This document shows, one piece after another, positions 1-64,000 of a stretch of DNA of 64,000 nucleotides. The translations under genes and the position numbers were made by a program. The first letter of the stretch is position 1, and each line of letters starts with the position of its first letter. Source of the DNA: Bacteroidota bacterium (GTDB taxonomy: Bacteria > Bacteroidota > Bacteroidia > Cytophagales > Cyclobacteriaceae); assembly GCA_018267215.1 (NCBI GenBank), contig JAFDYX010000030.1:25879-89878 (forward strand), in the 5' to 3' direction. The notes below the pieces were generated by a model. It saw nothing but the letters and a program-made list of their open reading frames with translations, was not told where the DNA came from and searched no databases.

Positions 1-1
1 A

Positions 2-817
2 GATTTCCCCGACCGGTTTTTTCAAACCGGCATTGCCGAAGCTAACATGATGGGGCTGGCCGCAGGTATGACCATCGGAGGTAAAATACCTTTCACAGGT
101 ACGTTCGCTAATTTTTCTACCGGCCGTGTGTACGACCAAATCCGCCAGTCTATTGCTTACTCAGGAAAGAATGTAAAAATATGCGCCTCGCATGCCGGAG
201 TAACGTTAGGTGAAGATGGTGCCACCCACCAAATATTAGAAGACATCGGCATGATGAAAATGTTGCCGGGCATGACTGTCATTGTTCCGTGCGATTATAA
301 CCAAACCAAAGCGGCCACCATCGCTTTGGCCAACCACATCGGCCCTGCCTACTTGCGTTTCGGCAGGCCCAGTTGGCCCATCTTTACTGCGGCTGATCGT
401 CCGTTTACAATAGGCAAAGCCGACAAAATGATAGAAGGTAAAGATGTAACCATTTTTGCCTGCGGGCATTTAGTATGGAACGCCATTGAAGCCGAAGAAA
501 AATTAGCCGCTCAGGGCATCAGCGCGGAGGTGATCAACGTGCACACCATTAAACCGTTGGATATAGAGACCGTACTGGTATCCGTACAAAAAACAAAATG
601 CGCAGTTACCTGCGAAGAACACCAGATCAACGGTGGCTTGGGCGACAGCATCGCGCAAGTGCTTTCAAGATTTTACCCCGCCCCGGTTGAGATGGTAGGA
701 GTAAACGATACGTTTGGCGAGAGCGGAACGCCCACCCAACTCATGAAAAAATACGGGCTGGGGCCGGAAAATATTATAGAAGCCGCCATGAAGGTGATGA
801 AACGAAAAAAGGCCTGA
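2..817 (+). CDS. Transketolase C-terminal subunit (5' truncated by window edge)
   Basis: This is the pyrimidine-binding plus C-terminal half of a split transketolase, which with a separate N-terminal subunit moves two-carbon ketol units between sugar phosphates using thiamine diphosphate. The reading frame is open from base 2, and residues before the first internal Met (RFFQTGIAEANM) match the conserved entry of the family, so the true start lies upstream of the window and the ATG at 47 is internal. The conserved SHAGVTLGEDGATHQ segment follows, and the transketolase C-terminal domain starts around TIGKADKMIEGKDVTIFACG. The N-terminal subunit gene should lie just upstream, outside the window. 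Confidence 0.92.
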   Translation, partial: DFPDRFFQTGIAEANMMGLAAGMTIGGKIPFTGTFANFSTGRVYDQIRQSIAYSGKNVKICASHAGVTLGEDGATHQILEDIGMMKMLPGMTVIVPCDYNQTKAATIALANHIGPAYLRFGRPSWPIFTAADRPFTIGKADKMIEGKDVTIFACGHLVWNAIEAEEKLAAQGISAEVINVHTIKPLDIETVLVSVQKTKCAVTCEEHQINGGLGDSIAQVLSRFYPAPVEMVGVNDTFGESGTPTQLMKKYGLGPENIIEAAMKVMKRKKA

Positions 818-842
818 TCGGCCTCTGATGTTTACCTGCCCA

Positions 843-876
843 AACAGTAGTGGGTGGTGTTGCCACTCCTACTGTT
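843..876. terminator. Hairpin after the transketolase gene, possible terminator
   Basis: AACAGTAG (843-850) pairs perfectly with CTACTGTT (869-876), and GGGTGG pairs with CCACTC inside it, leaving a TGTTG loop and one bulged T. It lies 26 bases after the stop codon. There is no T-run after it, so it may be a processing or pausing hairpin and not an intrinsic terminator. Confidence 0.4.
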
Positions 877-1035
877 GGATCAGGTTACACAGTTTCAAAC
901 GCTATGGCAATAGGTTTTATCTGTGTTGGGATTTCAAAGTAGAAGGATAGCATTCAATTTTCCTAAGAAAAATATAAAACTTTATTTTTTATATTAATTT
1001 ATGCGTTTTTGACCTAAAATAAGCGTTTTTCCCTA

Positions 1036-1689
1036 ATGGAAGATAATTACAAGCAACGTGGGTTAAGAGATAAACTGGTCAGAAAACTACGACTAAAAGG
1101 CATAACAGACGAAGCCGTTTTGTCAGCCATCGGAAAAGTGCCACGGCACGCCTTTTTTGATAATGCCCTTCTCAGCCACGCCTATGAAGACAAAGCTTTT
1201 CCTATCGGTGAGGGGCAGACCATTTCACAACCCTACACGGTAGCCTTTCAAAGTGAGAAACTCTCGGTAAAGCCGGGAGAAAAAATCTTAGAAGTAGGTA
1301 CGGGATCAGGTTACCAGGCTGCCATCCTGCTGGAAATGGGCGCAAAGGTTTATACTATTGAGTACAATCGAAAATTGTATGAAACCACCAAAGATTTCTT
1401 ACCTATGTTGGGCTACCGTCCCTATTTTTTTTATGGCGATGGCTCCAAAGGGCTTCCGGCCAAAGCGCCTTTTAATAAAATCATCGTTACGGCCGGAGCG
1501 CCCGTAGTACCCCAAGCCCTGCTCGAACAACTGAACGATAACGGAATTTTGATTATTCCGGTGGGCGACCGCGAAACGCAAAAAATGACTAAGCTCACCA
1601 AGAAGGGAAAAAAAATCCTGAAAGAAGAGTATAATCAGTTTGCCTTTGTTCCCCTGTTGGGCGAAAGCGGCTGGGCTCATTCAAAATAA
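1036..1689 (+). CDS. pcm: Protein-L-isoaspartate O-methyltransferase
   Basis: A 217-residue cytosolic SAM-dependent methyltransferase that methylates L-isoaspartyl residues in aged proteins so that they can revert to aspartate. The family signature GEGQTISQPYTVAF is followed by the SAM-binding loop EVGTGSGYQAA, then FNKIIVTAGAP, all in the expected order. The length fits the family (about 210-220 residues). It stands alone: about 220 bases separate it from the gene upstream, and it is followed by the pckG promoter region. Confidence 0.95.
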   Translation: MEDNYKQRGLRDKLVRKLRLKGITDEAVLSAIGKVPRHAFFDNALLSHAYEDKAFPIGEGQTISQPYTVAFQSEKLSVKPGEKILEVGTGSGYQAAILLEMGAKVYTIEYNRKLYETTKDFLPMLGYRPYFFYGDGSKGLPAKAPFNKIIVTAGAPVVPQALLEQLNDNGILIIPVGDRETQKMTKLTKKGKKILKEEYNQFAFVPLLGESGWAHSK

Positions 1690-1802
1690 TTTTTGGTTTA
1701 TTTATTTTCGCAAACTCAATTGCATCTACCATCAGGTATTGCGGAAGCAGATTAGAATGTATCTTCGCAATCGTTTGAACATAATTAATTAGTGCTTTTT
1801 TT

Positions 1803-1810
1803 TATCTTTG
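1803..1810 (+). promoter_or_regulatory. Bacteroidota -7 box TATCTTTG upstream of pckG
   Basis: TATCTTTG is an exact match to the Bacteroidota TAnnTTTG element. It overlaps the upstream in-frame TTG (1808) and ends 18 bases before the ATG at 1829, so transcription would start between them. This decides the start codon of pckG. A TTTG lies at 1774-1777 but the 25-base gap is longer than usual for a -33 element. Confidence 0.55.
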
Positions 1811-1828
1811 GGCACTAATCAAATCCCT

Positions 1829-3679
1829 ATGGTTGCCATCGAAAATCACACCTCTACCTATCCGGTTAATAATACTGAACTAAAAAAATGGGTGAAGCAA
1901 ATCGCCACCCATTGTCAGCCTGACCACGTGCGTTGGTGCGATGGTTCTGAAAAAGAATACAACGATTTATGTAGCCTGCTGGAAAAAAAGGGCACGTTCA
2001 TTCGGCTCAACCCTGAAAAAAGACCCAACAGCTTTGCCTGTTTTTCTGACCCCAGCGATGTAGCTCGTGTAGAAGACCGCACATTTATCTGTAGCCGCAC
2101 CAAAGATGATGCGGGGCCGACCAACAACTGGATTGACCCGCGCGAAATGAAGCAGACCATGAACAAACTGCTGGAAGGATGTATGAAAGGGAGAACAATG
2201 TATGTCATCCCTTTTTGTATGGGGCCGCTGGGTTCTGCCATCTCGCAAATTGGGGTGGAGATTACAGACTCTGAGTATGTAGTAGTCAACATGCACTTAA
2301 TGACCCGCGTGGGAACGAAGGTGGTTAATCAGTTGGGTGCCGAAGGAGAATTTGTAAAAGCTTTGCACACACTGGGCGCACCTCTTTTGCCGGGGCAGAA
2401 AGATGTGAAGTGGCCTTGCAATCCTACCACCAAATATATCGTTCATTTTCCCGAAGAGCGTTCCATTGTTTCGTATGGCTCCGGCTACGGAGGCAATGCA
2501 CTGCTCGGCAAAAAATGTTTTGCCTTGCGCATCGCATCGGTGATGGCCAATGAAGAAGGATGGCTGGCCGAGCACATGCTCATTTTAGGTGTGGAAGATC
2601 CCAACAAAGAAAAAACGTATGTGGCTGCCGCCTTCCCCAGTGCCTGCGGTAAGACCAACTTCGCCATGTTGATTCCTCCCAAAGAAATTAAAGGATGGAA
2701 GGTAACTACCGTAGGCGATGATATTGCCTGGATTAAACCCGGCAAAGACGGGCGGCTGCACGCCATTAACCCCGAAGCTGGATATTTTGGTGTTGCCCCC
2801 GGCACCAATACCAAGAGCAACCCCAACGCCATGAAGACCATCGAGAAGAATACGATCTTCACCAACGTGGCAGTTACCGATGATGGAGATGTGTGGTGGG
2901 AAGGCATGACAAAAGAAGTTCCTAAAAACCTGACCGATTGGCGAGGGCAAAAATATGATCCGTCTTCCGGAAAACCGGCTGCGCACCCCAACGCCCGTTT
3001 CACAGCTCCCGCTTCACAGTGCCCCAGCATTGACAGCGATTGGGAAAACCCCAACGGTGTGCCCATCAGTGCATTTATTTTTGGCGGACGTAGAAGCAAT
3101 ACGATCCCGCTTATTTACCAAGCGCATAACTGGAACTATGGCGTATATCTGGCGGCCACGATGGGCTCTGAAACCACCGCTGCTGCTTTTGGCGAACTGG
3201 GCAAAGTCAGGCGCGATCCTTTTGCCATGCTGCCCTTCTGTGGCTACCACATGGGCGATTACTTTAATCACTGGCTGCAGTTCGGCCGCGACATACCTAA
3301 TCCTCCCCGCATTTTTGGTGTCAACTGGTTTCGGAAAGATGAGAAAGGAAATTTTGCGTGGCCCGGTTTTGGCGACAACATGCGCGTGCTGAAATGGGTG
3401 GTGCAAAAAGTGCACGGTAAATCGAATGCAGTGGAAAGCCCCATCGGCTGGATGCCGCACTATGAAGATATAGACTGGGCCGGCATGGATTTTACTCCTC
3501 AGCAATTTGATCAGGTGATGTTGATTGATCGGGAAGAATGGAAAGCTGAATTGTTATCGCACGCAGAACTTTTCGGGCGCATGTACGACAAGCTGCCCAA
3601 AGAATTTTTGTTCATGCGCGAACTTCTGCTTTCCAGTTTATGGCGCTCTCCGGAGAAATGGAGTGTAGAGCAGGAGTAA
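1829..3679 (+). CDS. pckG: Phosphoenolpyruvate carboxykinase (GTP)
   Basis: Converts oxaloacetate and GTP to phosphoenolpyruvate, CO2 and GDP, the first step of gluconeogenesis. The GTP-type kinase loop with its reactive cysteine, [12 protein letters not shown], lies at about residues 272-283 counted from the ATG. The family segments [10 protein letters not shown] and [11 protein letters not shown] are also present. The start is placed at ATG 1829 and not at the in-frame TTG 1808, because the latter overlaps the -7 promoter box; this gives 616 residues, normal for the family. Monocistronic by position, followed by the POT transporter gene 67 bases on. Confidence 0.96.
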
Positions 3680-3746
3680 AATCCCGATTGCTTAAATCAA
3701 TTAATCCCTCTACTTTGTAGGTCGTTAAACTAACCTACTCCGTTCA

Positions 3747-4997
3747 ATGACCTTGAACCAACGCCTCGCAGAAATCCGAAACGGATTTACTTCAACTTTT
3801 TGGATTGCCAATACGCTCGAACTTTTTGAGCGTTTGGCATTTTATGGTTCAAAAGCAGTTCTGGCTTATTACTTAGCCAATAAAGTAGGGCTGCATGACG
3901 AAGCCGCTACCATCACCGGCTGGTTTTCTACTTTGGTTTATGCCTTGCCCATTGTAGCAGGTGTTTTTGTAGATCGTTACGGATTTAAAAAAACACTGAT
4001 GACTTGCTTTGCCATCTTTGCCATCGGATACTTCAGCATTGGTCTTGCCGGATTAGAATGGGGCTCGTCCATCACTCAACTAATCGGTGTACGGAATTAT
4101 GTGATCATTGCTATTGTGCTGACAGCCGTGGGCGGATCGCTCATCAAACCTTGCATCGTGGGCACGGTAGCAAAAACTTCTACACAGGAAGCCAAACCGC
4201 TTGGGTTTTCAATCTACTACACGCTGGTAAACCTGGGCGGTGCATTGGGGCCGATTGTTGCATTGAACATCAGAAAAGAATGGGGCATTGAATACGTACT
4301 GATCATGTCGGCAGTTACCTCGGCCTGCCTCTTCATCGGCACATTTTTATTCTATCAAGAAATAGACAACAGCGATGATGAGAAGCGCACCTTCGGAAAA
4401 ATATTTGGAGACATGGTGCTTGTTTTTAAAAACTTCAAGTTCCTCAGTTTCCTGATTATCTTCTCCATCTTCTGGCTGATGTTCTGGCAGATATTTTATC
4501 TTCTTCCGTTTTATGCTACCGAAGTATTGCACTATGAAAATTTTGAGATACTCGAATCGCTCGATGCCATGGCTGTTATCATCATGACCGTGCCCATGGG
4601 TGCTTTGTTAAAAAACTACAAACCTATCTACCCCATGGTTTTCGGTTTTGTGCTGGCCAGTATGGCGTGGTTTGTTGTGGGGCTGATGGGGACAGCTACA
4701 TTTGTAGTCGTGGGCGCTATACTCTTTGGTGTGGCCGATGCCACCCAAACTCCCCGCTTCTATGATTACGTCAGTTCACTCGCACCGAAGCATCAGGTAG
4801 GAACATTTATGGGCTTTGCCTTTTTGCCGGTGGCCATCGGCTCGTTATTAGCCGGGTACTTGGCCGATTGGTTGAGGATTCATTTCATGAATACCAATCC
4901 TTCTTTATGCTGGTATGTGCTGGCCGCATTGGGCGTGGGTGGCACTTTGTTAATTCTTGTTCATCATTTTGTGTATTCGCGATCCGTTCAAAAATAA
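3747..4997 (+). CDS. POT-type peptide/MFS transporter
   Basis: A 416-residue inner-membrane major facilitator with about 12 hydrophobic segments. The N-terminal segment carries ELFERLAFYG, which fits the ExxER proton-coupling motif of proton-dependent oligopeptide transporters, and a DRYGFKKT loop resembles the MFS A-motif between helices 2 and 3. It is shorter than classical POT proteins (about 450-500). The next gene, an OPT-family transporter, begins 10 bases after its stop, so the two are probably co-transcribed and both suggest uptake of small peptides. The substrate is not proven; other MFS solutes are possible. Confidence 0.8.
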   Translation: MTLNQRLAEIRNGFTSTFWIANTLELFERLAFYGSKAVLAYYLANKVGLHDEAATITGWFSTLVYALPIVAGVFVDRYGFKKTLMTCFAIFAIGYFSIGLAGLEWGSSITQLIGVRNYVIIAIVLTAVGGSLIKPCIVGTVAKTSTQEAKPLGFSIYYTLVNLGGALGPIVALNIRKEWGIEYVLIMSAVTSACLFIGTFLFYQEIDNSDDEKRTFGKIFGDMVLVFKNFKFLSFLIIFSIFWLMFWQIFYLLPFYATEVLHYENFEILESLDAMAVIIMTVPMGALLKNYKPIYPMVFGFVLASMAWFVVGLMGTATFVVVGAILFGVADATQTPRFYDYVSSLAPKHQVGTFMGFAFLPVAIGSLLAGYLADWLRIHFMNTNPSLCWYVLAALGVGGTLLILVHHFVYSRSVQK

Positions 4998-5007
4998 AAA
5001 ACTTAAC

Positions 5008-7038
5008 ATGTCTAACCCATTTAAACCTTATGTGTCGGCAGAGCAAAACGTAGCCGAGCTGACGGTAAAATCTATTCTGCTCGGATGTTTTTTTGGAATT
5101 GTCTTTGGTTGCTCTACCACGTACCTCGCCATCAAAGCAGGGCTTACCGTTACGGCATCCATACCCATTGCTGTGATCGCCATTACGCTGGGGCGAAAAC
5201 TGCTGAAGACCACCATTCTTGAAAACAACATCATCCAAACCACCGGTTCTGCGGGCGAATCTATTGCAGCAGGTGTGGCTTTTACCTTGCCGGGATTTTT
5301 GTTTTTGTCTGCCGATGAAGCCGGAGTCATTCACAGCGAAGAATACTTCAACTACTTTACCATTTTTTCTTTGGCGGCATTGGGCGGCATGCTGGGCACG
5401 ATGATGATGATACCCCTGCGGAGATCGCTGATTGTAAAAGAACACGGCACACTTCCTTACCCCGAAGGAACGGCCTGTGCTTCTGTGCTGCAAGCCGGAG
5501 AAAAAGGCGGTGTGTTTGCCCAGACTGCTTTTATCGGTATGGGTGTAGCCTTTGCTTACGCCATGTTGCAAAAAGTATTTCATGTCATTGCCGAAACACC
5601 CGCATTCGTTACGCGGCAAGTAAATAAGTTTTGGCCATCGGCTACCATCAATGGTGAAATTACTCCCGAGTACTTAGGGGTGGGCTACATCATCGGGCCA
5701 AAGATTTCGGGCGTGTTGGTGGCCGGCTCCGTGCTGGCGTGGTGGGCTATCATTCCGTTGTTGGCCACACTGGTTCCCTTTGAAAACGTAGCGCACCAGT
5801 TGGTAACACTCGGCTACTTAAAAGATATTTCGACAGCCGGAGGCCGCGGTAACTGGGATCCTCTCACAAAAACATTTGCCAATCCGGCTACAGCTTTATA
5901 CTTCGCCTACATCCGCCAGATCGGGGCGGGTGCAGTGGCGGCAGGCGGATTCATCACTCTACTCAAAACCATTCCCACCATCGTCAGTTCTTTTCGTGAA
6001 AGCATGGGGTCGCTGAAGGAAAAGGGAGAAACGGGTGTATCACGTACGGAGAAAGATTTATCTTTTAAAGTGGTCATCATCGGAAGTTTATTGCTGGTAC
6101 TCATCATCTCTGTACTTCCCAAAATCCCTGGCGACAATATTATTCAAAAAGCATTGCTTGGAGTTCTCGTCATTATCTTCGGGTTCTTCTTTGTAACGGT
6201 GGCGAGCCGCATTGTGGGGTTGGTGGGAACAAGCAACAGCCCCATCAGCGGTATGACCATTGCCACGCTGATGGGCACCTGCCTGATTTTTACTTCCGTG
6301 GGATGGAGCGGGCGGGTGTACGAACCCATGGCGCTGGTAGTAGGCGGCATTATTTGTATCGCGGCAGCTAATGCGGGCGGCACATCGCAAGATTTAAAGA
6401 CCGGCTATTTAGTGGGCGCCACACCCCGGCATCAGCAAATTGCTCTTTTTATTGGCGCATTGGTTTCGTCTGTCGCGATCGGGGTGATCATCAAAATTTT
6501 AGATATCCCGACAAAAGACCTGATTGACCAAGGTTTTACCCATGCCATCGGAAGTACAAAGTACCCGGCTCCACAAGCCACACTTATGGCCACTTTAACG
6601 AAAGGTATTTTATCTTTTAACCTCGACTGGCAGTATGTAATGGTGGGTGTTTTTATTGCCATCATGATTGAATTGTGCGGCATCAAAGCACTGGCATTTG
6701 CTATTGGTCTTTATCTGCCGTTGGCCACAACGCTCCCTATTTTTATTGGCGGTGCTTTGAAAGGGGTGATTGACTGGCGTGCCGAAAGAAAAAATGAGAA
6801 GAAAGATGAAGACGACCTGAGCCGAGGAAATTTATTTGCTACGGGGCTTATTGCCGGTGGTGCTATTTCGGGTGTGGTCGTAGCGGTGCTGTCGGTGTTT
6901 TATTATGAAGCTCTGCAATCCATCAGCCTGGAACATTCGCTTTCTTCCATCATGGGAGAAAATGGCTACATGATTTTTGGAACTCTCTGCTTTTTTGCGA
7001 TGGCCGCTATTCTAACAAGAACCGCTACAAAAAAATAA
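5008..7038 (+). CDS. OPT family oligopeptide transporter
   Basis: A large inner-membrane protein of the oligopeptide transporter family, with many membrane segments and the features of bacterial OPTs: FGCSTTYLAIKAGLTVTASI near the N terminus, then ENNIIQTTGSAGESIAAG and LPYPEGTACASVLQAGE. The ATG at 5008 is chosen over an upstream in-frame ATG at 4957, because the latter lies inside the preceding transporter gene and adds 17 residues not expected in the family; the result is 676 residues. Bacterial members carry peptides or metal-chelate complexes; the adjacent POT gene favours peptides. Confidence 0.9.
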   Translation: MSNPFKPYVSAEQNVAELTVKSILLGCFFGIVFGCSTTYLAIKAGLTVTASIPIAVIAITLGRKLLKTTILENNIIQTTGSAGESIAAGVAFTLPGFLFLSADEAGVIHSEEYFNYFTIFSLAALGGMLGTMMMIPLRRSLIVKEHGTLPYPEGTACASVLQAGEKGGVFAQTAFIGMGVAFAYAMLQKVFHVIAETPAFVTRQVNKFWPSATINGEITPEYLGVGYIIGPKISGVLVAGSVLAWWAIIPLLATLVPFENVAHQLVTLGYLKDISTAGGRGNWDPLTKTFANPATALYFAYIRQIGAGAVAAGGFITLLKTIPTIVSSFRESMGSLKEKGETGVSRTEKDLSFKVVIIGSLLLVLIISVLPKIPGDNIIQKALLGVLVIIFGFFFVTVASRIVGLVGTSNSPISGMTIATLMGTCLIFTSVGWSGRVYEPMALVVGGIICIAAANAGGTSQDLKTGYLVGATPRHQQIALFIGALVSSVAIGVIIKILDIPTKDLIDQGFTHAIGSTKYPAPQATLMATLTKGILSFNLDWQYVMVGVFIAIMIELCGIKALAFAIGLYLPLATTLPIFIGGALKGVIDWRAERKNEKKDEDDLSRGNLFATGLIAGGAISGVVVAVLSVFYYEALQSISLEHSLSSIMGENGYMIFGTLCFFAMAAILTRTATKK

Positions 7039-7074
7039 AAGCAAGAAGGCCGCTATCATTTTCATTTTCTGTTC

Positions 7075-7278
7075 TCAAAGAAAATGTCTGACCAGAAAAT
7101 AGATGATGGCAGCCAAAAATACGATGATGGAAATTTTATTGATTCCGTGCATCATCCGAATGTTAATGTTAATAGGACGGCCGGCATCTTTCTTCCTGAA
7201 GAAATACCCTCCTACTTCACCCAGTGAAAAAAATTCTTTGGCCGTTAATTTTTTGTTTTCGTTCAATTCCTTTTCCAT
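7075..7278 (-). CDS. Small single-span membrane protein of unknown function
   Basis: A 67-residue protein: a charged N-terminal stretch (ELNENKKLTAKEF), a conserved-looking centre FFSLGEVGGYFFRKKD, then one hydrophobic C-terminal segment (ISIIVFLAAIIYFLV). From memory it resembles a small Bacteroidota family of uncharacterised proteins (possibly DUF6728), but I cannot confirm the family. Its start lies 1 base after the stop of ispG on the same strand, so it is probably the last gene of an ispG transcript. Confidence 0.7.
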   Translation of the reverse strand: MEKELNENKKLTAKEFFSLGEVGGYFFRKKDAGRPININIRMMHGINKISIIVFLAAIIYFLVRHFL

Positions 7279-7279
7279 G

Positions 7280-9241
7280 TTATTCTACTTTAATTGATTC
7301 TTGTACTTCTATCCAATTGTTATCTTCTTTGATTAAGTCAATCAGTTGATCTACTGCCCGTTCTGCCGGCACGTTTCTTTTCACCACTTCTTTGCCTCGG
7401 TATAACGTAATGCGCCCGGGGCCTGAGCCCACATAGCCGTAGTCTGCATCGGCCATTTCGCCCGGGCCATTTACAATGCAGCCCATGATGCCGATCTTCA
7501 CGCCTTTCAGGTGGCTGGTACGCGCCCGTATTTTGGCGGTGGTTTCTTGCAGATCGAATAGCGTGCGACCACAAGATGGGCAAGAGATATATTCCGTTTT
7601 AGAAATGCGTGTGCGTGTGGCCTGCAGAATATTAAAGGCTGTTTCATTCACTGCTTTACGCGAAATATTTTTTGCTTTCAAAAAAACTCCGTCTCCCAAT
7701 CCATCTATCAGTAATCCGCCTACATCGGTGGCAGCATAAAGTTGAAATTTTTCTACTGACAGTGGTTCATAATTTCTTTCAATCACCACGGGCATATTGC
7801 ACCCATGGGCAAGCAACTCAACAAACAGCCTGCGGAGTTCCGGCATGGCATGATCGTTTTCAGTATGTGCAATTACCACGGCTGTGGGGTCGCTCTTTAA
7901 TTTTGTTATCAGCAGTTGCGAAATTTCCTTCAGTGAGGCACGCACAAAATTTAATGCCTCTGATTTATTCGCAGCCTCAAGATATTCGGAAACGGTCAAT
8001 AGCGGGTATATCCCCTTTTTTGTTTTTTCATTTTTCCATTGCTGGAAATTTCTTATCACGCCCAGCGTACCGGGGATTTCAAAATCAATTGCATGATCGC
8101 CTGTATAAATATAATCGCAGGCGATGTCGGCTATGTTCCACTTATCCAACGGCACCGAGTAATGATAACCCAACGTAAACAAGGCTGCCGGAGAAATGTT
8201 TTCCTGTTCCGATATATCAGCTATCACACGGGGCACCTGATGGCCGCCCATATTCATCACCTCGTGTGTGGTGCGTCTGGTGTATGTAAATGGATCAACC
8301 GGATAGTTATTAATTTCTGGAATGGGGTACGAAACTCGCCTATGCACATACCGGTCGGCCAGTTCTTTCGCTACGGGCACTTCGGCTTCGGGTTCTTCCG
8401 TCAGCGAAACGCGAATAGTATCGCCCAGCCCATCTTCCAACAATGTGCCGATGCCCACGGATGACTTGATGCGTCCGTCTTCACCATCTCCTGCTTCCGT
8501 TACGCCTAAATGCAACGGATACGGTTTAAATTTTTCTTCATCCAACTTGTGCACCAACAGCCGGTAGGCTTGTATCATCACCTGCGGATTGCTGGCTTTC
8601 ATGGAAAGCGTGATATTATAAAAGTGCTGGTCTTCGCAGATGCGCAAAAATTCGAGTGCGCTCTCTACCATCCCTAACGGAGTGTCTCCATACCGGCTCA
8701 TGATGCGATCGGATAAGGAGCCGTGGTTCGTACCGATACGCATGGCTGTGCCATACTCTTTGCAGATTTTTACCAACGGTGTAAACTTCTGCCTGATGCG
8801 GTCGAGTTCGGCATGATACGATGTGTCTGTATAATCAATCTCTTCAAATCTTTTTTTGTCGGCATAGTTGCCGGGGTTGATCCGCACTTTTTCCACCAAC
8901 CGTGCCGCCAACTCTGCGGCATTGGGTGTAAAATGAATGTCGGCTACCAGCGGAACAGAGTATCCGCGCCTGCGCAATTCTTTCTTTATCTCTTGCAGGT
9001 TTTGTGCCTCCTTCATGCTGGGTGCGGTGATGCGCACATACTCGCAGCCGGCCTGCACCATGCGGATGGTTTGCTCCACAGACCCCAGCGTATCCATGGT
9101 GTCAACGGTAGTCATAGACTGAATGCGGATAGGGTTCTTGCCGCCCATGGGTACTTCGCCCACCTTCACTTCTATCGTTTGCCTGCGGCTATACTCTGTC
9201 AGACTATTGCAATATTTTTTCAGGTTATTCAGACTTGTCAC
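7280..9241 (-). CDS. ispG: 4-hydroxy-3-methylbut-2-enyl diphosphate synthase, long form
   Basis: Cytosolic [4Fe-4S] enzyme of the MEP isoprenoid pathway converting methylerythritol cyclodiphosphate to HMBPP. The N-terminal barrel starts at RRQTIEVKVGEVPMGG; the C-terminal cluster domain has CPSCGRT and GCIVNGPGE, supplying the cysteine ligands. The protein is about 650 residues, against about 370 in E. coli, because of the central insert domain seen in Bacteroidota, Chlamydiae and plants. The start is set at GTG 9241: a longer frame reaches 9301 but runs into recQ and through the promoter box at 9259-9266. It supplies precursors for menaquinone, whose biosynthetic genes lie at 55-63 kb. Confidence 0.93.
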   Translation of the reverse strand: MTSLNNLKKYCNSLTEYSRRQTIEVKVGEVPMGGKNPIRIQSMTTVDTMDTLGSVEQTIRMVQAGCEYVRITAPSMKEAQNLQEIKKELRRRGYSVPLVADIHFTPNAAELAARLVEKVRINPGNYADKKRFEEIDYTDTSYHAELDRIRQKFTPLVKICKEYGTAMRIGTNHGSLSDRIMSRYGDTPLGMVESALEFLRICEDQHFYNITLSMKASNPQVMIQAYRLLVHKLDEEKFKPYPLHLGVTEAGDGEDGRIKSSVGIGTLLEDGLGDTIRVSLTEEPEAEVPVAKELADRYVHRRVSYPIPEINNYPVDPFTYTRRTTHEVMNMGGHQVPRVIADISEQENISPAALFTLGYHYSVPLDKWNIADIACDYIYTGDHAIDFEIPGTLGVIRNFQQWKNEKTKKGIYPLLTVSEYLEAANKSEALNFVRASLKEISQLLITKLKSDPTAVVIAHTENDHAMPELRRLFVELLAHGCNMPVVIERNYEPLSVEKFQLYAATDVGGLLIDGLGDGVFLKAKNISRKAVNETAFNILQATRTRISKTEYISCPSCGRTLFDLQETTAKIRARTSHLKGVKIGIMGCIVNGPGEMADADYGYVGSGPGRITLYRGKEVVKRNVPAERAVDQLIDLIKEDNNWIEVQESIKVE

Positions 9242-9258
9242 AACTGTATTTTGTATGG

Positions 9259-9266
9259 CAAAGATA
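9259..9266 (-). promoter_or_regulatory. Bacteroidota -7 box TATCTTTG upstream of ispG
   Basis: Read on the minus strand this is TATCTTTG, an exact TAnnTTTG match, ending 17 bases before the proposed GTG start at 9241. It lies in the short gap between recQ and ispG, so ispG has its own promoter and a short leader. Confidence 0.5.
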
Positions 9267-9279
9267 AGAGTAAATCGTT

Positions 9280-11181
9280 TTACTGTTTGTGCAACAGCCA
9301 ATGTTCATCGTACCGCAATACTCCTCTATCCACTAATTCTCGCACTGCCTCCACAAACAATTCTTTGTCGCGAGGCGCCAGTGTTGCTTCCAATTCATCG
9401 GGTGCCAGTGGTTTATGTTGTAATGCCTGAACAATCTGTTCTACATAATCATTCATTAAAAAGCTGTTATCTTTTTTCTTCTTATCAATACATACATCGC
9501 ACAAGCCGCATACGGCAAATGTTTCTTCCCCAAAGTATTGTTGAATAAACTGCATACGGCACTGATGGGACTGTTCGGCATAATTAATGACAGCCTGCAT
9601 TTTATCGGTATGTAATTTTCTGCGATAAGCCCACGCTTTATGATCAATGGGCAGATTGTTAGCATCTTGTCTGGGCAATAGTAATGTAATGTAGGGCGCA
9701 TCAGACGAAGGTTGATAAGATAAAATCTGCAAGCGATGTAATTGCTGCAATTCGGATTTTACTTCCGCCATAGACAACTTCATGGCTTTTGCCACTTTGC
9801 TTTCCGTTATTTCAACAAATTCAGAAAACAACTCAGCGCCATAAAGCCGCAACATCATTTTGATGAGCGGGTCATAGAGGGCATTGGCCACCTGAAAGGC
9901 ATAAATTTTATTTTTGTCAATGCTGAAGTGAACGCGCGAAGGCCGGTGAAACCCTTCGCTGAGAATGAGCAGTCCAAACTCTTCCATCTTCTTCAAGGCA
10001 GAAAAAACAGCGGCCTGCCTCAGTGTATATTTTTTTGAAAATTGATCCAGATCAAAATCAAATGCTTCACCTTGTCCGCTCCCTTCTGCCAACTGAAAAA
10101 AATTAGCCAATGCCTGATACACTTTTTTAAGATATTCAAGAGTCGGCTCTTTCAATTCTGTTTTGGTGCTCAGGTTGTGTACGTCAGCCTCATGAAACAA
10201 CAAGGTGGCATAACTGCGTTTTCCATCGCGCCCCGCTCTTCCTGCCTCCTGATAATAAGACTCGATGTCTTCAGGCAAATCAAAATGAATAACTGTACGT
10301 ACGTCAGCCTTGTTAATACCCATGCCAAAAGCGTTGGTGGCTACCATCACCCGCACAGTGTTTGCCAACCATTCTTGCTGGCGAAGCAAGCGATCATCTG
10401 CCGCCAGGCCGGCATGATAAAACTGGGCGCTGATTTTATTTTTAGTCAAAAAAGCCGAGAGGCTTTGAGCCAGTTTTCTTGAGCGTGTGTAAACGATAGC
10501 CGACCCGGGCACTTTTTGAAGAATCTCCAAAAGTTTTTTTTCTTTAGCCTCCGTCTTGCGCACGACTAAAGAAAAATTTTCGCGCAAAAAACTTTTTTGA
10601 AACAATGAATGATTTCGAAGTTGCAATTTCTCAACAATATCCTCGCGCACTAGTTTTGTTGCCGAGGCTGTCAGCGCCATGAAAGGAACATCGGACTTTA
10701 ATTCGCGGAGCGAGGCAATCTGCAAATAGGGTGGCCTGAAATCATATCCCCATTGCGAAATGCAATGTGCCTCGTCTATGGCCACCAGATTAACATTCAT
10801 CCGCTTGAAGCGTTCTCTGAAAATTTCTGTTTGCAAACGTTCAGGCGAAACATAGAGAAACTTTTGTTTGCCATACACACAATTATCTAAGGCAATATCA
10901 ATTTCGGATCTGCTCATGCCTGAAAATATCGCCAATGCCGGAATGTCTTTCTGCTTTAATTGCTGCACCTGGTCTTGCATGAGCGCGATCAAAGGCGTTA
11001 CCACAATGCACACACCTTCTTTCATTAATGAAGCTACCTGAAAGCAGACCGACTTGCCCGCACCGGTAGGAAGAATGGCCACCACATCTTTGCCGGACAG
11101 AAAAGCATCAATAACCTCCTGCTGAGGAGACCGAAAGGCAGGATAGTGCCAATACTTCTTTAAGATCTCAAGCGGTGTCAA
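9280..11181 (-). CDS. recQ: ATP-dependent DNA helicase RecQ
   Basis: A 3'-5' DNA helicase of recombination repair, 633 residues. Helicase motifs are in order: TGAGKS (39-44), TPLIALMQDQ, DEAH (136-139) with CISQWGYDFRP, and the motif VI region QEAGRAGRDGKRS. The zinc-binding region follows near the C terminus (CRMQFIQQYFG, then CGLCDVC). It ends with a winged-helix-like tail (EQIVQALQHKPLAPDEL) and I see no clear HRDC domain. Start ATG at 11181; the next upstream gene is 30 bases away. Confidence 0.94.
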   Translation of the reverse strand: MTPLEILKKYWHYPAFRSPQQEVIDAFLSGKDVVAILPTGAGKSVCFQVASLMKEGVCIVVTPLIALMQDQVQQLKQKDIPALAIFSGMSRSEIDIALDNCVYGKQKFLYVSPERLQTEIFRERFKRMNVNLVAIDEAHCISQWGYDFRPPYLQIASLRELKSDVPFMALTASATKLVREDIVEKLQLRNHSLFQKSFLRENFSLVVRKTEAKEKKLLEILQKVPGSAIVYTRSRKLAQSLSAFLTKNKISAQFYHAGLAADDRLLRQQEWLANTVRVMVATNAFGMGINKADVRTVIHFDLPEDIESYYQEAGRAGRDGKRSYATLLFHEADVHNLSTKTELKEPTLEYLKKVYQALANFFQLAEGSGQGEAFDFDLDQFSKKYTLRQAAVFSALKKMEEFGLLILSEGFHRPSRVHFSIDKNKIYAFQVANALYDPLIKMMLRLYGAELFSEFVEITESKVAKAMKLSMAEVKSELQQLHRLQILSYQPSSDAPYITLLLPRQDANNLPIDHKAWAYRRKLHTDKMQAVINYAEQSHQCRMQFIQQYFGEETFAVCGLCDVCIDKKKKDNSFLMNDYVEQIVQALQHKPLAPDELEATLAPRDKELFVEAVRELVDRGVLRYDEHWLLHKQ

Positions 11182-11211
11182 ATCAGAGTAGGTTGATTGG
11201 TGCGAGCTCTT

Positions 11212-11985
11212 TTACCAGGTCAGTTTTTCTTTTTTCAAAAATGCTTCGATTCCTTTTTTACAATCTGCCGAGGCACGTGCCTCGGCATTTTTATGGGCAG
11301 CAAAATCCAATGCTTCTGCCAACGTCATAGACTGCACGCGGTCTATCATTTCCTTGGTGAGTTGCATGGAGTTGCCCGAATTGTTGTTGATCAACTTCTG
11401 CGCAAAGGTTGTTACTTCATCTCTCAAAGTTGTGCGACTTGTCAATACATGGCACAACCCCAACTGCAGTGCTTCGTTTCCCTGGTACAGTTCTCCGCTG
11501 AGAAGTAATTGCCGAGCTTTTTGCTCGCCAATTTTACGGATTAAAAAAACCAGCACCATAGCGGGCACAAATCCAATTTTCACTTCCGTATAACCAAATT
11601 TGGCTTCGGGCACAGCAAACACAAAGTCGCAAACCGAAGTGAGGCCACAGCCACCGGCCAACGCATGTCCCTGCACTTCGGCAATCACCACTTTTTTCAG
11701 TTGGTATATTTTCAGAAACAATTCTTTCAAATGATTAGAGTCAGTCAAATTTTCCTCAAAAGAATTGGTTTGCATCTGCTGCAGCGATTGCAAATCGGCA
11801 CCGGCACAAAACGCATCGCCATGGGCAGCCAGTACCACCACTTTTACGGAAGGGTCGGCTTCGGCACGGGCAAATGCTTCGGTCAACTCTGTTACCATTT
11901 CGTAGCTGAGAGCGTTCCGTTTTTCGGGGCGGTTCATCGTAATGTATCCGATCCTTTCTTTCACTTCAAAAAAAACCATGTCCAT
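11212..11985 (-). CDS. Enoyl-CoA hydratase/isomerase family protein
   Basis: A 257-residue crotonase-fold protein. The oxyanion-hole segments are visible: AHGDAFCAGADLQSLQ and, further on, EVQGHALAGGCGLTSVCD. Length and order fit enoyl-CoA hydratases and related enzymes such as methylglutaconyl-CoA hydratase; the exact substrate cannot be told from sequence alone. It is separate from the menaquinone gene menB, another crotonase, at 58.4 kb. Five bases separate it from comEC upstream, so the two are probably co-transcribed. Confidence 0.88.
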   Translation of the reverse strand: MDMVFFEVKERIGYITMNRPEKRNALSYEMVTELTEAFARAEADPSVKVVVLAAHGDAFCAGADLQSLQQMQTNSFEENLTDSNHLKELFLKIYQLKKVVIAEVQGHALAGGCGLTSVCDFVFAVPEAKFGYTEVKIGFVPAMVLVFLIRKIGEQKARQLLLSGELYQGNEALQLGLCHVLTSRTTLRDEVTTFAQKLINNNSGNSMQLTKEMIDRVQSMTLAEALDFAAHKNAEARASADCKKGIEAFLKKEKLTW

Positions 11986-11990
11986 ATAAT

Positions 11991-14060
11991 TTATTGTATA
12001 AATGCACTTTGATCGTCAGTAGCATACACGGCTATTGACTTGGCTTCTGCCTGTTGTTTCATTGTCCGAACGTAACGGGTTGTATTGCTGCCATCAAAAA
12101 TAACAGTACCGACCTGAAACTGGTCTAATAATTTTTTATTCAAAGAATTGTGACTTACAACGATCTGATCAAATCGGCAGTGTTGTGGAAATTGATAGCC
12201 GGGCGAATCAATCCGGGCAATCCATTGATGATTCCATCTCAAATAATAAATGCCTTTTATTTTTTTTTGAAAAGGGATAGACTCACAGACATCAGCTACT
12301 CCATGACGCAGCCGGTTGGGTTGGATATGAAACCTGATCTGCTCGCGATCAGCCCTAAGTGCTGAGTCGCTGATAAAATAGGAACGGCCACGAAATAAAA
12401 ATTCTATCGCCTGATGTCCTCTGATATTGTAACTGATCCATTGCCGTTGATTGACCGTTGAAAAAAAATGAGCCCAATCAGTAATTGAAAAAATGATGGC
12501 CATGACAAAAGAAAAATACAACCAAGTAATTTTTTTATACTGAAACAATAACAGGATGCCGGCTAAAATTCCGAATAGCAGCCAGCATTGAAAGACCGTG
12601 ATATGAATATTGTTGACCAAACTATACGGCAGCGATTCGGTTGTAAATACAATCCAGTTTAAAAATTTAATAAGCCAAGCCAGCGCCCAGCCTGTAGCTA
12701 TGGCCAAAGGAGTAACCAAACTGAGAGCTAATAAAATAATGCCGCCCACCAAAACTAACGTGGAGAGTGGGATCACAAAGAGATTGCTCACCAAAAAATA
12801 AGTGGGGAACTGATGGAAGTATAAGAGCCCCAGCGCAAACGTAGCCAACTGGGCAGCAATGGAGATGCAGGTCATCTGCCAAATCCAGTCTCCCACCCGA
12901 TGATGAACTTCCCACCATCGGTAGATAGGCCGCTGCAAATAAACGATTCCGAAAACTGCCAGATAGGAAAGCTGAAAACCCACCGACATAATTAAAAAAG
13001 GATTGTACACCAACAGTACAAATGCCGAGGCAGCCAGTGTGTTGTAGATATTGGTGCGAATGCCCAAGGGCCTTGCCATAGCTACAAAAGAAAACATGGC
13101 CACGGCACGGAGCACCGATGGCGATAAACCTGTTATAAAAGCAAATGCCCACAACAGCAACACGCTGACAATGGCCACTACCCATCTGCTGTTTCTGTAT
13201 TTTTCTGTCGGCTTGAACAACACTAATATGATGGCGTAAATAATGCCTACGTGCATGCCGGATACGGCCAGCACGTGCAGTGCCCCGCTGGCAGCATAGG
13301 CGCTGATGGTGTCATCGTCAATGGCATCGGTTACGCCCAACACCAGAGCCGATGCTACGGCTTGTTCACTTTTTCCGGGAATAAATTCTGCCAATTTCTG
13401 AAGCGACCACCTTCTGGCTTCATGCGAATAATAGATCAACCCTTTTCGTTCTCGTGTCGGCAAGGAAATAATATCCGCTTGTGTGATAAACAATTGGTGC
13501 GAAATATTTTTGTAGCTGAGAAATTTTTTAAAATCAAATTCGCCCGGGTTCATCGGAGGGCTCAGCAAACGCGGTTCACCATGCACCAAAATACGGTCGC
13601 CATAACGCAAGGTGGGCGTATAATGATTGCGCTTAGAAAGATACAGCAGAACCCGGCCTATAACCGGCTGCCATTGTTTACCTGCTGCTTTGCACTGAAG
13701 TATTTCTACCTCTACTTTCCATGAATTAATTTTTTCCTCGGGCACACTGCGTACCACCATCTCACAAACTTCTATGCGCTCTTTGATGTTGGACACGTGT
13801 GTTTCCCTGCGCAATTCATTTTTCCATAGAAGCCGATTGTATCCCAACAAAAAAATAGATACCAGTCCGATGATTCCTAAAAAAATAGAAGCACGCCCCG
13901 CTTGCTTCCGCGCAACCAGGACAAAGAAAAAAATAACCAGCACCGCAATGGCTGCCCACGCCATTCTTTCCGAAATAATATCGGGACAATAAATACCCAA
14001 TAAAATACCTCCAATAAAAAAACCCGTTATGCGAACCATCGGGTAAGGAAGCCATTTCAT
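11991..14060 (-). CDS. comEC: ComEC/Rec2 family DNA-uptake channel, C-terminal nuclease domain degenerate
   Basis: A 689-residue polytopic inner-membrane protein related to the channel that carries single-stranded DNA into the cytoplasm in natural transformation. It has an N-terminal DUF4131-like region with membrane segments, then the Competence-domain core (ALVLGVTDAIDDDT, ALHVLAVSGMHVGIIY, GLSPSVLRA). The last 150 or so residues occupy the position of the metallo-beta-lactamase domain, but I see no HxHxDH motif. Whether the organism is competent is unknown. A DUF1330 gene starts 19 bases downstream of its start region on the same strand side. Confidence 0.88.
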   Translation of the reverse strand: MKWLPYPMVRITGFFIGGILLGIYCPDIISERMAWAAIAVLVIFFFVLVARKQAGRASIFLGIIGLVSIFLLGYNRLLWKNELRRETHVSNIKERIEVCEMVVRSVPEEKINSWKVEVEILQCKAAGKQWQPVIGRVLLYLSKRNHYTPTLRYGDRILVHGEPRLLSPPMNPGEFDFKKFLSYKNISHQLFITQADIISLPTRERKGLIYYSHEARRWSLQKLAEFIPGKSEQAVASALVLGVTDAIDDDTISAYAASGALHVLAVSGMHVGIIYAIILVLFKPTEKYRNSRWVVAIVSVLLLWAFAFITGLSPSVLRAVAMFSFVAMARPLGIRTNIYNTLAASAFVLLVYNPFLIMSVGFQLSYLAVFGIVYLQRPIYRWWEVHHRVGDWIWQMTCISIAAQLATFALGLLYFHQFPTYFLVSNLFVIPLSTLVLVGGIILLALSLVTPLAIATGWALAWLIKFLNWIVFTTESLPYSLVNNIHITVFQCWLLFGILAGILLLFQYKKITWLYFSFVMAIIFSITDWAHFFSTVNQRQWISYNIRGHQAIEFLFRGRSYFISDSALRADREQIRFHIQPNRLRHGVADVCESIPFQKKIKGIYYLRWNHQWIARIDSPGYQFPQHCRFDQIVVSHNSLNKKLLDQFQVGTVIFDGSNTTRYVRTMKQQAEAKSIAVYATDDQSAFIQ

Positions 14061-14079
14061 GAGCTGTGCTTTAGGTCAG

Positions 14080-14379
14080 TTAGGTTGTGCGTTCATAACC
14101 TTCTACTAAAATCATCTTTGTTTTTGCTGTTTGCTGGCGCAGCAACTTAGCAGGTGCATATTCTTCTGAAGCCCACCATGCCCGCGCTAGTTCTTTCGTG
14201 GGAAATTCGAGTACCACCAATCGTTTAGGATCCCACTCTCCTTCCAGTGTTTCCGTTTTCGCTCCGCGTACAATAAACTGACCCCGATACTTGGCCAGCG
14301 TGCCCGTTGTCATTTTCTTGTAATCTTCATAACGAACAGGATCTTGAACTTCAACTTGTACTATAATATAAGCAGGCAT
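14080..14379 (-). CDS. DUF1330 family protein
   Basis: A 99-residue soluble protein with the dimeric alpha/beta-barrel pattern of DUF1330: MPAYIIVQVEVQDPVRYEDY at the start, RLVVLEFPTKELARAWW in the middle and TKMILVEGYE at the end. The biochemical role of the family is not established. It lies 19 bases upstream of comEC on the same strand. Its start codon is only 3 bases from a heptanucleotide repeat array, which forms its whole immediate upstream region. Confidence 0.88.
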   Translation of the reverse strand: MPAYIIVQVEVQDPVRYEDYKKMTTGTLAKYRGQFIVRGAKTETLEGEWDPKRLVVLEFPTKELARAWWASEEYAPAKLLRQQTAKTKMILVEGYERTT

Positions 14380-14382
14380 ACT

Positions 14383-14445
14383 GAGTTTTGAGTTTTGAGT
14401 TTTGAGTTTTGAGTTTTGAGTTTTGAGTTTTGAGTTTTGAGTTTA
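14383..14445. repeat. Heptanucleotide repeat (GAGTTTT)x9 at the DUF1330 start
   Basis: Eight perfect GAGTTTT units (14383-14438) and a ninth ending in A. On the coding strand of DUF1330 it reads as AAAACTC units ending 3 bases before the ATG. A change in copy number would alter the 5' untranslated region or promoter spacing. Confidence 0.97.
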
Positions 14446-14454
14446 ATGATCATG

Positions 14455-14590
14455 CTTACTACTTACAACTTTTTACTTACTACTTACAACTTTTTACTTA
14501 CTACTTACAACTTTTTACTTACTACTTACAACTTTTTTACTTACAACTTTCAACTTTTTTACTTACAACTTTCAACTTTTTATTTTTTAC
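14455..14590. repeat. 21-22 bp minisatellite between phoH and DUF1330
   Basis: Four tandem 21-bp units beginning CTTACTACTTACAAC start at 14455, followed by about two 22-bp variant units containing ACTTACAACTTTCAAC. With the heptamer array they fill the 217-bp gap between phoH and DUF1330. It is AT-rich and encodes only a low-complexity frame, which is not a gene. Confidence 0.95.
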
Positions 14591-14596
14591 TTTTTT

Positions 14597-15550
14597 TTAA
14601 CTTCTCCTCTCCCCCTCTCTTCCATACGCCTCAATAATATCTTTTACCAACCGATGGCGCACCACATCGCGTTCGTTGAGTTCTACAAAGCCGATGCCTT
14701 TCGTTTGGTTGAGGATGCGCACCGCTTCTTTCAACCCCGATTTCTGGTTGGGCGGCAAATCAATTTGCGAGGTGTCGCCCGTAACGATCATTTTAGAATC
14801 TGGGCCCATGCGGGTGAGAAACATTTTCATTTGCATGGGCGTAGTGTTTTGCGCTTCGTCCAGCAAAATAAATGCGTTGTTCAGCGTGCGGCCGCGCATG
14901 TATGCCAAGGGCGCGATTTCAATAACTTCGCGCTCCATATAATACTTTAGTTTTTCATGTGTCACCATGTCGTTCAGGGCATCGTATATGGGCCGCAGGT
15001 AAGGGTCAATTTTTTCTTTCAGATCGCCCGGCAAAAAGCCCAGGTTCTCCCCTGCCTCCACAGCCGGGCGGGTGATGATAATTTTTTTTACCATTTTATT
15101 TTTCAGCGCCCGCACCGCCAGCGCTACCGACACAAAAGTTTTGCCTGTTCCGGCCGGGCCTAATGCAAACACCAGGTCATTGTTGTGCACTGCATTGACC
15201 AGCTTTTGCTGATTAACCGTCTTGGCCTTCACGGGCGACCCCTTCGCGCCATAAATAATGATGCCATCGGTCTGTTCTTCAGGAACGTACTCCTGTTTCT
15301 CCTGCAGCACATACCCTCGCACGTTTTCTTCTGTAATTTTTCCAAACTGATGAAAATGATCCACCAGCGAGTTGAGAATGTCGGCAATCTGTAAAATGTC
15401 GGGTGTTTCGCCCTTTACCAATATTTCGTTTCCACGCGAAACAATCCGGCTGCGCGGAAAGGCCAAAGCCAGTTCATTGATGTTTTTATTCTCAATGCCG
15501 AGAAAATCGAGCAGTGGAATATTATCGAGTGTGATGGTTTTTTCGATCAA
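14597..15550 (-). CDS. phoH: PhoH-like ATPase
   Basis: A cytosolic ATPase of the PhoH family, linked to RNA metabolism and phosphate stress. It has the Walker A loop GPAGTGKTFVS, then GENLGFLPGDLKEKI, RGRTLNNAFILLDEAQN (Walker B) and MIVTGDTSQIDLP. A KH-like N-terminal part begins IEKTITLDNIPLLDFLG. The TTG at 15550 is chosen as start: it gives that typical N terminus and 317 residues, whereas the longest frame (to 15616) would overlap the divergent gene beginning at 15606. Confidence 0.93.
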   Translation of the reverse strand: MIEKTITLDNIPLLDFLGIENKNINELALAFPRSRIVSRGNEILVKGETPDILQIADILNSLVDHFHQFGKITEENVRGYVLQEKQEYVPEEQTDGIIIYGAKGSPVKAKTVNQQKLVNAVHNNDLVFALGPAGTGKTFVSVALAVRALKNKMVKKIIITRPAVEAGENLGFLPGDLKEKIDPYLRPIYDALNDMVTHEKLKYYMEREVIEIAPLAYMRGRTLNNAFILLDEAQNTTPMQMKMFLTRMGPDSKMIVTGDTSQIDLPPNQKSGLKEAVRILNQTKGIGFVELNERDVVRHRLVKDIIEAYGREGERRS

Positions 15551-15605
15551 ATGGATGAAATAAGTTAATTTTGAAAAAACAAATTTACAAAAGTTCCGGG
15601 CACGG

Positions 15606-16379
15606 ATGGCACTCATTACTCTTCTTACCGACAGCGGGGAAACCGACCATTACGCTGCCTCTATCAAAGCGAAAATACTGACTATTAATGCCGGGCTCCA
15701 CCTCGTTGACATCAGCCACCGGATAAACCCTTGCGACATCGGCCACGGAGCCTTCGTATTGAAAAGTGTTTTTCGCGATTTCCCCAAAGGCACAGTACAC
15801 CTGGTAGGTGTAGATGCCACCGGGCAAGCCGAAACAATGGCAGTGGCCTTGCAATTGGAAGATCATTTTTTTGTAGGTGCCGACAATGGCTTGCTGGGGC
15901 TCATCAGCGACAAGCCTCATCAAAACATAGTCAATATAAACTCCATCAATCCGGTTTCTACTACCTTTCCTGAGCGCGATATTTTTGCCCCGGCAGCGGC
16001 CAAGTTAGCCAGCGGTGTGGCCATCACTTCGTTGGGGAACCCGCTTGATACTTTTAAAAAAATGATCGGACGGGCAGTGAAGGCAACTAAAAAAATGATC
16101 AACGGCAACGTGGTGCGGGTTGACAGCTACGGCAACCTGATTACCAACATAACAAAAACCGATTTTGATATCTTGAGCAAAGGAAAAACTTTTACTGTTC
16201 AGTTTTCCGGAGAGAAATTCAGGCGTATCCATACTGGTTACTTTCAGGTCGAGCAAGGCGATTGTTTTTTGTTATTCAACAGCCTGGGGCTGCTGGAAAT
16301 TGGCATCAACAACGGAAGAGCCAGCGAACTGCTGGGGATGCCACACGACAGTACAGTGCTGATTACATTTGATGAGTGA
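15606..16379 (+). CDS. SAM hydroxide adenosyltransferase (DUF62)
   Basis: A 257-residue enzyme of the family that splits S-adenosylmethionine with water to adenosine and methionine, related to fluorinase and chlorinase. ITLLTDSGETDHYAASIKAKI opens the N-terminal domain, followed by DISHRINPCDI, the FVGADNGLLGLI segment, and the barrel-like C-terminal domain (NVVRVDSYGNLITNI). It diverges from phoH and is followed 61 bases later by a small monooxygenase-like gene. Confidence 0.9.
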   Translation: MALITLLTDSGETDHYAASIKAKILTINAGLHLVDISHRINPCDIGHGAFVLKSVFRDFPKGTVHLVGVDATGQAETMAVALQLEDHFFVGADNGLLGLISDKPHQNIVNINSINPVSTTFPERDIFAPAAAKLASGVAITSLGNPLDTFKKMIGRAVKATKKMINGNVVRVDSYGNLITNITKTDFDILSKGKTFTVQFSGEKFRRIHTGYFQVEQGDCFLLFNSLGLLEIGINNGRASELLGMPHDSTVLITFDE

Positions 16380-16440
16380 TTTGATTTACCTGTTATTAGC
16401 ATCGCACTATTTCAATTTCAATTTTTCAAATACCAAAATT

Positions 16441-16737
16441 ATGATCATCCGCATTGTACGCATGCACTTTACAGAAGCCGGCATTGCCGAGTTTCTTGCC
16501 TTATTCAATCAGCATAAATCTGCTATCCGGAATTTTCCGGGCTGCTCGCACCTGCAGTTGCTGACGGATGCCAGCGATGAATCTGTGTTCTTCACGTTAA
16601 GTCATTGGGATAGTACCGATAGTCTGGAAAAATACCGCCTGTCGGAATTGTTCAACCAAGTGTGGGGGCGGGTAAAACCTCTTTTTGCCGAGCGCACGCA
16701 GGCTTATTCGCTGGTGCAGTTGATGGAGATTGCCTAA
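16441..16737 (+). CDS. Antibiotic biosynthesis monooxygenase (ABM) domain protein
   Basis: A 98-residue ferredoxin-like-fold protein (IIRIVRMHFTEAGIAEF, then FPGCSHLQLL and FFTLSHWDSTDSLEKYR), typical of single ABM domains. Such proteins range from heme or quinol oxygenases to binding proteins, so no substrate is assigned. The ATG at 16441 is chosen; a longer frame from 16369 would overlap the preceding gene and add a low-complexity N terminus. Likely co-transcribed with the AraC regulator 18 bases downstream. Confidence 0.82.
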   Translation: MIIRIVRMHFTEAGIAEFLALFNQHKSAIRNFPGCSHLQLLTDASDESVFFTLSHWDSTDSLEKYRLSELFNQVWGRVKPLFAERTQAYSLVQLMEIA

Positions 16738-16755
16738 TTTAGTCAGGGTGATTCT

Positions 16756-17481
16756 ATGACTCAGTTGATTCTCGCCTTAAGGGCCTATCAGTCAGATGTA
16801 GAAATACATCAACATGCGGCTTTTCAAGTTGTGCTTACGGAAGACGAGCCTTTTGATAGCTTTTCTGAAGGGAAAAATCACAAGAATATTTATGGGTTTG
16901 TCATCCGGCCACAAGTAGCCCACGCTTGTAAGTGCAGCCAAAGCAATCTAATTATTTTAAACATAGAACCCTATTCTGCCATAGGCAAAAATCTTTCAAA
17001 CAAATTGAAGGCTAACCACAAGACATTTTATTTTTTTTCAAAAAATGAAGTAGCTGCTTTTTTTAATCTTAAAAAGACAACTGTTTCAGTACAGAAAATT
17101 ATTAAGAATATTTCAGGTGATACTTTGCTTCAAAAAAATGATGACCGCGTTGTTGCTGTATTAGACTACATTCATTCTACATTCAACTCTCATAAAATTT
17201 CGCTGAAGCAGATTTCGCAGCAAGTATGTCTGTCACCATCCCGGTTAGGGTTTATTTTTAAAAAGCAAATAGGCAGCAGTATATTTAAGTACCTTTTGTG
17301 GACAAGGCTTCGCTTTGCCATTTCACTCCTGCTCACCGAAAATAAAAAGAGCATTACGGAGATAGCCTTAGAAAGTGGCTTTTACGATTCTGCACAGATG
17401 ACTAAGTATATGTATGCTCTGTTTGGTATTTCGCCTTCTAAACTGAAACAAAAAAGTGATCTGATACAATTTTTAAATTAG
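16756..17481 (+). CDS. AraC family transcriptional regulator
   Basis: 241 residues: an N-terminal cupin-like sensing region (HQHAAFQVVLTEDEPFDS) and a C-terminal pair of helix-turn-helix motifs (ISLKQISQQVCLSPSRLGFIF, then SITEIALESGFYDSAQMTKY with the AraC-type FGISPSK ending). The ligand is unknown. It sits between two small ferredoxin-like-fold genes, the ABM protein before it and the YciI-like protein after it, and may control one or both. Confidence 0.9.
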   Translation: MTQLILALRAYQSDVEIHQHAAFQVVLTEDEPFDSFSEGKNHKNIYGFVIRPQVAHACKCSQSNLIILNIEPYSAIGKNLSNKLKANHKTFYFFSKNEVAAFFNLKKTTVSVQKIIKNISGDTLLQKNDDRVVAVLDYIHSTFNSHKISLKQISQQVCLSPSRLGFIFKKQIGSSIFKYLLWTRLRFAISLLLTENKKSITEIALESGFYDSAQMTKYMYALFGISPSKLKQKSDLIQFLN

Positions 17482-17490
17482 TGTCATCCC

Positions 17491-17498
17491 TAATTTTG
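17491..17498 (+). promoter_or_regulatory. -7 box TAATTTTG upstream of the 90-residue gene
   Basis: TAATTTTG is an exact TAnnTTTG match placed just after the AraC stop codon and 53 bases before the ATG at 17552, suggesting that the next gene has its own promoter. Confidence 0.4.
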
Positions 17499-17551
17499 TT
17501 GTCGGTTTTAAACAGAAATTTCAAAAAAACAACTTCATAACAACTATCACC

Positions 17552-17824
17552 ATGAACAGAATATTAGTTTTAATCACCTTAGCTGACAACGGAATTGAAC
17601 AGATAAAAGCAAATCCGGAATTGCCCAAGAAAGAAACCGAATTTGTCAATCAATGGAAAGGAGAAGGTCTATTGGAAAGTTTCTACATTTCTATTTCAAA
17701 AAAAGATGCTGTTTTAATTTTCAAAAGTGATGATGAAATCCAAATCAAAAAATTGATCGCATCGCTGCCTTATTTTCCATTTATGGCAAAAATTGAGTAT
17801 CATATTTTAGCAAAACAATTTTAA
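17552..17824 (+). CDS. Small muconolactone-isomerase/YciI-like protein
   Basis: A 90-residue protein with an alternating beta-alpha-beta pattern: RILVLITLADNGIEQIKANPE, then FVNQWKGEGLLESFYISISKKDAVLIF and a terminal strand KIEYHILAKQF. This resembles muconolactone isomerase-like or YciI-like ferredoxin folds, whose members are often of unknown function. It follows an AraC regulator by 70 bases with its own likely -7 box, so it may be the regulator's target. Function not assigned. Confidence 0.7.
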   Translation: MNRILVLITLADNGIEQIKANPELPKKETEFVNQWKGEGLLESFYISISKKDAVLIFKSDDEIQIKKLIASLPYFPFMAKIEYHILAKQF

Positions 17825-17897
17825 ATGTTTGATGATATACCAACATCGGTTTAGTATTCTTGGCGTTGAAGTTTTTATCTGTTCAAGCATCAACACG

Positions 17898-18983
17898 CTA
17901 CCTCAGTTTTATACTGTGGCCGATTGAAAACGCCATGTAGTCAGAGTGGTCGCCATGGGCTTTCAACGAAAAGCCTGCATACCAATTATCTCTTATTTCA
18001 TATTCTAAAAAATAACGTTGATAGGTCGGCTGTGCCTGGCCGGTTTGGGTGGTAACATACCAGGCAAACTGCTGGCCAAACAGCAACTTACCAAGAAACA
18101 AATAGTGTTGCAGGCTTACGCTGCCGACACCCGTTTGCAATGGCTGGTGGCTGCGCTGTTGATATACTTCGTTAAGTCCATCGTAATAATATTCGCCCCC
18201 GGCACCGAGGCCTGTCATCCTTCCGAGGCGTTGGATCAATCCGGCATTTACCCCGGCCACCCATTTATGTTCGGCCTGAAATACAGGTGTGGCCTGTGCC
18301 GTATGTATATTTCCAAATCCATGCACCATCATCACCGGGCCTCGACCGGTATATTTTGTTTTTTGCCGGCTTATTAATGTTGCTGGCTTCATCACATACC
18401 TGAGCGACAAAGAAGTGCCTATAAAATTCATTCCCTCATTAGGGTCTCTTCTGCCTCCATTGGAAATGTGGTTGAATTGCCCTGCGGCAGTTATCCAAAA
18501 ATGTTCACTTAGCCGGTACTCTAAATTTACTCCCATGGTTAAAAGAAAACTGATGGGCGTGCTAAAAAAAATCGGTTCCTTGTTGGTAACGCTGTCGTAC
18601 ACTTTACTAAGAAAAGCAAAGCCCGCACTGCCGCGAACAGAAAGCCGCAACCTATCTGTATGAGCCAAGACAGGTTCGGTAAATGCTGAAACAGTAACCG
18701 CCTGACCGAGTTGTTGTGGATTAGCAAAATTGGTGTAGCCGGCCGACAACCCGTTTCGGGTGTAGCATTGACAATAATTCCATGACCGGGTTTTCGTATG
18801 GATCATTCCCCAATCTAATTGTACCGACCAGGGATGATTGCGGGTAAAAGGCTGGAGCGATGGACGTTCCGTCCAGATAGACGCACGCTGTATGGTTAGC
18901 GAAAAATCATGAAAAACAGAATCGCCTGACTGCGCATACAGTTGGCTCTGAAACAACATCACAATCAGCAGCGCTTGCTTCAT
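17898..18983 (-). CDS. PagL-like lipid A deacylase / acyloxyacyl hydrolase, outer membrane
   Basis: A 361-residue outer-membrane beta-barrel with an N-terminal signal peptide (MKQALLIVMLFQSQLYAQ). The motif FNHISNGG (His172, Ser174, Asn175) matches the HxSN active site of PagL, which removes an acyl chain from lipid A. It is about twice the length of the barrel of Pseudomonas PagL, as in many Bacteroidota relatives with extra strands, so activity on lipid A is inferred from the motif. Isolated gene, convergent with the YciI-like gene. Confidence 0.82.
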   Translation of the reverse strand: MKQALLIVMLFQSQLYAQSGDSVFHDFSLTIQRASIWTERPSLQPFTRNHPWSVQLDWGMIHTKTRSWNYCQCYTRNGLSAGYTNFANPQQLGQAVTVSAFTEPVLAHTDRLRLSVRGSAGFAFLSKVYDSVTNKEPIFFSTPISFLLTMGVNLEYRLSEHFWITAAGQFNHISNGGRRDPNEGMNFIGTSLSLRYVMKPATLISRQKTKYTGRGPVMMVHGFGNIHTAQATPVFQAEHKWVAGVNAGLIQRLGRMTGLGAGGEYYYDGLNEVYQQRSHQPLQTGVGSVSLQHYLFLGKLLFGQQFAWYVTTQTGQAQPTYQRYFLEYEIRDNWYAGFSLKAHGDHSDYMAFSIGHSIKLR

Positions 18984-19089
18984 CTGGCAATTTACTACTT
19001 GCCCTACTTATACCCTCAACGCCAAAATGCTTTCTTCAAAACCGATGATCCGATATACCACATAAATTTCTTAGCATTGTGTTTTAATT

Positions 19090-20580
19090 ATGGCAAAAAT
19101 CAAAAAGTTGTTAGTCGCCAACCGAGGAGAAATTGCGCTTCGCATTATGCGCAGCGCACAGGAAATGGGCATTAAAACGGTCGCTGTTTTCAGTGAAGCC
19201 GACCGGCAGGCGCTGCATGTACGGTTTGCAGACGAGGCCGTTTGCATTGGCCCTCCGCCTTCGGCACAATCGTATCTGGTGATGGACAAAATCATTGCGG
19301 CAGCGCACGAAACACAGGTCGATGCCATTCATCCCGGTTACGGCTTTTTGTCGGAGAACGAAGACTTTGCCAGGCGTGTAAAAGAAGCCGGGCTGATTTT
19401 CGTAGGGCCTTCGGCCGAGTCTATGGAGATCATGGGCAGCAAGTTGGGCGCTAAGGCTGCTGTTTCAAAATTCAATGTGCCGCTCGTACCCGGAACAGCC
19501 GAGCCTGTAACCGATGTGAGTGTAGCCAAAATAATTGCCAAAGAGATAGGCTACCCGGTGCTGATCAAAGCCAGTGCGGGCGGGGGCGGCAAGGGCATGC
19601 GTATTGTAACACAAGAAAATGAGTTGCAAGAACAAATGGAGCGCGCCATCAGCGAAGCTACTTCAGCCTTTGGCGATGGCTCGGTATTCATCGAAAAATA
19701 TGTGAGCGAACCACGCCATATTGAGTTTCAGATTTTTGGCGACCAACATGGAAACGTGGTGCACCTGTTCGAGCGGGAGTGCTCCATCCAACGCAGACAT
19801 CAAAAGGTGATAGAGGAAGCGCCCTCTTCCATCCTGACGCCCGAGTTGAGGAAGAAAATGGGCGAAGCTGCCGTTAACGCGGCCAAGGCCGCCAACTACT
19901 ACAATGCAGGAACGATCGAATTCATCCTCGATGAAAAAATGAATTTCTATTTTTTAGAAATGAACACACGCCTGCAAGTAGAGCACCCGGTTACCGAGCA
20001 GATTACCGGCCTCGACTTGGTGAAACTACAGATTAAAATAGCAGAAGGAGAAAAGCTACCCTTCCGGCAAGAAGACCTGAAAATACACGGACATGCTATT
20101 GAAGTGCGTGTATATGCCGAAGACCCCGCCAATAATTTTCTGCCCGACATAGGGACATTGAAAACATACCGGAGGCCGCAAGGCCATGGCATCCGCGTGG
20201 ACGATGGCTTTGAACAAGGCATGAGCATACCGTTCTATTACGACCCGATGATTGCCAAAATGATTTGCCATGATGAAACCCGCGAGCGCGCCATCGAAAA
20301 AACCATCCGGGCTATTCATGAATATGAGATCACAGGCGTAGAAACAACCCTTGGCTTCTGCCAGTTTGTAATGCACCACCATGCTTTCCGTTCAGGAAAA
20401 TTTTCCACCAAATTTGTAGAACAATATTTTAAACCTGAAGTGCTGAAAAGCGAAATGACAGACGTAGAAGAAATGATTGCATCTGTTCTTGCCAGCGAAT
20501 TGATTTCAAGCGCTACGCAAAATCAGCCAACCGATGTTGTTCAAAAAACAGAAAGTAAGTGGAAGAAGAACAGAGCCTGA
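19090..20580 (+). CDS. accC: Biotin carboxylase subunit (acyl-CoA carboxylase)
   Basis: A 496-residue ATP-grasp enzyme that carboxylates the biotin of a carrier protein. Visible are AKIKKLLVANRGEIALRI, the glycine-rich loop KASAGGGGKGMRIV, and EMNTRLQVEHPVTE. It ends after the biotin carboxylase domain, with a variable C-terminal tail, so it is a stand-alone subunit. No carrier (accB) or carboxyltransferase gene is adjacent, so it could serve acetyl-, propionyl- or methylcrotonyl-CoA carboxylase; the symbol reflects the commonest assignment. Confidence 0.85.
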   Translation: MAKIKKLLVANRGEIALRIMRSAQEMGIKTVAVFSEADRQALHVRFADEAVCIGPPPSAQSYLVMDKIIAAAHETQVDAIHPGYGFLSENEDFARRVKEAGLIFVGPSAESMEIMGSKLGAKAAVSKFNVPLVPGTAEPVTDVSVAKIIAKEIGYPVLIKASAGGGGKGMRIVTQENELQEQMERAISEATSAFGDGSVFIEKYVSEPRHIEFQIFGDQHGNVVHLFERECSIQRRHQKVIEEAPSSILTPELRKKMGEAAVNAAKAANYYNAGTIEFILDEKMNFYFLEMNTRLQVEHPVTEQITGLDLVKLQIKIAEGEKLPFRQEDLKIHGHAIEVRVYAEDPANNFLPDIGTLKTYRRPQGHGIRVDDGFEQGMSIPFYYDPMIAKMICHDETRERAIEKTIRAIHEYEITGVETTLGFCQFVMHHHAFRSGKFSTKFVEQYFKPEVLKSEMTDVEEMIASVLASELISSATQNQPTDVVQKTESKWKKNRA

Positions 20581-20639
20581 ACTTCGGATAATATTTTTTA
20601 GAGTCTGAAATTTGAAATGAGCTATTTGAAATTATTACG

Positions 20640-21941
20640 ATGCCTGAGATAAAACCTATTCGTGCCTGGCGCTACAACCCTCAGTTAGTACCCGATATCA
20701 GTGAAGTAACGGCTCCTTTGTTCGATGTTGTCTCCGACAAACAGCGGGCTGCGCTCTACCAGCGCCCGCTCAACTCCATTCACTTATCTGTTCCCCAGCC
20801 GCCCCATGCCGCCCAACGTGCCGCGCATCTGTTGGCAGGATGGAAAAAAAACAAAATCATTTTGCAAGACAAGCTGCCCGGCATCTATGTGTATTATCAA
20901 TATTTTAAACTGGCAGGCGACACCAAAGAATATTGTCGCAAGGGTTTTGTATGCCACATCCGTGTTCATGCTTTTGAAGACAACGTCATCCTGCGCCATG
21001 AAAACACCATTCCACAATCGGTAAACGACCGCATCCGTTTATTGGAAGAAACCGAACTGCACGCCAGCCCGACACACGGCCTCTACACAGATGAAAAATT
21101 TGAGCTGGAGAAACTGATGGACGAGGCCATCCAAAATCCGATCTATGAAGCCGAAGACTACCAAGGTGTGCGCGATGTGCTGGCCGTCATACACGATGCG
21201 CAAGCCATCCTACAGTTTCTTGACAAACTCAGGAACAAAGTAGTGATCCTGGCAGATGGGCATCACCGTTACGAAAGCTCGTTGGTGCACATGAAAAAAA
21301 AGATGGCGGCCAACCCGCACCACACCGGCAACGAAGGGTACAACTTTCACCTGATGTACCTCACCAACACCGAGGCGCACGATCTGCGCATCTTGCCTAC
21401 GCACCGTTTGATACGAGGACTTGCCAATTTTGATGAACAAAAAATTATTGAACAGCTCCATCACGACTTTGAAGTGCGCGAAGTAGAAGATGCCGATACG
21501 CTGAACGAAATTATCTTAGGAAAAAAATGGGCATTCGGAATACTCTTCTCCGACAAAGCCTTTAAGGTAAAACTAAAGCCCACCGCGTTTTCTTCTATGA
21601 CCTGGCATTTTCCGGACGAAATCAAAGCGCTCGACCTCACCGTACTGCATTACTTTATCATCGAAAAAATTTTAGGTATCCCGGGTAAAAATCAGCGTGC
21701 CTCCGAAAACATCGGCTTCGACCGGAGTTTTGGCGACTGCCTGACGAAAGTAATCAAGCAAGAAGCACAGATGGCCATCATTACACAAGAAGTAAGCATC
21801 GAAGATGTAAAGCGCGTGTGTTTCAGTGGCTTTACCATGCCGCAAAAATCAACTTACTTTTATCCGAAAGTAATTGGCGGTTTTCTATTCAGCTCCATTA
21901 AAGAAGAAGAATTTACGCTGCCCGGCTTCATGCCGTTTTAG
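20640..21941 (+). CDS. DUF1015 family protein
   Basis: A 433-residue soluble protein of the widespread DUF1015 family (IKPIRAWRYNPQLVPDIS at the start, VVILADGHHRYESS and YNFHLMYLTNTEAHDLRILPTHR in the middle). The family's function is unsettled; in some phyla it is linked to serine metabolism. It follows accC by 59 bases on the same strand, but nothing shows a functional link. Confidence 0.9.
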   Translation: MPEIKPIRAWRYNPQLVPDISEVTAPLFDVVSDKQRAALYQRPLNSIHLSVPQPPHAAQRAAHLLAGWKKNKIILQDKLPGIYVYYQYFKLAGDTKEYCRKGFVCHIRVHAFEDNVILRHENTIPQSVNDRIRLLEETELHASPTHGLYTDEKFELEKLMDEAIQNPIYEAEDYQGVRDVLAVIHDAQAILQFLDKLRNKVVILADGHHRYESSLVHMKKKMAANPHHTGNEGYNFHLMYLTNTEAHDLRILPTHRLIRGLANFDEQKIIEQLHHDFEVREVEDADTLNEIILGKKWAFGILFSDKAFKVKLKPTAFSSMTWHFPDEIKALDLTVLHYFIIEKILGIPGKNQRASENIGFDRSFGDCLTKVIKQEAQMAIITQEVSIEDVKRVCFSGFTMPQKSTYFYPKVIGGFLFSSIKEEEFTLPGFMPF

Positions 21942-22006
21942 GTATAGTGCTTATTCTTTATTTTTGGTTTGTGCAGCAACTGTAGATAACCTCAACTTTA
22001 CTTGAT

Positions 22007-23182
22007 ATGAATTTCCGTCAACCATTTGTTTGCTTTGCTATTGTTTTGTGCAGCCTTTCGGCTAATGCGCAAAAACAAATGCCGCCCATTATGGGCTGGA
22101 GCAGTTGGAACCACTTCCGCGTCAACATCAACGAGCAACTGATCAAAGAACAGGCCGATGCGCTCATAGCCTCAGGGCTTTATGAAGCAGGCTATCGTTT
22201 CATCAATATTGATGACGGCTATTTTGATGGACGCAGTGCCTCCGGCCAACTGCAGACCGATAAAACAAAATTTCCGTCAGGCATGCAATCGTTGGTAGAA
22301 TACATTCATGACAAAGGCTTGAAAGCCGGCATCTATACCGATGCGGGGAAAAATACTTGTGCTTCCCGGTATGACCACAACACCGGAGGTATTGGCGCAG
22401 GAATTTACGGGCATGTGGAAGACGATTGTCAATTGTTTTTTAACACCTGGAAGTTCGATTTTCTAAAAGTAGATTGGTGTGGTGGCGAGCAGATGAAACT
22501 GGATGAAAAAACAGAGTACACCAAAATCATCCGTGCCGTAAAGTTAATTGACAGCCACATTGTATTTAATATTTGCCGTTGGCAGTTTCCCGGCACATGG
22601 GCTATCACAGAGGCCGACTCGTGGCGGGTATCGGGCGACATAGAACCCACGTTTTCTTCTATCTTAAAAATTATTGATCTCAACAAAGACCTCTACTCCT
22701 ACTCCTCTGCCGGCCATTACAACGACATGGACATGCTTCAGGTAGGCCGGGGCATGACTTACGAAGAAGACAAAACTCATTTTTCGATGTGGTGCCTGCT
22801 CAACTCCCCTCTGCTGGCGGGAAACGATTTGCGACACATGACCGCGCCCACACGCGAGATACTGACCAACAAAGAAATCATTGCCCTCAACCAAGATTCC
22901 GGTTTTGCGCAGGGGCGAATTCTTTTTACAGAGAAAAATATGCAAGTGTGGACGAAACCGTTGGCCGAAGCCAATGGCAAAGCGCGAGCCATCGCCATCA
23001 TGAACCGGGGCAACGAAGACACTACATTAAACCTTGATGCACAGCGGACAGGCATACACAAAGAAAGTAGTTTACGCGATCTGTGGCTTCACCAAGACTT
23101 GGGCAAAATAGGCAGTGGTAAAACATTTACTGTTCCCCGTCATGGAATTATTGTACTTAAAATTGTAGAGCCTAAGGGATAA
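22007..23182 (+). CDS. GH27 family alpha-galactosidase, secreted
   Basis: A 391-residue glycoside hydrolase with a signal peptide (cleavage near SANA-Q, residue 21), so it acts in the periplasm or outside the cell. The GH27 fold opens with PIMGWSSWNHFRVNI, followed by FINIDDGYFD. The nucleophile is expected at Asp156 (FLKVDWCGG) and the acid/base at Asp211 (WRVSGDIEP). Length is typical for a catalytic domain plus the C-terminal beta domain. No polysaccharide-utilisation genes flank it, so its substrate is unclear. Confidence 0.93.
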   Translation: MNFRQPFVCFAIVLCSLSANAQKQMPPIMGWSSWNHFRVNINEQLIKEQADALIASGLYEAGYRFINIDDGYFDGRSASGQLQTDKTKFPSGMQSLVEYIHDKGLKAGIYTDAGKNTCASRYDHNTGGIGAGIYGHVEDDCQLFFNTWKFDFLKVDWCGGEQMKLDEKTEYTKIIRAVKLIDSHIVFNICRWQFPGTWAITEADSWRVSGDIEPTFSSILKIIDLNKDLYSYSSAGHYNDMDMLQVGRGMTYEEDKTHFSMWCLLNSPLLAGNDLRHMTAPTREILTNKEIIALNQDSGFAQGRILFTEKNMQVWTKPLAEANGKARAIAIMNRGNEDTTLNLDAQRTGIHKESSLRDLWLHQDLGKIGSGKTFTVPRHGIIVLKIVEPKG

Positions 23183-23231
23183 GCTTGTTATACAATTTCT
23201 ATTATAGAGAAGTGCCATACATTTTTTACCC

Positions 23232-24119
23232 TCAACACTTCTGCTCGCACACACCTGCCGATGGCCGCTCTATTTGTATGGTAGTATGGTCAATATGAAA
23301 ACGGTTGTGAAGTTCATGTTTTACCCAAGTCATTGTATCATTTTCTTGTGCCATCACCAGGTGAACAGTCAGGGCCGTAGTGTTGGTGCTCATGGCCCAA
23401 ATGTGTAGATCGTGCAAACTCTCGACTCCGTTAACCGACAATAGAAATTTTTTTATTTCCTCTACGTTTACATGAGCCGGCACGCCATCCATTGAGAGCC
23501 GCCACGAGTCTTTAAACAGTTGCCAACTGCCGGCAATAATTACTACACCGATCAGGAGACTTACCACCGCATCTAACCAATATTGCTGGGTGTAAAAAAT
23601 AATGACACCCGAAATCAACACGCCTACCGAAACCAAGGCATCGGCCACCATGTGCAGGTAAGCTCCTTGGGTGTTCAAATCCTTTTCTTTGTCTTTGAAA
23701 AAAAACAAAGCCGTAACGCCATTAACGATAATGCCAGCCAAGGCAACCCAGGCCACCATGCCGCCATTAACGGTGTGCACTTCGCCCAACCTGTGGATGG
23801 CTTCCCATGCCAGCGCGCCCACCATCAGCAACAAGGTAACGGCATTGACAAGCGCTACCAGAATGGTGGTCTTTCCAAACCCGTAGGTAAATTGTTCGGT
23901 AGCTTTTCGTTGTGCCAGTTTGTTGGCAGCCAGCACCAGCACCAAGCTGACTACATCGCTCAGGTTATGGCCGGCATCTGAAAGCAGCGACAGCGACCCT
24001 AACCACAAACCGGCCACAGCCTCGATCACAACAAAGGCCACATTCAGCACAATGCCTGCTACCAACGCCCGGCTCATAGATTCGTAATGGTGGTGATGAT
24101 GGTGATGGTCGTGGCTCAT
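23232..24119 (-). CDS. Cation diffusion facilitator (CzcD/ZitB-like)
   Basis: An inner-membrane efflux protein for Zn2+ or related ions, about 295 residues. A histidine-rich N terminus (HDHHHHHHHY) is followed by six membrane segments with the metal-site motifs SDAGHNLSDVVSL and HMVADALVSVGV, then a cytosolic domain containing HDLHIWAMST. The ATG at 24119 is chosen; an upstream TTG in frame would add six residues. It diverges from the RND metal-efflux operon, which suggests a shared metal-resistance locus. Confidence 0.93.
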   Translation of the reverse strand: MSHDHHHHHHHYESMSRALVAGIVLNVAFVVIEAVAGLWLGSLSLLSDAGHNLSDVVSLVLVLAANKLAQRKATEQFTYGFGKTTILVALVNAVTLLLMVGALAWEAIHRLGEVHTVNGGMVAWVALAGIIVNGVTALFFFKDKEKDLNTQGAYLHMVADALVSVGVLISGVIIFYTQQYWLDAVVSLLIGVVIIAGSWQLFKDSWRLSMDGVPAHVNVEEIKKFLLSVNGVESLHDLHIWAMSTNTTALTVHLVMAQENDTMTWVKHELHNRFHIDHTTIQIERPSAGVCEQKC

Positions 24120-24287
24120 GGCTTCAAAATTAACCAATCTAAGATAACCCTATCCATTTAGCAGACTGAATAAACACGTCTTACCCTTTTTATCTTATTT
24201 TAAGGTGCCAGAATAAAAAAATCTCGTAACATTGCGGCTCAATACTGCGTTGAAAAGCCATTATTTTATTTATCCAATACTTTGAAG

Positions 24288-25400
24288 ATGAGAAACTTAC
24301 TTTGGATTAATTTTTATTTAATCCTTCTATTGGTCTGCTCTTGCAGCAATAAAAAAGATAAGTCTGACATTGTAAACTATCGATTAGCCGGTGATGAGAT
24401 TATTATACCTGATAGTTCCAATATCCGCCCTAAATTAAAAATTGAGACCCTTAAAAAAGAGCCACATCAGCTACAAGTTTATAGTGCAGCCAAGATTAAA
24501 GCCATTCCTAACAATTATGCTGAAATATCTGCGCCTTTTAATGGAAGGATTGTAGAGGCATTTGTTAAACTAGGGCAAGATGTAAACCGAGGAACTCCGC
24601 TCTTCGCTATTTACTCTTCGGATTATGCTGATGCTCAAAAAATGTTCTATCAGGATAAACAACAATATCTGCTGGCCGAAAAAGATGTCAAGCGTCAAAA
24701 AGATTTGCTCGATAACGGTGTGGGCGTTCAACGAGATTATGAGATGGCTCGCACCACATTTGAAAATAGTAAAAGTGAGTTAGAGAAAGCTACAGCAAGT
24801 ATTCGCATTTTTGGTGTCGATCCCGATAAGATGCTCTTTGGAGAACCACTAGTTGTTCGCTCGCCTATTCATGGTCAGGTTATCAAAAACACAATCGTGG
24901 TTGGTAAATATCTTACCGACAACAGCAATTCAATTTTAACCATAGCCGAAATTTCAAAAGTATGGATCACGGCATCTGTCAAAGAAAAAGATATCCGCTT
25001 CATCGAGGAAGGTGACGAAACAGCAGCAGAAGTAACGGCCTACCCGGGTGAAACATTTAAAGGTATCGTTTACCATATCGAAGAAATTGTGGATGAGGAT
25101 ACCCGTTCTATCAATGTATTGATTGAGTGTACTAACCACGAGGAAAAACTAAAGCCCGGCATGTATGCCACGGTGAAGTTTACCCAACGCCCGGGGCTGG
25201 TGGTGTTTGTTCCTTCATCTGCCTTGTTGCAATACAATGACCGTAACTTTGTCTTTGTTCAAACAAAACCTTGGCATTTCAAAAAACAAATAGTTACTAC
25301 TGCTGAAACGGTTAATGACCGCACCGTTATTGCCGAAGGATTGAGTGGAGACGAATCAATTATAGTACAAGGAGGCTTTTATCTTTTGGATGCCAAATAA
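24288..25400 (+). CDS. RND metal efflux periplasmic adaptor (CzcB/CusB-like lipoprotein)
   Basis: Membrane-fusion protein bridging the inner-membrane pump and the outer-membrane factor. The N terminus is a lipoprotein signal with lipobox LVCSC (Cys19 counted from ATG 24288). The barrel-sandwich halves (ISAPFNGRIVEAFVKLGQDV and VVRSPIHGQVIKN) flank a helical hairpin. The start is ATG 24288, two codons after an in-frame TTG. The pump gene begins 3 bases after its stop. First gene of a four-gene operon. Confidence 0.93.
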   Translation: MRNLLWINFYLILLLVCSCSNKKDKSDIVNYRLAGDEIIIPDSSNIRPKLKIETLKKEPHQLQVYSAAKIKAIPNNYAEISAPFNGRIVEAFVKLGQDVNRGTPLFAIYSSDYADAQKMFYQDKQQYLLAEKDVKRQKDLLDNGVGVQRDYEMARTTFENSKSELEKATASIRIFGVDPDKMLFGEPLVVRSPIHGQVIKNTIVVGKYLTDNSNSILTIAEISKVWITASVKEKDIRFIEEGDETAAEVTAYPGETFKGIVYHIEEIVDEDTRSINVLIECTNHEEKLKPGMYATVKFTQRPGLVVFVPSSALLQYNDRNFVFVQTKPWHFKKQIVTTAETVNDRTVIAEGLSGDESIIVQGGFYLLDAK

Positions 25401-25403
25401 GGT

Positions 25404-28400
25404 ATGAGAAAAATTATCTTTACAGCCATTCAGAAGCGTTTGCTTTTTGTTGCTTTATTTCTTTTGTTAGCCTTTATTGGCTACTACTCCTGGAAACAAC
25501 TTTCCATTGAAGCCTATCCTGATATTGCCGATGTTACATCGCAGGTAGTAACGCAGGTTCCCGGTCTTGCGGCCGAAGAAGTAGAACTACAGATAACCAT
25601 CCCTATCGAGCGAGCCTTAAATGGCTTGCCCGGCATGCACGTGATGCGCAGCCGCAGCACCTTTGGGCTATCGATGATCACGATCGTATTTGAAGATGGC
25701 ATTGAAGACTATTGGAGTCGCCAACGTATTGAAGAACGGTTGGCGCAACTTAATTTGCCCAAAGGTGCTGTCCCCAGCCTCGACCCGCTCACCTCTCCGA
25801 TCGGAGAAATCTATCGCTATATTGTGCAGAGCGACAGGTACGACATCCGCATGCTGAAAGACTTGCAAGACTGGGTCATTATACCCCGTATCAAACAAGT
25901 GCAGGGTATTGCAGATGTAACAAATTTCGGAGGGATCACCACGCAATATCAAGTAGAGATTGACCCCAAAAAACTGGAACAGTATCGCGCTACATTAGCA
26001 GATGTAGAAAACGCCATCAATAATAATAACAACAATGTGGGCGGAAGTATCCTCACACGTGGTGAGTTAGGGTATGTGGTGCGCGGAATCGGTCTTCTTA
26101 AAAACCTGGAAGACATAGGGAACATCGTAGTGAAAAGCCAAAAAGGAGTTCCTATTTTTTTGAAAGACTTGGGAACACTGAAGTATGGAATTTTAGAACG
26201 AAAGGGTATTTTGGGGTACACCGACCACAAAACAACTATATCTGAGAGTATTGAAGGAATTGTCTTGCTGCTCAAAAAAGAAAACCCTTCGCGCGTATTA
26301 GCAGGAGTGCATGCAGCGGTAGATGAGTTGAATAACGAAACATTACCCGAAGGTGTAAAAATTGTTCCCTACATAGACCGCACTAATCTTGTAAAGACTA
26401 CCCTTGAAACAGTTTCGCATACACTCATAGAAGGCATTACACTTGTTGTCATTGTATTGATCATTTTCCTCGGCAACTGGAGAGGCGCCTTGCTGGTTGC
26501 CATCACAATTCCTCTCTCCCTGCTGATTGCATTTATTTTGATGCACATGACAAACATACCGGCCAACCTATTATCGCTGGGGGCAATTGACTTTGGTGTG
26601 ATTGTGGATGGCGCTATCGTGATGATGGAAACAATTTTGAAAGTGCGCGAAGAGGATCCGCACAGCCAACTGGAAGAAAAACACTTAGGTGAAAAAGCCA
26701 TGCAGGTAGCTAAGCCTGTTCTTTTTGCCACCATGATCATCATCACAGCCTATTTGCCTTTGTTTGCTTTTGAGCGCGTAGAAAAAAAACTATTTACTCC
26801 GATGGCATTCACCGTCAGCTATGCACTTTTTGGTGCATTGTGCGTGGCACTCCTGCTGATTCCGGGCTTAGCTTATGCCGTATATAACAAACCCAGAAAA
26901 CTATATCATAACCAGTGGCTTGAATATTTAACCATCCTCTATCACAATCGTATCATAAAAATTCTGCAACGTCCTAAAAAAGTTTTTACACCACTATCTG
27001 TTATTCTAGTGGGGGCAATTGTATTAACCATCACGGTTGGAAAAGATTTCCTGCCACCATTGGATGAGGGATCGATTTGGCTTCAAGTAACATTGCCTCC
27101 CGGTATATCCTTAAACAAGTCGAAGCAAATGGCTGATTCTTTGCGAGCTATTACCCTTCGGCATAAAGAAGTTACTTATATGGTTACCCAACTTGGTCGT
27201 AATGATAACGGTACAGACTCGTGGACACCCTCTCACTATGAGTGCTCCGTAGGCCTGAAACCTTACAAAGAGTGGCCAAAAGGTCGCACAAAAAACGACT
27301 TAATTATTGACCTGGCAGCAGATTACGCAAAAGTGCCAGGCTATACAGTTGGCTTTTCGCAACCCATGATTGATGGGGTGATGGATAAAATTGCCGGGGC
27401 GCACAGCGAGTTAGTGGTAAAAGTATTTGGTAAAGATTTTAAAGAAACCAGAAGGATTGCAGAAGAGGTATTAGCTACACTCAAAAAAATTAAGGGAGCC
27501 GTTGACTTAGCCATTGACCAGGAGCCTCCTCTGCCACAATTACAAGTAAAAATTGATCGTGAAGCTGTAGCTCGTTATGGCCTCAATGTAGCTGACGTTG
27601 CTGATTTAATTGAAGTGGCCATTGGTGGAAAAGCTGTATCGCAGATATTTGTTGGTGAAAGAGTGTACGATATTACAGCCCGGTTTAACGAAGAAAGCCG
27701 CAATACACCGGAAGCTATTGCCAATTTGATGCTCACAACACCAGATGGTGCACGTATTCCAGTTTCGCAGGTAGGTAAAGTAGAACTAAACACAGGCGAA
27801 AGCACTATCACCCGCGAAATGAATAAAAGGCATCTTACCGTAAAACTTAATCTTCGGGGAACAGACCTGACCACATTTGTTGCCGAAGGGCAAAAAAAAA
27901 TAGAAGAGCAAGTAAAATATGACCATGGGAAATACTCCATAAAATGGGGAGGGCAGTTTGAAAACCAGCGGAGGGCCTATGCCCGGTTAGCCATCATTGT
28001 TCCGCTTGCGTTAGCCATTATGTTCATGCTACTGTATGGAGCCTTCGGTGAGTTTCGCCAAGCCGGATTAATTTTATCAGTAGTGCCACTCGCTATATTC
28101 GGAGGTATGCTCGCCTTAAATATTCGAGGTATGACACTCAATGTTTCCTCGGCTGTAGGGTTTATTGCATTATTTGGTGTAGCCATACAAAATGGTGTCA
28201 TCATGATTTCTAATATAAATCATTTGCGTAAAGAAGGAATGGATCTCACACATTCTGTAATTGAAGGAACTAAAATGCGGTTTCGCCCTATCCTCATGAC
28301 AGCCACCGTAGCTGTACTCGGTTTATTACCGGCTTCATTGGCTACCGGTATCGGTTCTGATGTGCAGCGGCCTTTAGCAACAGTGATTGTCTATGGGTTG

Positions 28401-28490
28401 CTTTTTGCAACTGCCATTACCTTGTTTGTGTTGCCGGCCATGTATTACTTAGTCGAGGAAAAATGGGGAAAAGATTTTGCACAAAAATAA
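25404..28490 (+). CDS. czcA: Heavy-metal efflux RND pump (CzcA-like)
   Basis: A 1028-residue proton-driven inner-membrane pump with twelve membrane segments and two periplasmic loops. In transmembrane helix 4 it has DFGVIVDGAIVMMET: Asp396, Asp402 and Glu409, the spacing known for proton relay in CzcA-type Zn/Co/Cd pumps and unlike the A-x-x-x-x-x-D pattern of Cu/Ag CusA pumps. Divalent-cation export is therefore favoured over copper or silver. The usual Asn after the Glu of the motif is Thr here. It sits between the adaptor and the TolC-like channel, with gaps of 3 and 25 bases. Confidence 0.92.
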   Translation: MRKIIFTAIQKRLLFVALFLLLAFIGYYSWKQLSIEAYPDIADVTSQVVTQVPGLAAEEVELQITIPIERALNGLPGMHVMRSRSTFGLSMITIVFEDGIEDYWSRQRIEERLAQLNLPKGAVPSLDPLTSPIGEIYRYIVQSDRYDIRMLKDLQDWVIIPRIKQVQGIADVTNFGGITTQYQVEIDPKKLEQYRATLADVENAINNNNNNVGGSILTRGELGYVVRGIGLLKNLEDIGNIVVKSQKGVPIFLKDLGTLKYGILERKGILGYTDHKTTISESIEGIVLLLKKENPSRVLAGVHAAVDELNNETLPEGVKIVPYIDRTNLVKTTLETVSHTLIEGITLVVIVLIIFLGNWRGALLVAITIPLSLLIAFILMHMTNIPANLLSLGAIDFGVIVDGAIVMMETILKVREEDPHSQLEEKHLGEKAMQVAKPVLFATMIIITAYLPLFAFERVEKKLFTPMAFTVSYALFGALCVALLLIPGLAYAVYNKPRKLYHNQWLEYLTILYHNRIIKILQRPKKVFTPLSVILVGAIVLTITVGKDFLPPLDEGSIWLQVTLPPGISLNKSKQMADSLRAITLRHKEVTYMVTQLGRNDNGTDSWTPSHYECSVGLKPYKEWPKGRTKNDLIIDLAADYAKVPGYTVGFSQPMIDGVMDKIAGAHSELVVKVFGKDFKETRRIAEEVLATLKKIKGAVDLAIDQEPPLPQLQVKIDREAVARYGLNVADVADLIEVAIGGKAVSQIFVGERVYDITARFNEESRNTPEAIANLMLTTPDGARIPVSQVGKVELNTGESTITREMNKRHLTVKLNLRGTDLTTFVAEGQKKIEEQVKYDHGKYSIKWGGQFENQRRAYARLAIIVPLALAIMFMLLYGAFGEFRQAGLILSVVPLAIFGGMLALNIRGMTLNVSSAVGFIALFGVAIQNGVIMISNINHLRKEGMDLTHSVIEGTKMRFRPILMTATVAVLGLLPASLATGIGSDVQRPLATVIVYGLLFATAITLFVLPAMYYLVEEKWGKDFAQK

Positions 28491-28515
28491 ATAAAATATA
28501 TAACGATAAACTTTA

Positions 28516-29796
28516 ATGAAGTTCTCATTATTCATTGTGTTTAATCTGGTGATGATCTCCAATCTGTGTCATGGCCAAATAGATACTTTATTCTTACACA
28601 AGGAAATTTCATTTCCTGAATACCTTGAAAGTGTAGGCAAGGGAAACCTGAACTATGCCGTTCAAAAATTTAATGTGGACATCGCCTATGCCGGCATCGA
28701 GATAGCCAAGATTTTCCCCAACCCCGAATTATACTATGGTTACATTAATATGGGGCAAGGCCGGATGAAGGCCGGCTATGGTTATTCAGTCAATGCCAAC
28801 ACTACACTCGAGTTGGGTGGAAAAAGAAAAGCACGCGTTGATTTAGCTAATAACACCGTTGACCTGACCCGTGCCCAGTTAGACGATTTTTTCAGGAACT
28901 TGCGGGCTGATGCTACGTTGGCATTCCTTAACGCTCTGTCGCGGCATAACAGCTTACGAGTGATGACCAACTCATACGAAAGCATCAACAAGCTGGCAGT
29001 TTCCGACAGTATCCGTTTTAAGCTGGGCTCTATTATGGAAATAGATGCCAAGCAAAGTCGGCTGGAGGCACGCTATATGTTAAACAGCGTCATCCAGTCT
29101 CAGTCCGACTGGAAAGTTTCTTTGAACAACCTCAACTTACTGGTGGGCAAGCGCAACATAGACACCTTGCTTTATCCGATAGGAAGGTTTGATCAGTTTG
29201 ACCGCGAGTTTGTTTACAAAGATTTAATTGTAACCGCACTTAATAACCGTGCCGACTTGTTAGCGGCATTAAAAAATAAAAACGTAGCCGCCAGCGCTTT
29301 GCGCCTGGCCAAAGCTAACCGCATGATTGACTTGGGCATTGTGCTGGGTTCTAACAATACTTCGGTGGTTACTAACTTCGTGGAGCCTACACCCTCGCTC
29401 ACGGCTGTGTACGGAGGCATTACCATTCCGCTTAAATTTTCTAACAACTATAAAGGCGACTTGCGCACGGCAGAGTATAACATTGCCCAGGCAGAGTTGC
29501 AATACCGACAGGTGGAATTACAGGTTGAAACAGATGTAGCTCAAGCCTACTCGCAATATATGGCCGAACGGAAACAAGTGCAGCAATTTCAATCGGGTTT
29601 GTTACTGGAAGCCAAGCGTGTGCTGGATGGAAAAGTCTATGCCTACCAGCGGGGCAAAACTTCTTTGCTGGAAGTATTAAACGCCCAGCGTACCTATAAT
29701 ACAATACGAATGGATTACTTCACTACGTTGTATAGTTATGCCTCTGCCTTGGTGCAGTTAGAACGAGCTGCCGGAATTTGGGATATAAATTTTTAA
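28516..29796 (+). CDS. TolC family outer-membrane factor of the metal efflux system
   Basis: A 426-residue outer-membrane channel protein with a signal peptide (MKFSLFIVFNLVMISNLCHG). It has the duplicated TolC helical pattern (NTLELGGKRKARVDLA, and near the end YAYQRGKTSLLEVLNAQRTYN). It lies 25 bases after the pump gene and 4 bases before the next gene, completing a tripartite CzcCBA-type exporter. Confidence 0.92.
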   Translation: MKFSLFIVFNLVMISNLCHGQIDTLFLHKEISFPEYLESVGKGNLNYAVQKFNVDIAYAGIEIAKIFPNPELYYGYINMGQGRMKAGYGYSVNANTTLELGGKRKARVDLANNTVDLTRAQLDDFFRNLRADATLAFLNALSRHNSLRVMTNSYESINKLAVSDSIRFKLGSIMEIDAKQSRLEARYMLNSVIQSQSDWKVSLNNLNLLVGKRNIDTLLYPIGRFDQFDREFVYKDLIVTALNNRADLLAALKNKNVAASALRLAKANRMIDLGIVLGSNNTSVVTNFVEPTPSLTAVYGGITIPLKFSNNYKGDLRTAEYNIAQAELQYRQVELQVETDVAQAYSQYMAERKQVQQFQSGLLLEAKRVLDGKVYAYQRGKTSLLEVLNAQRTYNTIRMDYFTTLYSYASALVQLERAAGIWDINF

Positions 29797-29800
29797 ACAA

Positions 29801-30526
29801 ATGAAGAAGAATTTAATCATCCTGATTTTTACCGGTACATCTCTTTTGGCTCAGGCGCAAGGCGAAACAAGAATAGGCATAAAAGCGGGGCTAACATCTG
29901 CCAATTTATTTGGACCCGATATACATCAACTGGCTTCGGGTGGATCTCCCTCATCGCTTTCCGGATTCCATGCCGGAGTGTTTGTCAATTCCAAATTGAC
30001 CAAAAACTTCTGGCTCAAATCAGAGCTATTGTACAATCACAAAAATACATCGCTGCCCATCCATGATAAATGGGGGCAACAATACTCCAGCGAATTTAAG
30101 AGCCATTACATTGACCTCTACCCCTTCTCTCCTACGTTGCACATAAAAGGTTTTCAAGTTTTGGCCGGGCCTTATGTCAGCATGCTTCTTAATGCCAGTT
30201 TTCTGCGTAAAGACAGTTTGGGAAATTCTACTACTGCCATCTTTGGCAACAGTATTCAGAACTCGAACTACCGGCAAAAATTAGATGCCGGTTTTGTGCT
30301 GGGAGCAGAGTACGAACTGAAGTGGGGTATCTGCATTGGGGTGCGATACACTCACGGCTTTGTGCCTGTCATCGAAGATGCGGCTGCCGTATCTCCTGTC
30401 AACACACCGGAAAAGCCACAACAAAAAATTTACAATAAAAGCCTGAGTATTTCGGTGGGCTATGTATTTGGTAAAAAGAAAAAGGCGGAAGTAAAAACAG
30501 ATCCACTTCTTTTTAAGCATCAGTAA
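29801..30526 (+). CDS. Outer-membrane beta-barrel protein (PorT-like), last gene of metal efflux operon
   Basis: 241 residues with a signal peptide (MKKNLIILIFTGTSLLAQAQ) and an eight-strand barrel pattern: ETRIGIKAGLTSANLFGPD, GFHAGVFVNSKLTKNFWLKSE, FQVLAGPYVSMLLNASF, GFVLGAEYELKWGICIGVRYTHG. It belongs to the outer-membrane beta-barrel group common in Bacteroidota. It starts 4 bases after the TolC-like gene, so it is probably made with the efflux pump, but no role in metal handling is known. Confidence 0.85.
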   Translation: MKKNLIILIFTGTSLLAQAQGETRIGIKAGLTSANLFGPDIHQLASGGSPSSLSGFHAGVFVNSKLTKNFWLKSELLYNHKNTSLPIHDKWGQQYSSEFKSHYIDLYPFSPTLHIKGFQVLAGPYVSMLLNASFLRKDSLGNSTTAIFGNSIQNSNYRQKLDAGFVLGAEYELKWGICIGVRYTHGFVPVIEDAAAVSPVNTPEKPQQKIYNKSLSISVGYVFGKKKKAEVKTDPLLFKHQ

Positions 30527-30542
30527 AAGATAGCTACACCGG

Positions 30543-31703
30543 TTATTTCACCAGCACTGGCATATTAGCGGCCAGCACCATCAAGTCTTCGTCCTTCACT
30601 TCTTTCTTTTCATCGGCTACCAACAAAAAATTCTCATAAAGAGTGTTGAGTTCTTCGCCTTCAAATTTATGACCCAACAATTCCATGCGATGCTTAAGAG
30701 CCGCACGTCCGCTGCGGGCAGTAAGCACAATGGACGAGGAGGGTACGCCTACTTGTGCCGGGTTAATGATTTCATAATTCTCAGCATGTTTCAAAAAACC
30801 ATCTTGGTGAATACCTGATGAGTGAGCGAAAGCATTCGCTCCTACAATAGCTTTGTTGGCTTGCACCGGCATGCGCATCATACCGGAAACAAGTTTGCTG
30901 ATGCCGTATATTTTTTCCGGTTTAATGTTGGTGGTTAGCTCTAAATCTTTGTGCACTTGCAAAATCATAGCTACTTCTTCTAATGAAGTGTTGCCGGCTC
31001 TTTCGCCTATGCCGTTGATGGTTACCTCTGCCTGGCGTGCTCCGTTCATCAGTCCGGCAATCGTATTAGCTGTGGCCAGCCCTAAGTCGTTGTGGCAATG
31101 CACCGAAATAACTGCCTTCTCTATGTTCTTCACATTTTCAGTCAGATATTTAATCCGTTTGCCATAAAGTTGTGGCAGGCAATAGCCCGTAGTGTCGGGT
31201 ATGTTCACTACATCTGCTCCGGCAGCTATAACTGCCTCAATCAACTGCGCCAAAAAAACTAAATCGGCACGGCCGGCATCTTCGGCAAAAAATTCTACTT
31301 CATAGCCTTTGCTCTTGGCATATTGCACGGCCCACACGCCTTGTTGGAGTACCTGCTCGCGAGTGCTCTTAAATTTGTGTTTGATGTGCACGTCACTGGA
31401 GCCGATGCCGGTATGGATTCTGCCGCGTTGGGCGTGGCGCAGCGCTTCGGCCGCCACATCAATGTCATCTTTTTTGGCGCGGGTAAGCCCGCACACTACG
31501 GGCAACTTTACCGCTTTGGATATTTCGACTACCGACAGAAAATCTCCGGGACTGGAGATAGGGAAGCCTGCTTCAATTACATCTACACCCAATGCTTCTA
31601 ACTCGCGGGCTACAATAATTTTTTCTTCTGTCTTCAACTGACAGCCGGGCACTTGCTCGCCATCGCGAAGGGTGGTATCAAAAATCTGAATTTTGTTAGC
31701 CAT
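30543..31703 (-). CDS. leuA: 2-isopropylmalate synthase, short form without regulatory domain
   Basis: First committed enzyme of leucine synthesis, condensing acetyl-CoA with 2-oxoisovalerate. The HMGL-like barrel has [14 protein letters not shown] at the N terminus and [18 protein letters not shown] carrying metal-binding histidines. The protein is 386 residues against about 510 in E. coli: it ends soon after the linker region and lacks the C-terminal LeuA dimer domain that binds leucine. Feedback inhibition by the usual route is therefore unlikely. Last gene of leuC-leuD-leuB-leuA, 46 bases after leuB. A paralogue such as homocitrate or citramalate synthase is possible but the leu context argues against it. 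Confidence 0.9.
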
Positions 31704-31749
31704 AATTTTTTATTTGTGCTGCCATCATCAAAATGGAGCTGTTTATTTT

Positions 31750-32883
31750 TTAACTAATTGAAGCAATGAAAGAAGCTGTGTTCAGGGCAGTCATATTAAT
31801 CGGTTCTTTATTTTCTATCTGCTCAACAACTTTACTTCCCATCGTGCTGGTGTTTAATATTTTTACTTTGTCGGTTGATGTGTCGGCAATATCTCCGGTG
31901 CGGAAACCTTGCTTCAGCACTGCTTCAACTGCCGTAATTACTGCTTCCGATTCTTGTTTCATCCCGAAAGAAATATCCAACAGCAAGGCAACGGATAAAA
32001 TAGAAGCCAACGGGTTGGCAATTCCTTTGCCGGTAATGTCGTGCGCGCTGCCATGAATAGGTTCGTATAACCCTACGGTATCGCCTACCGAAGCGGAGGC
32101 GAGCAAACCCATGGAGCCGGCAATCTGCGAGGCTTCGTCTGTTAGAATGTCGCCAAATAAATTACCTGTCAGCACCACATCAAAGCCGCGTGGGTTTTGA
32201 ATGAGTTTCATGGCCGCAGCATCTATAAACTGATGTTCGAGTTGCACATCGGGGTATTGCTTGCCTACCTCTTGCACCACTTCGCGCCACAGGCGCGAGC
32301 TCTCCAGCACATTGGCTTTATCTACACTGGTTACTTTTTTTCTTCTGGTGCGGGCTGCCTGAAAAGCTTTGTGGGCAATTCGCTCTACTTCATAACGGTG
32401 GTAGATCATCAAATCAAAAGCCGTATCTCTTCCATCTTTTCTACCCTTCTCGCCAAAATAAACATCGCCCGTCAGTTCTCTGAAAAACAAAATATCAGAA
32501 CCCTTCAATACTTCTGGTTTGATGCTGGATGTATGCAGTAATTCATCAAACAATTTGATGGGTCTTAGGTTAGCATATAACCCCAACTCTTTGCGCATCT
32601 TCAGCAAGCCTTGCTCAGGTCGGACTTTCAGTGTAGGGTCATTGTCATATTTGGGATGGCCAACAGCACCGAACAAAATAGCATCGCAATTTTTAAGCTT
32701 TATTAATGTTTCATCCGGCAACGGGTTGCCGGTAGATTCAATGGCATCGTGGCCGATGGCAGCATACTCGTATTCAAACTGATGATTGAATACTTGGGCA
32801 ATTTTATCCAATACCTTTTTTCCTTCGGTAGTTACTTCTTTACCGATGCCATCTCCGGGGAGTAGTACAATTTTTTTATGCAT
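31750..32883 (-). CDS. leuB: 3-isopropylmalate dehydrogenase
   Basis: NAD-dependent oxidative decarboxylase of the third leucine step, 377 residues. It starts with [14 protein letters not shown]; the substrate loop [10 protein letters not shown], the segment [11 protein letters not shown] and the NAD-binding stretch [17 protein letters not shown] are in place. The C-terminal extension rich in Ala, Ser and Thr is longer than usual. Its start overlaps leuD by 8 bases, so the two are translationally linked. Confidence 0.95.
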
Positions 32884-33460
32884 GTGCTAAGTCAAATTTT
32901 TTTGTTTCGTCCTTCAGGCTTAACAGGTAATCAATGTCGTCATACCCATTCATCAGGCATGTTTTTTTATAGGCATTGATTTCAAACTTCTCTGTGGCCT
33001 CGCCTGTGGTTATGGTTTGTTTTTCCAAATCAACTTCAATCTGTGTATTCGGTTTTTGTGCAACAGTTTCAAGCAGTTGTTTCAAAAACTGGTCAGAGAC
33101 CACAATGGGCAGCAGTCCGTTGTTGAGCGCGTTGTTTTTAAATATGTCGGCAAAAAAACTGCTCACCACTACCCGGAAGCCAAAATCATAAATAGCCCAG
33201 GCCGCATGCTCGCGGCTGCTGCCACAACCAAAGTTTTTACCGGCTATCAATATCTTTCCCGCATACTTCTGATTGTTCAATACAAAATCTACGATGGGCT
33301 GGTTGTTGGCATCATAGCGCCAGTCGCGAAACAGATTGTCTCCAAATCCCTCGCGAGTGGTGGCTTTTAAAAAACGGGCGGGTATAATCTGATCGGTATC
33401 AATATTTTCTACCGGCAGAGGTACTCCTGTTGATTTTAATGTTGTAAATTTTTCTTTCAT
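32876..33460 (-). CDS. leuD: 3-isopropylmalate dehydratase small subunit
   Basis: Swivel-domain subunit of the isopropylmalate isomerase, working with LeuC. 194 residues with [15 protein letters not shown] near the N terminus and [15 protein letters not shown] at the substrate-recognition loop. It lies 26 bases after leuC and overlaps leuB by 8 bases. Confidence 0.95.
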
Positions 33461-33486
33461 GCTTCCGTTTATCTTTTACTAAAAAA

Positions 33487-34893
33487 TCAAACTAACTCTC
33501 GCACATCAGTCACCTTACCGGTAATGGCGGCAGCCGCAGCACTGAGCGGGCTGGCCAAAAACGTACGCGACTTCGGCCCTTGCCTGCCTTCAAAATTCCG
33601 GTTAGAGGTGCTGATGCAATATTTCCCTGCCGGCACTTTGTCTTCGTTCATACCCAAACAGGCCGAGCAGCCGGGGCTGCGCAATTCAAAACCGGCTTGT
33701 TCAAAAATTTTATCCAAGCCTTCCTGCTTAGCTTGCGCCTCTACCTGTTTTGATCCGGGAATGATCCACACTTCCACATTACCGGCTTTCTTTTTTCCTT
33801 TTACAATAGAAGCCACCAAACGCAAATCTTCGATGCGTGCGTTGGTGCAACTGCCGATAAAAACATAGTCAACCGGTTTACCGAGCAAAGAAGTACCCGG
33901 CTGAAGCCCCATGTACTCCAGCGATTTTTTGAACGATGTCTGTTCAGAAATTTCTTTCAACTCTTCCACGGTAGGTATACGGTCTGTTACTTTGATGCCC
34001 ATGCCGGGGTTGGTGCCATAGGTAATCATCGGGGCAATGTCTGCGGCATCAAAAGTCAATACACGATCGTACACAGCTCCGTCATCGCTGCGCAGTTTTT
34101 TCCATTCTTCCACTTTGTTATCAAACACAACTCCTGCGGGTGCAAATTTTCTTCCTTTGATATAATTGAAGGTAGTTTCATCGGGTGCGATCAGTCCGCC
34201 ACGCGCGCCCATCTCAATACTCATATTACAGATAGTCATGCGCGCTTCCATCGTCAATGAACGAATGGCATCTCCCGCATATTCCACAAAAAAGCCAGTG
34301 GCACCACTGGCTGATATTTTTGAAATAATGTATAAAATAATGTCTTTGCTGACCACGCCATTTCCCAACTTCCCATTGATTTCTATCTTCATGGTTTTGG
34401 GTTTGTACTGTAAAATACATTGCGTGGCCATCACTTGCTCTACTTCGCTGGTGCCGATACCAAAAGCAATATTGCCGAATGCACCATGTGTGCTGGTGTG
34501 GCTGTCGCCACAAACAATCGTCATGCCCGGCAAGGTCAACCCCAACTCCGGGCCGATGATGTGAACAATTCCTTGGTAAGGATGGCCGAGATCGTATAGA
34601 TCTACACCAAATTCTTTGCAGTTTTTTCTGAGCGTCTCCACCTGATGTCGGCTCAAAGCTTCTTTGATGGGAAGATGCTGATCTTTCGTGGGAACGTTGT
34701 GGTCGGCCGTAGCCGTAGTCCGTTGTGTGTTGAACAGGCCTATGCCGCGCTGGCGCAAACCATCAAATGCCTGAGGGCTGGTAACTTCATGAATAAAATG
34801 GCGATCTATAAACAAAGCATCAGGATATCCGGCTGTGCGTTTTACCACATGGGCATCCCAGATTTTTTCAAATAAAGTTTTTGGTGCGCTCAC
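33487..34893 (-). CDS. leuC: 3-isopropylmalate dehydratase large subunit
   Basis: Iron-sulfur subunit of isopropylmalate isomerase. [13 protein letters not shown] and [10 protein letters not shown] provide the [4Fe-4S] cysteines, and [20 protein letters not shown] the conserved aconitase loop. The GTG at 34893 is the start: it gives [15 protein letters not shown], a normal LeuC N terminus, and 468 residues. The frame stays open for 33 more codons, but these run through the terminator hairpin of the leader and are not expected to be coding. First gene of the leu operon. Confidence 0.94.
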
Positions 34894-34912
34894 AACAAGT
34901 GTTAGTTTGTTA

Positions 34913-35017
34913 TCAAGTATTAAAAAAGCAATCGCCCTGCCGACATAAAGTAAGCAGGGCGATTCGATTTTGTTGGTGCAAGATGGCAACAAATACTGAC
35001 AACCACCTAACAGACAT
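34913..35017 (-). CDS. Candidate leu leader peptide (weak)
   Basis: A 34-codon frame starts with ATG at 35017, before the terminator, and stops with TGA after its T-run. It has five Leu codons, three of them (CTG, CTT, TTA in IALLTL) in or beside the 5' arm of the terminator. It is not strongly leucine-rich, and a ribosome translating through the hairpin fits classical attenuation poorly. An alternative leader, 35118-35035 on the same strand (25-27 codons, ending QQVLGS), has only one or two Leu codons. Neither is convincing alone. Confidence 0.22.
34921..34964 (-). terminator. Intrinsic terminator (attenuator) in the leuC leader
   Basis: On the minus strand AATCGCCCTGC (34964-34954) pairs perfectly with GCAGGGCGATT (34940-34930) and is followed by GCTTTTTTA, a classic intrinsic terminator. 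It sits 27 bases upstream of the leuC start and downstream of no complete gene, so it can only act on the leu leader transcript. This is the hallmark of transcription attenuation. The plus-strand reading lacks a strong T-run. Confidence 0.85.
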
Positions 35018-35086
35018 CTAAAAAAATTTCGTAGCTAACTACCTAACACTTGTTGAAAATAATGGTTGCAAATTTTTCTTCGGCTA

Positions 35087-35120
35087 TTTGTTTCGTGTAC
35101 TACATTTTTCATTAGCATTG
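35087..35120 (+). promoter_or_regulatory. Possible promoter of the ilv operon leader
   Basis: TTTG at 35087-35090 and TAGCATTG at 35113-35120 (one mismatch to TAnnTTTG) are 22 bases apart, fitting Bacteroidota -33/-7 elements. Transcription would begin about 20 bases before the leader ATG at 35147. A similar TAGCATTG stands upstream of accC. Confidence 0.4.
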
Positions 35121-35146
35121 TGAAGAAATTCAGAGAAGAGAAATTT

Positions 35147-35233
35147 ATGAATAATCGTTTCACCATTTTATCAGGCCGCATTGAGTTGATTGTGATCAGC
35201 CTAATTATTGTCTTGACAAAGATGAAGAGGTGA
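35147..35233 (+). CDS. ilv operon leader peptide (28 residues, Leu/Ile/Val run)
   Basis: An ATG frame of 28 codons ending in TGA. Residues 14-23 (LIVISLIIVL) include nine branched-chain residues out of ten, encoded by consecutive Leu, Ile and Val codons; in total 12 of 28 codons are for these three amino acids. It is followed 22 bases later by an intrinsic terminator and then by ilvE. This is the architecture of ilv attenuation in other bacteria: ribosome stalling at these codons when charged Leu, Ile or Val tRNA is scarce would prevent termination. A purine-rich stretch (AGAGAAGAG) precedes the start. Too short for standard gene finders. Confidence 0.85.
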   Translation: MNNRFTILSGRIELIVISLIIVLTKMKR

Positions 35234-35255
35234 TTATTGACATATGAAAAAATCA

Positions 35256-35291
35256 AAAACCGCCTCGATCACTCGGGGCGGTTTTGTTTTA
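35256..35291 (+). terminator. Intrinsic terminator (attenuator) before ilvE
   Basis: AAAACCGCCTCG (35256-35267) pairs with CGGGGCGGTTTT (35274-35285) through 12 base pairs with one T-G wobble, leaving an ATCACT loop, followed by GTTTTAT. It lies 22 bases after the leader peptide stop and 39 bases before the ilvE start, so it governs read-through into the ilv operon. Confidence 0.88.
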
Positions 35292-35330
35292 TAGAGCTAT
35301 GCGCAAACTAACAGTTGTTTTAAATAAAAT

Positions 35331-36221
35331 ATGAAATACTATAACGAAGACACGATCATTTTTTTAGACGGACAATTTGTAAAAATTAGAGATGCCTCAC
35401 CGAGTTTGTTTTCGCAAACACTTCACTATGGCAACGGTGCTTTTGAGGGGATCCGCTCCTACCAAACCATCCACGGCACTAAGATTTTTAAACCTTACGA
35501 GCATTTCGAGCGCCTCATACAAAGTTGCCGGCTTCTCCATATACCCTTTCACTATAGTCTGGAAGAATTGACACAGTTAAGTTATCAGGTGCTCGAAAAA
35601 AATAACCTTTCCAGTGCCTACATCCGCCCGTTGGTAATGGCTGGCGAGAACATGGCCTTATCGCGAACGACAGGCTCATCGTTGATGATAGCCGCCTGGA
35701 CGTGGACTAAATATTTTACGCGCAAAGAAATTGACGTATGTATTTCGTCTATTCAACGGCCGCACCCTAACAGTACAAAAATAGAAGCCAAAGCCAGTGG
35801 TAACTATGTCAATTCCATTATGGCTTCAAACGAAGCGCGCCACCGTGGCTTTGATGAGGCACTGATGCTGGATACTAACGGTTTAGTAGCCGGGGCTCCG
35901 GGCGCCAATTTTTTCTTTGAAAAAAATGGTGTTCTCTATACTACTCCATTAGGAAGTATTTTGCCGGGAATCACTCGCCAAACTGTCATTGAAATTTGCC
36001 GCGAACTGGAACTGCCTATAAAAGAAAAATGGATTAAACCCGAAGAGTTGCTGAATGCCGACAGTGCATTTTTCTGCGGTACTGCCGCAGAGATTTCTGC
36101 CATCGGTTCTATCGAGCGCCATCCGATGAACAAGCCTTGGCAATCATCGCTTGGGTTCATTGTACAACAGGCATACGAAAACATGGTGATGGAAAAAAAT
36201 TACGCTTACGTAATTGTATAG
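35331..36221 (+). CDS. ilvE: Branched-chain amino acid aminotransferase
   Basis: PLP enzyme catalysing the last transamination in valine, isoleucine and leucine synthesis. 296 residues of fold-type IV: LHYGNGAFEGIRSY near the N terminus, the catalytic Lys in KIEAKASGNYVNSIMA, and LPGITRQTVIEI plus FFCGTAAEISAIGSI in the C-terminal half. First structural gene behind the ilv attenuator, 61 bases before ilvD. Confidence 0.95.
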   Translation: MKYYNEDTIIFLDGQFVKIRDASPSLFSQTLHYGNGAFEGIRSYQTIHGTKIFKPYEHFERLIQSCRLLHIPFHYSLEELTQLSYQVLEKNNLSSAYIRPLVMAGENMALSRTTGSSLMIAAWTWTKYFTRKEIDVCISSIQRPHPNSTKIEAKASGNYVNSIMASNEARHRGFDEALMLDTNGLVAGAPGANFFFEKNGVLYTTPLGSILPGITRQTVIEICRELELPIKEKWIKPEELLNADSAFFCGTAAEISAIGSIERHPMNKPWQSSLGFIVQQAYENMVMEKNYAYVIV

Positions 36222-36282
36222 TCCGGCCATCAAGCAATTCAAAAAAAATATAATAGACAACACGAGCATTCATCAATAAAAA

Positions 36283-37962
36283 ATGTCACTCAACAAATAC
36301 AGCCGCACCCTCACCCAAGACTCCACCCTGCCGGGCGCACAGGCAATGCTGTACGCCATCGGTTTAAAAGACAACGATATGGGAAAAGCGCAAGTGGGTA
36401 TTGCCAGCACCGGCTTTGATGGAAACTCTTGCAACATGCACCTCAACGCGCTGGCCTCGGAAGTAAAGCAAGCCGTGTGGGATCAGGAACTGATCGGTTT
36501 GGTGTTTAACACCATTGGCGTAAGTGATGGCATGAGCAACGGCACCGAAGGCATGCGCTACTCGCTGGTGAGCCGCGAAGTAATTGCCGACTCCATCGAA
36601 ACAATTTGTGGCGCCCAGTATTACGATGGGCTGATAGCCGTAGTAGGCTGCGATAAAAATATGCCCGGCTCGCTCATAGCCATGGGGCGGCTAAACCGAC
36701 CTTCCATCATGGTGTATGGCGGCACCATTGCGGCTGGGCACTGGAAAGGAAAATCACTCAACATCGTGTCGGCCTTCGAAGCATTGGGCGAAAAATTAGC
36801 CAACAAACTTTCGGACGAAGATTACAAAGGCATCATCCAACACTCCTGCCCTGGGGCTGGTGCTTGTGGCGGCATGTACACTGCCAACACCATGGCCTCA
36901 GCTATTGAAGCGCTGGGCATGGCGCTGCCGGGTTCATCCTCTAACCCCGCACTGAGCAAAGAAAAATCGCAGGAGTGTGTGCAGGCAGCACAAGCCATGC
37001 GCCTGATTTTGGAAAAAGATATTAAGCCGAAGGATGTGATGACCTTCGAAGCATTTGAAAACGCCCTGACAGTTGTGATGGCTTTGGGCGGATCTACCAA
37101 CGCGGTCATCCACCTGATCGCTATGGCCAAGTCGGTGGGTGTGCGTTTAACACAAGAAGATTTTCAGCGCATATCAGACAAGACACCGCTCATTGCCGAT
37201 TTTAAGCCCAGCGGCAAATACATGATGGAAGACCTCCATAAAATTGGCGGCACTCCGTTGGTGATGAAGTACCTGCTCAGCAAAGGATTTTTGCATGGCG
37301 ATTGTATCACGGTAACAGGTAAGACTGTGGCTGAAAACCTGCAACACATACCTTCCATCAGTTTTGAAAAACAGGATTTAATTCAGCCTATCGAAAAGCC
37401 CATCAAGAGAACGGGGCACATACAGATTCTATACGGCAACTTAGCCGAAAAAGGATCAGTAGCAAAAATTACCGGAAAGGAAGGCGAACGCTTTAAAGGT
37501 ACAGCACGAGTTTTTAATGGTGAGTTTGAATTAGTGGACGGCATCCGTTCGGGGAAAATAAAAGAAGGTGATGTAATCGTGATCCGTTATGTTGGCCCCA
37601 AGGGCGCACCGGGTATGCCCGAAATGTTAAAGCCTACTTCGCTGATCATGGGTGCGGGCTTGGGCAAATCGGTAGCGCTGATTACTGATGGGCGTTTTTC
37701 GGGAGGTACACATGGATTTGTGGTGGGCCACATCACACCCGAAGCTTTTGATGGTGGCCTGCTCGCCTTAGTGGAAGACGGAGATTGGATTGAGATTGAT
37801 ATTAAAAACAGGCAACTCAACTTGCTCGTAGAAGAAAAAGTGCTGGCTATCCGCAGGTCGCATGCCAAGCAACCTTCGCTGCGGGTAAGTAGTGGAGTGT
37901 TATATAAATATGCTAAACAAGTAAAAACTGCTGCTGATGGATGCGTTACTGACGAAAGCTGA
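36283..37962 (+). CDS. ilvD: Dihydroxy-acid dehydratase
   Basis: Iron-sulfur dehydratase giving 2-oxoisovalerate and 2-oxo-3-methylvalerate. 559 residues with [18 protein letters not shown] and [17 protein letters not shown] (cluster cysteines) and the conserved end segments [16 protein letters not shown] and [18 protein letters not shown]. It overlaps the following ilvB start by 26 bases. Confidence 0.96.
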
Positions 37963-39697
37963 GCCTGCCCATAAGGAGGCTGCAACACTAAAAATTTCCG
38001 GTTCCGAAATTTTACTTCGATGCCTGATTGAAGAAGGTGTGGAAACAATTTTCGGCTACCCCGGAGGAGCTATCATGCCGATATACGATGCGCTCTACTC
38101 TTATGGCGATCAACTCAACCATATTTTAGTGCGGCACGAGCAAGGCTCAATCCACGCGGCACAAGGGTTTGCCCGCGCCAGCGGAAAAGTAGGTGTGGTG
38201 TTTGCCACCTCAGGGCCTGGTGCATTAAATTTAGTTACCGGCCTGGGCGATGCACTCATCGACTCCACGCCTGTTGTGTGCATTACCGGCCAGGTGTTTG
38301 CTCACCTGCTCGGCACAGATGCGTTTCAAGAAACAGATGTTGTCAACACAACTATCCCTGTTACCAAATGGAACGTGCAGGTAACGGAAGCTAAAGATAT
38401 TACCTCAGCCATCAGTAAAGCATTTTACATCGCACAAACAGGCAGGCCCGGCCCGGTGCTGGTGGATATCACCAAGAATGCACAAAATGAAATGTATGAA
38501 TTTGATGGCTATCAAAAATGTAAGAGCATCAGAACGTATAAACCTAAACCTGTTTTACAACAGACAGATATCGAGGCGGCTGCCGCACTCATTAACTCAG
38601 CTAAGAAGCCATATATTCTGGCAGGCCAAGGAATTACTCTTTCGGGTGCCAGCAACGAACTGATAGCTTTTTCGGAAAAGACCGGCATACCGGTGGCCTG
38701 CACGTTGCTGGGCTTGAGTGCCTTCCCCACCGACCATCCGAATTATGTAGGCTTCTTGGGGATGCATGGAAACTATGCGCCTAACGTGCTGACAAATGAA
38801 TGCGATGTACTGATCGGCATTGGCATGCGCTTCGATGACCGCGTAACCGGCAATGTGAACAAATATGCCAAGCAGGCCAAGATCATCCATATTGATATTG
38901 ACTTGGCTGAAATCAATAAGATCATCTCCACGGATGTAGCTGTGCATGCCGATGCCAAAGAAGCGTTGGTGGCACTGACTGCTACCTGCAAACAAACCTC
39001 TCATCCGGAGTGGCGCAAACAATTTCAGGCATTGTATGAAATTGAAAATGAAAAAATAATTCAGAAAGAATATAACCCAAAAGGCAAACTGATGATGGGC
39101 GAAGTGGTTCATCAACTGTCGCAACAAAGCAAAGGTTCGGCTATCATTGTTACCGATGTGGGGCAACATCAGATGATCACTTCGCGCTATTATGAATTTA
39201 AAACGCCACGTACCAACATTACTTCCGGTGGAGCAGGCACCATGGGTTTTGCTTTGCCAGCTGCCATTGGTGCCAAGATGGCCATGCCTAACCGGCCTGT
39301 GGTGGCCGTCATTGGCGATGGTGGTTTTCAGATGACGCTTCAGGAACTGGGCACCATCATGCAAAATAAAATTCCGGTAAAAATAATTGTGCTAAACAAT
39401 CACTTCCTCGGCATGGTACGCCAATGGCAACAGCTGTTTCACAACAAGCGTTACTCATTTACCGAAATACAAAACCCTGATTTCATCAAAATTGTTGAAG
39501 CCTATTCTATTCAGACGCGGCAGGTAACAGAACGGCACGAGTTGGCCGCGGCCATAGACGAAATGCTGAACTCAACCGGAGCATATTTTTTAGAGGTAGT
39601 GGTAGGTAAAGAAGACAATGTATTTCCGATGATACCGGCAGGAGCCGCGGTGAGCGAGGTGTTGTTAGAGGCTCCAACAAAAAATTCTCATCATTAA
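37937..39697 (+). CDS. ilvB: Acetolactate synthase large (catalytic) subunit
   Basis: Thiamine-diphosphate and FAD enzyme for the first common step. 586 residues: [18 protein letters not shown] and [17 protein letters not shown] at the active-site entry, the FAD domain with [14 protein letters not shown], and the ThDP-binding [17 protein letters not shown]. The start ATG lies inside ilvD with a 26-base overlap and reads into [15 protein letters not shown]. Confidence 0.96.
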
Positions 39698-39727
39698 AAA
39701 AATTATCAACTCAGTCAAACGCTGAAT

Positions 39728-40018
39728 ATGAAACAAGACTTCACCATACAACTCAGCTCAGAAAATAATTTTTCCGTTTTAAATCGCATCATCAATATTT
39801 TAAACAGGCGCAGAGTACGGATTAAAAAACTGATGGGCTTTGAAGATGACAACGACTTCCGCAAAGGCGGTATAATATTGTTAGTACACACTACGGCTGA
39901 CTTAGCCGAAAAATGCAAACGACAATTAGAAAAACTGATTGAAGTAGAAGAAGTGTGCCTGTCAGAAGGGAGCACACTATATTTGGAACAGACCGAACGC
40001 ATCGTGGATGTAGATTGA
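39728..40018 (+). CDS. ilvN: Acetolactate synthase small (regulatory) subunit
   Basis: A 96-residue ACT-domain protein (DFTIQLSSENNFSVLNRIINILNRRRVRI) that stimulates IlvB and normally gives valine feedback control. It is the short form with just one ACT domain, like IlvM/IlvN of about 90-100 residues, and not the 160-residue IlvH type. Starts 30 bases after ilvB. Confidence 0.92.
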   Translation: MKQDFTIQLSSENNFSVLNRIINILNRRRVRIKKLMGFEDDNDFRKGGIILLVHTTADLAEKCKRQLEKLIEVEEVCLSEGSTLYLEQTERIVDVD

Positions 40019-40097
40019 TATTTTAATGACAGATTACAAAATTCAAATAGGCTTTAAATTTTTTAACAATAACTATTAACTATTAACCGAGACAAAA

Positions 40098-41168
40098 ATG
40101 GCAAAGATCAATTTTGGAGGCACCATCGAAGAAGTGGTAACACGCGAAGAATTTCCGATGGAGAAGGCATTGGATACATTAAAAAATGAAACCATCGCCA
40201 TCATCGGCTATGGCGTGCAAGGACCGGCTCAGGCCCTCAACCTGCGCGACAACGGATTCCGTGTCATCATCGGCCAGCGCAAAGGCGGCAAAACGTGGGA
40301 CAAAGCCATTCAGCATGGATGGGTTCCGGGCGAAACATTATTTGAAATTGAAGAAGCCGCTAAACGCGGCACCATCATTCAATATCTTCTCTCCGATGCA
40401 GGGCAGATTGCCACTTGGCCTGCCATCAAGCCGCACCTCACCAAAGGCAAAGCCTTATATTTTTCGCATGGCTTTGGCGTAACATTTAAAGAGCAAACGG
40501 GAATTGTACCGCCCGCTGATGTTGACGTAATCTTAGCTGCACCGAAAGGATCTGGAACCTCCGTTCGCAGATTATTTTTACAAGGCAAAGGCATCAATTC
40601 AAGCTATGCGGTTTTTCAAAATGCTACCGGTCATGCAGCCACACGCGCGATAGCGCTGGGCATTGGCGTTGGCTCGGGTTATTTGTTTGAAACAGATTTT
40701 AAAAAAGAAGTGTACTCTGACCTGACCGGTGAGCGCGGTACGCTGATGGGTGCCATCGCAGGGATATTCGAAGCACAGTATGAAGTGCTCCGCTCTAAAG
40801 GCCACTCTCCTTCTGAAGCGTTTAATGAAACCGTAGAAGAACTGACTCAAAGCCTGATGCCGTTGGTAGCCGAAAACGGAATGGACTGGATGTATGCCAA
40901 CTGCTCTACCACAGCCCAACGTGGCGCATTAGACTGGAAAAAGAAATTCAAAGCAGCTACACTTCCTGTCTTCAAAGAACTGTACGAAAGCGTAGCCAGC
41001 GGAGCTGAAGCTAAACGCACCATTGACACTTGCAGCAAACCTGACTATCGCGAAAAATTAGCTGACGAGTTGAAGGAGTTGCGCAACAGCGAGCTGTGGC
41101 AAGCCGGGGCTGCCGTCCGTGCGCTGCGCCCTGAAAAGGAAAAGGTGGAAGCGAGTATGATCAACTAA
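40098..41168 (+). CDS. ilvC: Ketol-acid reductoisomerase
   Basis: NADPH-dependent enzyme of the second common step. 356 residues: IAIIGYGVQGPAQALNLRDNG with the dinucleotide-binding loop and following arginine (VIIGQRKGGKTW), LAAPKGSGTSVRRLF, and the knotted C-terminal domain with DLTGERGTLMGAIAGIFEAQYE. Last gene of the ilv operon, followed by a strong terminator. Confidence 0.96.
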   Translation: MAKINFGGTIEEVVTREEFPMEKALDTLKNETIAIIGYGVQGPAQALNLRDNGFRVIIGQRKGGKTWDKAIQHGWVPGETLFEIEEAAKRGTIIQYLLSDAGQIATWPAIKPHLTKGKALYFSHGFGVTFKEQTGIVPPADVDVILAAPKGSGTSVRRLFLQGKGINSSYAVFQNATGHAATRAIALGIGVGSGYLFETDFKKEVYSDLTGERGTLMGAIAGIFEAQYEVLRSKGHSPSEAFNETVEELTQSLMPLVAENGMDWMYANCSTTAQRGALDWKKKFKAATLPVFKELYESVASGAEAKRTIDTCSKPDYREKLADELKELRNSELWQAGAAVRALRPEKEKVEASMIN

Positions 41169-41186
41169 CTTAGCAACTGCTCAAAC

Positions 41187-41217
41187 AAAAAATCCGAATC
41201 TCTGGTTCGGATTTTTT
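41187..41217 (+). terminator. Intrinsic terminator after ilvC
   Basis: AAAAAATCCGAA (41187-41198) and TTCGGATTTTTT (41206-41217) form a perfect 12-bp stem around TCTCTGG, with T bases continuing. The A-run makes it able to work on both strands, so it may also end the convergent lipoprotein transcript. Confidence 0.88.
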
Positions 41218-41260
41218 TTATGGTGTTAATAATCGTTCAATCAATACACACTGCAATAAT

Positions 41261-41854
41261 TCAATGTACCGCTTGCACCCGTCTATAGTCAGGCGAAAGA
41301 AAAAATGTTTGTTTTTTAATTTTCTTGGTAGAATCAGCCATAGCCACTCCCAACGAATATTCACAATCAATTTGATGACTCAGCACCTCATCTGGGTCTT
41401 TGTGGTATCTGTTAAATTGATATTTCATATATTTTAGTTCGATCAACTGCTGCTCGGTGAAAGATTTTAAATCTTTAAAGCTTTTAGTGTATTGCTCAAA
41501 AAAAGGATCATCTTTAAACTTGCCTTGCAGCAAGGCCAGCGAATCTAATCGTTGGTTTGTCTTGGTTAACAGCGCTGTGTTGTACAAAATATCTTTTGTG
41601 ATGTTGGAAAGGATGGTATCAACAGCCAAAGTAGTTTTCAAACCTTTTGAATAGTCGGCAGCCAGCAACATCAGCGAGTCGGCTGCTTTAATCGCTTTAA
41701 CTTCTTCCAGTTTTGTCAACTTAGGTTCTTGTCCAGCCGGCAATCTCCTCACATAGCGGATGTACGAAGAGATGGTGTCCTTCTTGCGGTCGCTGCTGCA
41801 GGAAGTAACAAGCAACGCAATGAAAGCAATAGCAAAAACAATTCTGATCATCAT
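41261..41854 (-). CDS. Lipoprotein of unknown function
   Basis: 197 residues with a lipoprotein signal: a hydrophobic stretch and lipobox LVTSC (Cys19), followed by SSD, so it is probably anchored in the inner or outer membrane. The rest is charged and mostly helical (KLEEVKAIKAADSLMLLAADYSKGL, SFKDLKSFTEQQLIELKYMKYQ). I do not recognise a family. It is convergent with the ilv operon. Confidence 0.8.
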   Translation of the reverse strand: MMIRIVFAIAFIALLVTSCSSDRKKDTISSYIRYVRRLPAGQEPKLTKLEEVKAIKAADSLMLLAADYSKGLKTTLAVDTILSNITKDILYNTALLTKTNQRLDSLALLQGKFKDDPFFEQYTKSFKDLKSFTEQQLIELKYMKYQFNRYHKDPDEVLSHQIDCEYSLGVAMADSTKKIKKQTFFLSPDYRRVQAVH

Positions 41855-41949
41855 GACACAATTTAACAGGAAAAATTAAAAAAATAAGGACAGGTATTCA
41901 AAAAATACAATACCATTACTTCCCTTCATAAAAAAGCATTTTAAAGTTA

Positions 41950-41957
41950 ACTTTGTT
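41950..41957 (+). promoter_or_regulatory. -7 box TAACTTTG upstream of the rhodanese remnant
   Basis: TAACTTTG is an exact TAnnTTTG match 42 bases before the ATG at 41999. It suggests that the interrupted gene still has its promoter. Confidence 0.45.
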
Positions 41958-41998
41958 CCAAGTTATTTCGAAAGATCATAGACATAAAAAATAGTAAG

Positions 41999-42376
41999 AT
42001 GAAAAACATATTGCTTACCACCGCTTTCTCCTTCATTTTTATTACCACATTCTCTCAGGTTGTTCACCCGATGAAGGTTGACGATTTTGAAAAGAAAATG
42101 TCGGCCACAAAAGAAAAAACAATTCTTGATGTGCGCACGCCCGAAGAGTTTGTAGAAGGGCATCTGCCCGGTGCCTAGATGATTGATTTTTACCGCGATG
42201 ACTTCAAAGAAAAAGTAGCCAAACTCGATAAATCGAAACCTGTATTTGTCTATTGTTTGGCAGGTGGGCGCAGTAAGTCGGCTGCTAAAATTATGGCCGA
42301 CTTGGGGTTCGCGGCTGTTTATGATTTATCGGGCGGCTATCGCGCGCCTGGTCATCAGCTAAAAAGAAAACAGTAA
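41999..42376 (+). pseudogene. Exported rhodanese-domain protein interrupted by an in-frame TAG
   Basis: The frame opens with a signal peptide (KNILLTTAFSFIFITTFSQ) and the N-terminal rhodanese motif ILDVRTPEEFVEGHLPGA, meets TAG at 42176-42178, then continues in the same frame from an immediately adjacent ATG: MIDFYRDDF, the active-site loop VYCLAGGRSKSAA, and a normal ending. Together 125 codons, the right size for a single-domain periplasmic sulfurtransferase. One C-to-T change (CAG to TAG) would explain it. As read, the product is two fragments, only the first with a signal peptide. A sequencing error, amber read-through or reinitiation are alternatives. Confidence 0.85.
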
Positions 42377-42397
42377 AGTAATAACCGGCATCTACCC

Positions 42398-44092
42398 TCA
42401 ATCTGCTTTCGATTGATCTGCCATCTGAAATAAAAAAGAAAGCACCACCACCACGGCAGAGCCGATGATGTTGTAATACAGAAAGGCTAACCGGTTGCCC
42501 AGCAGATAGTAGCAAGCCAGCACACAACCTTCGGCCACGACAGCAGCCCAAAACACGGCATTGCTCCTCACCTTCTTCAGGTAAAACGCCACCACGAAAA
42601 TACCGAGGATCGTTCCATAAAACAGCGACCCGACTATGTTAACAAACTGAATCAGGTTTTCAGAAAAATTGGCCAGCGCGGCAAAACAAATAGCAATGAT
42701 TGCCCACATCACCATAAATAATTTAGAGACGTACAAATCGCTGAGCCACGGTTTCTTAGGGTTGATTACCCGCTTGTACATATCAACCATGGTGGTGGTG
42801 GCCAAAGCAGAAAGCTCGGACGACATACTCGACATGGCTGCCGAAAAAATTACTGCCAGCAGCAAACCGATCACACCATGTGGCAAATGTGTCAGCACGA
42901 AATTCAGAAAAGCATAATCGTGATCTTGTCCGCCCGTGTTGGTTACTGCTTTGGCTGCAACAACTTTTGCCTTCGTGCGTACACTGTCTTCCAGATGTTT
43001 ATTATAAAAGTATTCGGTTTTCGCTGCTGATATTCTTCCTGCATCATTTTCATGGATGGCGTTCACTAAATTATCTGCCGTCAGCCGTTCAGTTGCCTTC
43101 AATTCGTTAAATCGTTTTTCCAGCAACAAAACTTCTTCTTTGGCTGCAGATTGTTTCGCCCTGTCAAGCAACACTGCGTTATGCAACATGGGCGCTTCAT
43201 TGAAGAGATAAAACACAAACACCAACACGCCAATGAAGAGAATGAAGAATTGCATGGGCACTTTCAAGAGTCCGTTAAATAGCAGCCCCATTCTTCCTTC
43301 TGCCAACGACTTGCCGTTGATATAACGGGCTACCTGCGATTGGTCTGTGCCAAAATATGAAAGGAACAAAAACGTGGAAGCAAACAAGCCTGACCAGATA
43401 TTATAGCGGTCATTCCATGAGAAGCTTGTCGTAATGATATTAAGTTTGCCTAACTCTCCTGCTACTCGCACCGAATCGAGCAGCGAAACTTTTTGAGGCA
43501 GTAGTGAGAAGGCGATGGTTCCCGCTAAAAACATTCCACCCAAAATAATAGTCATCTGTACCCGTTGCGTGATGCTCACCGCATTGTTCCCGCCCGACAC
43601 GGTATAGATAATCACCAACACACCAATCAGCAGTGTGGTAAAAAAAATATTCCAACCTAATATGGTTGACAACACCAAAGAAGGTGCGAACAGCGTAATG
43701 CCTACCGAAAGCCCGCGCAGGGCTAAAAACAAGGCGGCAGCCAGCGTTCTTGTTTTTAAATCGAACCGCGACTCGAGGTACTCGTATGCCGTATAAACTT
43801 TCAACTTGTAATAGATAGGCAGCAGTGTTACCGAAAGGATAATCATAGCCAGCGGCAGGCCAAAGTAAAACTGTACGAAGCGCATGCCGTCTTCCATGCC
43901 CTGTCCGGTAGTTGATAAAAACGTAACAGCACTGGCCTGCGTAGCCATAATGGAAAGTCCGACCATCCACCATCGTTGCTGGTCTCCTTTGATGAAGGTT
44001 TCCATGCTTTTCGTACCGCGCGACTTCCACGTGCCATAAGCCACGATAGCCGCCAGCGTGCCAAACAACACCAACCAATCGAGGGTGGTCAT
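42398..44092 (-). CDS. Sodium:solute symporter family protein
   Basis: A 564-residue inner-membrane transporter of the SSS family with about 13 membrane segments. TTLDWLVLFGTLAAIVAYG begins helix 1; SIMATQASAVTFLSTTGQG and KVYTAYEYLESRFDLKTRTLAA are the conserved early segments, and SAAMSSMSSELSALATTTMVDMY is the sodium-site region. The substrate is unknown. Its start codon overlaps the stop of a 37-codon gene (ATGA), which itself overlaps a PIG-L deacetylase gene, so the symporter may take up an amino-sugar or related product. Confidence 0.9.
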   Translation of the reverse strand: MTTLDWLVLFGTLAAIVAYGTWKSRGTKSMETFIKGDQQRWWMVGLSIMATQASAVTFLSTTGQGMEDGMRFVQFYFGLPLAMIILSVTLLPIYYKLKVYTAYEYLESRFDLKTRTLAAALFLALRGLSVGITLFAPSLVLSTILGWNIFFTTLLIGVLVIIYTVSGGNNAVSITQRVQMTIILGGMFLAGTIAFSLLPQKVSLLDSVRVAGELGKLNIITTSFSWNDRYNIWSGLFASTFLFLSYFGTDQSQVARYINGKSLAEGRMGLLFNGLLKVPMQFFILFIGVLVFVFYLFNEAPMLHNAVLLDRAKQSAAKEEVLLLEKRFNELKATERLTADNLVNAIHENDAGRISAAKTEYFYNKHLEDSVRTKAKVVAAKAVTNTGGQDHDYAFLNFVLTHLPHGVIGLLLAVIFSAAMSSMSSELSALATTTMVDMYKRVINPKKPWLSDLYVSKLFMVMWAIIAICFAALANFSENLIQFVNIVGSLFYGTILGIFVVAFYLKKVRSNAVFWAAVVAEGCVLACYYLLGNRLAFLYYNIIGSAVVVVLSFLFQMADQSKAD

Positions 44093-44202
44093 GAAAATGA
44101 TTTAGAAATTAAAAAGAATAATACGACTTGCGCTGCCAAGGCTCCCATCACAAGCCAATACCAACTGCTCCACGAACGGAACAACGGAGGTTTATCGTCC
44201 AT
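44089..44202 (-). CDS. 37-residue membrane microprotein coupled to the symporter
   Basis: An ATG frame of 37 codons fits exactly between two genes: its start overlaps the end of the PIG-L gene by 11 bases and its TGA overlaps the symporter ATG in an ATGA. The peptide has a charged, aromatic N terminus (MDDKPPLFRSWSSWYW) and one membrane segment (LVMGALAAQVVLFFLI), ending SKSFS. Small one-span proteins of this pattern accompany SSS symporters in some bacteria, where they may act as accessory subunits; that role is inference here. Confidence 0.75.
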   Translation of the reverse strand: MDDKPPLFRSWSSWYWLVMGALAAQVVLFFLISKSFS

Positions 44203-46711
44203 TGGTTTTAGTATTTACGCCTACTTGTTTGCTTTTACCCTTGCCGATTGACACGATATTGGCAAATAGTTTATAGGCACCGGGTACACCTTCGGGCAGC
44301 TCCCGGAAAAATGACAATGCGGTGTAAACAAAATACCCCTGGCCATACTTTGCCACCAGTAAGCTGCCATCGCGGGGTGGTTCATTGGCATCGTTCATGG
44401 AAAGTAACGCGTCAAATTCTGGCGCCCACTTAGAAGGAAAATACAGTCCTCGCTCTTGCACCCATCCATTAAAATCATTGTCAGAAATTTTGTTTGGAAA
44501 ATTTAATAACGGATGGTCAGGTTTCAAGATGCGCACCGGGCTGCCTTCTTGTGTTACCCGGTCGCGTGAGAGTGTAAGCGGAAAAGGTGAAAACCGGTCG
44601 GCATCAATGTGCAATTCAAAATTATTATTGTATTGCATTACCAAGGTGCCTCCTTGTTTAACATAATCCAATAAATCAGGCATGAAGAAACGGATGCGCT
44701 TGCTCGTATTCAGTATTCGTACGCCCAATACTACGGCATCTACTTTTTTCAGATTGGTCGGGGTAATCTCTTCATCGGCCATCTCCCATACATCATAGCC
44801 CATGTTGCGCAGGCTTAACGGAATTTCATCGCCTGCACCCATGATGTAGGCAATGCGGTTGCCTTCCTTTTTTAAATTAAGTCTAACAACTTTAGCCGAT
44901 GCAGTGGGCAACATAATCTGTGTAGGGATATGATCGTATTGAATGAGCTTCATGGATTGATTGTATTCCGTGCCATTTATTTTCGCTACTGCTTCAACTT
45001 GCTGTACTCCTTCTTCCGCACCGGGGAATACTTTAAAAGCAAACAATTTTTCTTCTTCTTTCTTTTTAAAATCAAATGAATACGTTGCCGGCTCAACACG
45101 CCAGCCGGCAGGAACAAGTAGCCCGACAGAGCCTGTACTGTTGCCGGATGTTGACTTCACCAACACGTTCAGCACGTTAGGTGATGAACTGTTAAACAAA
45201 TAATCGGGCTTATCGAAATTAACAAGCACCGGTGGCACAACATAAAACGGACGGTTCAATTCTCCTCTTACCGGATCAGTCCATTTATACATGAAGGGTA
45301 CTGATAATTGAAACTGCTCTTGGCCAATTAAAAAAGTAAAATCGAATGATACCGCAGGTAAATTTTCAGGCTGGCCGATGAGAGCCGGGTTTTCCACAGT
45401 AAACAAGCCTTGTGTGTGTGGTTTTTTAAGCCAATAAGGATCAGAATAATCCAAGTTGTTGTTGAGTGTTTTTTCTGTTTTCAGGGTAAGTGGAATATTG
45501 CCAGATAATACAGTAGAACAAGTGCTGTCAAAAGAAAATTGAGTTGATTGTATCTTTGTTAATGATACGGATACTTTGCTGCGGTTGATCAACTCCAAGC
45601 TTACCTTTATTTTTTCGCCCGGTGCGCTCCAATAATAATTAGCTGTTGCTTCTACATACAACCCGAGGCAGTCTTGTATCAGAACACCCACTTCTTTCTC
45701 TTTTCTTGTCTTCCAAACCGACTCAGGCAATTTTCTGATTGCCGATTGTATTTTCAATAACTGCGGTATAGAAGCGGAAGGATCCTCGTCTTTAAAATCT
45801 GTGATGGCTTTCTCCACCATCGGTGTGATAGATTCGCCTCCTTTTATTCTCGACCAGGTTGTATTGACTCCATCAAAAATTGATTTACTGGCTTTCTCTC
45901 CTTTCACAAACTCAAAAAATTCAAGCGCGTCTCCTCTCCTGCCCGATGAGCCAAAGCCTTGACTTTTATGTTGTGTACGGCTGTCGGCAGCAATCTCGGC
46001 ATAAGATTTTCCCAGCAAAGTATTATACGTTCCCACATTAACAGTTACTACATCGGGTGTGTTTTCGTTTACGGTTTGGTTCCACCAGCGGCCTGTGTTG
46101 GTAAATAATCGTTTGGGTTGCCACACACCCAGTTCTTTCACTTGAGCTGGCAAATAATTTATGTCTCCACTTTTATCAAATGCTTCTTGTGCCAAAACAG
46201 CCGAAGCCGTATGATGCCCGTGCCCCGCTTGCTCGTTGGGCGGAAAGCGGTCAATGACTACATCCGGTTGGAACTGGCGATATACTCGCACTACATCAGA
46301 CAGCACTTCGTCTTTACTCCAAATTTCCAATGTTTCGTTTACATTTTTAGAAAAACCAAAATCGTTGGCACGAGTAAAAAATTGTTGACCTCCGTCAATT
46401 CTGCGGGCGGCCAACAGTTCTTGTGTGCGGATAAGTCCGAGCTGATCGCGGATTTCAGTACCAATCAAGTTCTGTCCGCCATCGCCACGCGTCATCGCCA
46501 GATAAGCCGTAGCCGCAAGCTGGTCGCTGACAAAAAAAGAAATAGCGCGTGTGTTCTCATCATCGGGATGAGCTGCTACATACAATACGGAGCCCAGAAA
46601 ATTTAATTTCTTTAATCGTAATTTAATTTCGGAAGCACCGGGCTGCCGGTGGGTTTGTGCTGCCGCACTGATACAAAGAAGGATTATGAAAAAACTAACT
46701 AATCGATACAT
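44192..46711 (-). CDS. PIG-L family deacetylase, large secreted form
   Basis: An 839-residue exported protein with a signal peptide (YRLVSFFIILLCISAAAQ). The N-terminal PIG-L domain shows the zinc motif AHPDDE, TRGDGGQN and a downstream HGHHTAS histidine segment, as in GlcNAc-type N-deacetylases. The rest is a long C-terminal region with Ig-like beta stretches and a final domain resembling a class I glutamine amidotransferase fold (RIAYIMGAGDEIPLSLRNMGYDV, DALLSMNDANEPPRDGSLLVAKYGQGYFVYTAL). Substrate is unknown. First gene of a coupled set with the microprotein and symporter. Confidence 0.87.
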   Translation of the reverse strand: MYRLVSFFIILLCISAAAQTHRQPGASEIKLRLKKLNFLGSVLYVAAHPDDENTRAISFFVSDQLAATAYLAMTRGDGGQNLIGTEIRDQLGLIRTQELLAARRIDGGQQFFTRANDFGFSKNVNETLEIWSKDEVLSDVVRVYRQFQPDVVIDRFPPNEQAGHGHHTASAVLAQEAFDKSGDINYLPAQVKELGVWQPKRLFTNTGRWWNQTVNENTPDVVTVNVGTYNTLLGKSYAEIAADSRTQHKSQGFGSSGRRGDALEFFEFVKGEKASKSIFDGVNTTWSRIKGGESITPMVEKAITDFKDEDPSASIPQLLKIQSAIRKLPESVWKTRKEKEVGVLIQDCLGLYVEATANYYWSAPGEKIKVSLELINRSKVSVSLTKIQSTQFSFDSTCSTVLSGNIPLTLKTEKTLNNNLDYSDPYWLKKPHTQGLFTVENPALIGQPENLPAVSFDFTFLIGQEQFQLSVPFMYKWTDPVRGELNRPFYVVPPVLVNFDKPDYLFNSSSPNVLNVLVKSTSGNSTGSVGLLVPAGWRVEPATYSFDFKKKEEEKLFAFKVFPGAEEGVQQVEAVAKINGTEYNQSMKLIQYDHIPTQIMLPTASAKVVRLNLKKEGNRIAYIMGAGDEIPLSLRNMGYDVWEMADEEITPTNLKKVDAVVLGVRILNTSKRIRFFMPDLLDYVKQGGTLVMQYNNNFELHIDADRFSPFPLTLSRDRVTQEGSPVRILKPDHPLLNFPNKISDNDFNGWVQERGLYFPSKWAPEFDALLSMNDANEPPRDGSLLVAKYGQGYFVYTALSFFRELPEGVPGAYKLFANIVSIGKGKSKQVGVNTKTNGR

Positions 46712-46824
46712 AGTATTTATATTTCTACGAATAACGGAAAAAAAGTATAACGGAGGTAAATGAACAAAATGGTATTTAACCGTTTAACAAATAATTAAAA
46801 AAGTGAGAGATGGCAAACCGTTCG

Positions 46825-47283
46825 TTAAAACTGACCGTGCCATTTTCCGTTCACAGAGAATATCCCTGTTGGTGTTATAGACAGAACTATTTTTCTGATT
46901 TTTTTCTTGTCAGGCGAGATAAACAAGATAACAAACTCTCCTCCTTCGCTTTTCAGGTCTGCTACAAAGCCCATGTCGAAGTTAAATTCAGAAAGTCCTT
47001 CTGTTTTCTTTTTAAAAATTTCTCTTTTATCCGGCCTGATAACGCTGATACGGATTTCATCTTCCCTGATTTTAAGAGAAGAAATTTTAACCGACAAAAA
47101 AGATTGCTGCCCTTTGGAATTGTCCATTCTTTCGCCACTTGTATTGTATGTGTTCGATCCATACTGCGAAGGCTTCTCTTTAAATCGCAAGTTAATATCA
47201 ACCTGAAATTCATCTGCGGGCTTGAACGGTATTTCATCCTGCAGTAGGAAACAAGTTAATAAAATGAAAAATGATTTTACCAT
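46825..47283 (-). CDS. Hypothetical exported protein
   Basis: 152 residues from ATG 47283 with a signal-like N terminus (VKSFFILLTCFLLQDEI). The body is rich in beta strands and charged residues (FQVDINLRFKEKPSQYGSN, ISVIRPDKREIFKKKTEG, GGEFVILFISPDKKKIRKIVLS). It resembles no family that I recognise. The upstream TTG in frame at 47298 is not needed. It follows the MiaE-like gene by 36 bases on the same strand. Confidence 0.7.
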   Translation of the reverse strand: MVKSFFILLTCFLLQDEIPFKPADEFQVDINLRFKEKPSQYGSNTYNTSGERMDNSKGQQSFLSVKISSLKIREDEIRISVIRPDKREIFKKKTEGLSEFNFDMGFVADLKSEGGEFVILFISPDKKKIRKIVLSITPTGIFSVNGKWHGQF

Positions 47284-47319
47284 TTTCGAAGTTAACAAAA
47301 ATATTTGTCAATCATGCGC

Positions 47320-47913
47320 TCAATGCATGCGGTCGCCCCGCACCTCCAGTTCTCTCATGATATCAGCTTCCATGGCAAGCCACTCGCGCCATCGGCTCAT
47401 TACTAGGTCTGCTTCCTGAAACTCTTTGGCCAGCGATAAAAAATTTTTGTAATGGCCGGCTTCCGACACCATCAGTTCGTAATAAAATAAACTCAGCTCT
47501 GTATCATTAATTTCTTTCCACAACAAGCGGAAGCGTTCACAACTGCGCGCCTCAATCATGGCGTTCATCAATAATTTTTCAATCAGTTGTTCATTCCGGC
47601 TTCCGCCTTTGTGCACACATTTGGCCAGGCGTTCGATGTATTCATCTTTTCGTGGTGCACCCAGAATTAAATTTCGTTTACGTAATTCATTTACTACCCG
47701 GCTAAAATGATCCCACTCTTCGGCCACCACCGGTGTTAAAGTTTGAACTACTCGCTCCAAGTCATGAAACTGGATAATGAGCGAAATGCAGGATGACGCT
47801 GCCTTTTGTTCGCAATAAGCATGGTCTGTCAAAATTTCGCCTATGTTTTTTTGTGCTATATCCACCCAACGCGGGTCGGTGGGGAGTTCGAGGCCTAAAA
47901 CATGTTTTTCCAT
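47320..47913 (-). CDS. miaE: MiaE-like tRNA-(ms2io6A)-hydroxylase
   Basis: A 197-residue ferritin-like diiron protein that in characterised members hydroxylates the isopentenyl group of ms2i6A37 in tRNA. Iron-ligand segments are visible: ILTDHAYCEQKAASS, VAEEWDHFSRVV, AMIEARSCERFRLL and ELMVSEAGHYKNF, in the expected four-helix order. The ATG at 47913 is preferred over an in-frame TTG four codons earlier that would overlap the porin gene stop. Confidence 0.88.
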   Translation of the reverse strand: MEKHVLGLELPTDPRWVDIAQKNIGEILTDHAYCEQKAASSCISLIIQFHDLERVVQTLTPVVAEEWDHFSRVVNELRKRNLILGAPRKDEYIERLAKCVHKGGSRNEQLIEKLLMNAMIEARSCERFRLLWKEINDTELSLFYYELMVSEAGHYKNFLSLAKEFQEADLVMSRWREWLAMEADIMRELEVRGDRMH

Positions 47914-47917
47914 ACAA

Positions 47918-49873
47918 TCAATCAAACAATATCAGTTCAAAACCAAAGTCAATGGTATTGCGCAGGTTAGGATAGAGCGGTGTAGGCAAATACCCTTGTT
48001 TAGTAAAGGTCTGCAAAAGATTGTTATACTTCACAAAAAATCTGCCGCGCTTAATTCTTCCATTCAAAAACACATCGGTAGTCCAGAAAGAGGGAGAAGC
48101 TATATTATTTTGCACATAAAATTGTTGGATAGCCGGATTGTAGCCGTATGCGTTATATTGGTTGTTGGCATGCACATCTATACCGGTGTGTACTTGCAAT
48201 GCGCGCTTAAATAAAAAGTTTTCATAACTCAACTGCACATTCACAAACCAAGTGGGAATACTGATGGCCTGATCATCGTTGCTGAGCAACTTGGTGTACG
48301 CAGCATAAGGTTTGAGGCGGAGGTGACCATGCAACTTAATATCCATCCGCAAATCAGGTGATACTATTTGCTGCGTTCCGGCCGATTGATAAGGTCGTGT
48401 CAACTGGTTGACATCGCTTTTAAAAAAAATATAATTCCTCAACAAAGTATAAGTAAGTCCTGGATAAATAGACAAGAAACCAAACTGCGCTTTAATTCTT
48501 CCGCTTACCTGATTGGTAAAGGTGTTCGTAAAGTTATTCGCCCACCGGTTGTAGCCGCCCAAGTATTTTTGTTGCATCAGTCCGGGTTTAGCCAAAGCGC
48601 TTTTTACATCGGCATCCAGCCAGGGTGTGCGCAGCGACCCAAAAATTTTATAATGGCCATCGAGCAGGTACTCGGCCTGGCCACTTAAATAACTGAGCGA
48701 ATCAAACCGAAACGAAATACGGCTACCTACGTAATTTTCATAACCTTGTGCATGGGCCGGTTGTGCCAGCAGGTTAGCCATATTGTTATTGTAAATTCTG
48801 TTTTTATAATAAAAATCATAAAACAGAAATGCCGCATTGCCCTTGAAGCCTATTTCATTTTTTAAATATTGAAATGTATTAACATCATCAACGTTAGCCG
48901 TTACTATTCCGGCTGTTGGCACCGGAAAGTAGTTGGATGTAGCATCTGTGGCGCGTGTATCAAAGAATGTGTTGATCTGCCGGTAATAATCAAATACATG
49001 ATAAACCTGCGTTGGCTTGGCCCACTGATACTGATGAAAAAAATGAATGCTATTGCGCAACTCCGATGAGGCTGCAGCCGAAAGATTAGGCACTGCATTG
49101 GGGTCGAAATAAGCTTTGTAACTTGTATCTACCGTAACCATGCCGGGGCGTTTCAGCAGCACACCTCCATTCTCTTTTACCTGATGGTTGATTCTGCGAT
49201 AGCTGGCCAGCAATTTATACTTACCGTTTTTCGATTCGTATGAAGTATAAAAATCATAGTACTGACTGCGCACCTGGTAATCTGTTTTACCCGAAGGCTG
49301 AACTTGCTTTACCGAAAGTATGGGTCGATAGTTAAACCCTATATTCCATCGCTTATGTACGTTGCGTGTAAATTCTATGTGTGTCATAGCGCGGCCCTTC
49401 CCTCCCCAGATTACATTGATGCGCGCAAATGGCGATTTGGTATCATAGAAACGCGGCTCAGCCGTTTCCCAGTAAACATCATATACTTTATAGCCGGGCG
49501 TAGCACCGATCTGGTCAGCCACCAACGGAAAAAGCGAATTCATCGCTGTGCCCATGTTTCCTAAGTCCTGATATTTATTTTCAAATTTCTTAACAAAATC
49601 CCAGCGGTGGAGATTGTAGATGGACGTATCCAACGGCACGTAATTTTTTTTATTCTCAAAAATCTCTGTCTCCGTAGTAGATAAGGTAGTTTTGGGGCCA
49701 TAAACAATTTTGGCCGAGTCGTTCACAATTTTAGAGCGCGTACGTTTGCCGGCATTTACCGGCTCGTTTTTGGGTTGTACAAACCGCCTATGCACCGTAG
49801 AGTCTTTCTGTGCCTGCACGTCTACTGAAAGAATTAAAAAAACAGTTAATAAAAACAGGATACGGGTACGCAC
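47918..49873 (-). CDS. Putative porin, outer membrane
   Basis: A 651-residue outer-membrane beta-barrel with a signal peptide (RTRILFLLTVFLILSVDVQAQ) and the arrangement of the Bacteroidota 'putative porin' family: YVPLDTSIYNLHRWDFVKKF near the N terminus, then many alternating strands up to a terminal NTIDFGFELILFD ending in the aromatic-rich strand typical of barrels. Start GTG at 49873 shares one base with the lpxK stop codon, so it is translationally coupled to lpxK. Confidence 0.88.
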   Translation of the reverse strand: MRTRILFLLTVFLILSVDVQAQKDSTVHRRFVQPKNEPVNAGKRTRSKIVNDSAKIVYGPKTTLSTTETEIFENKKNYVPLDTSIYNLHRWDFVKKFENKYQDLGNMGTAMNSLFPLVADQIGATPGYKVYDVYWETAEPRFYDTKSPFARINVIWGGKGRAMTHIEFTRNVHKRWNIGFNYRPILSVKQVQPSGKTDYQVRSQYYDFYTSYESKNGKYKLLASYRRINHQVKENGGVLLKRPGMVTVDTSYKAYFDPNAVPNLSAAASSELRNSIHFFHQYQWAKPTQVYHVFDYYRQINTFFDTRATDATSNYFPVPTAGIVTANVDDVNTFQYLKNEIGFKGNAAFLFYDFYYKNRIYNNNMANLLAQPAHAQGYENYVGSRISFRFDSLSYLSGQAEYLLDGHYKIFGSLRTPWLDADVKSALAKPGLMQQKYLGGYNRWANNFTNTFTNQVSGRIKAQFGFLSIYPGLTYTLLRNYIFFKSDVNQLTRPYQSAGTQQIVSPDLRMDIKLHGHLRLKPYAAYTKLLSNDDQAISIPTWFVNVQLSYENFLFKRALQVHTGIDVHANNQYNAYGYNPAIQQFYVQNNIASPSFWTTDVFLNGRIKRGRFFVKYNNLLQTFTKQGYLPTPLYPNLRNTIDFGFELILFD

Positions 49874-50913
49874 TATTTTGTAGTTGAGCGGTGAAGGTAG
49901 TTTTCTATGTGATGGACAATGGCATTATCAAATTCCGAACCAGAGTTGAGAAAAAATGTCTCTATAGGCTGATAAAACCATAAATCTTTTTTTAATACCG
50001 ATGTCAACTCTCCTGAAATAAGCTTGACCATATCTTTTTCTGTTGTCAGGATTTTTGAGTTACACGCTATCGCCCTTTCTTGAATTGAAATAATATCTGC
50101 GGGTGAGTAGTGGTGGTGATCTACAAAATGATAATATCCTTTTACGGTAAATACTGTATGGCAGTAATCAACCAACGGCTTGCTGTTGGCTATGCCGGTA
50201 ACGAGCAGCACATCTTTTCCTATCTGGCTGCCTTCCGCCAATGCTACGGGTGTGCCGTATTTTATTGAAGAAAAAAATAAAGGTTTGATAGCCGCGTAGT
50301 TATGAATAGCGCTTCGGTAACTTGCCTCTTGCACGGTAGCAGGGCATTTGGTTACCACTACCACTTGGGCACGTGTGCTGGCTCTCCGCCCTTCACGCAG
50401 CCTGCCTTTGGGCAGCAAATGATCTACAAAAAATGGTTTTGAATAATCGGTCAGCAAAATAGAAAATGAAGGTTTCAGCCTCCGGTGTTGAAATGCATCA
50501 TCCAGCAATACCACGTCAATCTTCCGATCGGAATTTAACAATCGGTTCATTCCCTCTACGCGGTTCTCGCAAACCGCCACAGAAATTTTCCCTTGCCATT
50601 TTTTATAAAACTGAAAAGGTTCGTCCCCCAATGTTGATGCGGTATCCTGTTCACCAGCCAAACGAAACCCTTTGGTTTGGCGGCCATAACCACGGCTCAA
50701 TACGGCCAATGAATAATGAGGCAGCAGCAAGCGTATCAAATATTCTACCATGGGCGTTTTGCCTGTTCCGCCCACACTTAAATTGCCAACACAAATGGTA
50801 GCGCAGGAGTCGAAAGAATAAGATTTTATCCATCCCCGGTCATAAAATCCATTGCGCAGACGCGTAATCAATCCATACAAAACAGAAAATGGAGTAAGTA
50901 AAATGGATAGCAC
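49873..50913 (-). CDS. lpxK: Tetraacyldisaccharide 4'-kinase
   Basis: Inner-membrane kinase that adds the 4'-phosphate in lipid A synthesis. 346 residues with Walker A CVGNLSVGGTGKTPMVEYL (Gly48-Thr53 region), LSRGYGRQTKGF, LGDEPFQFYKKW and VVLLDDAFQHRRLKPSFSILL. Its presence shows that the organism makes a lipid A based outer membrane. First gene of lpxK-porin-miaE, diverging from the nif3-like gene with a 42-base gap. Confidence 0.95.
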   Translation of the reverse strand: MLSILLTPFSVLYGLITRLRNGFYDRGWIKSYSFDSCATICVGNLSVGGTGKTPMVEYLIRLLLPHYSLAVLSRGYGRQTKGFRLAGEQDTASTLGDEPFQFYKKWQGKISVAVCENRVEGMNRLLNSDRKIDVVLLDDAFQHRRLKPSFSILLTDYSKPFFVDHLLPKGRLREGRRASTRAQVVVVTKCPATVQEASYRSAIHNYAAIKPLFFSSIKYGTPVALAEGSQIGKDVLLVTGIANSKPLVDYCHTVFTVKGYYHFVDHHHYSPADIISIQERAIACNSKILTTEKDMVKLISGELTSVLKKDLWFYQPIETFFLNSGSEFDNAIVHHIENYLHRSTTK

Positions 50914-50955
50914 TGCCCGTCTTTTTTATATTTTCGCTTCAAAATTAACCATTCA

Positions 50956-52056
50956 ATGGTAACAACGGTAAAAGACGTAGTAAACCTCCTCGAAAAATGG
51001 GCACCTCCGGCCTATCAGGAAGATTACGACAACAGCGGCCTGCTGACGGGCAACCTGCACCAAACTGTAACAGGCATTCTCGTTACACTCGATTGTATCG
51101 AAAAAGTAGTGGATGAAGCCATCGCAGCACACTGCAACCTCATTATCGCCCACCATCCTATTATTTTTAAAGGCCTGAAAAAGATAACAGGCAAAAACTA
51201 TGTAGAGCGCACCATTATTAAAGCCATCAAAAATGACGTGGCCATCTACGCCATCCACACCAACTTAGACAATGTAGCCACGGGTGTTAATCAAAAATTT
51301 GCTGAGAAGTTAAACCTCAAAAACTGCCGCATCCTTTTACCCAAAAGCGAAACATTGGCCAAACTGGTAACATTCGTACCGAAGGAAAAAACCGGAGATG
51401 TGCTCGATGCCTTACATCGGGCAGGTGCCGGCAATATTGGTAACTACAAGAACTGTAGCTTCCGAGCAGAAGGGAAAGGTACTTTTTTGCCCACCGGTAC
51501 AGCTCAACCTGCCATCGGCCAACTCAATCAACAGGAAACAGTAGATGAAGAGCGGGTGGAAGTGATTTTTCCGAAACACTTGAGCCGACCGATTGTGACA
51601 GCGTTGCTCAACGCCCATCCTTATGAAGAAGTAGCCTATTACCTCACTGATTTGCAAAATGAAAATCAGGAAGTAGGTGCCGGCATCATTGGCGAATTAG
51701 AGCAAGAAACAGAACCACACCAGTTTCTTCTACATTTAAAAGCTGTGATGAGTACGTCCTGTATTCGCCACACACAGCCCGTGAAGCCTTTTGTCAAAAA
51801 AATAGCCGTGTGCGGGGGCAGCGGCAGCTTTTTATTGCCGGTAGCCATAGCCCGGCAGGCAGATGTGCTGGTGTCGGCCGATTTTAAGTACCACGAATTT
51901 TTCGATGCCGACCAAAAAATCATGATTGCCGACATTGGGCATTATGAAAGCGAGCAGTTTACAAAAGAACTGGTGGTTGGCGTATTAAAAGAAAAATTCA
52001 CTACTTTTGCGATCATTTTTTCAAAAACGATTACAAATCCGATAAGTTATCTGTAA
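50956..52056 (+). CDS. Nif3-like dinuclear metal centre protein (GTP cyclohydrolase I type 2 family)
   Basis: 366 residues. Metal-ligand motifs: YDNSGLLTG, IIAHHPIIFKGLKK (tandem His), IYAIHTNLDN and, near the end, DIGHYESEQF. The central PII-like insert (KLVTFVPKEKTGDVLDALHRAGAG) marks the longer form of the family. Its reaction is unsettled. Followed 4 bases later by the coiled-coil protein gene, an association frequent in bacteria. Confidence 0.92.
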   Translation: MVTTVKDVVNLLEKWAPPAYQEDYDNSGLLTGNLHQTVTGILVTLDCIEKVVDEAIAAHCNLIIAHHPIIFKGLKKITGKNYVERTIIKAIKNDVAIYAIHTNLDNVATGVNQKFAEKLNLKNCRILLPKSETLAKLVTFVPKEKTGDVLDALHRAGAGNIGNYKNCSFRAEGKGTFLPTGTAQPAIGQLNQQETVDEERVEVIFPKHLSRPIVTALLNAHPYEEVAYYLTDLQNENQEVGAGIIGELEQETEPHQFLLHLKAVMSTSCIRHTQPVKPFVKKIAVCGGSGSFLLPVAIARQADVLVSADFKYHEFFDADQKIMIADIGHYESEQFTKELVVGVLKEKFTTFAIIFSKTITNPISYL

Positions 52057-52060
52057 ATAA

Positions 52061-52852
52061 ATGGAAAATCAGACAGTTGCACAGAAATTGGAGGCTCTCG
52101 TAAAACTCCAGTCAATCGATTCAAAATTAGACGAAATAAAAAAACTGAGAGGCGACCTGCCAGACGAAGTGCAGGATCTGGAAGATGAAATGGAAGGCTA
52201 TAAAGTTCGAAAAAATAAATTCGAAGCCGAGCAAAAAGAAATTGAAGAAGCTACCAAAAAGAACAAAGAGGGAATTAAGGAAGCAGAGAAATTGATTAAA
52301 AAATATAGCGAACAACAAAAAAATGTAAAAAACAACCGCGAGTTTGATGCCATCACCAAAGAAATAGAACTACAGGAATTGGAAGTGCAGATATGTGAAA
52401 AGCGCATCAAAGAAGGAAAAGAAAAAATTGATGCCAAGAAAAAGGAGATTGACGGAATTGATGCCATGATCAGCGACCGCCTGAAAGACTTAGAGAATAA
52501 AAAAGGCGAACTATCGGGCATTTTAACAGAAAACGAAGAAGAGGAAAAACGTCTGCTGGCCGAACGCGAAAAGGCCGCTAAAAAAATAGATGAAAAAATG
52601 CTTAAGCACTACAACAAACTCCGCAAAAGTCTGACTAACGGCTTAGCGGTGGTACGTGTGGTGCGCGGAGCAGCAGAAGGTTGCAACATCATTATCCCTC
52701 CTCAAAAAATTGCCGAAATCCGCGAGAAAAAGAAAATCGTTATTGACGAGCACTCCGGCCGCATTTTAGCCGATGTGGATGTAGAGTCTATGGAAGAAGA
52801 AACAAAACCTAAAAAAGCTGCTCCCGTTAAAAGAGCAAAAAAGGTTGGCTAA
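52061..52852 (+). CDS. Coiled-coil protein of the C4 zinc-ribbon family, zinc cysteines lost
   Basis: 263 residues: a long coiled coil (about residues 10-180, rich in Lys and Glu) and a C-terminal part corresponding to the C4-type zinc ribbon. The ribbon pattern (CxxC ... CPxCGRIL) is recognisable but only one cysteine remains (AAEGCNIIIPPQ ... DEHSGRIL), so it should not bind zinc in the usual way. The tail is Lys/Ala-rich. Relatives in other phyla are linked to nucleic acid binding. Overlaps the next gene by 8 bases. Confidence 0.82.
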   Translation: MENQTVAQKLEALVKLQSIDSKLDEIKKLRGDLPDEVQDLEDEMEGYKVRKNKFEAEQKEIEEATKKNKEGIKEAEKLIKKYSEQQKNVKNNREFDAITKEIELQELEVQICEKRIKEGKEKIDAKKKEIDGIDAMISDRLKDLENKKGELSGILTENEEEEKRLLAEREKAAKKIDEKMLKHYNKLRKSLTNGLAVVRVVRGAAEGCNIIIPPQKIAEIREKKKIVIDEHSGRILADVDVESMEEETKPKKAAPVKRAKKVG

Positions 52853-54347
52853 CTTGTCAAAAATACAATTCATCAAAAAAGCAGGCCTTATCGCCTGTTT
52901 TTTTTTATTAAGCTTCTTTCAAACACAGGCTGCTGACGACCCCTGGAAGTTTAGTGAGGAAATAAACCGTGCTTACCTGCTGGTGCTCAACCTGCAGCCC
53001 GACAAAGCGCTCGAAATCCTGAATAGGGTGAACAATCCGTCTGAACGACTGTACAAAATGTATGTTCAGAGCCTGAGCGAAACTGTTGACATACTGATTA
53101 CCGAAGACGACAAAAAATTTGAGTTGCTGGAAGCGCATTTTAAAGAACGGTTGCAAAGCCTCGAACCGCTTCCTGACAGCCCCGAAAAATTATTTTTAAA
53201 AGCAGAACTCAATTTGCAACGGGGATTTAACTTGTTGAACTTGAACCAAAATATCGGTGCTGTGTTGGCCATCCGCAGGGCTTACAATGAAACACAGTCG
53301 TGCCTGAAAAAATATCCTCAATTCATCCCCATCAAAAAAACAAGTGGTGTCATTCAGGTGATGCTGGGCTCGGTGCCCGACAAGTATCATTGGTTTATCA
53401 GTTTGCTGGGCATGCGCGGATCTGTAACCACCGGCCAAAAACAACTGCACGAATTGCGCACTTCCGAATCATCGTTGCGCCTTGAGGCTACTATTCTATA
53501 TTTTACGGTAAAGGGTTTTATCAACCAACAATTTTCTGAAGCTGCCAAAGGAATTTTAGACTGCCTGCACGACCAGCCCGACAACCGCCTCATTCTTTTT
53601 TTGGCCATCAACATGCTCACCAAAGACGCGCAGAGCGAAAAATCGCTCGAGTTGATTTCTACACTCGACAAAAATAACCGGGGGCTGCAGATGCACTATA
53701 TTGACTATTTGCGTGGCGAAGCACTCGTCAACAAAGGAGAATACAATGCGGCTATCTTGGCTTACCGTAAATTCATTGATGGCTACCGCAGCCAGAGTTT
53801 TAAAAAAGATGCTTACTACAAAATTTCGTTGTGTTATTGGCTGCTGGGAAATGTGGCCGAAGCAAAAACATATTTCGAGAAAGCAAAAACAGTGGGGAGA
53901 GAACAATCAGATCCCGACAAATATGCCGCCAGCCAATTAGCAGAAAATAAATTCCCCAATGCCAAACTTCTGAAGGTTCGCTTTTTTACTGATGGCGGAT
54001 ACTACAAAGAAGCGCAGGTTGCTTCGCTCGACATCAACTATACAGAACTGAAAACCTTGAAAGAGCAAACGGAATATTTCTACCGTAAAGCCAGGCTGGA
54101 ACACAAACTCAACGAACTGCCGTTGGCACGGATCAACTACCTCGAAACAATCAAACTAAGCGGAGACAATCCTTGGTACTTTGCACCCAACTCAGCCCTG
54201 CAACTGGGCTATATCTACCGCGACCAAAATGACGATGTCAATGCAAAAAAATATTTTGAGTTGGCATTGAGTTATAAGAAACACGAATACAAAAATTCGA
54301 TAGACAGCAAAGCCCGCTCTGCTTTGGATCAGCTAAAAACAAAATAG
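52845..54347 (+). CDS. Exported tetratricopeptide-repeat protein
   Basis: 500 residues: signal peptide (GLIACFFLLSFFQTQA), then helical repeats of TPR type, clearest in EINRAYLLVLNLQPDKALEIL and, near the C terminus, YKISLCYWLLGNVAEAKTYFEKA and LQLGYIYRDQNDDVNAKKYFE. The start shown is a TTG inside the previous gene; another in-frame TTG at 52854 is possible. A scaffold role is likely, partner unknown. Convergent with the phosphatase gene, with no gap. Confidence 0.82.
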   Translation: MANLSKIQFIKKAGLIACFFLLSFFQTQAADDPWKFSEEINRAYLLVLNLQPDKALEILNRVNNPSERLYKMYVQSLSETVDILITEDDKKFELLEAHFKERLQSLEPLPDSPEKLFLKAELNLQRGFNLLNLNQNIGAVLAIRRAYNETQSCLKKYPQFIPIKKTSGVIQVMLGSVPDKYHWFISLLGMRGSVTTGQKQLHELRTSESSLRLEATILYFTVKGFINQQFSEAAKGILDCLHDQPDNRLILFLAINMLTKDAQSEKSLELISTLDKNNRGLQMHYIDYLRGEALVNKGEYNAAILAYRKFIDGYRSQSFKKDAYYKISLCYWLLGNVAEAKTYFEKAKTVGREQSDPDKYAASQLAENKFPNAKLLKVRFFTDGGYYKEAQVASLDINYTELKTLKEQTEYFYRKARLEHKLNELPLARINYLETIKLSGDNPWYFAPNSALQLGYIYRDQNDDVNAKKYFELALSYKKHEYKNSIDSKARSALDQLKTK

Positions 54348-54986
54348 TCAATGTTGCAGTTGGGGTAGCCGAATATTTTCTAAGTGGCTTACATCATTAT
54401 ACTTTTTTACTGAATAAAGCGTACCGGTGTATTCCAGCAAATACAAACACAAATTTCGGTGTTCAAAAAAATCCATGCTCTTCAGTGGGTAATGTAACAA
54501 TTGGCAGAGTAAAATACGGATAGCACGCCCATGCATACAAACCAAAGCTGTCTCGCCCGGATCATGAAGGATTTTTTTGATGATGGGCTGCTGGCGCAAT
54601 GCTACTTCTTCCGGGCTCTCGCCACCGTTGATCCGCAAAGATGTCTCTCCCCCCTCCCAACGTTTCAACACCTCGTGGTAATACGCATCTTCCTCCGGTG
54701 TAATCTTTTGCCCTTCATTGTATCCCCAGCTAATTTCATTCAATCCGGTATGTGTTTCGTGTGGTATTCCTAACTCGATAAAACCAGCTACTGACTCTAT
54801 CGTCCGCTTTAGGCGCGAAGTATAAATCCGGTCAAAAGGAACAGACTGATAACGCTGGAAGAATGAGTTTGCCTGTGCACGCCCGGTTTGGTTAAGAGAT
54901 GAATCTACTCCGCTTCCTTGCACAATGCCCTGCAGGTTATAATCCGTTTGCCCGTGACGAATGATATAAATTTTTTTGCTGTTCAA
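54348..54986 (-). CDS. Histidine phosphatase family protein
   Basis: 212 residues of the phosphoglycerate mutase-like fold: catalytic RHGQTDYN near the N terminus, YTSRLKRTIESV, EISWGYNEGQ with the acid residue, and VCMHGRAIRILLCQLL with the second His. Substrate could be a sugar phosphate or a small phosphoester (GpmB- or CobC-like). Alone between convergent TPR and divergent men genes. Confidence 0.9.
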   Translation of the reverse strand: MNSKKIYIIRHGQTDYNLQGIVQGSGVDSSLNQTGRAQANSFFQRYQSVPFDRIYTSRLKRTIESVAGFIELGIPHETHTGLNEISWGYNEGQKITPEEDAYYHEVLKRWEGGETSLRINGGESPEEVALRQQPIIKKILHDPGETALVCMHGRAIRILLCQLLHYPLKSMDFFEHRNLCLYLLEYTGTLYSVKKYNDVSHLENIRLPQLQH

Positions 54987-55053
54987 TTTAAAGTTAATTT
55001 GGGCGCAAAAATAAAGAAAGTTCGCACAGTAAGTCTATCGTAGAGCACCTCAA

Positions 55054-55479
55054 ATGGCTTATTTCAGATCAGGTATAACACCGGAGGCATTAAATAAACT
55101 ATCTGCCCACTCAATGGTGGCGCATCTCGGCATCGAGATAACGCACGTAGAGAATGATTCTATAGAGGCTACTATGCCGGTAGATCACCGCACCCATCAG
55201 CCGTTGGGTCTGCTGCACGGTGGCGCCTCCGTAGCTCTGGCCGAAACGTTGGGCAGCATAGCGGCCATGTGTTGTCTTGATACGCAAACTCAATATTGTG
55301 TAGGGATAGAAATCAATGCCAATCACATTAAAAGTGTACGCAATGGAATAGTGAAGGGAAAAGCCACACCTCTGCACATCGGCAAAAAAACGCATGTGTG
55401 GGAAATACGCATCACCTCCGAAAAAGATGAACTGGTGTGCATCAGCCGTATTACCATGGCTATAATTGACAAAAAATGA
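55054..55479 (+). CDS. menI: Hotdog-fold thioesterase, likely 1,4-dihydroxy-2-naphthoyl-CoA hydrolase
   Basis: 141 residues: ATMPVDHRTHQPLGLLHGGASVALAETLGSIAA, the conserved core of the YdiI/PaaI-type hotdog thioesterases with the catalytic Glu, and a final strand LVCISRITMAIIDKK. It is the first gene of the menaquinone operon and overlaps menF by 4 bases (ATGA), which supports the DHNA-CoA hydrolase role between MenB and MenA. The sequence alone would also fit a generic acyl-CoA thioesterase. Confidence 0.8.
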   Translation: MAYFRSGITPEALNKLSAHSMVAHLGIEITHVENDSIEATMPVDHRTHQPLGLLHGGASVALAETLGSIAAMCCLDTQTQYCVGIEINANHIKSVRNGIVKGKATPLHIGKKTHVWEIRITSEKDELVCISRITMAIIDKK

Positions 55480-56645
55480 ACAGCAAAGCAGCGTCAGTAG
55501 TTGATAGGAAGATAAAAGCAAGAGACCTGATTAATCATTACCTTCTATCGGGTGGATCAATGATGTATTGGCGAAAGCCCGGAAGCGATGAAAGGCTCTT
55601 GTTAGTCTGCAACAGCGGAGCAACAACACACGAAGACATTACACTTGAAAACGCAGAGCCCGGATTTGCCATCGCACCATTCGATCCGTCTCAGAAAAAA
55701 TATTTCTTCAAGGCAGAGCAGTTATTCAGATTCAAGGGCGAGACGTTGACTGAAACCCCTGACGCAGACATACCCGAATTAGATAGAAGTAAAAATACAA
55801 ATGACCAAATTCATTCAAAGTTTTTTGTTGCTGCCGGAGAACAAAAATCAGTTGGTAATTTTTCTGATTTGATTAATGGCTGTATTCAACAGGCGCAACT
55901 TCAGCAAGTAGAAAAGATTGTTCCCTCCAAGTTTCATGAAACCGAGTTGCCGGAAGGTGTTGATCCGCTGGCAATCTTTAATCGCCTTTGCGAAAAACAC
56001 CCAATGGCATTTGTATCTCTTGTCTCTTCGCCAGACACAGGCACATGGTTGGGAGCCTCGCCAGAACTATTGGTTTCCGTAGATGCCCATGACCAATTCA
56101 AAACGGTAGCCTTGGCCGGAACACAAAAAATGCAAGCCGATGTTCCTCCTAAGTCAGTTTCGTGGACACAAAAAGAAATTGAAGAACAAGCGCTGGTAAG
56201 CCGGTACATCATCAACTGTTTTAAAAAAATCCGTGTGCGCGAGTACACCGAGCATGGGCCCCATACAGTGGTCGCAGGTAGTTTGCTTCATTTGCAAACT
56301 GAGTATAAGGTGGACATGAGAGAAGTAAATTTTCCACAGATGGGGTCAGTCATGTTAAAACTGCTACATCCCACCTCAGCCGTTTGCGGTATGCCGTTTC
56401 AGCCTGCGTTTGATTTCCTGAAAAAAAATGAAGGCTACGATCGCGAGTTGTACAGTGGCTATTGGGGGCCTGTAAATATTGATGGCGAAAGTAACTTGTT
56501 TGTAAACTTGCGATGTATGCAGGTGTTAGAGAAAAAAGTGCGCATCTATGCCGGTGCCGGCATTACGGCAGATTCTGTTGCCGAACAAGAAGCAGCAGAG
56601 ATAGAAATGAAAATAAAATCACTCGCCCAACTCATCAATTTGTGA
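55476..56645 (+). CDS. menF: Isochorismate synthase
   Basis: Magnesium-dependent isomerase of chorismate, first step of menaquinone synthesis. 389 residues of the chorismate-binding fold: FVSLVSSPDTGTWLGASPELLVS, KTVALAGTQKM, HPTSAVCGMPFQPAFDFL and VRIYAGAGITADSVAEQE. No glutamine amidotransferase partner is nearby, and the men context excludes anthranilate synthase. Four-base overlaps at both ends (with menI and menD). Confidence 0.93.
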   Translation: MNSKAASVVDRKIKARDLINHYLLSGGSMMYWRKPGSDERLLLVCNSGATTHEDITLENAEPGFAIAPFDPSQKKYFFKAEQLFRFKGETLTETPDADIPELDRSKNTNDQIHSKFFVAAGEQKSVGNFSDLINGCIQQAQLQQVEKIVPSKFHETELPEGVDPLAIFNRLCEKHPMAFVSLVSSPDTGTWLGASPELLVSVDAHDQFKTVALAGTQKMQADVPPKSVSWTQKEIEEQALVSRYIINCFKKIRVREYTEHGPHTVVAGSLLHLQTEYKVDMREVNFPQMGSVMLKLLHPTSAVCGMPFQPAFDFLKKNEGYDRELYSGYWGPVNIDGESNLFVNLRCMQVLEKKVRIYAGAGITADSVAEQEAAEIEMKIKSLAQLINL

Positions 56646-58396
56646 ACGTACGCCTTCAACCGATTTATGATATTGCCGAACTCTGTGCACAAAAGGGCGT
56701 CACGCAGGCAGTGATTTGTCCGGGTAGCCGTTGTGCTCCGCTCACACTGGCCTTAGTAAGACATGGCGATATTACCGTTCGTACTTTCAGCGATGAGCGA
56801 AGTGCCGCATTTATTGCCACGGGCATCGCACACGAAACACAAGCTCCGGCTCTCCTGTTGTGCACGTCCGGCTCGGCAGCTTATAATTTTGCGCCCGCCA
56901 TTGCTGAAGCCTACTTTCAACAACTTCCGTTGATTGTTTTTACTGCCGACCGGCCTAAAGAATGGATTGATCAACATGATGGGCAAACCATCCGGCAGCC
57001 TGGTATATTTGGAAGTCATGTTAAAAAATCGTTTACGTTGCCGGAAGATTACGGGCATCCCGATGCCGTCTGGTATTTGCACCGAACAGTAAATGAAGCC
57101 ATTAATCTCGCCAATGAAGAACCCAAAGGCCCGGTACATATTAACGTGCCATTACGAGAGCCTTTGTATCCTGTCGGCAGTGAAAAGATCGCCTATTCAA
57201 ACAATCTGAAAGTAATTCATGCTCATCCGACTCAGCTATCAATTTCTGAAAAAGAAATATCGAGGCTGTCTAAAAAAATAAATGGCTATTCAAAAATCCT
57301 GGTGGTAGCGGGACAAGACGATTTCAATGATGATCTTGTCAAAGCACTTGAAAAATTTTCAAATGTGGTGGGCGTACCTGTTGTGGGCGAGATGTTGAGC
57401 AACCTGCATGCATCTCAATCCACCATCCGCCATGCCGATGTATTTTTGGGTGCTTGCAGCGATGATGTAAAAAAATCCCTGCAACCGGAATTACTGATTA
57501 CAACCGGTAAGTCCATTGTATCTAAAAACACCAAACTGTTTCTACGGCATTTTAAACCGAAAGAACATTGGCATATACAAAATGGAGGTATTACTGCTGA
57601 TACTTTCCAATCATTAACAGAGGTAATCAAAACAGAACCTGTCAGTTTTTTTAAAGCGCTCTCTCACGCAGAAAAAGAAAATAATTTCTCGTCACAAAAA
57701 AAGGAAAACTTCAAACGGGTGTGGGAAGCGGAAGAACATAGAACCGTACATTCCTTTCAATCATTTTTTCATGACAATATTTTTTCTGAGCTGCAGATTG
57801 TTAAAGAATTGATTGCCCAACTCCCACCCCGGTGTAACCTGCACCTGGCCAACAGTATGTCGGTGCGATACGCATCCATGATCGGCTTAGAGGCCGGAAA
57901 AAAAGGTGTGCGTGTTTATTGCAACCGGGGCACCAGCGGCATAGACGGCTGCACCAGCACAGCCGTGGGGCATGCGCTGTGTAATGAGACCCCTAATTTT
58001 CTGATCACAGGCGATATGGCTTTCTTTTATGACCGCAACGCCTTCTGGCACAACTATCCGCTGCCCAACCTGCATGTGCTGTTGCTCAACAATCATGGCG
58101 GAACAATTTTTAATATGATTGACGGCCCCGATAACCTTCCGGAAAAGATGCCCTATTTTGTTACAGGACAGAAATTATCGGCTAAGCATCTGTGTCAGGA
58201 ATTTGGTTTTGATTACCTGCCTGTTGATTCAAATAAAAAAATAAAAAATACATTGAAGGATTTTTTTGAGTTCGATAGCCACACGAAGATACTTGAAACC
58301 GAAAGCACCCATCAACAAAACAAAGAAGCATTTCTTCAGTTAAAACAGACAATAAAAAAAGGATATGAAACAAACATACGATTGGAAAGAAATTAA
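56642..58396 (+). CDS. menD: SEPHCHC synthase (menaquinone biosynthesis)
   Basis: Thiamine-diphosphate enzyme joining isochorismate and 2-oxoglutarate. 584 residues: [40 protein letters not shown] and, at the ThDP site, [20 protein letters not shown] and [17 protein letters not shown]. The GTG at 56642, overlapping the menF stop by 4 bases (GTGA), is chosen; a longer frame starting at 56513 lies inside menF and translates to non-family sequence. Overlaps menB by 32 bases. Confidence 0.95.
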
Positions 58397-59189
58397 ACCG
58401 TACAGCGAAATCTTATTTCATCAATACAACGGCATTGCGCGCATCAGCATCAACCGCCCGCAAGTACATAATGCGTTTACACCAAAAACAGTCATGGAAA
58501 TGATTGATGCCATGAACTTCTGCCGCGAAGATGCTGCCATCGGTGTAATTATTTTAACAGGCGAAGGTGGTAAAGCATTTTGCAGCGGAGGCGACCAAAG
58601 TGTGCGTGGCCACGGTGGCTATGTAGGAACTGATGCCGTGCCGCGCCTGAATGTGCTTGACCTTCAAAAAATGATCCGGTCTATTCCCAAACCGGTAATC
58701 GCTGCGGTGGCCGGGTGGGCCATTGGCGGTGGCCATGTGCTGCATGTGATGTGCGATCTGACCATAGCGGCAGAGAATGCACGCTTCGGACAAACCGGCC
58801 CTAAGGTCGGGAGCTTTGACGGAGGCTTTGGCGCTTCGTACCTGGCACGGATTGTCGGGCAGAAAAAAGCACGCGAAATTTGGTATCTGTGCGATCAATA
58901 CGATGCGCAAGAAGCACTCGACATGGGATTGGTAAATAAAGTAGTGCCCCTCGAAAAATTAGAAGAAACGTATGTAGCTTGGGCAAACAAAATATTAAAG
59001 AAAAGTCCGTTGGCTCTTCGCATGCTGAAGTGTGCATTTAATGCCGAGTTGGACGGACAGGCCGGCATACAAGAGTTGGCCGGCAATGCTACGCTGCTGT
59101 ATTACTTGAGCGATGAAGCAAAAGAAGGCAAAAATGCTTTCATCGAAAAGCGAGAACCCGATTTTTCAAAGTTTCCTAAATTTCCGTAA
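58365..59189 (+). CDS. menB: 1,4-dihydroxy-2-naphthoyl-CoA synthase
   Basis: Crotonase-fold enzyme closing the naphthoate ring from succinylbenzoyl-CoA. 274 residues with the MenB marks [38 protein letters not shown] and [21 protein letters not shown]. The start ATG is inside the end of menD (32-base overlap). Confidence 0.96.
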
Positions 59190-59238
59190 TCCAAATTTTT
59201 ACAAGTGTTGGAACAGCATCTTCGATAAATATTGACGT

Positions 59239-60303
59239 GTGGAGATCAATGGCAGAAAATATTCTATCGAAGAATTAAAGAAAGGATCAAATCATTTCGC
59301 CCGTACTCCTTTTGAGAAAACGACTCTCCAGTTTTGCCGGGCGTGGTTAAGCGGGCAGCAACATTTTATCATCCACACATCAGGCTCTACTGGTGCGCCT
59401 AAAGAAATTCAACTCGAAAGAGAAGCCATGAAAGCAAGCGCACAAATGACAATCCGTGCGCTGCAACTGAAGCCGTCTGAGACTTCACTTGTCTGCCTTG
59501 ATACACAATACATTGCCGGCCAGATGATGCTGGTGCGCAGTCTGCAGAACAAAATGTCTATGGTAGCCATTGAGCCAACAGCCAATCCTTTTAAAGACAT
59601 CAATCAGCCGGTTGACTTTGTGGCTTTAGTTCCCTATCAACTTGAAACGATCTTAGACCAATCACCTGAAAAATTGAGCCAAGTGCGCTGTGCGTTGGTG
59701 GGGGGCGCAGGAGTGAGTCAATTTTTACAAAAAAAAATCAGCAGGAGTAAATGTGCTGTCTATGCTACCTACGGAATGACCGAAACAATTTCGCACATTG
59801 CTTTGCAAAGATTGAATGGAGATCATCCGCAAGATTATTTTGAAGCGTTAGATCAGGTTCGTCTGCGGTTAGATGAAAGAGGATGCCTCAGCATCCGTAC
59901 ACCTTATCTGTCCAGCGAGATCATTACAAATGATTTGGTTGAGCTCATAGACGAAAAAAAATTCAGATGGCTAGGGCGGATTGATCACGTTATCAATTCT
60001 GGTGGTGTAAAAATCATTCCCGAAAAAGTAGAAATGGTTTTTGAAAAAATCCTGCAATCATTGCTAATCAGCAACCGGTTTTTTATTGCCGGGCTGCCCG
60101 ACAAAAAATGGGGGCAACGGGTTGTGGTTTTTATGGAAGGATCATCGCTTTCAGACGAGGATCAACATAAAATGATAGAGATAGCTTCACAGAAACTGGG
60201 CAAGTACGAAGTGCCTCAAGAATTTATCTTCATCCATAAATTTACAGAAGCTGCCAATGGAAAAATAAACCGGAGAGAGGTTGTTTCTGTCTATAAACAG
60301 TAG
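59239..60303 (+). CDS. menE: o-succinylbenzoate-CoA ligase, short form
   Basis: Adenylate-forming ligase activating o-succinylbenzoate for MenB. 354 residues, against about 450 in E. coli, as in other Bacteroidota. Motifs: IIHTSGSTGAPKEIQL (phosphate loop), YATYGMTETISHI, FRWLGRIDHVINSGGVKI and the C-terminal catalytic lysine region NGKINRREV. GTG start at 59239, 49 bases after menB; same strand, so part of the men operon. Confidence 0.93.
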   Translation: MEINGRKYSIEELKKGSNHFARTPFEKTTLQFCRAWLSGQQHFIIHTSGSTGAPKEIQLEREAMKASAQMTIRALQLKPSETSLVCLDTQYIAGQMMLVRSLQNKMSMVAIEPTANPFKDINQPVDFVALVPYQLETILDQSPEKLSQVRCALVGGAGVSQFLQKKISRSKCAVYATYGMTETISHIALQRLNGDHPQDYFEALDQVRLRLDERGCLSIRTPYLSSEIITNDLVELIDEKKFRWLGRIDHVINSGGVKIIPEKVEMVFEKILQSLLISNRFFIAGLPDKKWGQRVVVFMEGSSLSDEDQHKMIEIASQKLGKYEVPQEFIFIHKFTEAANGKINRREVVSVYKQ

Positions 60304-60320
60304 GGTTTCCGATTGCGCTG

Positions 60321-60698
60321 TCAGTTTTCGTCTTCGGCAAAAGTCAACACATATCCGTTGTTATCCAGAATAGAAAACTCGGTAGCGCCATAAAATGTTT
60401 TATTCAGTTCGGCTACGACAGTAACCTTTCCTTTCAGTTGATTAAAAAACTCTGTGATTTTTTTGACTTTGATATAAAACAGCAGAGAGCCACCGCTTGC
60501 CCGGCTTATCTGGGGCAAATTATTCCCCAAGCTGTCGAATGTTTGAAACATGATCGTCACACTTTCGTTGGCCATCATTACCCAATCATAATTTCCCGTT
60601 TCGGGTACCGATGCTATTTTTTCAAAGCCCAGCAGGTTGTAAAAAGAAATGGTAGCATCTATGTTATGCACGAAAATATTGGGCGATAAATTTTCCAT
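60321..60698 (-). CDS. VOC family protein (glyoxalase/bleomycin resistance fold)
   Basis: 125 residues from ATG 60698: NLSPNIFVHNIDATISFYNLLGFEKI, then VTIMFQTFDSLG, LLFYIKVKKITEFFNQLKG and a last strand FSILDNNGYVLTFAED. This is the paired beta-alpha-beta-beta-beta module of vicinal-oxygen-chelate proteins. The metal ligands are not all obvious, so it may be a binding protein. A 14-codon in-frame upstream extension is read from a repeat fragment and is not adopted. Confidence 0.85.
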   Translation of the reverse strand: MENLSPNIFVHNIDATISFYNLLGFEKIASVPETGNYDWVMMANESVTIMFQTFDSLGNNLPQISRASGGSLLFYIKVKKITEFFNQLKGKVTVVAELNKTFYGATEFSILDNNGYVLTFAEDEN

Positions 60699-60714
60699 AT
60701 TTGTTTGCTTTAGT

Positions 60715-60755
60715 GCCTCACCCTCACTCCTTCCCAACAAGGGGAAAGAGCATCG
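60715..60755. repeat. Fragment of a palindromic repeat family
   Basis: GCCTCACCC followed by CCTTCCC-AACAA-GGGGAAAG hairpin. It resembles the CCTCACCCC-ended elements found at 63.1-63.8 kb and fills the gap between the VOC gene and the repressor gene. Confidence 0.5.
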
Positions 60756-60775
60756 GGCTTCGGCTAACCGCTAAG

Positions 60776-61564
60776 TTATTTCTTTTGTTTCTCTGACTTC
60801 AACTGAAAAAGTTCTTTTTGTAAATCCAACACTACGCTGGCAAGTTGATCCACAGACGCATCTGCCTTATTTTCTACCTCGGGAAACTGTACGCTGATGT
60901 AGGCTTTGGCAGACCATGCTTCTATTATATCTTCTCCCGCCACTTGGTAAGGTGCATACTGACGATTGTCGGACACCAAAAATAATTTTCCGTTTTCGCC
61001 TAAGTAATTAAACACGCGCTTGTACACAATGCCATCGTGTTGTGTCACCAAAATATATGTTTTGCCGCTTTTTATATCGTTCAGGTGTTCCACATATTCG
61101 CCCACCACAATAGAGCCGGGCAAAAGGGGCAACATGGAATCGCCTTTGATTTCAAATGCCCGGTAGGTTCCCTGTTTTAAAATCGGCAGGTTGAATTTGG
61201 GTAAGTCTTTAATGTATTCAGTGTCGGCATACCCTGCGAGATACCCGGCTGAGGCTTTTACCGGTACAAACTCTATGTTATCTCTCCGGCTACTGTCAAC
61301 CGTTACCACCACCACCTCATTGCCGCGTTGGTAGGTGGCTGATGGTTTAACATCGCCTTTGGTTAAATCTACACTGATCAGAGATTCCATACTAACCCCA
61401 AACAGGGTGGCCATCTTCTGGAGCAACTCAGCGCGGGGCTCGGCTCTTCCTTCTTCATAGGCGCCTACCAATGATCGCTTAATGCCCAGCTTTTGAGCAA
61501 ATTCTTCTTGCGTCAGTTGTATTTTTTTACGGAGTGTACGGATGTTTTCGTTGAGGCTTACCAT
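60776..61564 (-). CDS. XRE-family repressor with LexA-like S24 peptidase domain
   Basis: 262 residues: an N-terminal helix-turn-helix (LTQEEFAQKLGIKRSLVGAYEEGRA, about 17-41) and a C-terminal S24 domain with a candidate cleavage site Ala106-Gly107 (KASAGYLAG), nucleophile Ser143 (KGDSMLP) and general-base Lys182 (VYKRV). The spacings resemble LexA and phage CI, so RecA-stimulated self-cleavage is possible. A short Lys/Gln-rich coiled tail follows. Gap of 4 bases to the 86-residue gene upstream on the same strand, with palindromes before that gene. No other phage genes are near. Confidence 0.9.
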   Translation of the reverse strand: MVSLNENIRTLRKKIQLTQEEFAQKLGIKRSLVGAYEEGRAEPRAELLQKMATLFGVSMESLISVDLTKGDVKPSATYQRGNEVVVVTVDSSRRDNIEFVPVKASAGYLAGYADTEYIKDLPKFNLPILKQGTYRAFEIKGDSMLPLLPGSIVVGEYVEHLNDIKSGKTYILVTQHDGIVYKRVFNYLGENGKLFLVSDNRQYAPYQVAGEDIIEAWSAKAYISVQFPEVENKADASVDQLASVVLDLQKELFQLKSEKQKK

Positions 61565-61568
61565 CGTT

Positions 61569-61829
61569 TTATTTTTTAAAAATCAAAATCCTTCCTGTCT
61601 TCATTTTGCGGTGGCCAAACGAAAAAAGATTGCGCTGAAAATAACGCTCGCTGTCGGCCATGGCATGGATGTGTCTTTCTATTTTTCTGAGCACCTCGGC
61701 AACCGGTGTTTGTGACTCTGTTAATAAGTAACCATAATATCCGGCTGAAATTCCCTCAGTAGAAAAGCCTACCTGAAACCTGCCGGAGTTTAACCTTTTG
61801 CTACTTAGCCTAACCTTTAATTCATCCAT
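61569..61829 (-). CDS. Unknown 86-residue protein in the repressor operon
   Basis: A basic 86-residue protein (LKVRLSSKRLNSGRFQVGFS, GISAGYYGYLLTESQTPVAEVL, RKIERHIHAMADSERYFQRN, tail HRKMKTGRILIFKK). I recognise no family. It has an ATG start, lies 4 bases upstream of the repressor start on the same strand, and is the first gene behind the operator-like palindromes, so repressor and this protein are probably made together. Confidence 0.75.
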   Translation of the reverse strand: MDELKVRLSSKRLNSGRFQVGFSTEGISAGYYGYLLTESQTPVAEVLRKIERHIHAMADSERYFQRNLFSFGHRKMKTGRILIFKK

Positions 61830-61832
61830 AAA

Positions 61833-61853
61833 CTAAATTATTTAGCTAAATAA
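61833..61853. promoter_or_regulatory. Operator-like overlapping palindromes near the 86-residue gene start
   Basis: CTAAATTATTTAG (61833-61845) is a perfect 13-bp palindrome and it overlaps TTATTTAGCTAAATAA (61838-61853), a perfect 16-bp palindrome. Both use the half-site CTAAAT. They lie 4-24 bases upstream of the ATG at 61829, where a repressor would block initiation. Likely autoregulatory sites of the XRE protein. Confidence 0.6.
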
Positions 61854-61883
61854 CACATAAATACGGTTACACACAAATAAAAG

Positions 61884-61896
61884 CTAAATATTTTAG
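61884..61896. promoter_or_regulatory. Second operator-like site
   Basis: CTAAATATTTTAG (61884-61896) matches the first palindrome with one imperfect pair. It lies 51 bases from it and 11 bases from the end of menC, so both fall in the 77-bp promoter gap of the repressor operon. Confidence 0.5.
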
Positions 61897-61906
61897 TTTT
61901 TTATTT

Positions 61907-63037
61907 TTAGGATATGTACAAAGATTCACCTGATTCCTGCGGAAACAGGTTTGTAATATCCCATTTTTCTTCAGGTTGAAAATGAAGAAGTCCTTTTTCG
62001 GCCAGGAGTGGCGAAGGGAAATTGTTTTCATAAATCTGGCCTGTGCCTAACCCGTGGTGCAATGCCGATGAATAGCGGGACGTAAATTGGGCAATGGCAT
62101 TGAGGCCAATATTAGATTCCAATGCGGAAGTAATCCACCAACCTATTTGCTGATTGTCGGCTAACCGAATCCATTCATCGCACCCCACAAAGCCGCCATG
62201 CAGCGTGGGCTTTAAAATGATGAATTGAGGTTTTAGTCGTTTCAAAAGATTTTCTTTCTGATCGAGTGAATGGATGCCGATCATTTCTTCATCCAATGCA
62301 ATAGGTATGGGCGATTGGGCACATATTTCTTCCATTTCGGGCAAGCCTGGTTTAATGGGCTGTTCAATAGAGTGGATGTCAAACCGCTTGAGCGAATTGA
62401 TTTTGTCCAGCGCATCTTCTTTTTTGAAAGCTCCGTTGGCATCAAGCCTGATCTCTATTTTTTCGCGAAAATATTTTCTGCGGATATAATTCAGCACATC
62501 GCACTCTTTCTCAAAGTCGAGCCCTCCTACTTTCAGTTTCATGCAGCGGTAGCCTTCGCGTATTTTTATCTCTACCTGCTGCAACATAAAGTCAAGGCCT
62601 CCCATCCACACGAGGCCGTTGATGGGAACCGGTATCTTTTCGATAAATTGATTTTTAAAGATCAGCCGTTTGCCTCCATGCATCAAATCCAGTAGGGCTG
62701 TTTCAATTCCAAAGACTATTGATGAGTGTTCGCGGCTTATCGCGCAAGCAGAAAAAAAATGGCTGAGTGCCGCCAGCGCATCCTCCTGTTTTTCGGGCAA
62801 CGAAAAATTATTTTTTTGGAAGGTGGATAAAGCTTCTAGGAGGGTACTTTCAAACTGATCTCCGTATTCTCTGCTCAGACCTTGCAGCGGGCCACACTCG
62901 CCCAGGCCGTACACTTGCGGGTTGCTGTCATCCCACAGACGTACAAACCACGATGTCTTCTCCGTCATCGGGCCGCGCGAAGTGCGTGCGGCAAAAGAAA
63001 ATTTTAAAACATAACGGTGGCTGTCTGCCCTGAGCAT
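61907..63037 (-). CDS. menC: o-succinylbenzoate synthase
   Basis: Enolase-superfamily dehydratase giving o-succinylbenzoate from SHCHC. 376 residues: GYRCMKLKVGG with the catalytic Lys, IRLDANGAF and IEQP with metal ligands, ALDEEMIG, and FIILKPTLHGGF near the C-terminal end of the barrel. It is on the opposite strand from menI-menF-menD-menB-menE and has its own promoter box; together they cover chorismate to DHNA except MenH. MenA and MenG are also absent from the window. Confidence 0.93.
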   Translation of the reverse strand: MLRADSHRYVLKFSFAARTSRGPMTEKTSWFVRLWDDSNPQVYGLGECGPLQGLSREYGDQFESTLLEALSTFQKNNFSLPEKQEDALAALSHFFSACAISREHSSIVFGIETALLDLMHGGKRLIFKNQFIEKIPVPINGLVWMGGLDFMLQQVEIKIREGYRCMKLKVGGLDFEKECDVLNYIRRKYFREKIEIRLDANGAFKKEDALDKINSLKRFDIHSIEQPIKPGLPEMEEICAQSPIPIALDEEMIGIHSLDQKENLLKRLKPQFIILKPTLHGGFVGCDEWIRLADNQQIGWWITSALESNIGLNAIAQFTSRYSSALHHGLGTGQIYENNFPSPLLAEKGLLHFQPEEKWDITNLFPQESGESLYIS

Positions 63038-63069
63038 GTGTTTCTTAATTAAAACAATGAGGTAAGGTA

Positions 63070-63077
63070 CAAATTTA
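63070..63077 (-). promoter_or_regulatory. -7 box TAAATTTG upstream of menC
   Basis: On the minus strand TAAATTTG is an exact TAnnTTTG match, ending 32 bases before the menC ATG at 63037. Confidence 0.5.
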
Positions 63078-63126
63078 ACGGAGAGATGGCAGCACGGTAA
63101 AAACTAAGTGCCAGCCCTGTCTTTCT

Positions 63127-63230
63127 ACCTCACCCCAAATCTTTTTTACGGTTATCGAAAGTTATCTATACCCCTCTCCGGTGGAGAGGGGTGGCAGAAA
63201 GCAGCGTTTAGCAGAGAAGCTTTCGGGGTT
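63127..63230. repeat. Palindromic repeat element, copy 1
   Basis: Begins ACCTCACCCC, contains a shared stretch GTTATCGAAAGTTATCTATA and the perfect hairpin CCCCTCTCC-GGT-GGAGAGGGG (63171-63191), and ends in a degenerate GGGGTTG. Same family as the copies at 63310 and 63658. Confidence 0.8.
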
Positions 63231-63309
63231 GTTGGTCAGCGGCCAACAACAACTTAGGGTTAGTGTAGGTCGAGGCTTCCGGTTTGATTCAGTTAACCCT
63301 ATACTTCCT

Positions 63310-63358
63310 ACCTCACCCCAATTTTCCTTACGGTTATCAAAAGTTATCTATACGTCTC
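63310..63358. repeat. Palindromic repeat element, partial copy 2
   Basis: Left end only: ACCTCACCCC, then GGTTATCAAAAGTTATCTATA and a short remnant of the hairpin (CGTCTC). The right part is replaced by the tandem duplication that follows. Confidence 0.7.
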
Positions 63359-63367
63359 TTTTTGCTG

Positions 63368-63474
63368 TTTGCTGTTCGACATGTTAGCGAAGCGCATGTC
63401 GAACGACAAATAAAAAGGCATTTGCAATGCCGCCTCAGACCTCCTTACTTTTCATCATCACCTGCTGCAATACT
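63368..63474. repeat. 107-bp tandem duplication, unit 1
   Basis: Begins TTTGCTGTTCGACATG. Contains the inverted repeat GTTCGACATG...CATGTCGAAC and the hairpin GGCATT-TGC-AATGCC. The adjacent unit is nearly identical. Confidence 0.95.
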
Positions 63475-63580
63475 TTTGCTGTTCGACATGTTCCGAAGCG
63501 CATGTCGAACGACAAATAAAAAGGCATTTGCAATGCCGCCTCAGACCTCCTTACTTTTCATCATCACCTGCTGCAATACT
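63475..63580. repeat. 107-bp tandem duplication, unit 2
   Basis: A 106-bp head-to-tail copy of unit 1, differing only in the loop of the first inverted repeat (TTCCGAAGCG in place of TTAGCGAAGCG). Confidence 0.95.
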
Positions 63581-63613
63581 GCTATAAAGTTGGCAGACTG
63601 ATTGAGGAGAGTC

Positions 63614-63636
63614 AATACTCCTAAAGGAGTATTTTT
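63614..63636 (+). terminator. Hairpin with T-run in the repeat region
   Basis: AATACTCC-TAAA-GGAGTATT followed by TTT has the form of an intrinsic terminator on the plus strand, although no gene precedes it. Confidence 0.5.
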
Positions 63637-63657
63637 AAGTGCCCGTCAGGTCTTCCC

Positions 63658-63767
63658 ACCTCACCCCAAAATCTTTTTTACAGTTATCGAAAGTTATCTA
63701 TACCCCTCTCCGGTGGAGAGGGGTGGCAGAAAGCTTTGCTTAACAGATGAGCTTTCCGGGGTGAGGT
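63658..63767. repeat. Palindromic repeat element, complete copy 3 with terminal inverted repeats
   Basis: A 110-bp element bounded by perfect 10-bp inverted repeats ACCTCACCCC and GGGGTGAGGT. Inside are the hairpin CCCCTCTCC-GGT-GGAGAGGGG (63703-63723) and a second inverted pair GAAAGCT...AGCTTTC. No reading frame fits in it; the form is that of a non-coding REP- or MITE-like repeat. Confidence 0.85.
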
Positions 63768-63848
63768 TTAAAGTAACAGTCAGGTATTCCAACCATAGCC
63801 GTCAAACTAAGACAGTTAAGTTTATAAAACCTGACGGGTACAAAAACC

Positions 63849-63878
63849 AAAAGCCCGAACTTCTCAGCCCAGGCTTTT
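63849..63878 (-). terminator. Hairpin downstream of the possible RNA gene
   Basis: AAAAGCCTG and CGGGCTTTT (minus strand) form nine pairs including a G-U, followed by GGTTTTTG. On the plus strand the same stem has a C-A mismatch, so it works better for a minus-strand transcript, ending about 20 bases after the T-arm described next. Confidence 0.5.
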
Positions 63879-63900
63879 TCTTAATTTATTAAACAATCCG

Positions 63901-64000
63901 CTGTAGAGGGAGGGGTCGAACCTCCACGAGGCAGTTAGCTGCAGAACATAAGAAAACTTTAGTGGTCAACCCATTATCCTGCGTTTATCCTGTGATCCTC
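63901..64000 (-). ncRNA. Possible 3' end of a minus-strand RNA gene with a tRNA-like T-arm (cut by window edge)
   Basis: On the minus strand, GGAGG-TTCGACC-CCTCC (63925-63909) is a perfect T-stem and canonical T-loop (TTCRANY), followed by seven bases CTCTACA and a G, in the positions of an acceptor strand and discriminator. Just upstream is a short hairpin GCAG-CTAA-CTGC, and downstream a likely terminator. However, no anticodon arm can be folded, and the matching 5' acceptor (TGTAGAG) is not seen in the 100 bases available. It could be a longer tRNA-like RNA or a tRNA remnant; tmRNA is unlikely because its acceptor usually begins GGG. Identity not assigned. Confidence 0.3.

Follow-up and report, generated by a model that had tools for sequence, protein, structure and literature searches.

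A candidate ribosome-mediated attenuator of the leader-peptide type upstream of ilvEDBNC in a Bacteroidota genome

The window, a 64,000-nucleotide stretch of a Bacteroidota contig, carries branched-chain amino acid (BCAA) biosynthesis genes downstream of a short leader frame, in the order ilvE-D-B-N-C. The pathway matches the Ile/Leu/Val codon run of the leader. The genes of the operon were assigned as follows.

35331..36221, + strand: ilvE, branched-chain aminotransferase (NCBIfam TIGR01122 and NF005146, above cut-off)
36283..37962, + strand: ilvD, dihydroxy-acid dehydratase (TIGR00110, above cut-off)
37937..39697, + strand: ilvB, acetolactate synthase large subunit (TIGR00118, above cut-off)
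39728..40018, + strand: ilvN-like small subunit, 96 aa, ACT domain (Pfam PF13710 and PF22629, above cut-off)
40098..41168, + strand: ilvC, ketol-acid reductoisomerase (TIGR00465, above cut-off)

The ilvN-like protein (39728-40018) gave no NCBIfam match at E 1e-10. The divergent genes were named leuC, leuD, leuB and leuA by NCBIfam/Pfam. We must also note that LeuA (30543-31703, - strand) has 386 aa, and that its match to the LeuA models, which are about 500-520 positions long, stops after the first ~380. Its C-terminal part is missing, and the IlvN-like subunit is short, too, with only 96 aa. A loss of feedback regulation through the short LeuA and the short IlvN-like subunit would give attenuation more weight.

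The leader region contains the following elements.

35088..35120, + strand: predicted promoter, TTG-N22-TAGCATTG (pattern match)
35147..35233, + strand: leader peptide ORF, 28 codons and TGA, encoding MNNRFTILSGRIELIVISLIIVLTKMKR
35186..35215, + strand: regulatory codon run LIVISLIIVL (residues 14-23), with 9/10 being Ile/Leu/Val
35256..35291, + strand: predicted intrinsic terminator hairpin with T-tract (prediction; alignment of 20 relatives)

Rereading of the sequence confirmed the 28-codon frame of the initial annotation, with nine Leu/Ile/Val among residues 14-23, and the coordinates of its stop, 22-base spacer, 12-bp terminator with T-run and 39 bases to ilvE hold as well. The hairpin has 12 pairs and a 4-base loop inside 35256-35285, and is followed by TTTTGTTTTA, the last base of which is 35291; the ilvE ATG starts at 35331. 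The predicted terminator energy was -19.0 or -19.9 kcal/mol, with slightly different ends. The 35088-35120 match we take to be Bacteroidota-type -33/-7 promoter elements, according to their consensus. The promoter pattern lies 5′ of 17 of 95 leaders, compared with 57 of 1900 shuffles, and has no match in the remaining 78.

The arrangement recurred in relatives. Under a rule of at least 6 Ile/Leu/Val (ILV) residues in 10, a terminator 8-45 nt downstream and a position within 600 bases of ilvE, a BCAA-rich frame with terminator was found in 78 of 80 named loci, which are the best IlvE-alignment matches (no random sample) and partially overlap with the unnamed loci L001-L026. Dinucleotide shuffles passed the same rule in 8 of 400 cases, and random windows, taken from the same loci as the real upstream regions, also in 8 of 400. 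With at least 8 ILV in 10, the counts were 57/80, 1/400 and 1/400, respectively. Leader and terminator were present in 23 of the 26 IlvE loci L001-L026. A phylum-wide draw of 247 genomes yielded 18 with an IlvE match at E ≤ 1e-60, of which 16 were scored (G000 and G036 were left out; the latter is identical with L023, a locus in which the leader search was negative). Fifteen of these 16 loci passed the rule (gaps 8-60), and 14 were judged convincing. Moreover, the ILV run was confined to one frame: 95 distinct units, preselected for at least 7 ILV in frame, had on average 8.26 ILV per 10 in frame, whereas the two remaining frames gave 3.65 and 0.36. Conservation of the Ile/Leu/Val codon run in related loci, which the initial annotation had named as support for its reading, was observed.

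Upstream scans showed the leader to be absent or undetected in L020, L021, L023, L073, L076 and L139, and unconvincing in L145; another gene ends close 5′ of ilvE in L021, L073, L076 and, by eye, L139. Chance frames probably account for several units (the KEIGEEIQQVHF/KEIEEEIQQVHF frames of L092, L099 and L109; L072; the first unit of L074; L145). In L083, L096 and L100, the scanner apparently picked the wrong frame. Dubious units that passed the rule were kept in the 78/80 count, in the shuffle and random-window comparison and in the duplex test of 109 units described below. The unit scan missed L022, although this locus is leader-bearing in the L001-L026 survey. The organism names of L072, L074 and L110 belong to other phyla; these are probably bins with a wrong label. 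A covariance model of close relatives (R1) was built from 20 of the 23 leader-bearing L001-L026 loci, with L022, L024 and L025 unaligned. At E ≤ 0.001 it found 9 of the 291 genomes searched from the order, among them that of the window and some used in training; being narrow, the model says little on prevalence. In the genome of the window, the ilv site alone was significant.

Compensatory changes in the hairpin had also been named as support, and here, too, the outcome was favourable. In 20 aligned relatives, 99.5% of the cells of the terminator helix were paired (30-57% when slid), and two-sided changes occurred in 8 cells compared with a shuffled mean of 2.1, but in only 2 of 10 pairs, a number equalled in 118 of 500 shuffles. 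A synonymous-change coding test gave 69 synonymous and 68 non-synonymous single changes (pairwise counts, 14 sequences) and is uninformative, as the same bases are constrained by RNA pairing.

The initial annotation reported no clear antiterminator. This point has to be revised, as one was located computationally.

35227..35232, + strand: antiterminator 5′ strand core GAGGTG, overlapping the last codon AGG and the stop TGA
35261..35266, + strand: antiterminator 3′ strand core CGCCTC, within the terminator 5′ arm

The leader tail of the window reads AAG AGG TGA and faces CGCCTC in the terminator arm; the duplex between leader end and arm scored -11.8, compared with a shuffled mean of -6.7 (p 0.02). 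Many close relatives have a leader ending in VIILRKPGL-stop, in which the last codons, CCG GGG CTG, together with the stop can pair with the 5′ arm of the terminator, ACCGCCCCG. The same pairing is made of other letters in L019 (CAGGGCGG with CCGCCCTG), L025 (GTCGGATG with CATCCGAC) and L086 (GTGAGAA with TTCTCAC). The layout, in which the antiterminator strand contains or adjoins the stop codon, recurs across relatives, and the GAGGTG:CGCCTC letters, common only to the closest kin of the window, probably reflect one event.

Across 109 distinct units, the mean duplex energy was -13.6 kcal/mol, compared with -8.65 kcal/mol for shuffled leader ends and -9.19 kcal/mol for mismatched leader-end/arm pairs (n = 11,408). 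The duplex reached p < 0.05 in 65 units and fell below 0.01 in 32; the 44 misses are explained partly by the fixed 27-nt leader stretch, which misses long tails, and partly by the probable chance frames. In the 20 aligned relatives, the antiterminator was 77.3% paired (35-51% when slid) with a covariation score of 0.192 (0.074-0.122 when slid), whereas its 5 two-sided pairs were not above the slid versions (2-6) and were equalled in 65 of 500 shuffles. The distal part (columns 68-74) was the weaker half.

For the ribosome geometry, a ribosome was taken to cover 13 bases past the first base of the A-site codon. With the ribosome stalled mid-run, the free leader folded onto the terminator arm with a mean of -16.5 kcal/mol; with the ribosome at the stop, the value was -0.9 kcal/mol. 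At least 5 kcal/mol was lost between the two positions in 108 of 109 units, in part simply because the free RNA stretch is shorter at the stop. Of the 107 units with five or more such pairs, 105 had their first paired base in the interval from -20 to +13 relative to the stop codon (median -8). Shuffling of the spacer changed the stalled value from -16.8 to -10.0 (95 units). At least 6 pairs into the terminator arm formed in 95/95 real and 1257/1900 shuffled sequences, meaning that the energy discriminates and the pair number alone does not. For the window, the values were -11.0 (stalled mid-run), 0.0 (at the stop) and -19.9 (terminator). As the antiterminator is weaker than the terminator, switching must be kinetic, and the antiterminator must form first.

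In the enterobacterial scheme, an untranslated leader forms an early hairpin that puts the antiterminator out of action; this protector marks the four-segment subtype and is no requirement of the attenuator class. Pairing of the stop region with the early leader revealed no conserved protector hairpin across the 95 units, and the complementarity was near chance (p < 0.05 in 10/95 units; mean -13.9 vs -12.5; p = 0.08 for the window). The unconstrained fold of the window pairs early leader codons with the stop region. From the absence of a conserved protector, an untranslated leader would be expected to read through. The simplest reading, we infer, is a two-state switch in which the ribosome itself is the blocking element.

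Taken together, we estimate a probability of about 90% that ilvEDBNC is preceded by a ribosome-mediated transcription attenuator of the leader-peptide type. The locus combines the features of this class, i.e., an ORF with codons for the pathway products, a predicted terminator, a computed antiterminator and a matching biosynthetic operon. Computation supports the leader, the terminator, the antiterminator complementarity, the ribosome-footprint geometry and the conservation. The original suggestion, that translation of a BCAA-rich leader attenuates the ilv operon, is supported and agrees with the feasible tests of the anatomy. Transcription would start near 35125, and the leader would be translated closely behind RNA polymerase, presumably in a coupled manner. 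With ample charged Ile-, Leu- and Val-tRNA, the ribosome would reach the stop codon and cover 35227-35232. With the antiterminator strand covered, the terminator (35256-35291) would form, and the operon would be off. If one charged tRNA were short, the ribosome would stall in the codon run and the stop-codon strand would stay free. This strand could then pair with the emerging terminator 5′ arm, and the polymerase would read into ilvE. The operon is thereby predicted to respond to amino acids.

A different explanation is that a DNA-binding protein controls the operon from TAACNNNNGTT sites flanking the leader, with the hairpin being a constitutive partial terminator or a 5′ stabiliser and the frame incidental. 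The sites themselves are conspicuous: in 41 close relatives, with the ilvE strand scanned, 79 were found in 18,231 upstream bases compared with 17 in the remaining 460,099, and 33 of these 41 loci have at least two within 450 bases before ilvE. Their usual spots are about 300 bases before ilvE (5′ of the predicted promoter) and about 20 bases before the start codon, and L020 kept the site before ilvE with the leader seemingly missing. A pattern scan of the leu-ilv intergenic region of the window gave three copies.

34894-34905, - strand: CTAACNNTTGTT copy, preceding leuC
35043-35054, + strand: CTAACNNTTGTT copy
35308-35319, + strand: CTAACNNTTGTT copy

The whole-genome pattern count was 8, below the 20 for the same pattern reversed, with 3 of the 8 in the leu-ilv intergenic region; one of the five other copies precedes a type III glutamine synthetase gene (L127). 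The repeated sites are probably operators of a putative shared regulator. Nevertheless, a DNA-binding protein leaves the ILV run and the leader/terminator pairing unexplained, and the distant loci L072-L110 have the unit, yet 0/39 carry TAACNNNNGTT within 450 bases before ilvE. We thus consider this explanation improbable as a replacement for the attenuator, and the attenuator and a TAACNNNNGTT layer may act together.

Still less probable is translational control, with the leader acting on ilvE translation via re-initiation or structure. Re-initiation has been proposed for leader genes near structural genes, as stated in PMC4833913. Here, however, 97 bases separate the leader stop from ilvE, with a conserved hairpin of the intrinsic-terminator type and a T-tract in between. 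The ilv operons of Firmicutes are under T-box control, and direct sensing of tRNA or a metabolite by a T-box or another known riboswitch or leader family was also considered; we regard it as extremely unlikely. Rfam models (T-box, Bacteroid-trp, amino-acid leaders and others) gave 0 matches in the window at their gathering scores. When 421 bases were scanned permissively, the model of the Pseudomonas rnk leader (rnk_pseudo) matched 35191-35293 with 33.1 bits and E 0.00063, but the family cut-off is 55 bits, and we took this match for the terminator hairpin. Phe_leader scored 20.2 bits in the permissive scan, also compared with a cut-off of 55.

The proposed ribosome-mediated attenuator before ilvE has likely counterparts at other operons of the same genome. 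A WWW leader, MYQFTINAWWWHRSINDRCRSLYC, precedes trpE (L153 578-704), and an HHHH leader, MMNNTHTTHHHHTILTDGRLMR, precedes hisG (L154 446-575), with a clear terminator downstream of each. The leader end folded onto the terminator arm with -18.3 (trp) and -19.0 kcal/mol (his), both values being raw energies with no shuffled control. A Thr-rich leader, MQSSHLISISAATVSFTGTGATIITTTIITG, lies before a thrA-like gene (L155 823-918); its hairpin is weaker, and an antiterminator is not clearly recognisable. At the second homoserine dehydrogenase gene (L152, L156) no leader was seen, and another long frame precedes the gene. The presence of trp-, his- and thr-type leaders makes leader-peptide attenuation a likely general habit in this genome.

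We also observed units in series. Two or three complete BCAA units precede ilvE in 17 of the 39 distant loci L072-L110 (L073, L076, L096 and L100 scored as zero units) and in 1 of 41 loci L031-L071, namely L069. Three complete leader-terminator units are found in L090, L097 and L105. We see an even chance that ilv, trp, his and perhaps thr share a phylum-wide two-state design, which has no protector and places the stop within or next to the antiterminator strand, and that stacked units would all need relief.

The E. coli ilvGMEDA, ilvB and leu attenuators comprise a BCAA-rich leader peptide, an intrinsic terminator and an antiterminator that shares the terminator 5′ arm. The element described here agrees with them in its BCAA leader, terminator, shared-arm antiterminator and downstream biosynthetic operon; it differs in that no conserved 1:2 protector hairpin was found, and homology is not claimed. 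Translation in Bacteroidota starts without a Shine-Dalgarno sequence, unlike in E. coli. The actinobacterial trp and leuS attenuators, as outlined in PMC1262725, have a leader peptide with antiterminator and terminator hairpins, i.e., the same two-hairpin layout in another phylum and before other operons. In the same phylum, and with the same proposed mechanism, one sentence on Flavobacterium psychrophilum (section 19 of PMC9723704) mentions leader-peptide attenuation of amino-acid operons from transcriptome data; that section mentions neither an ilv leader nor an antiterminator. A passage on B. thetaiotaomicron contains a remark on possible leader peptides (PMC7366714). The Bacteroid-trp motif (RF01692) is tabulated as a probable cis-regulatory RNA of Bacteroidetes (in a table of PMC2864571); it is a trp element by name, and the window does not match its model. 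Attenuation of his is discussed in general terms in a section of PMC8305728, and ‘Bacteroid’ and ‘ilv’ have no occurrence in the main text of PMC2965389. No Bacteroidota ilv attenuator was described in the titles and abstract beginnings searched, with an earlier prediction being possible (Lopatovskaya 2010, Lyubetsky 2007; both cited in PMC4833913). Given the F. psychrophilum sentence, the B. thetaiotaomicron remark and the Bacteroid-trp motif, the initial view that such systems are little described in Bacteroidota is fair within the literature searched.

The kind of mechanism is classical; the switch structure and the occurrence of the element in most relatives examined are the additions. A variant may eventually be recognised in the overlap with the stop codon, the apparent lack of a protector and the stacking of units. 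Ribosome-mediated attenuation works only with a ribosome close behind RNA polymerase. If Bacteroidota are confirmed to employ it routinely at several amino-acid operons, in a phylum that starts translation without Shine-Dalgarno sequences, this would be strong evidence of transcription-translation coupling there, and the stop-codon overlap provides a simple handle for testing it. An annotation rule is also gained, for an element that Rfam did not match in the window and that lies before ilvE in most loci examined.

For the divergent leu operon, a search of the minus strand for a BCAA-run leader gave none, the best frame having 5/10. The terminator scanner listed no terminator before leuC, despite a hairpin recognised by eye, AATCGCCCTG..CAGGGCGATT with a T-tract, directly before this gene (window about 34922-34964, - strand). 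It directly follows a promoter-like CATCTTGC, and a similar arrangement was seen in L031. We propose that this hairpin serves either as a further attenuator, one without a leader, or as a 5′ stabiliser.
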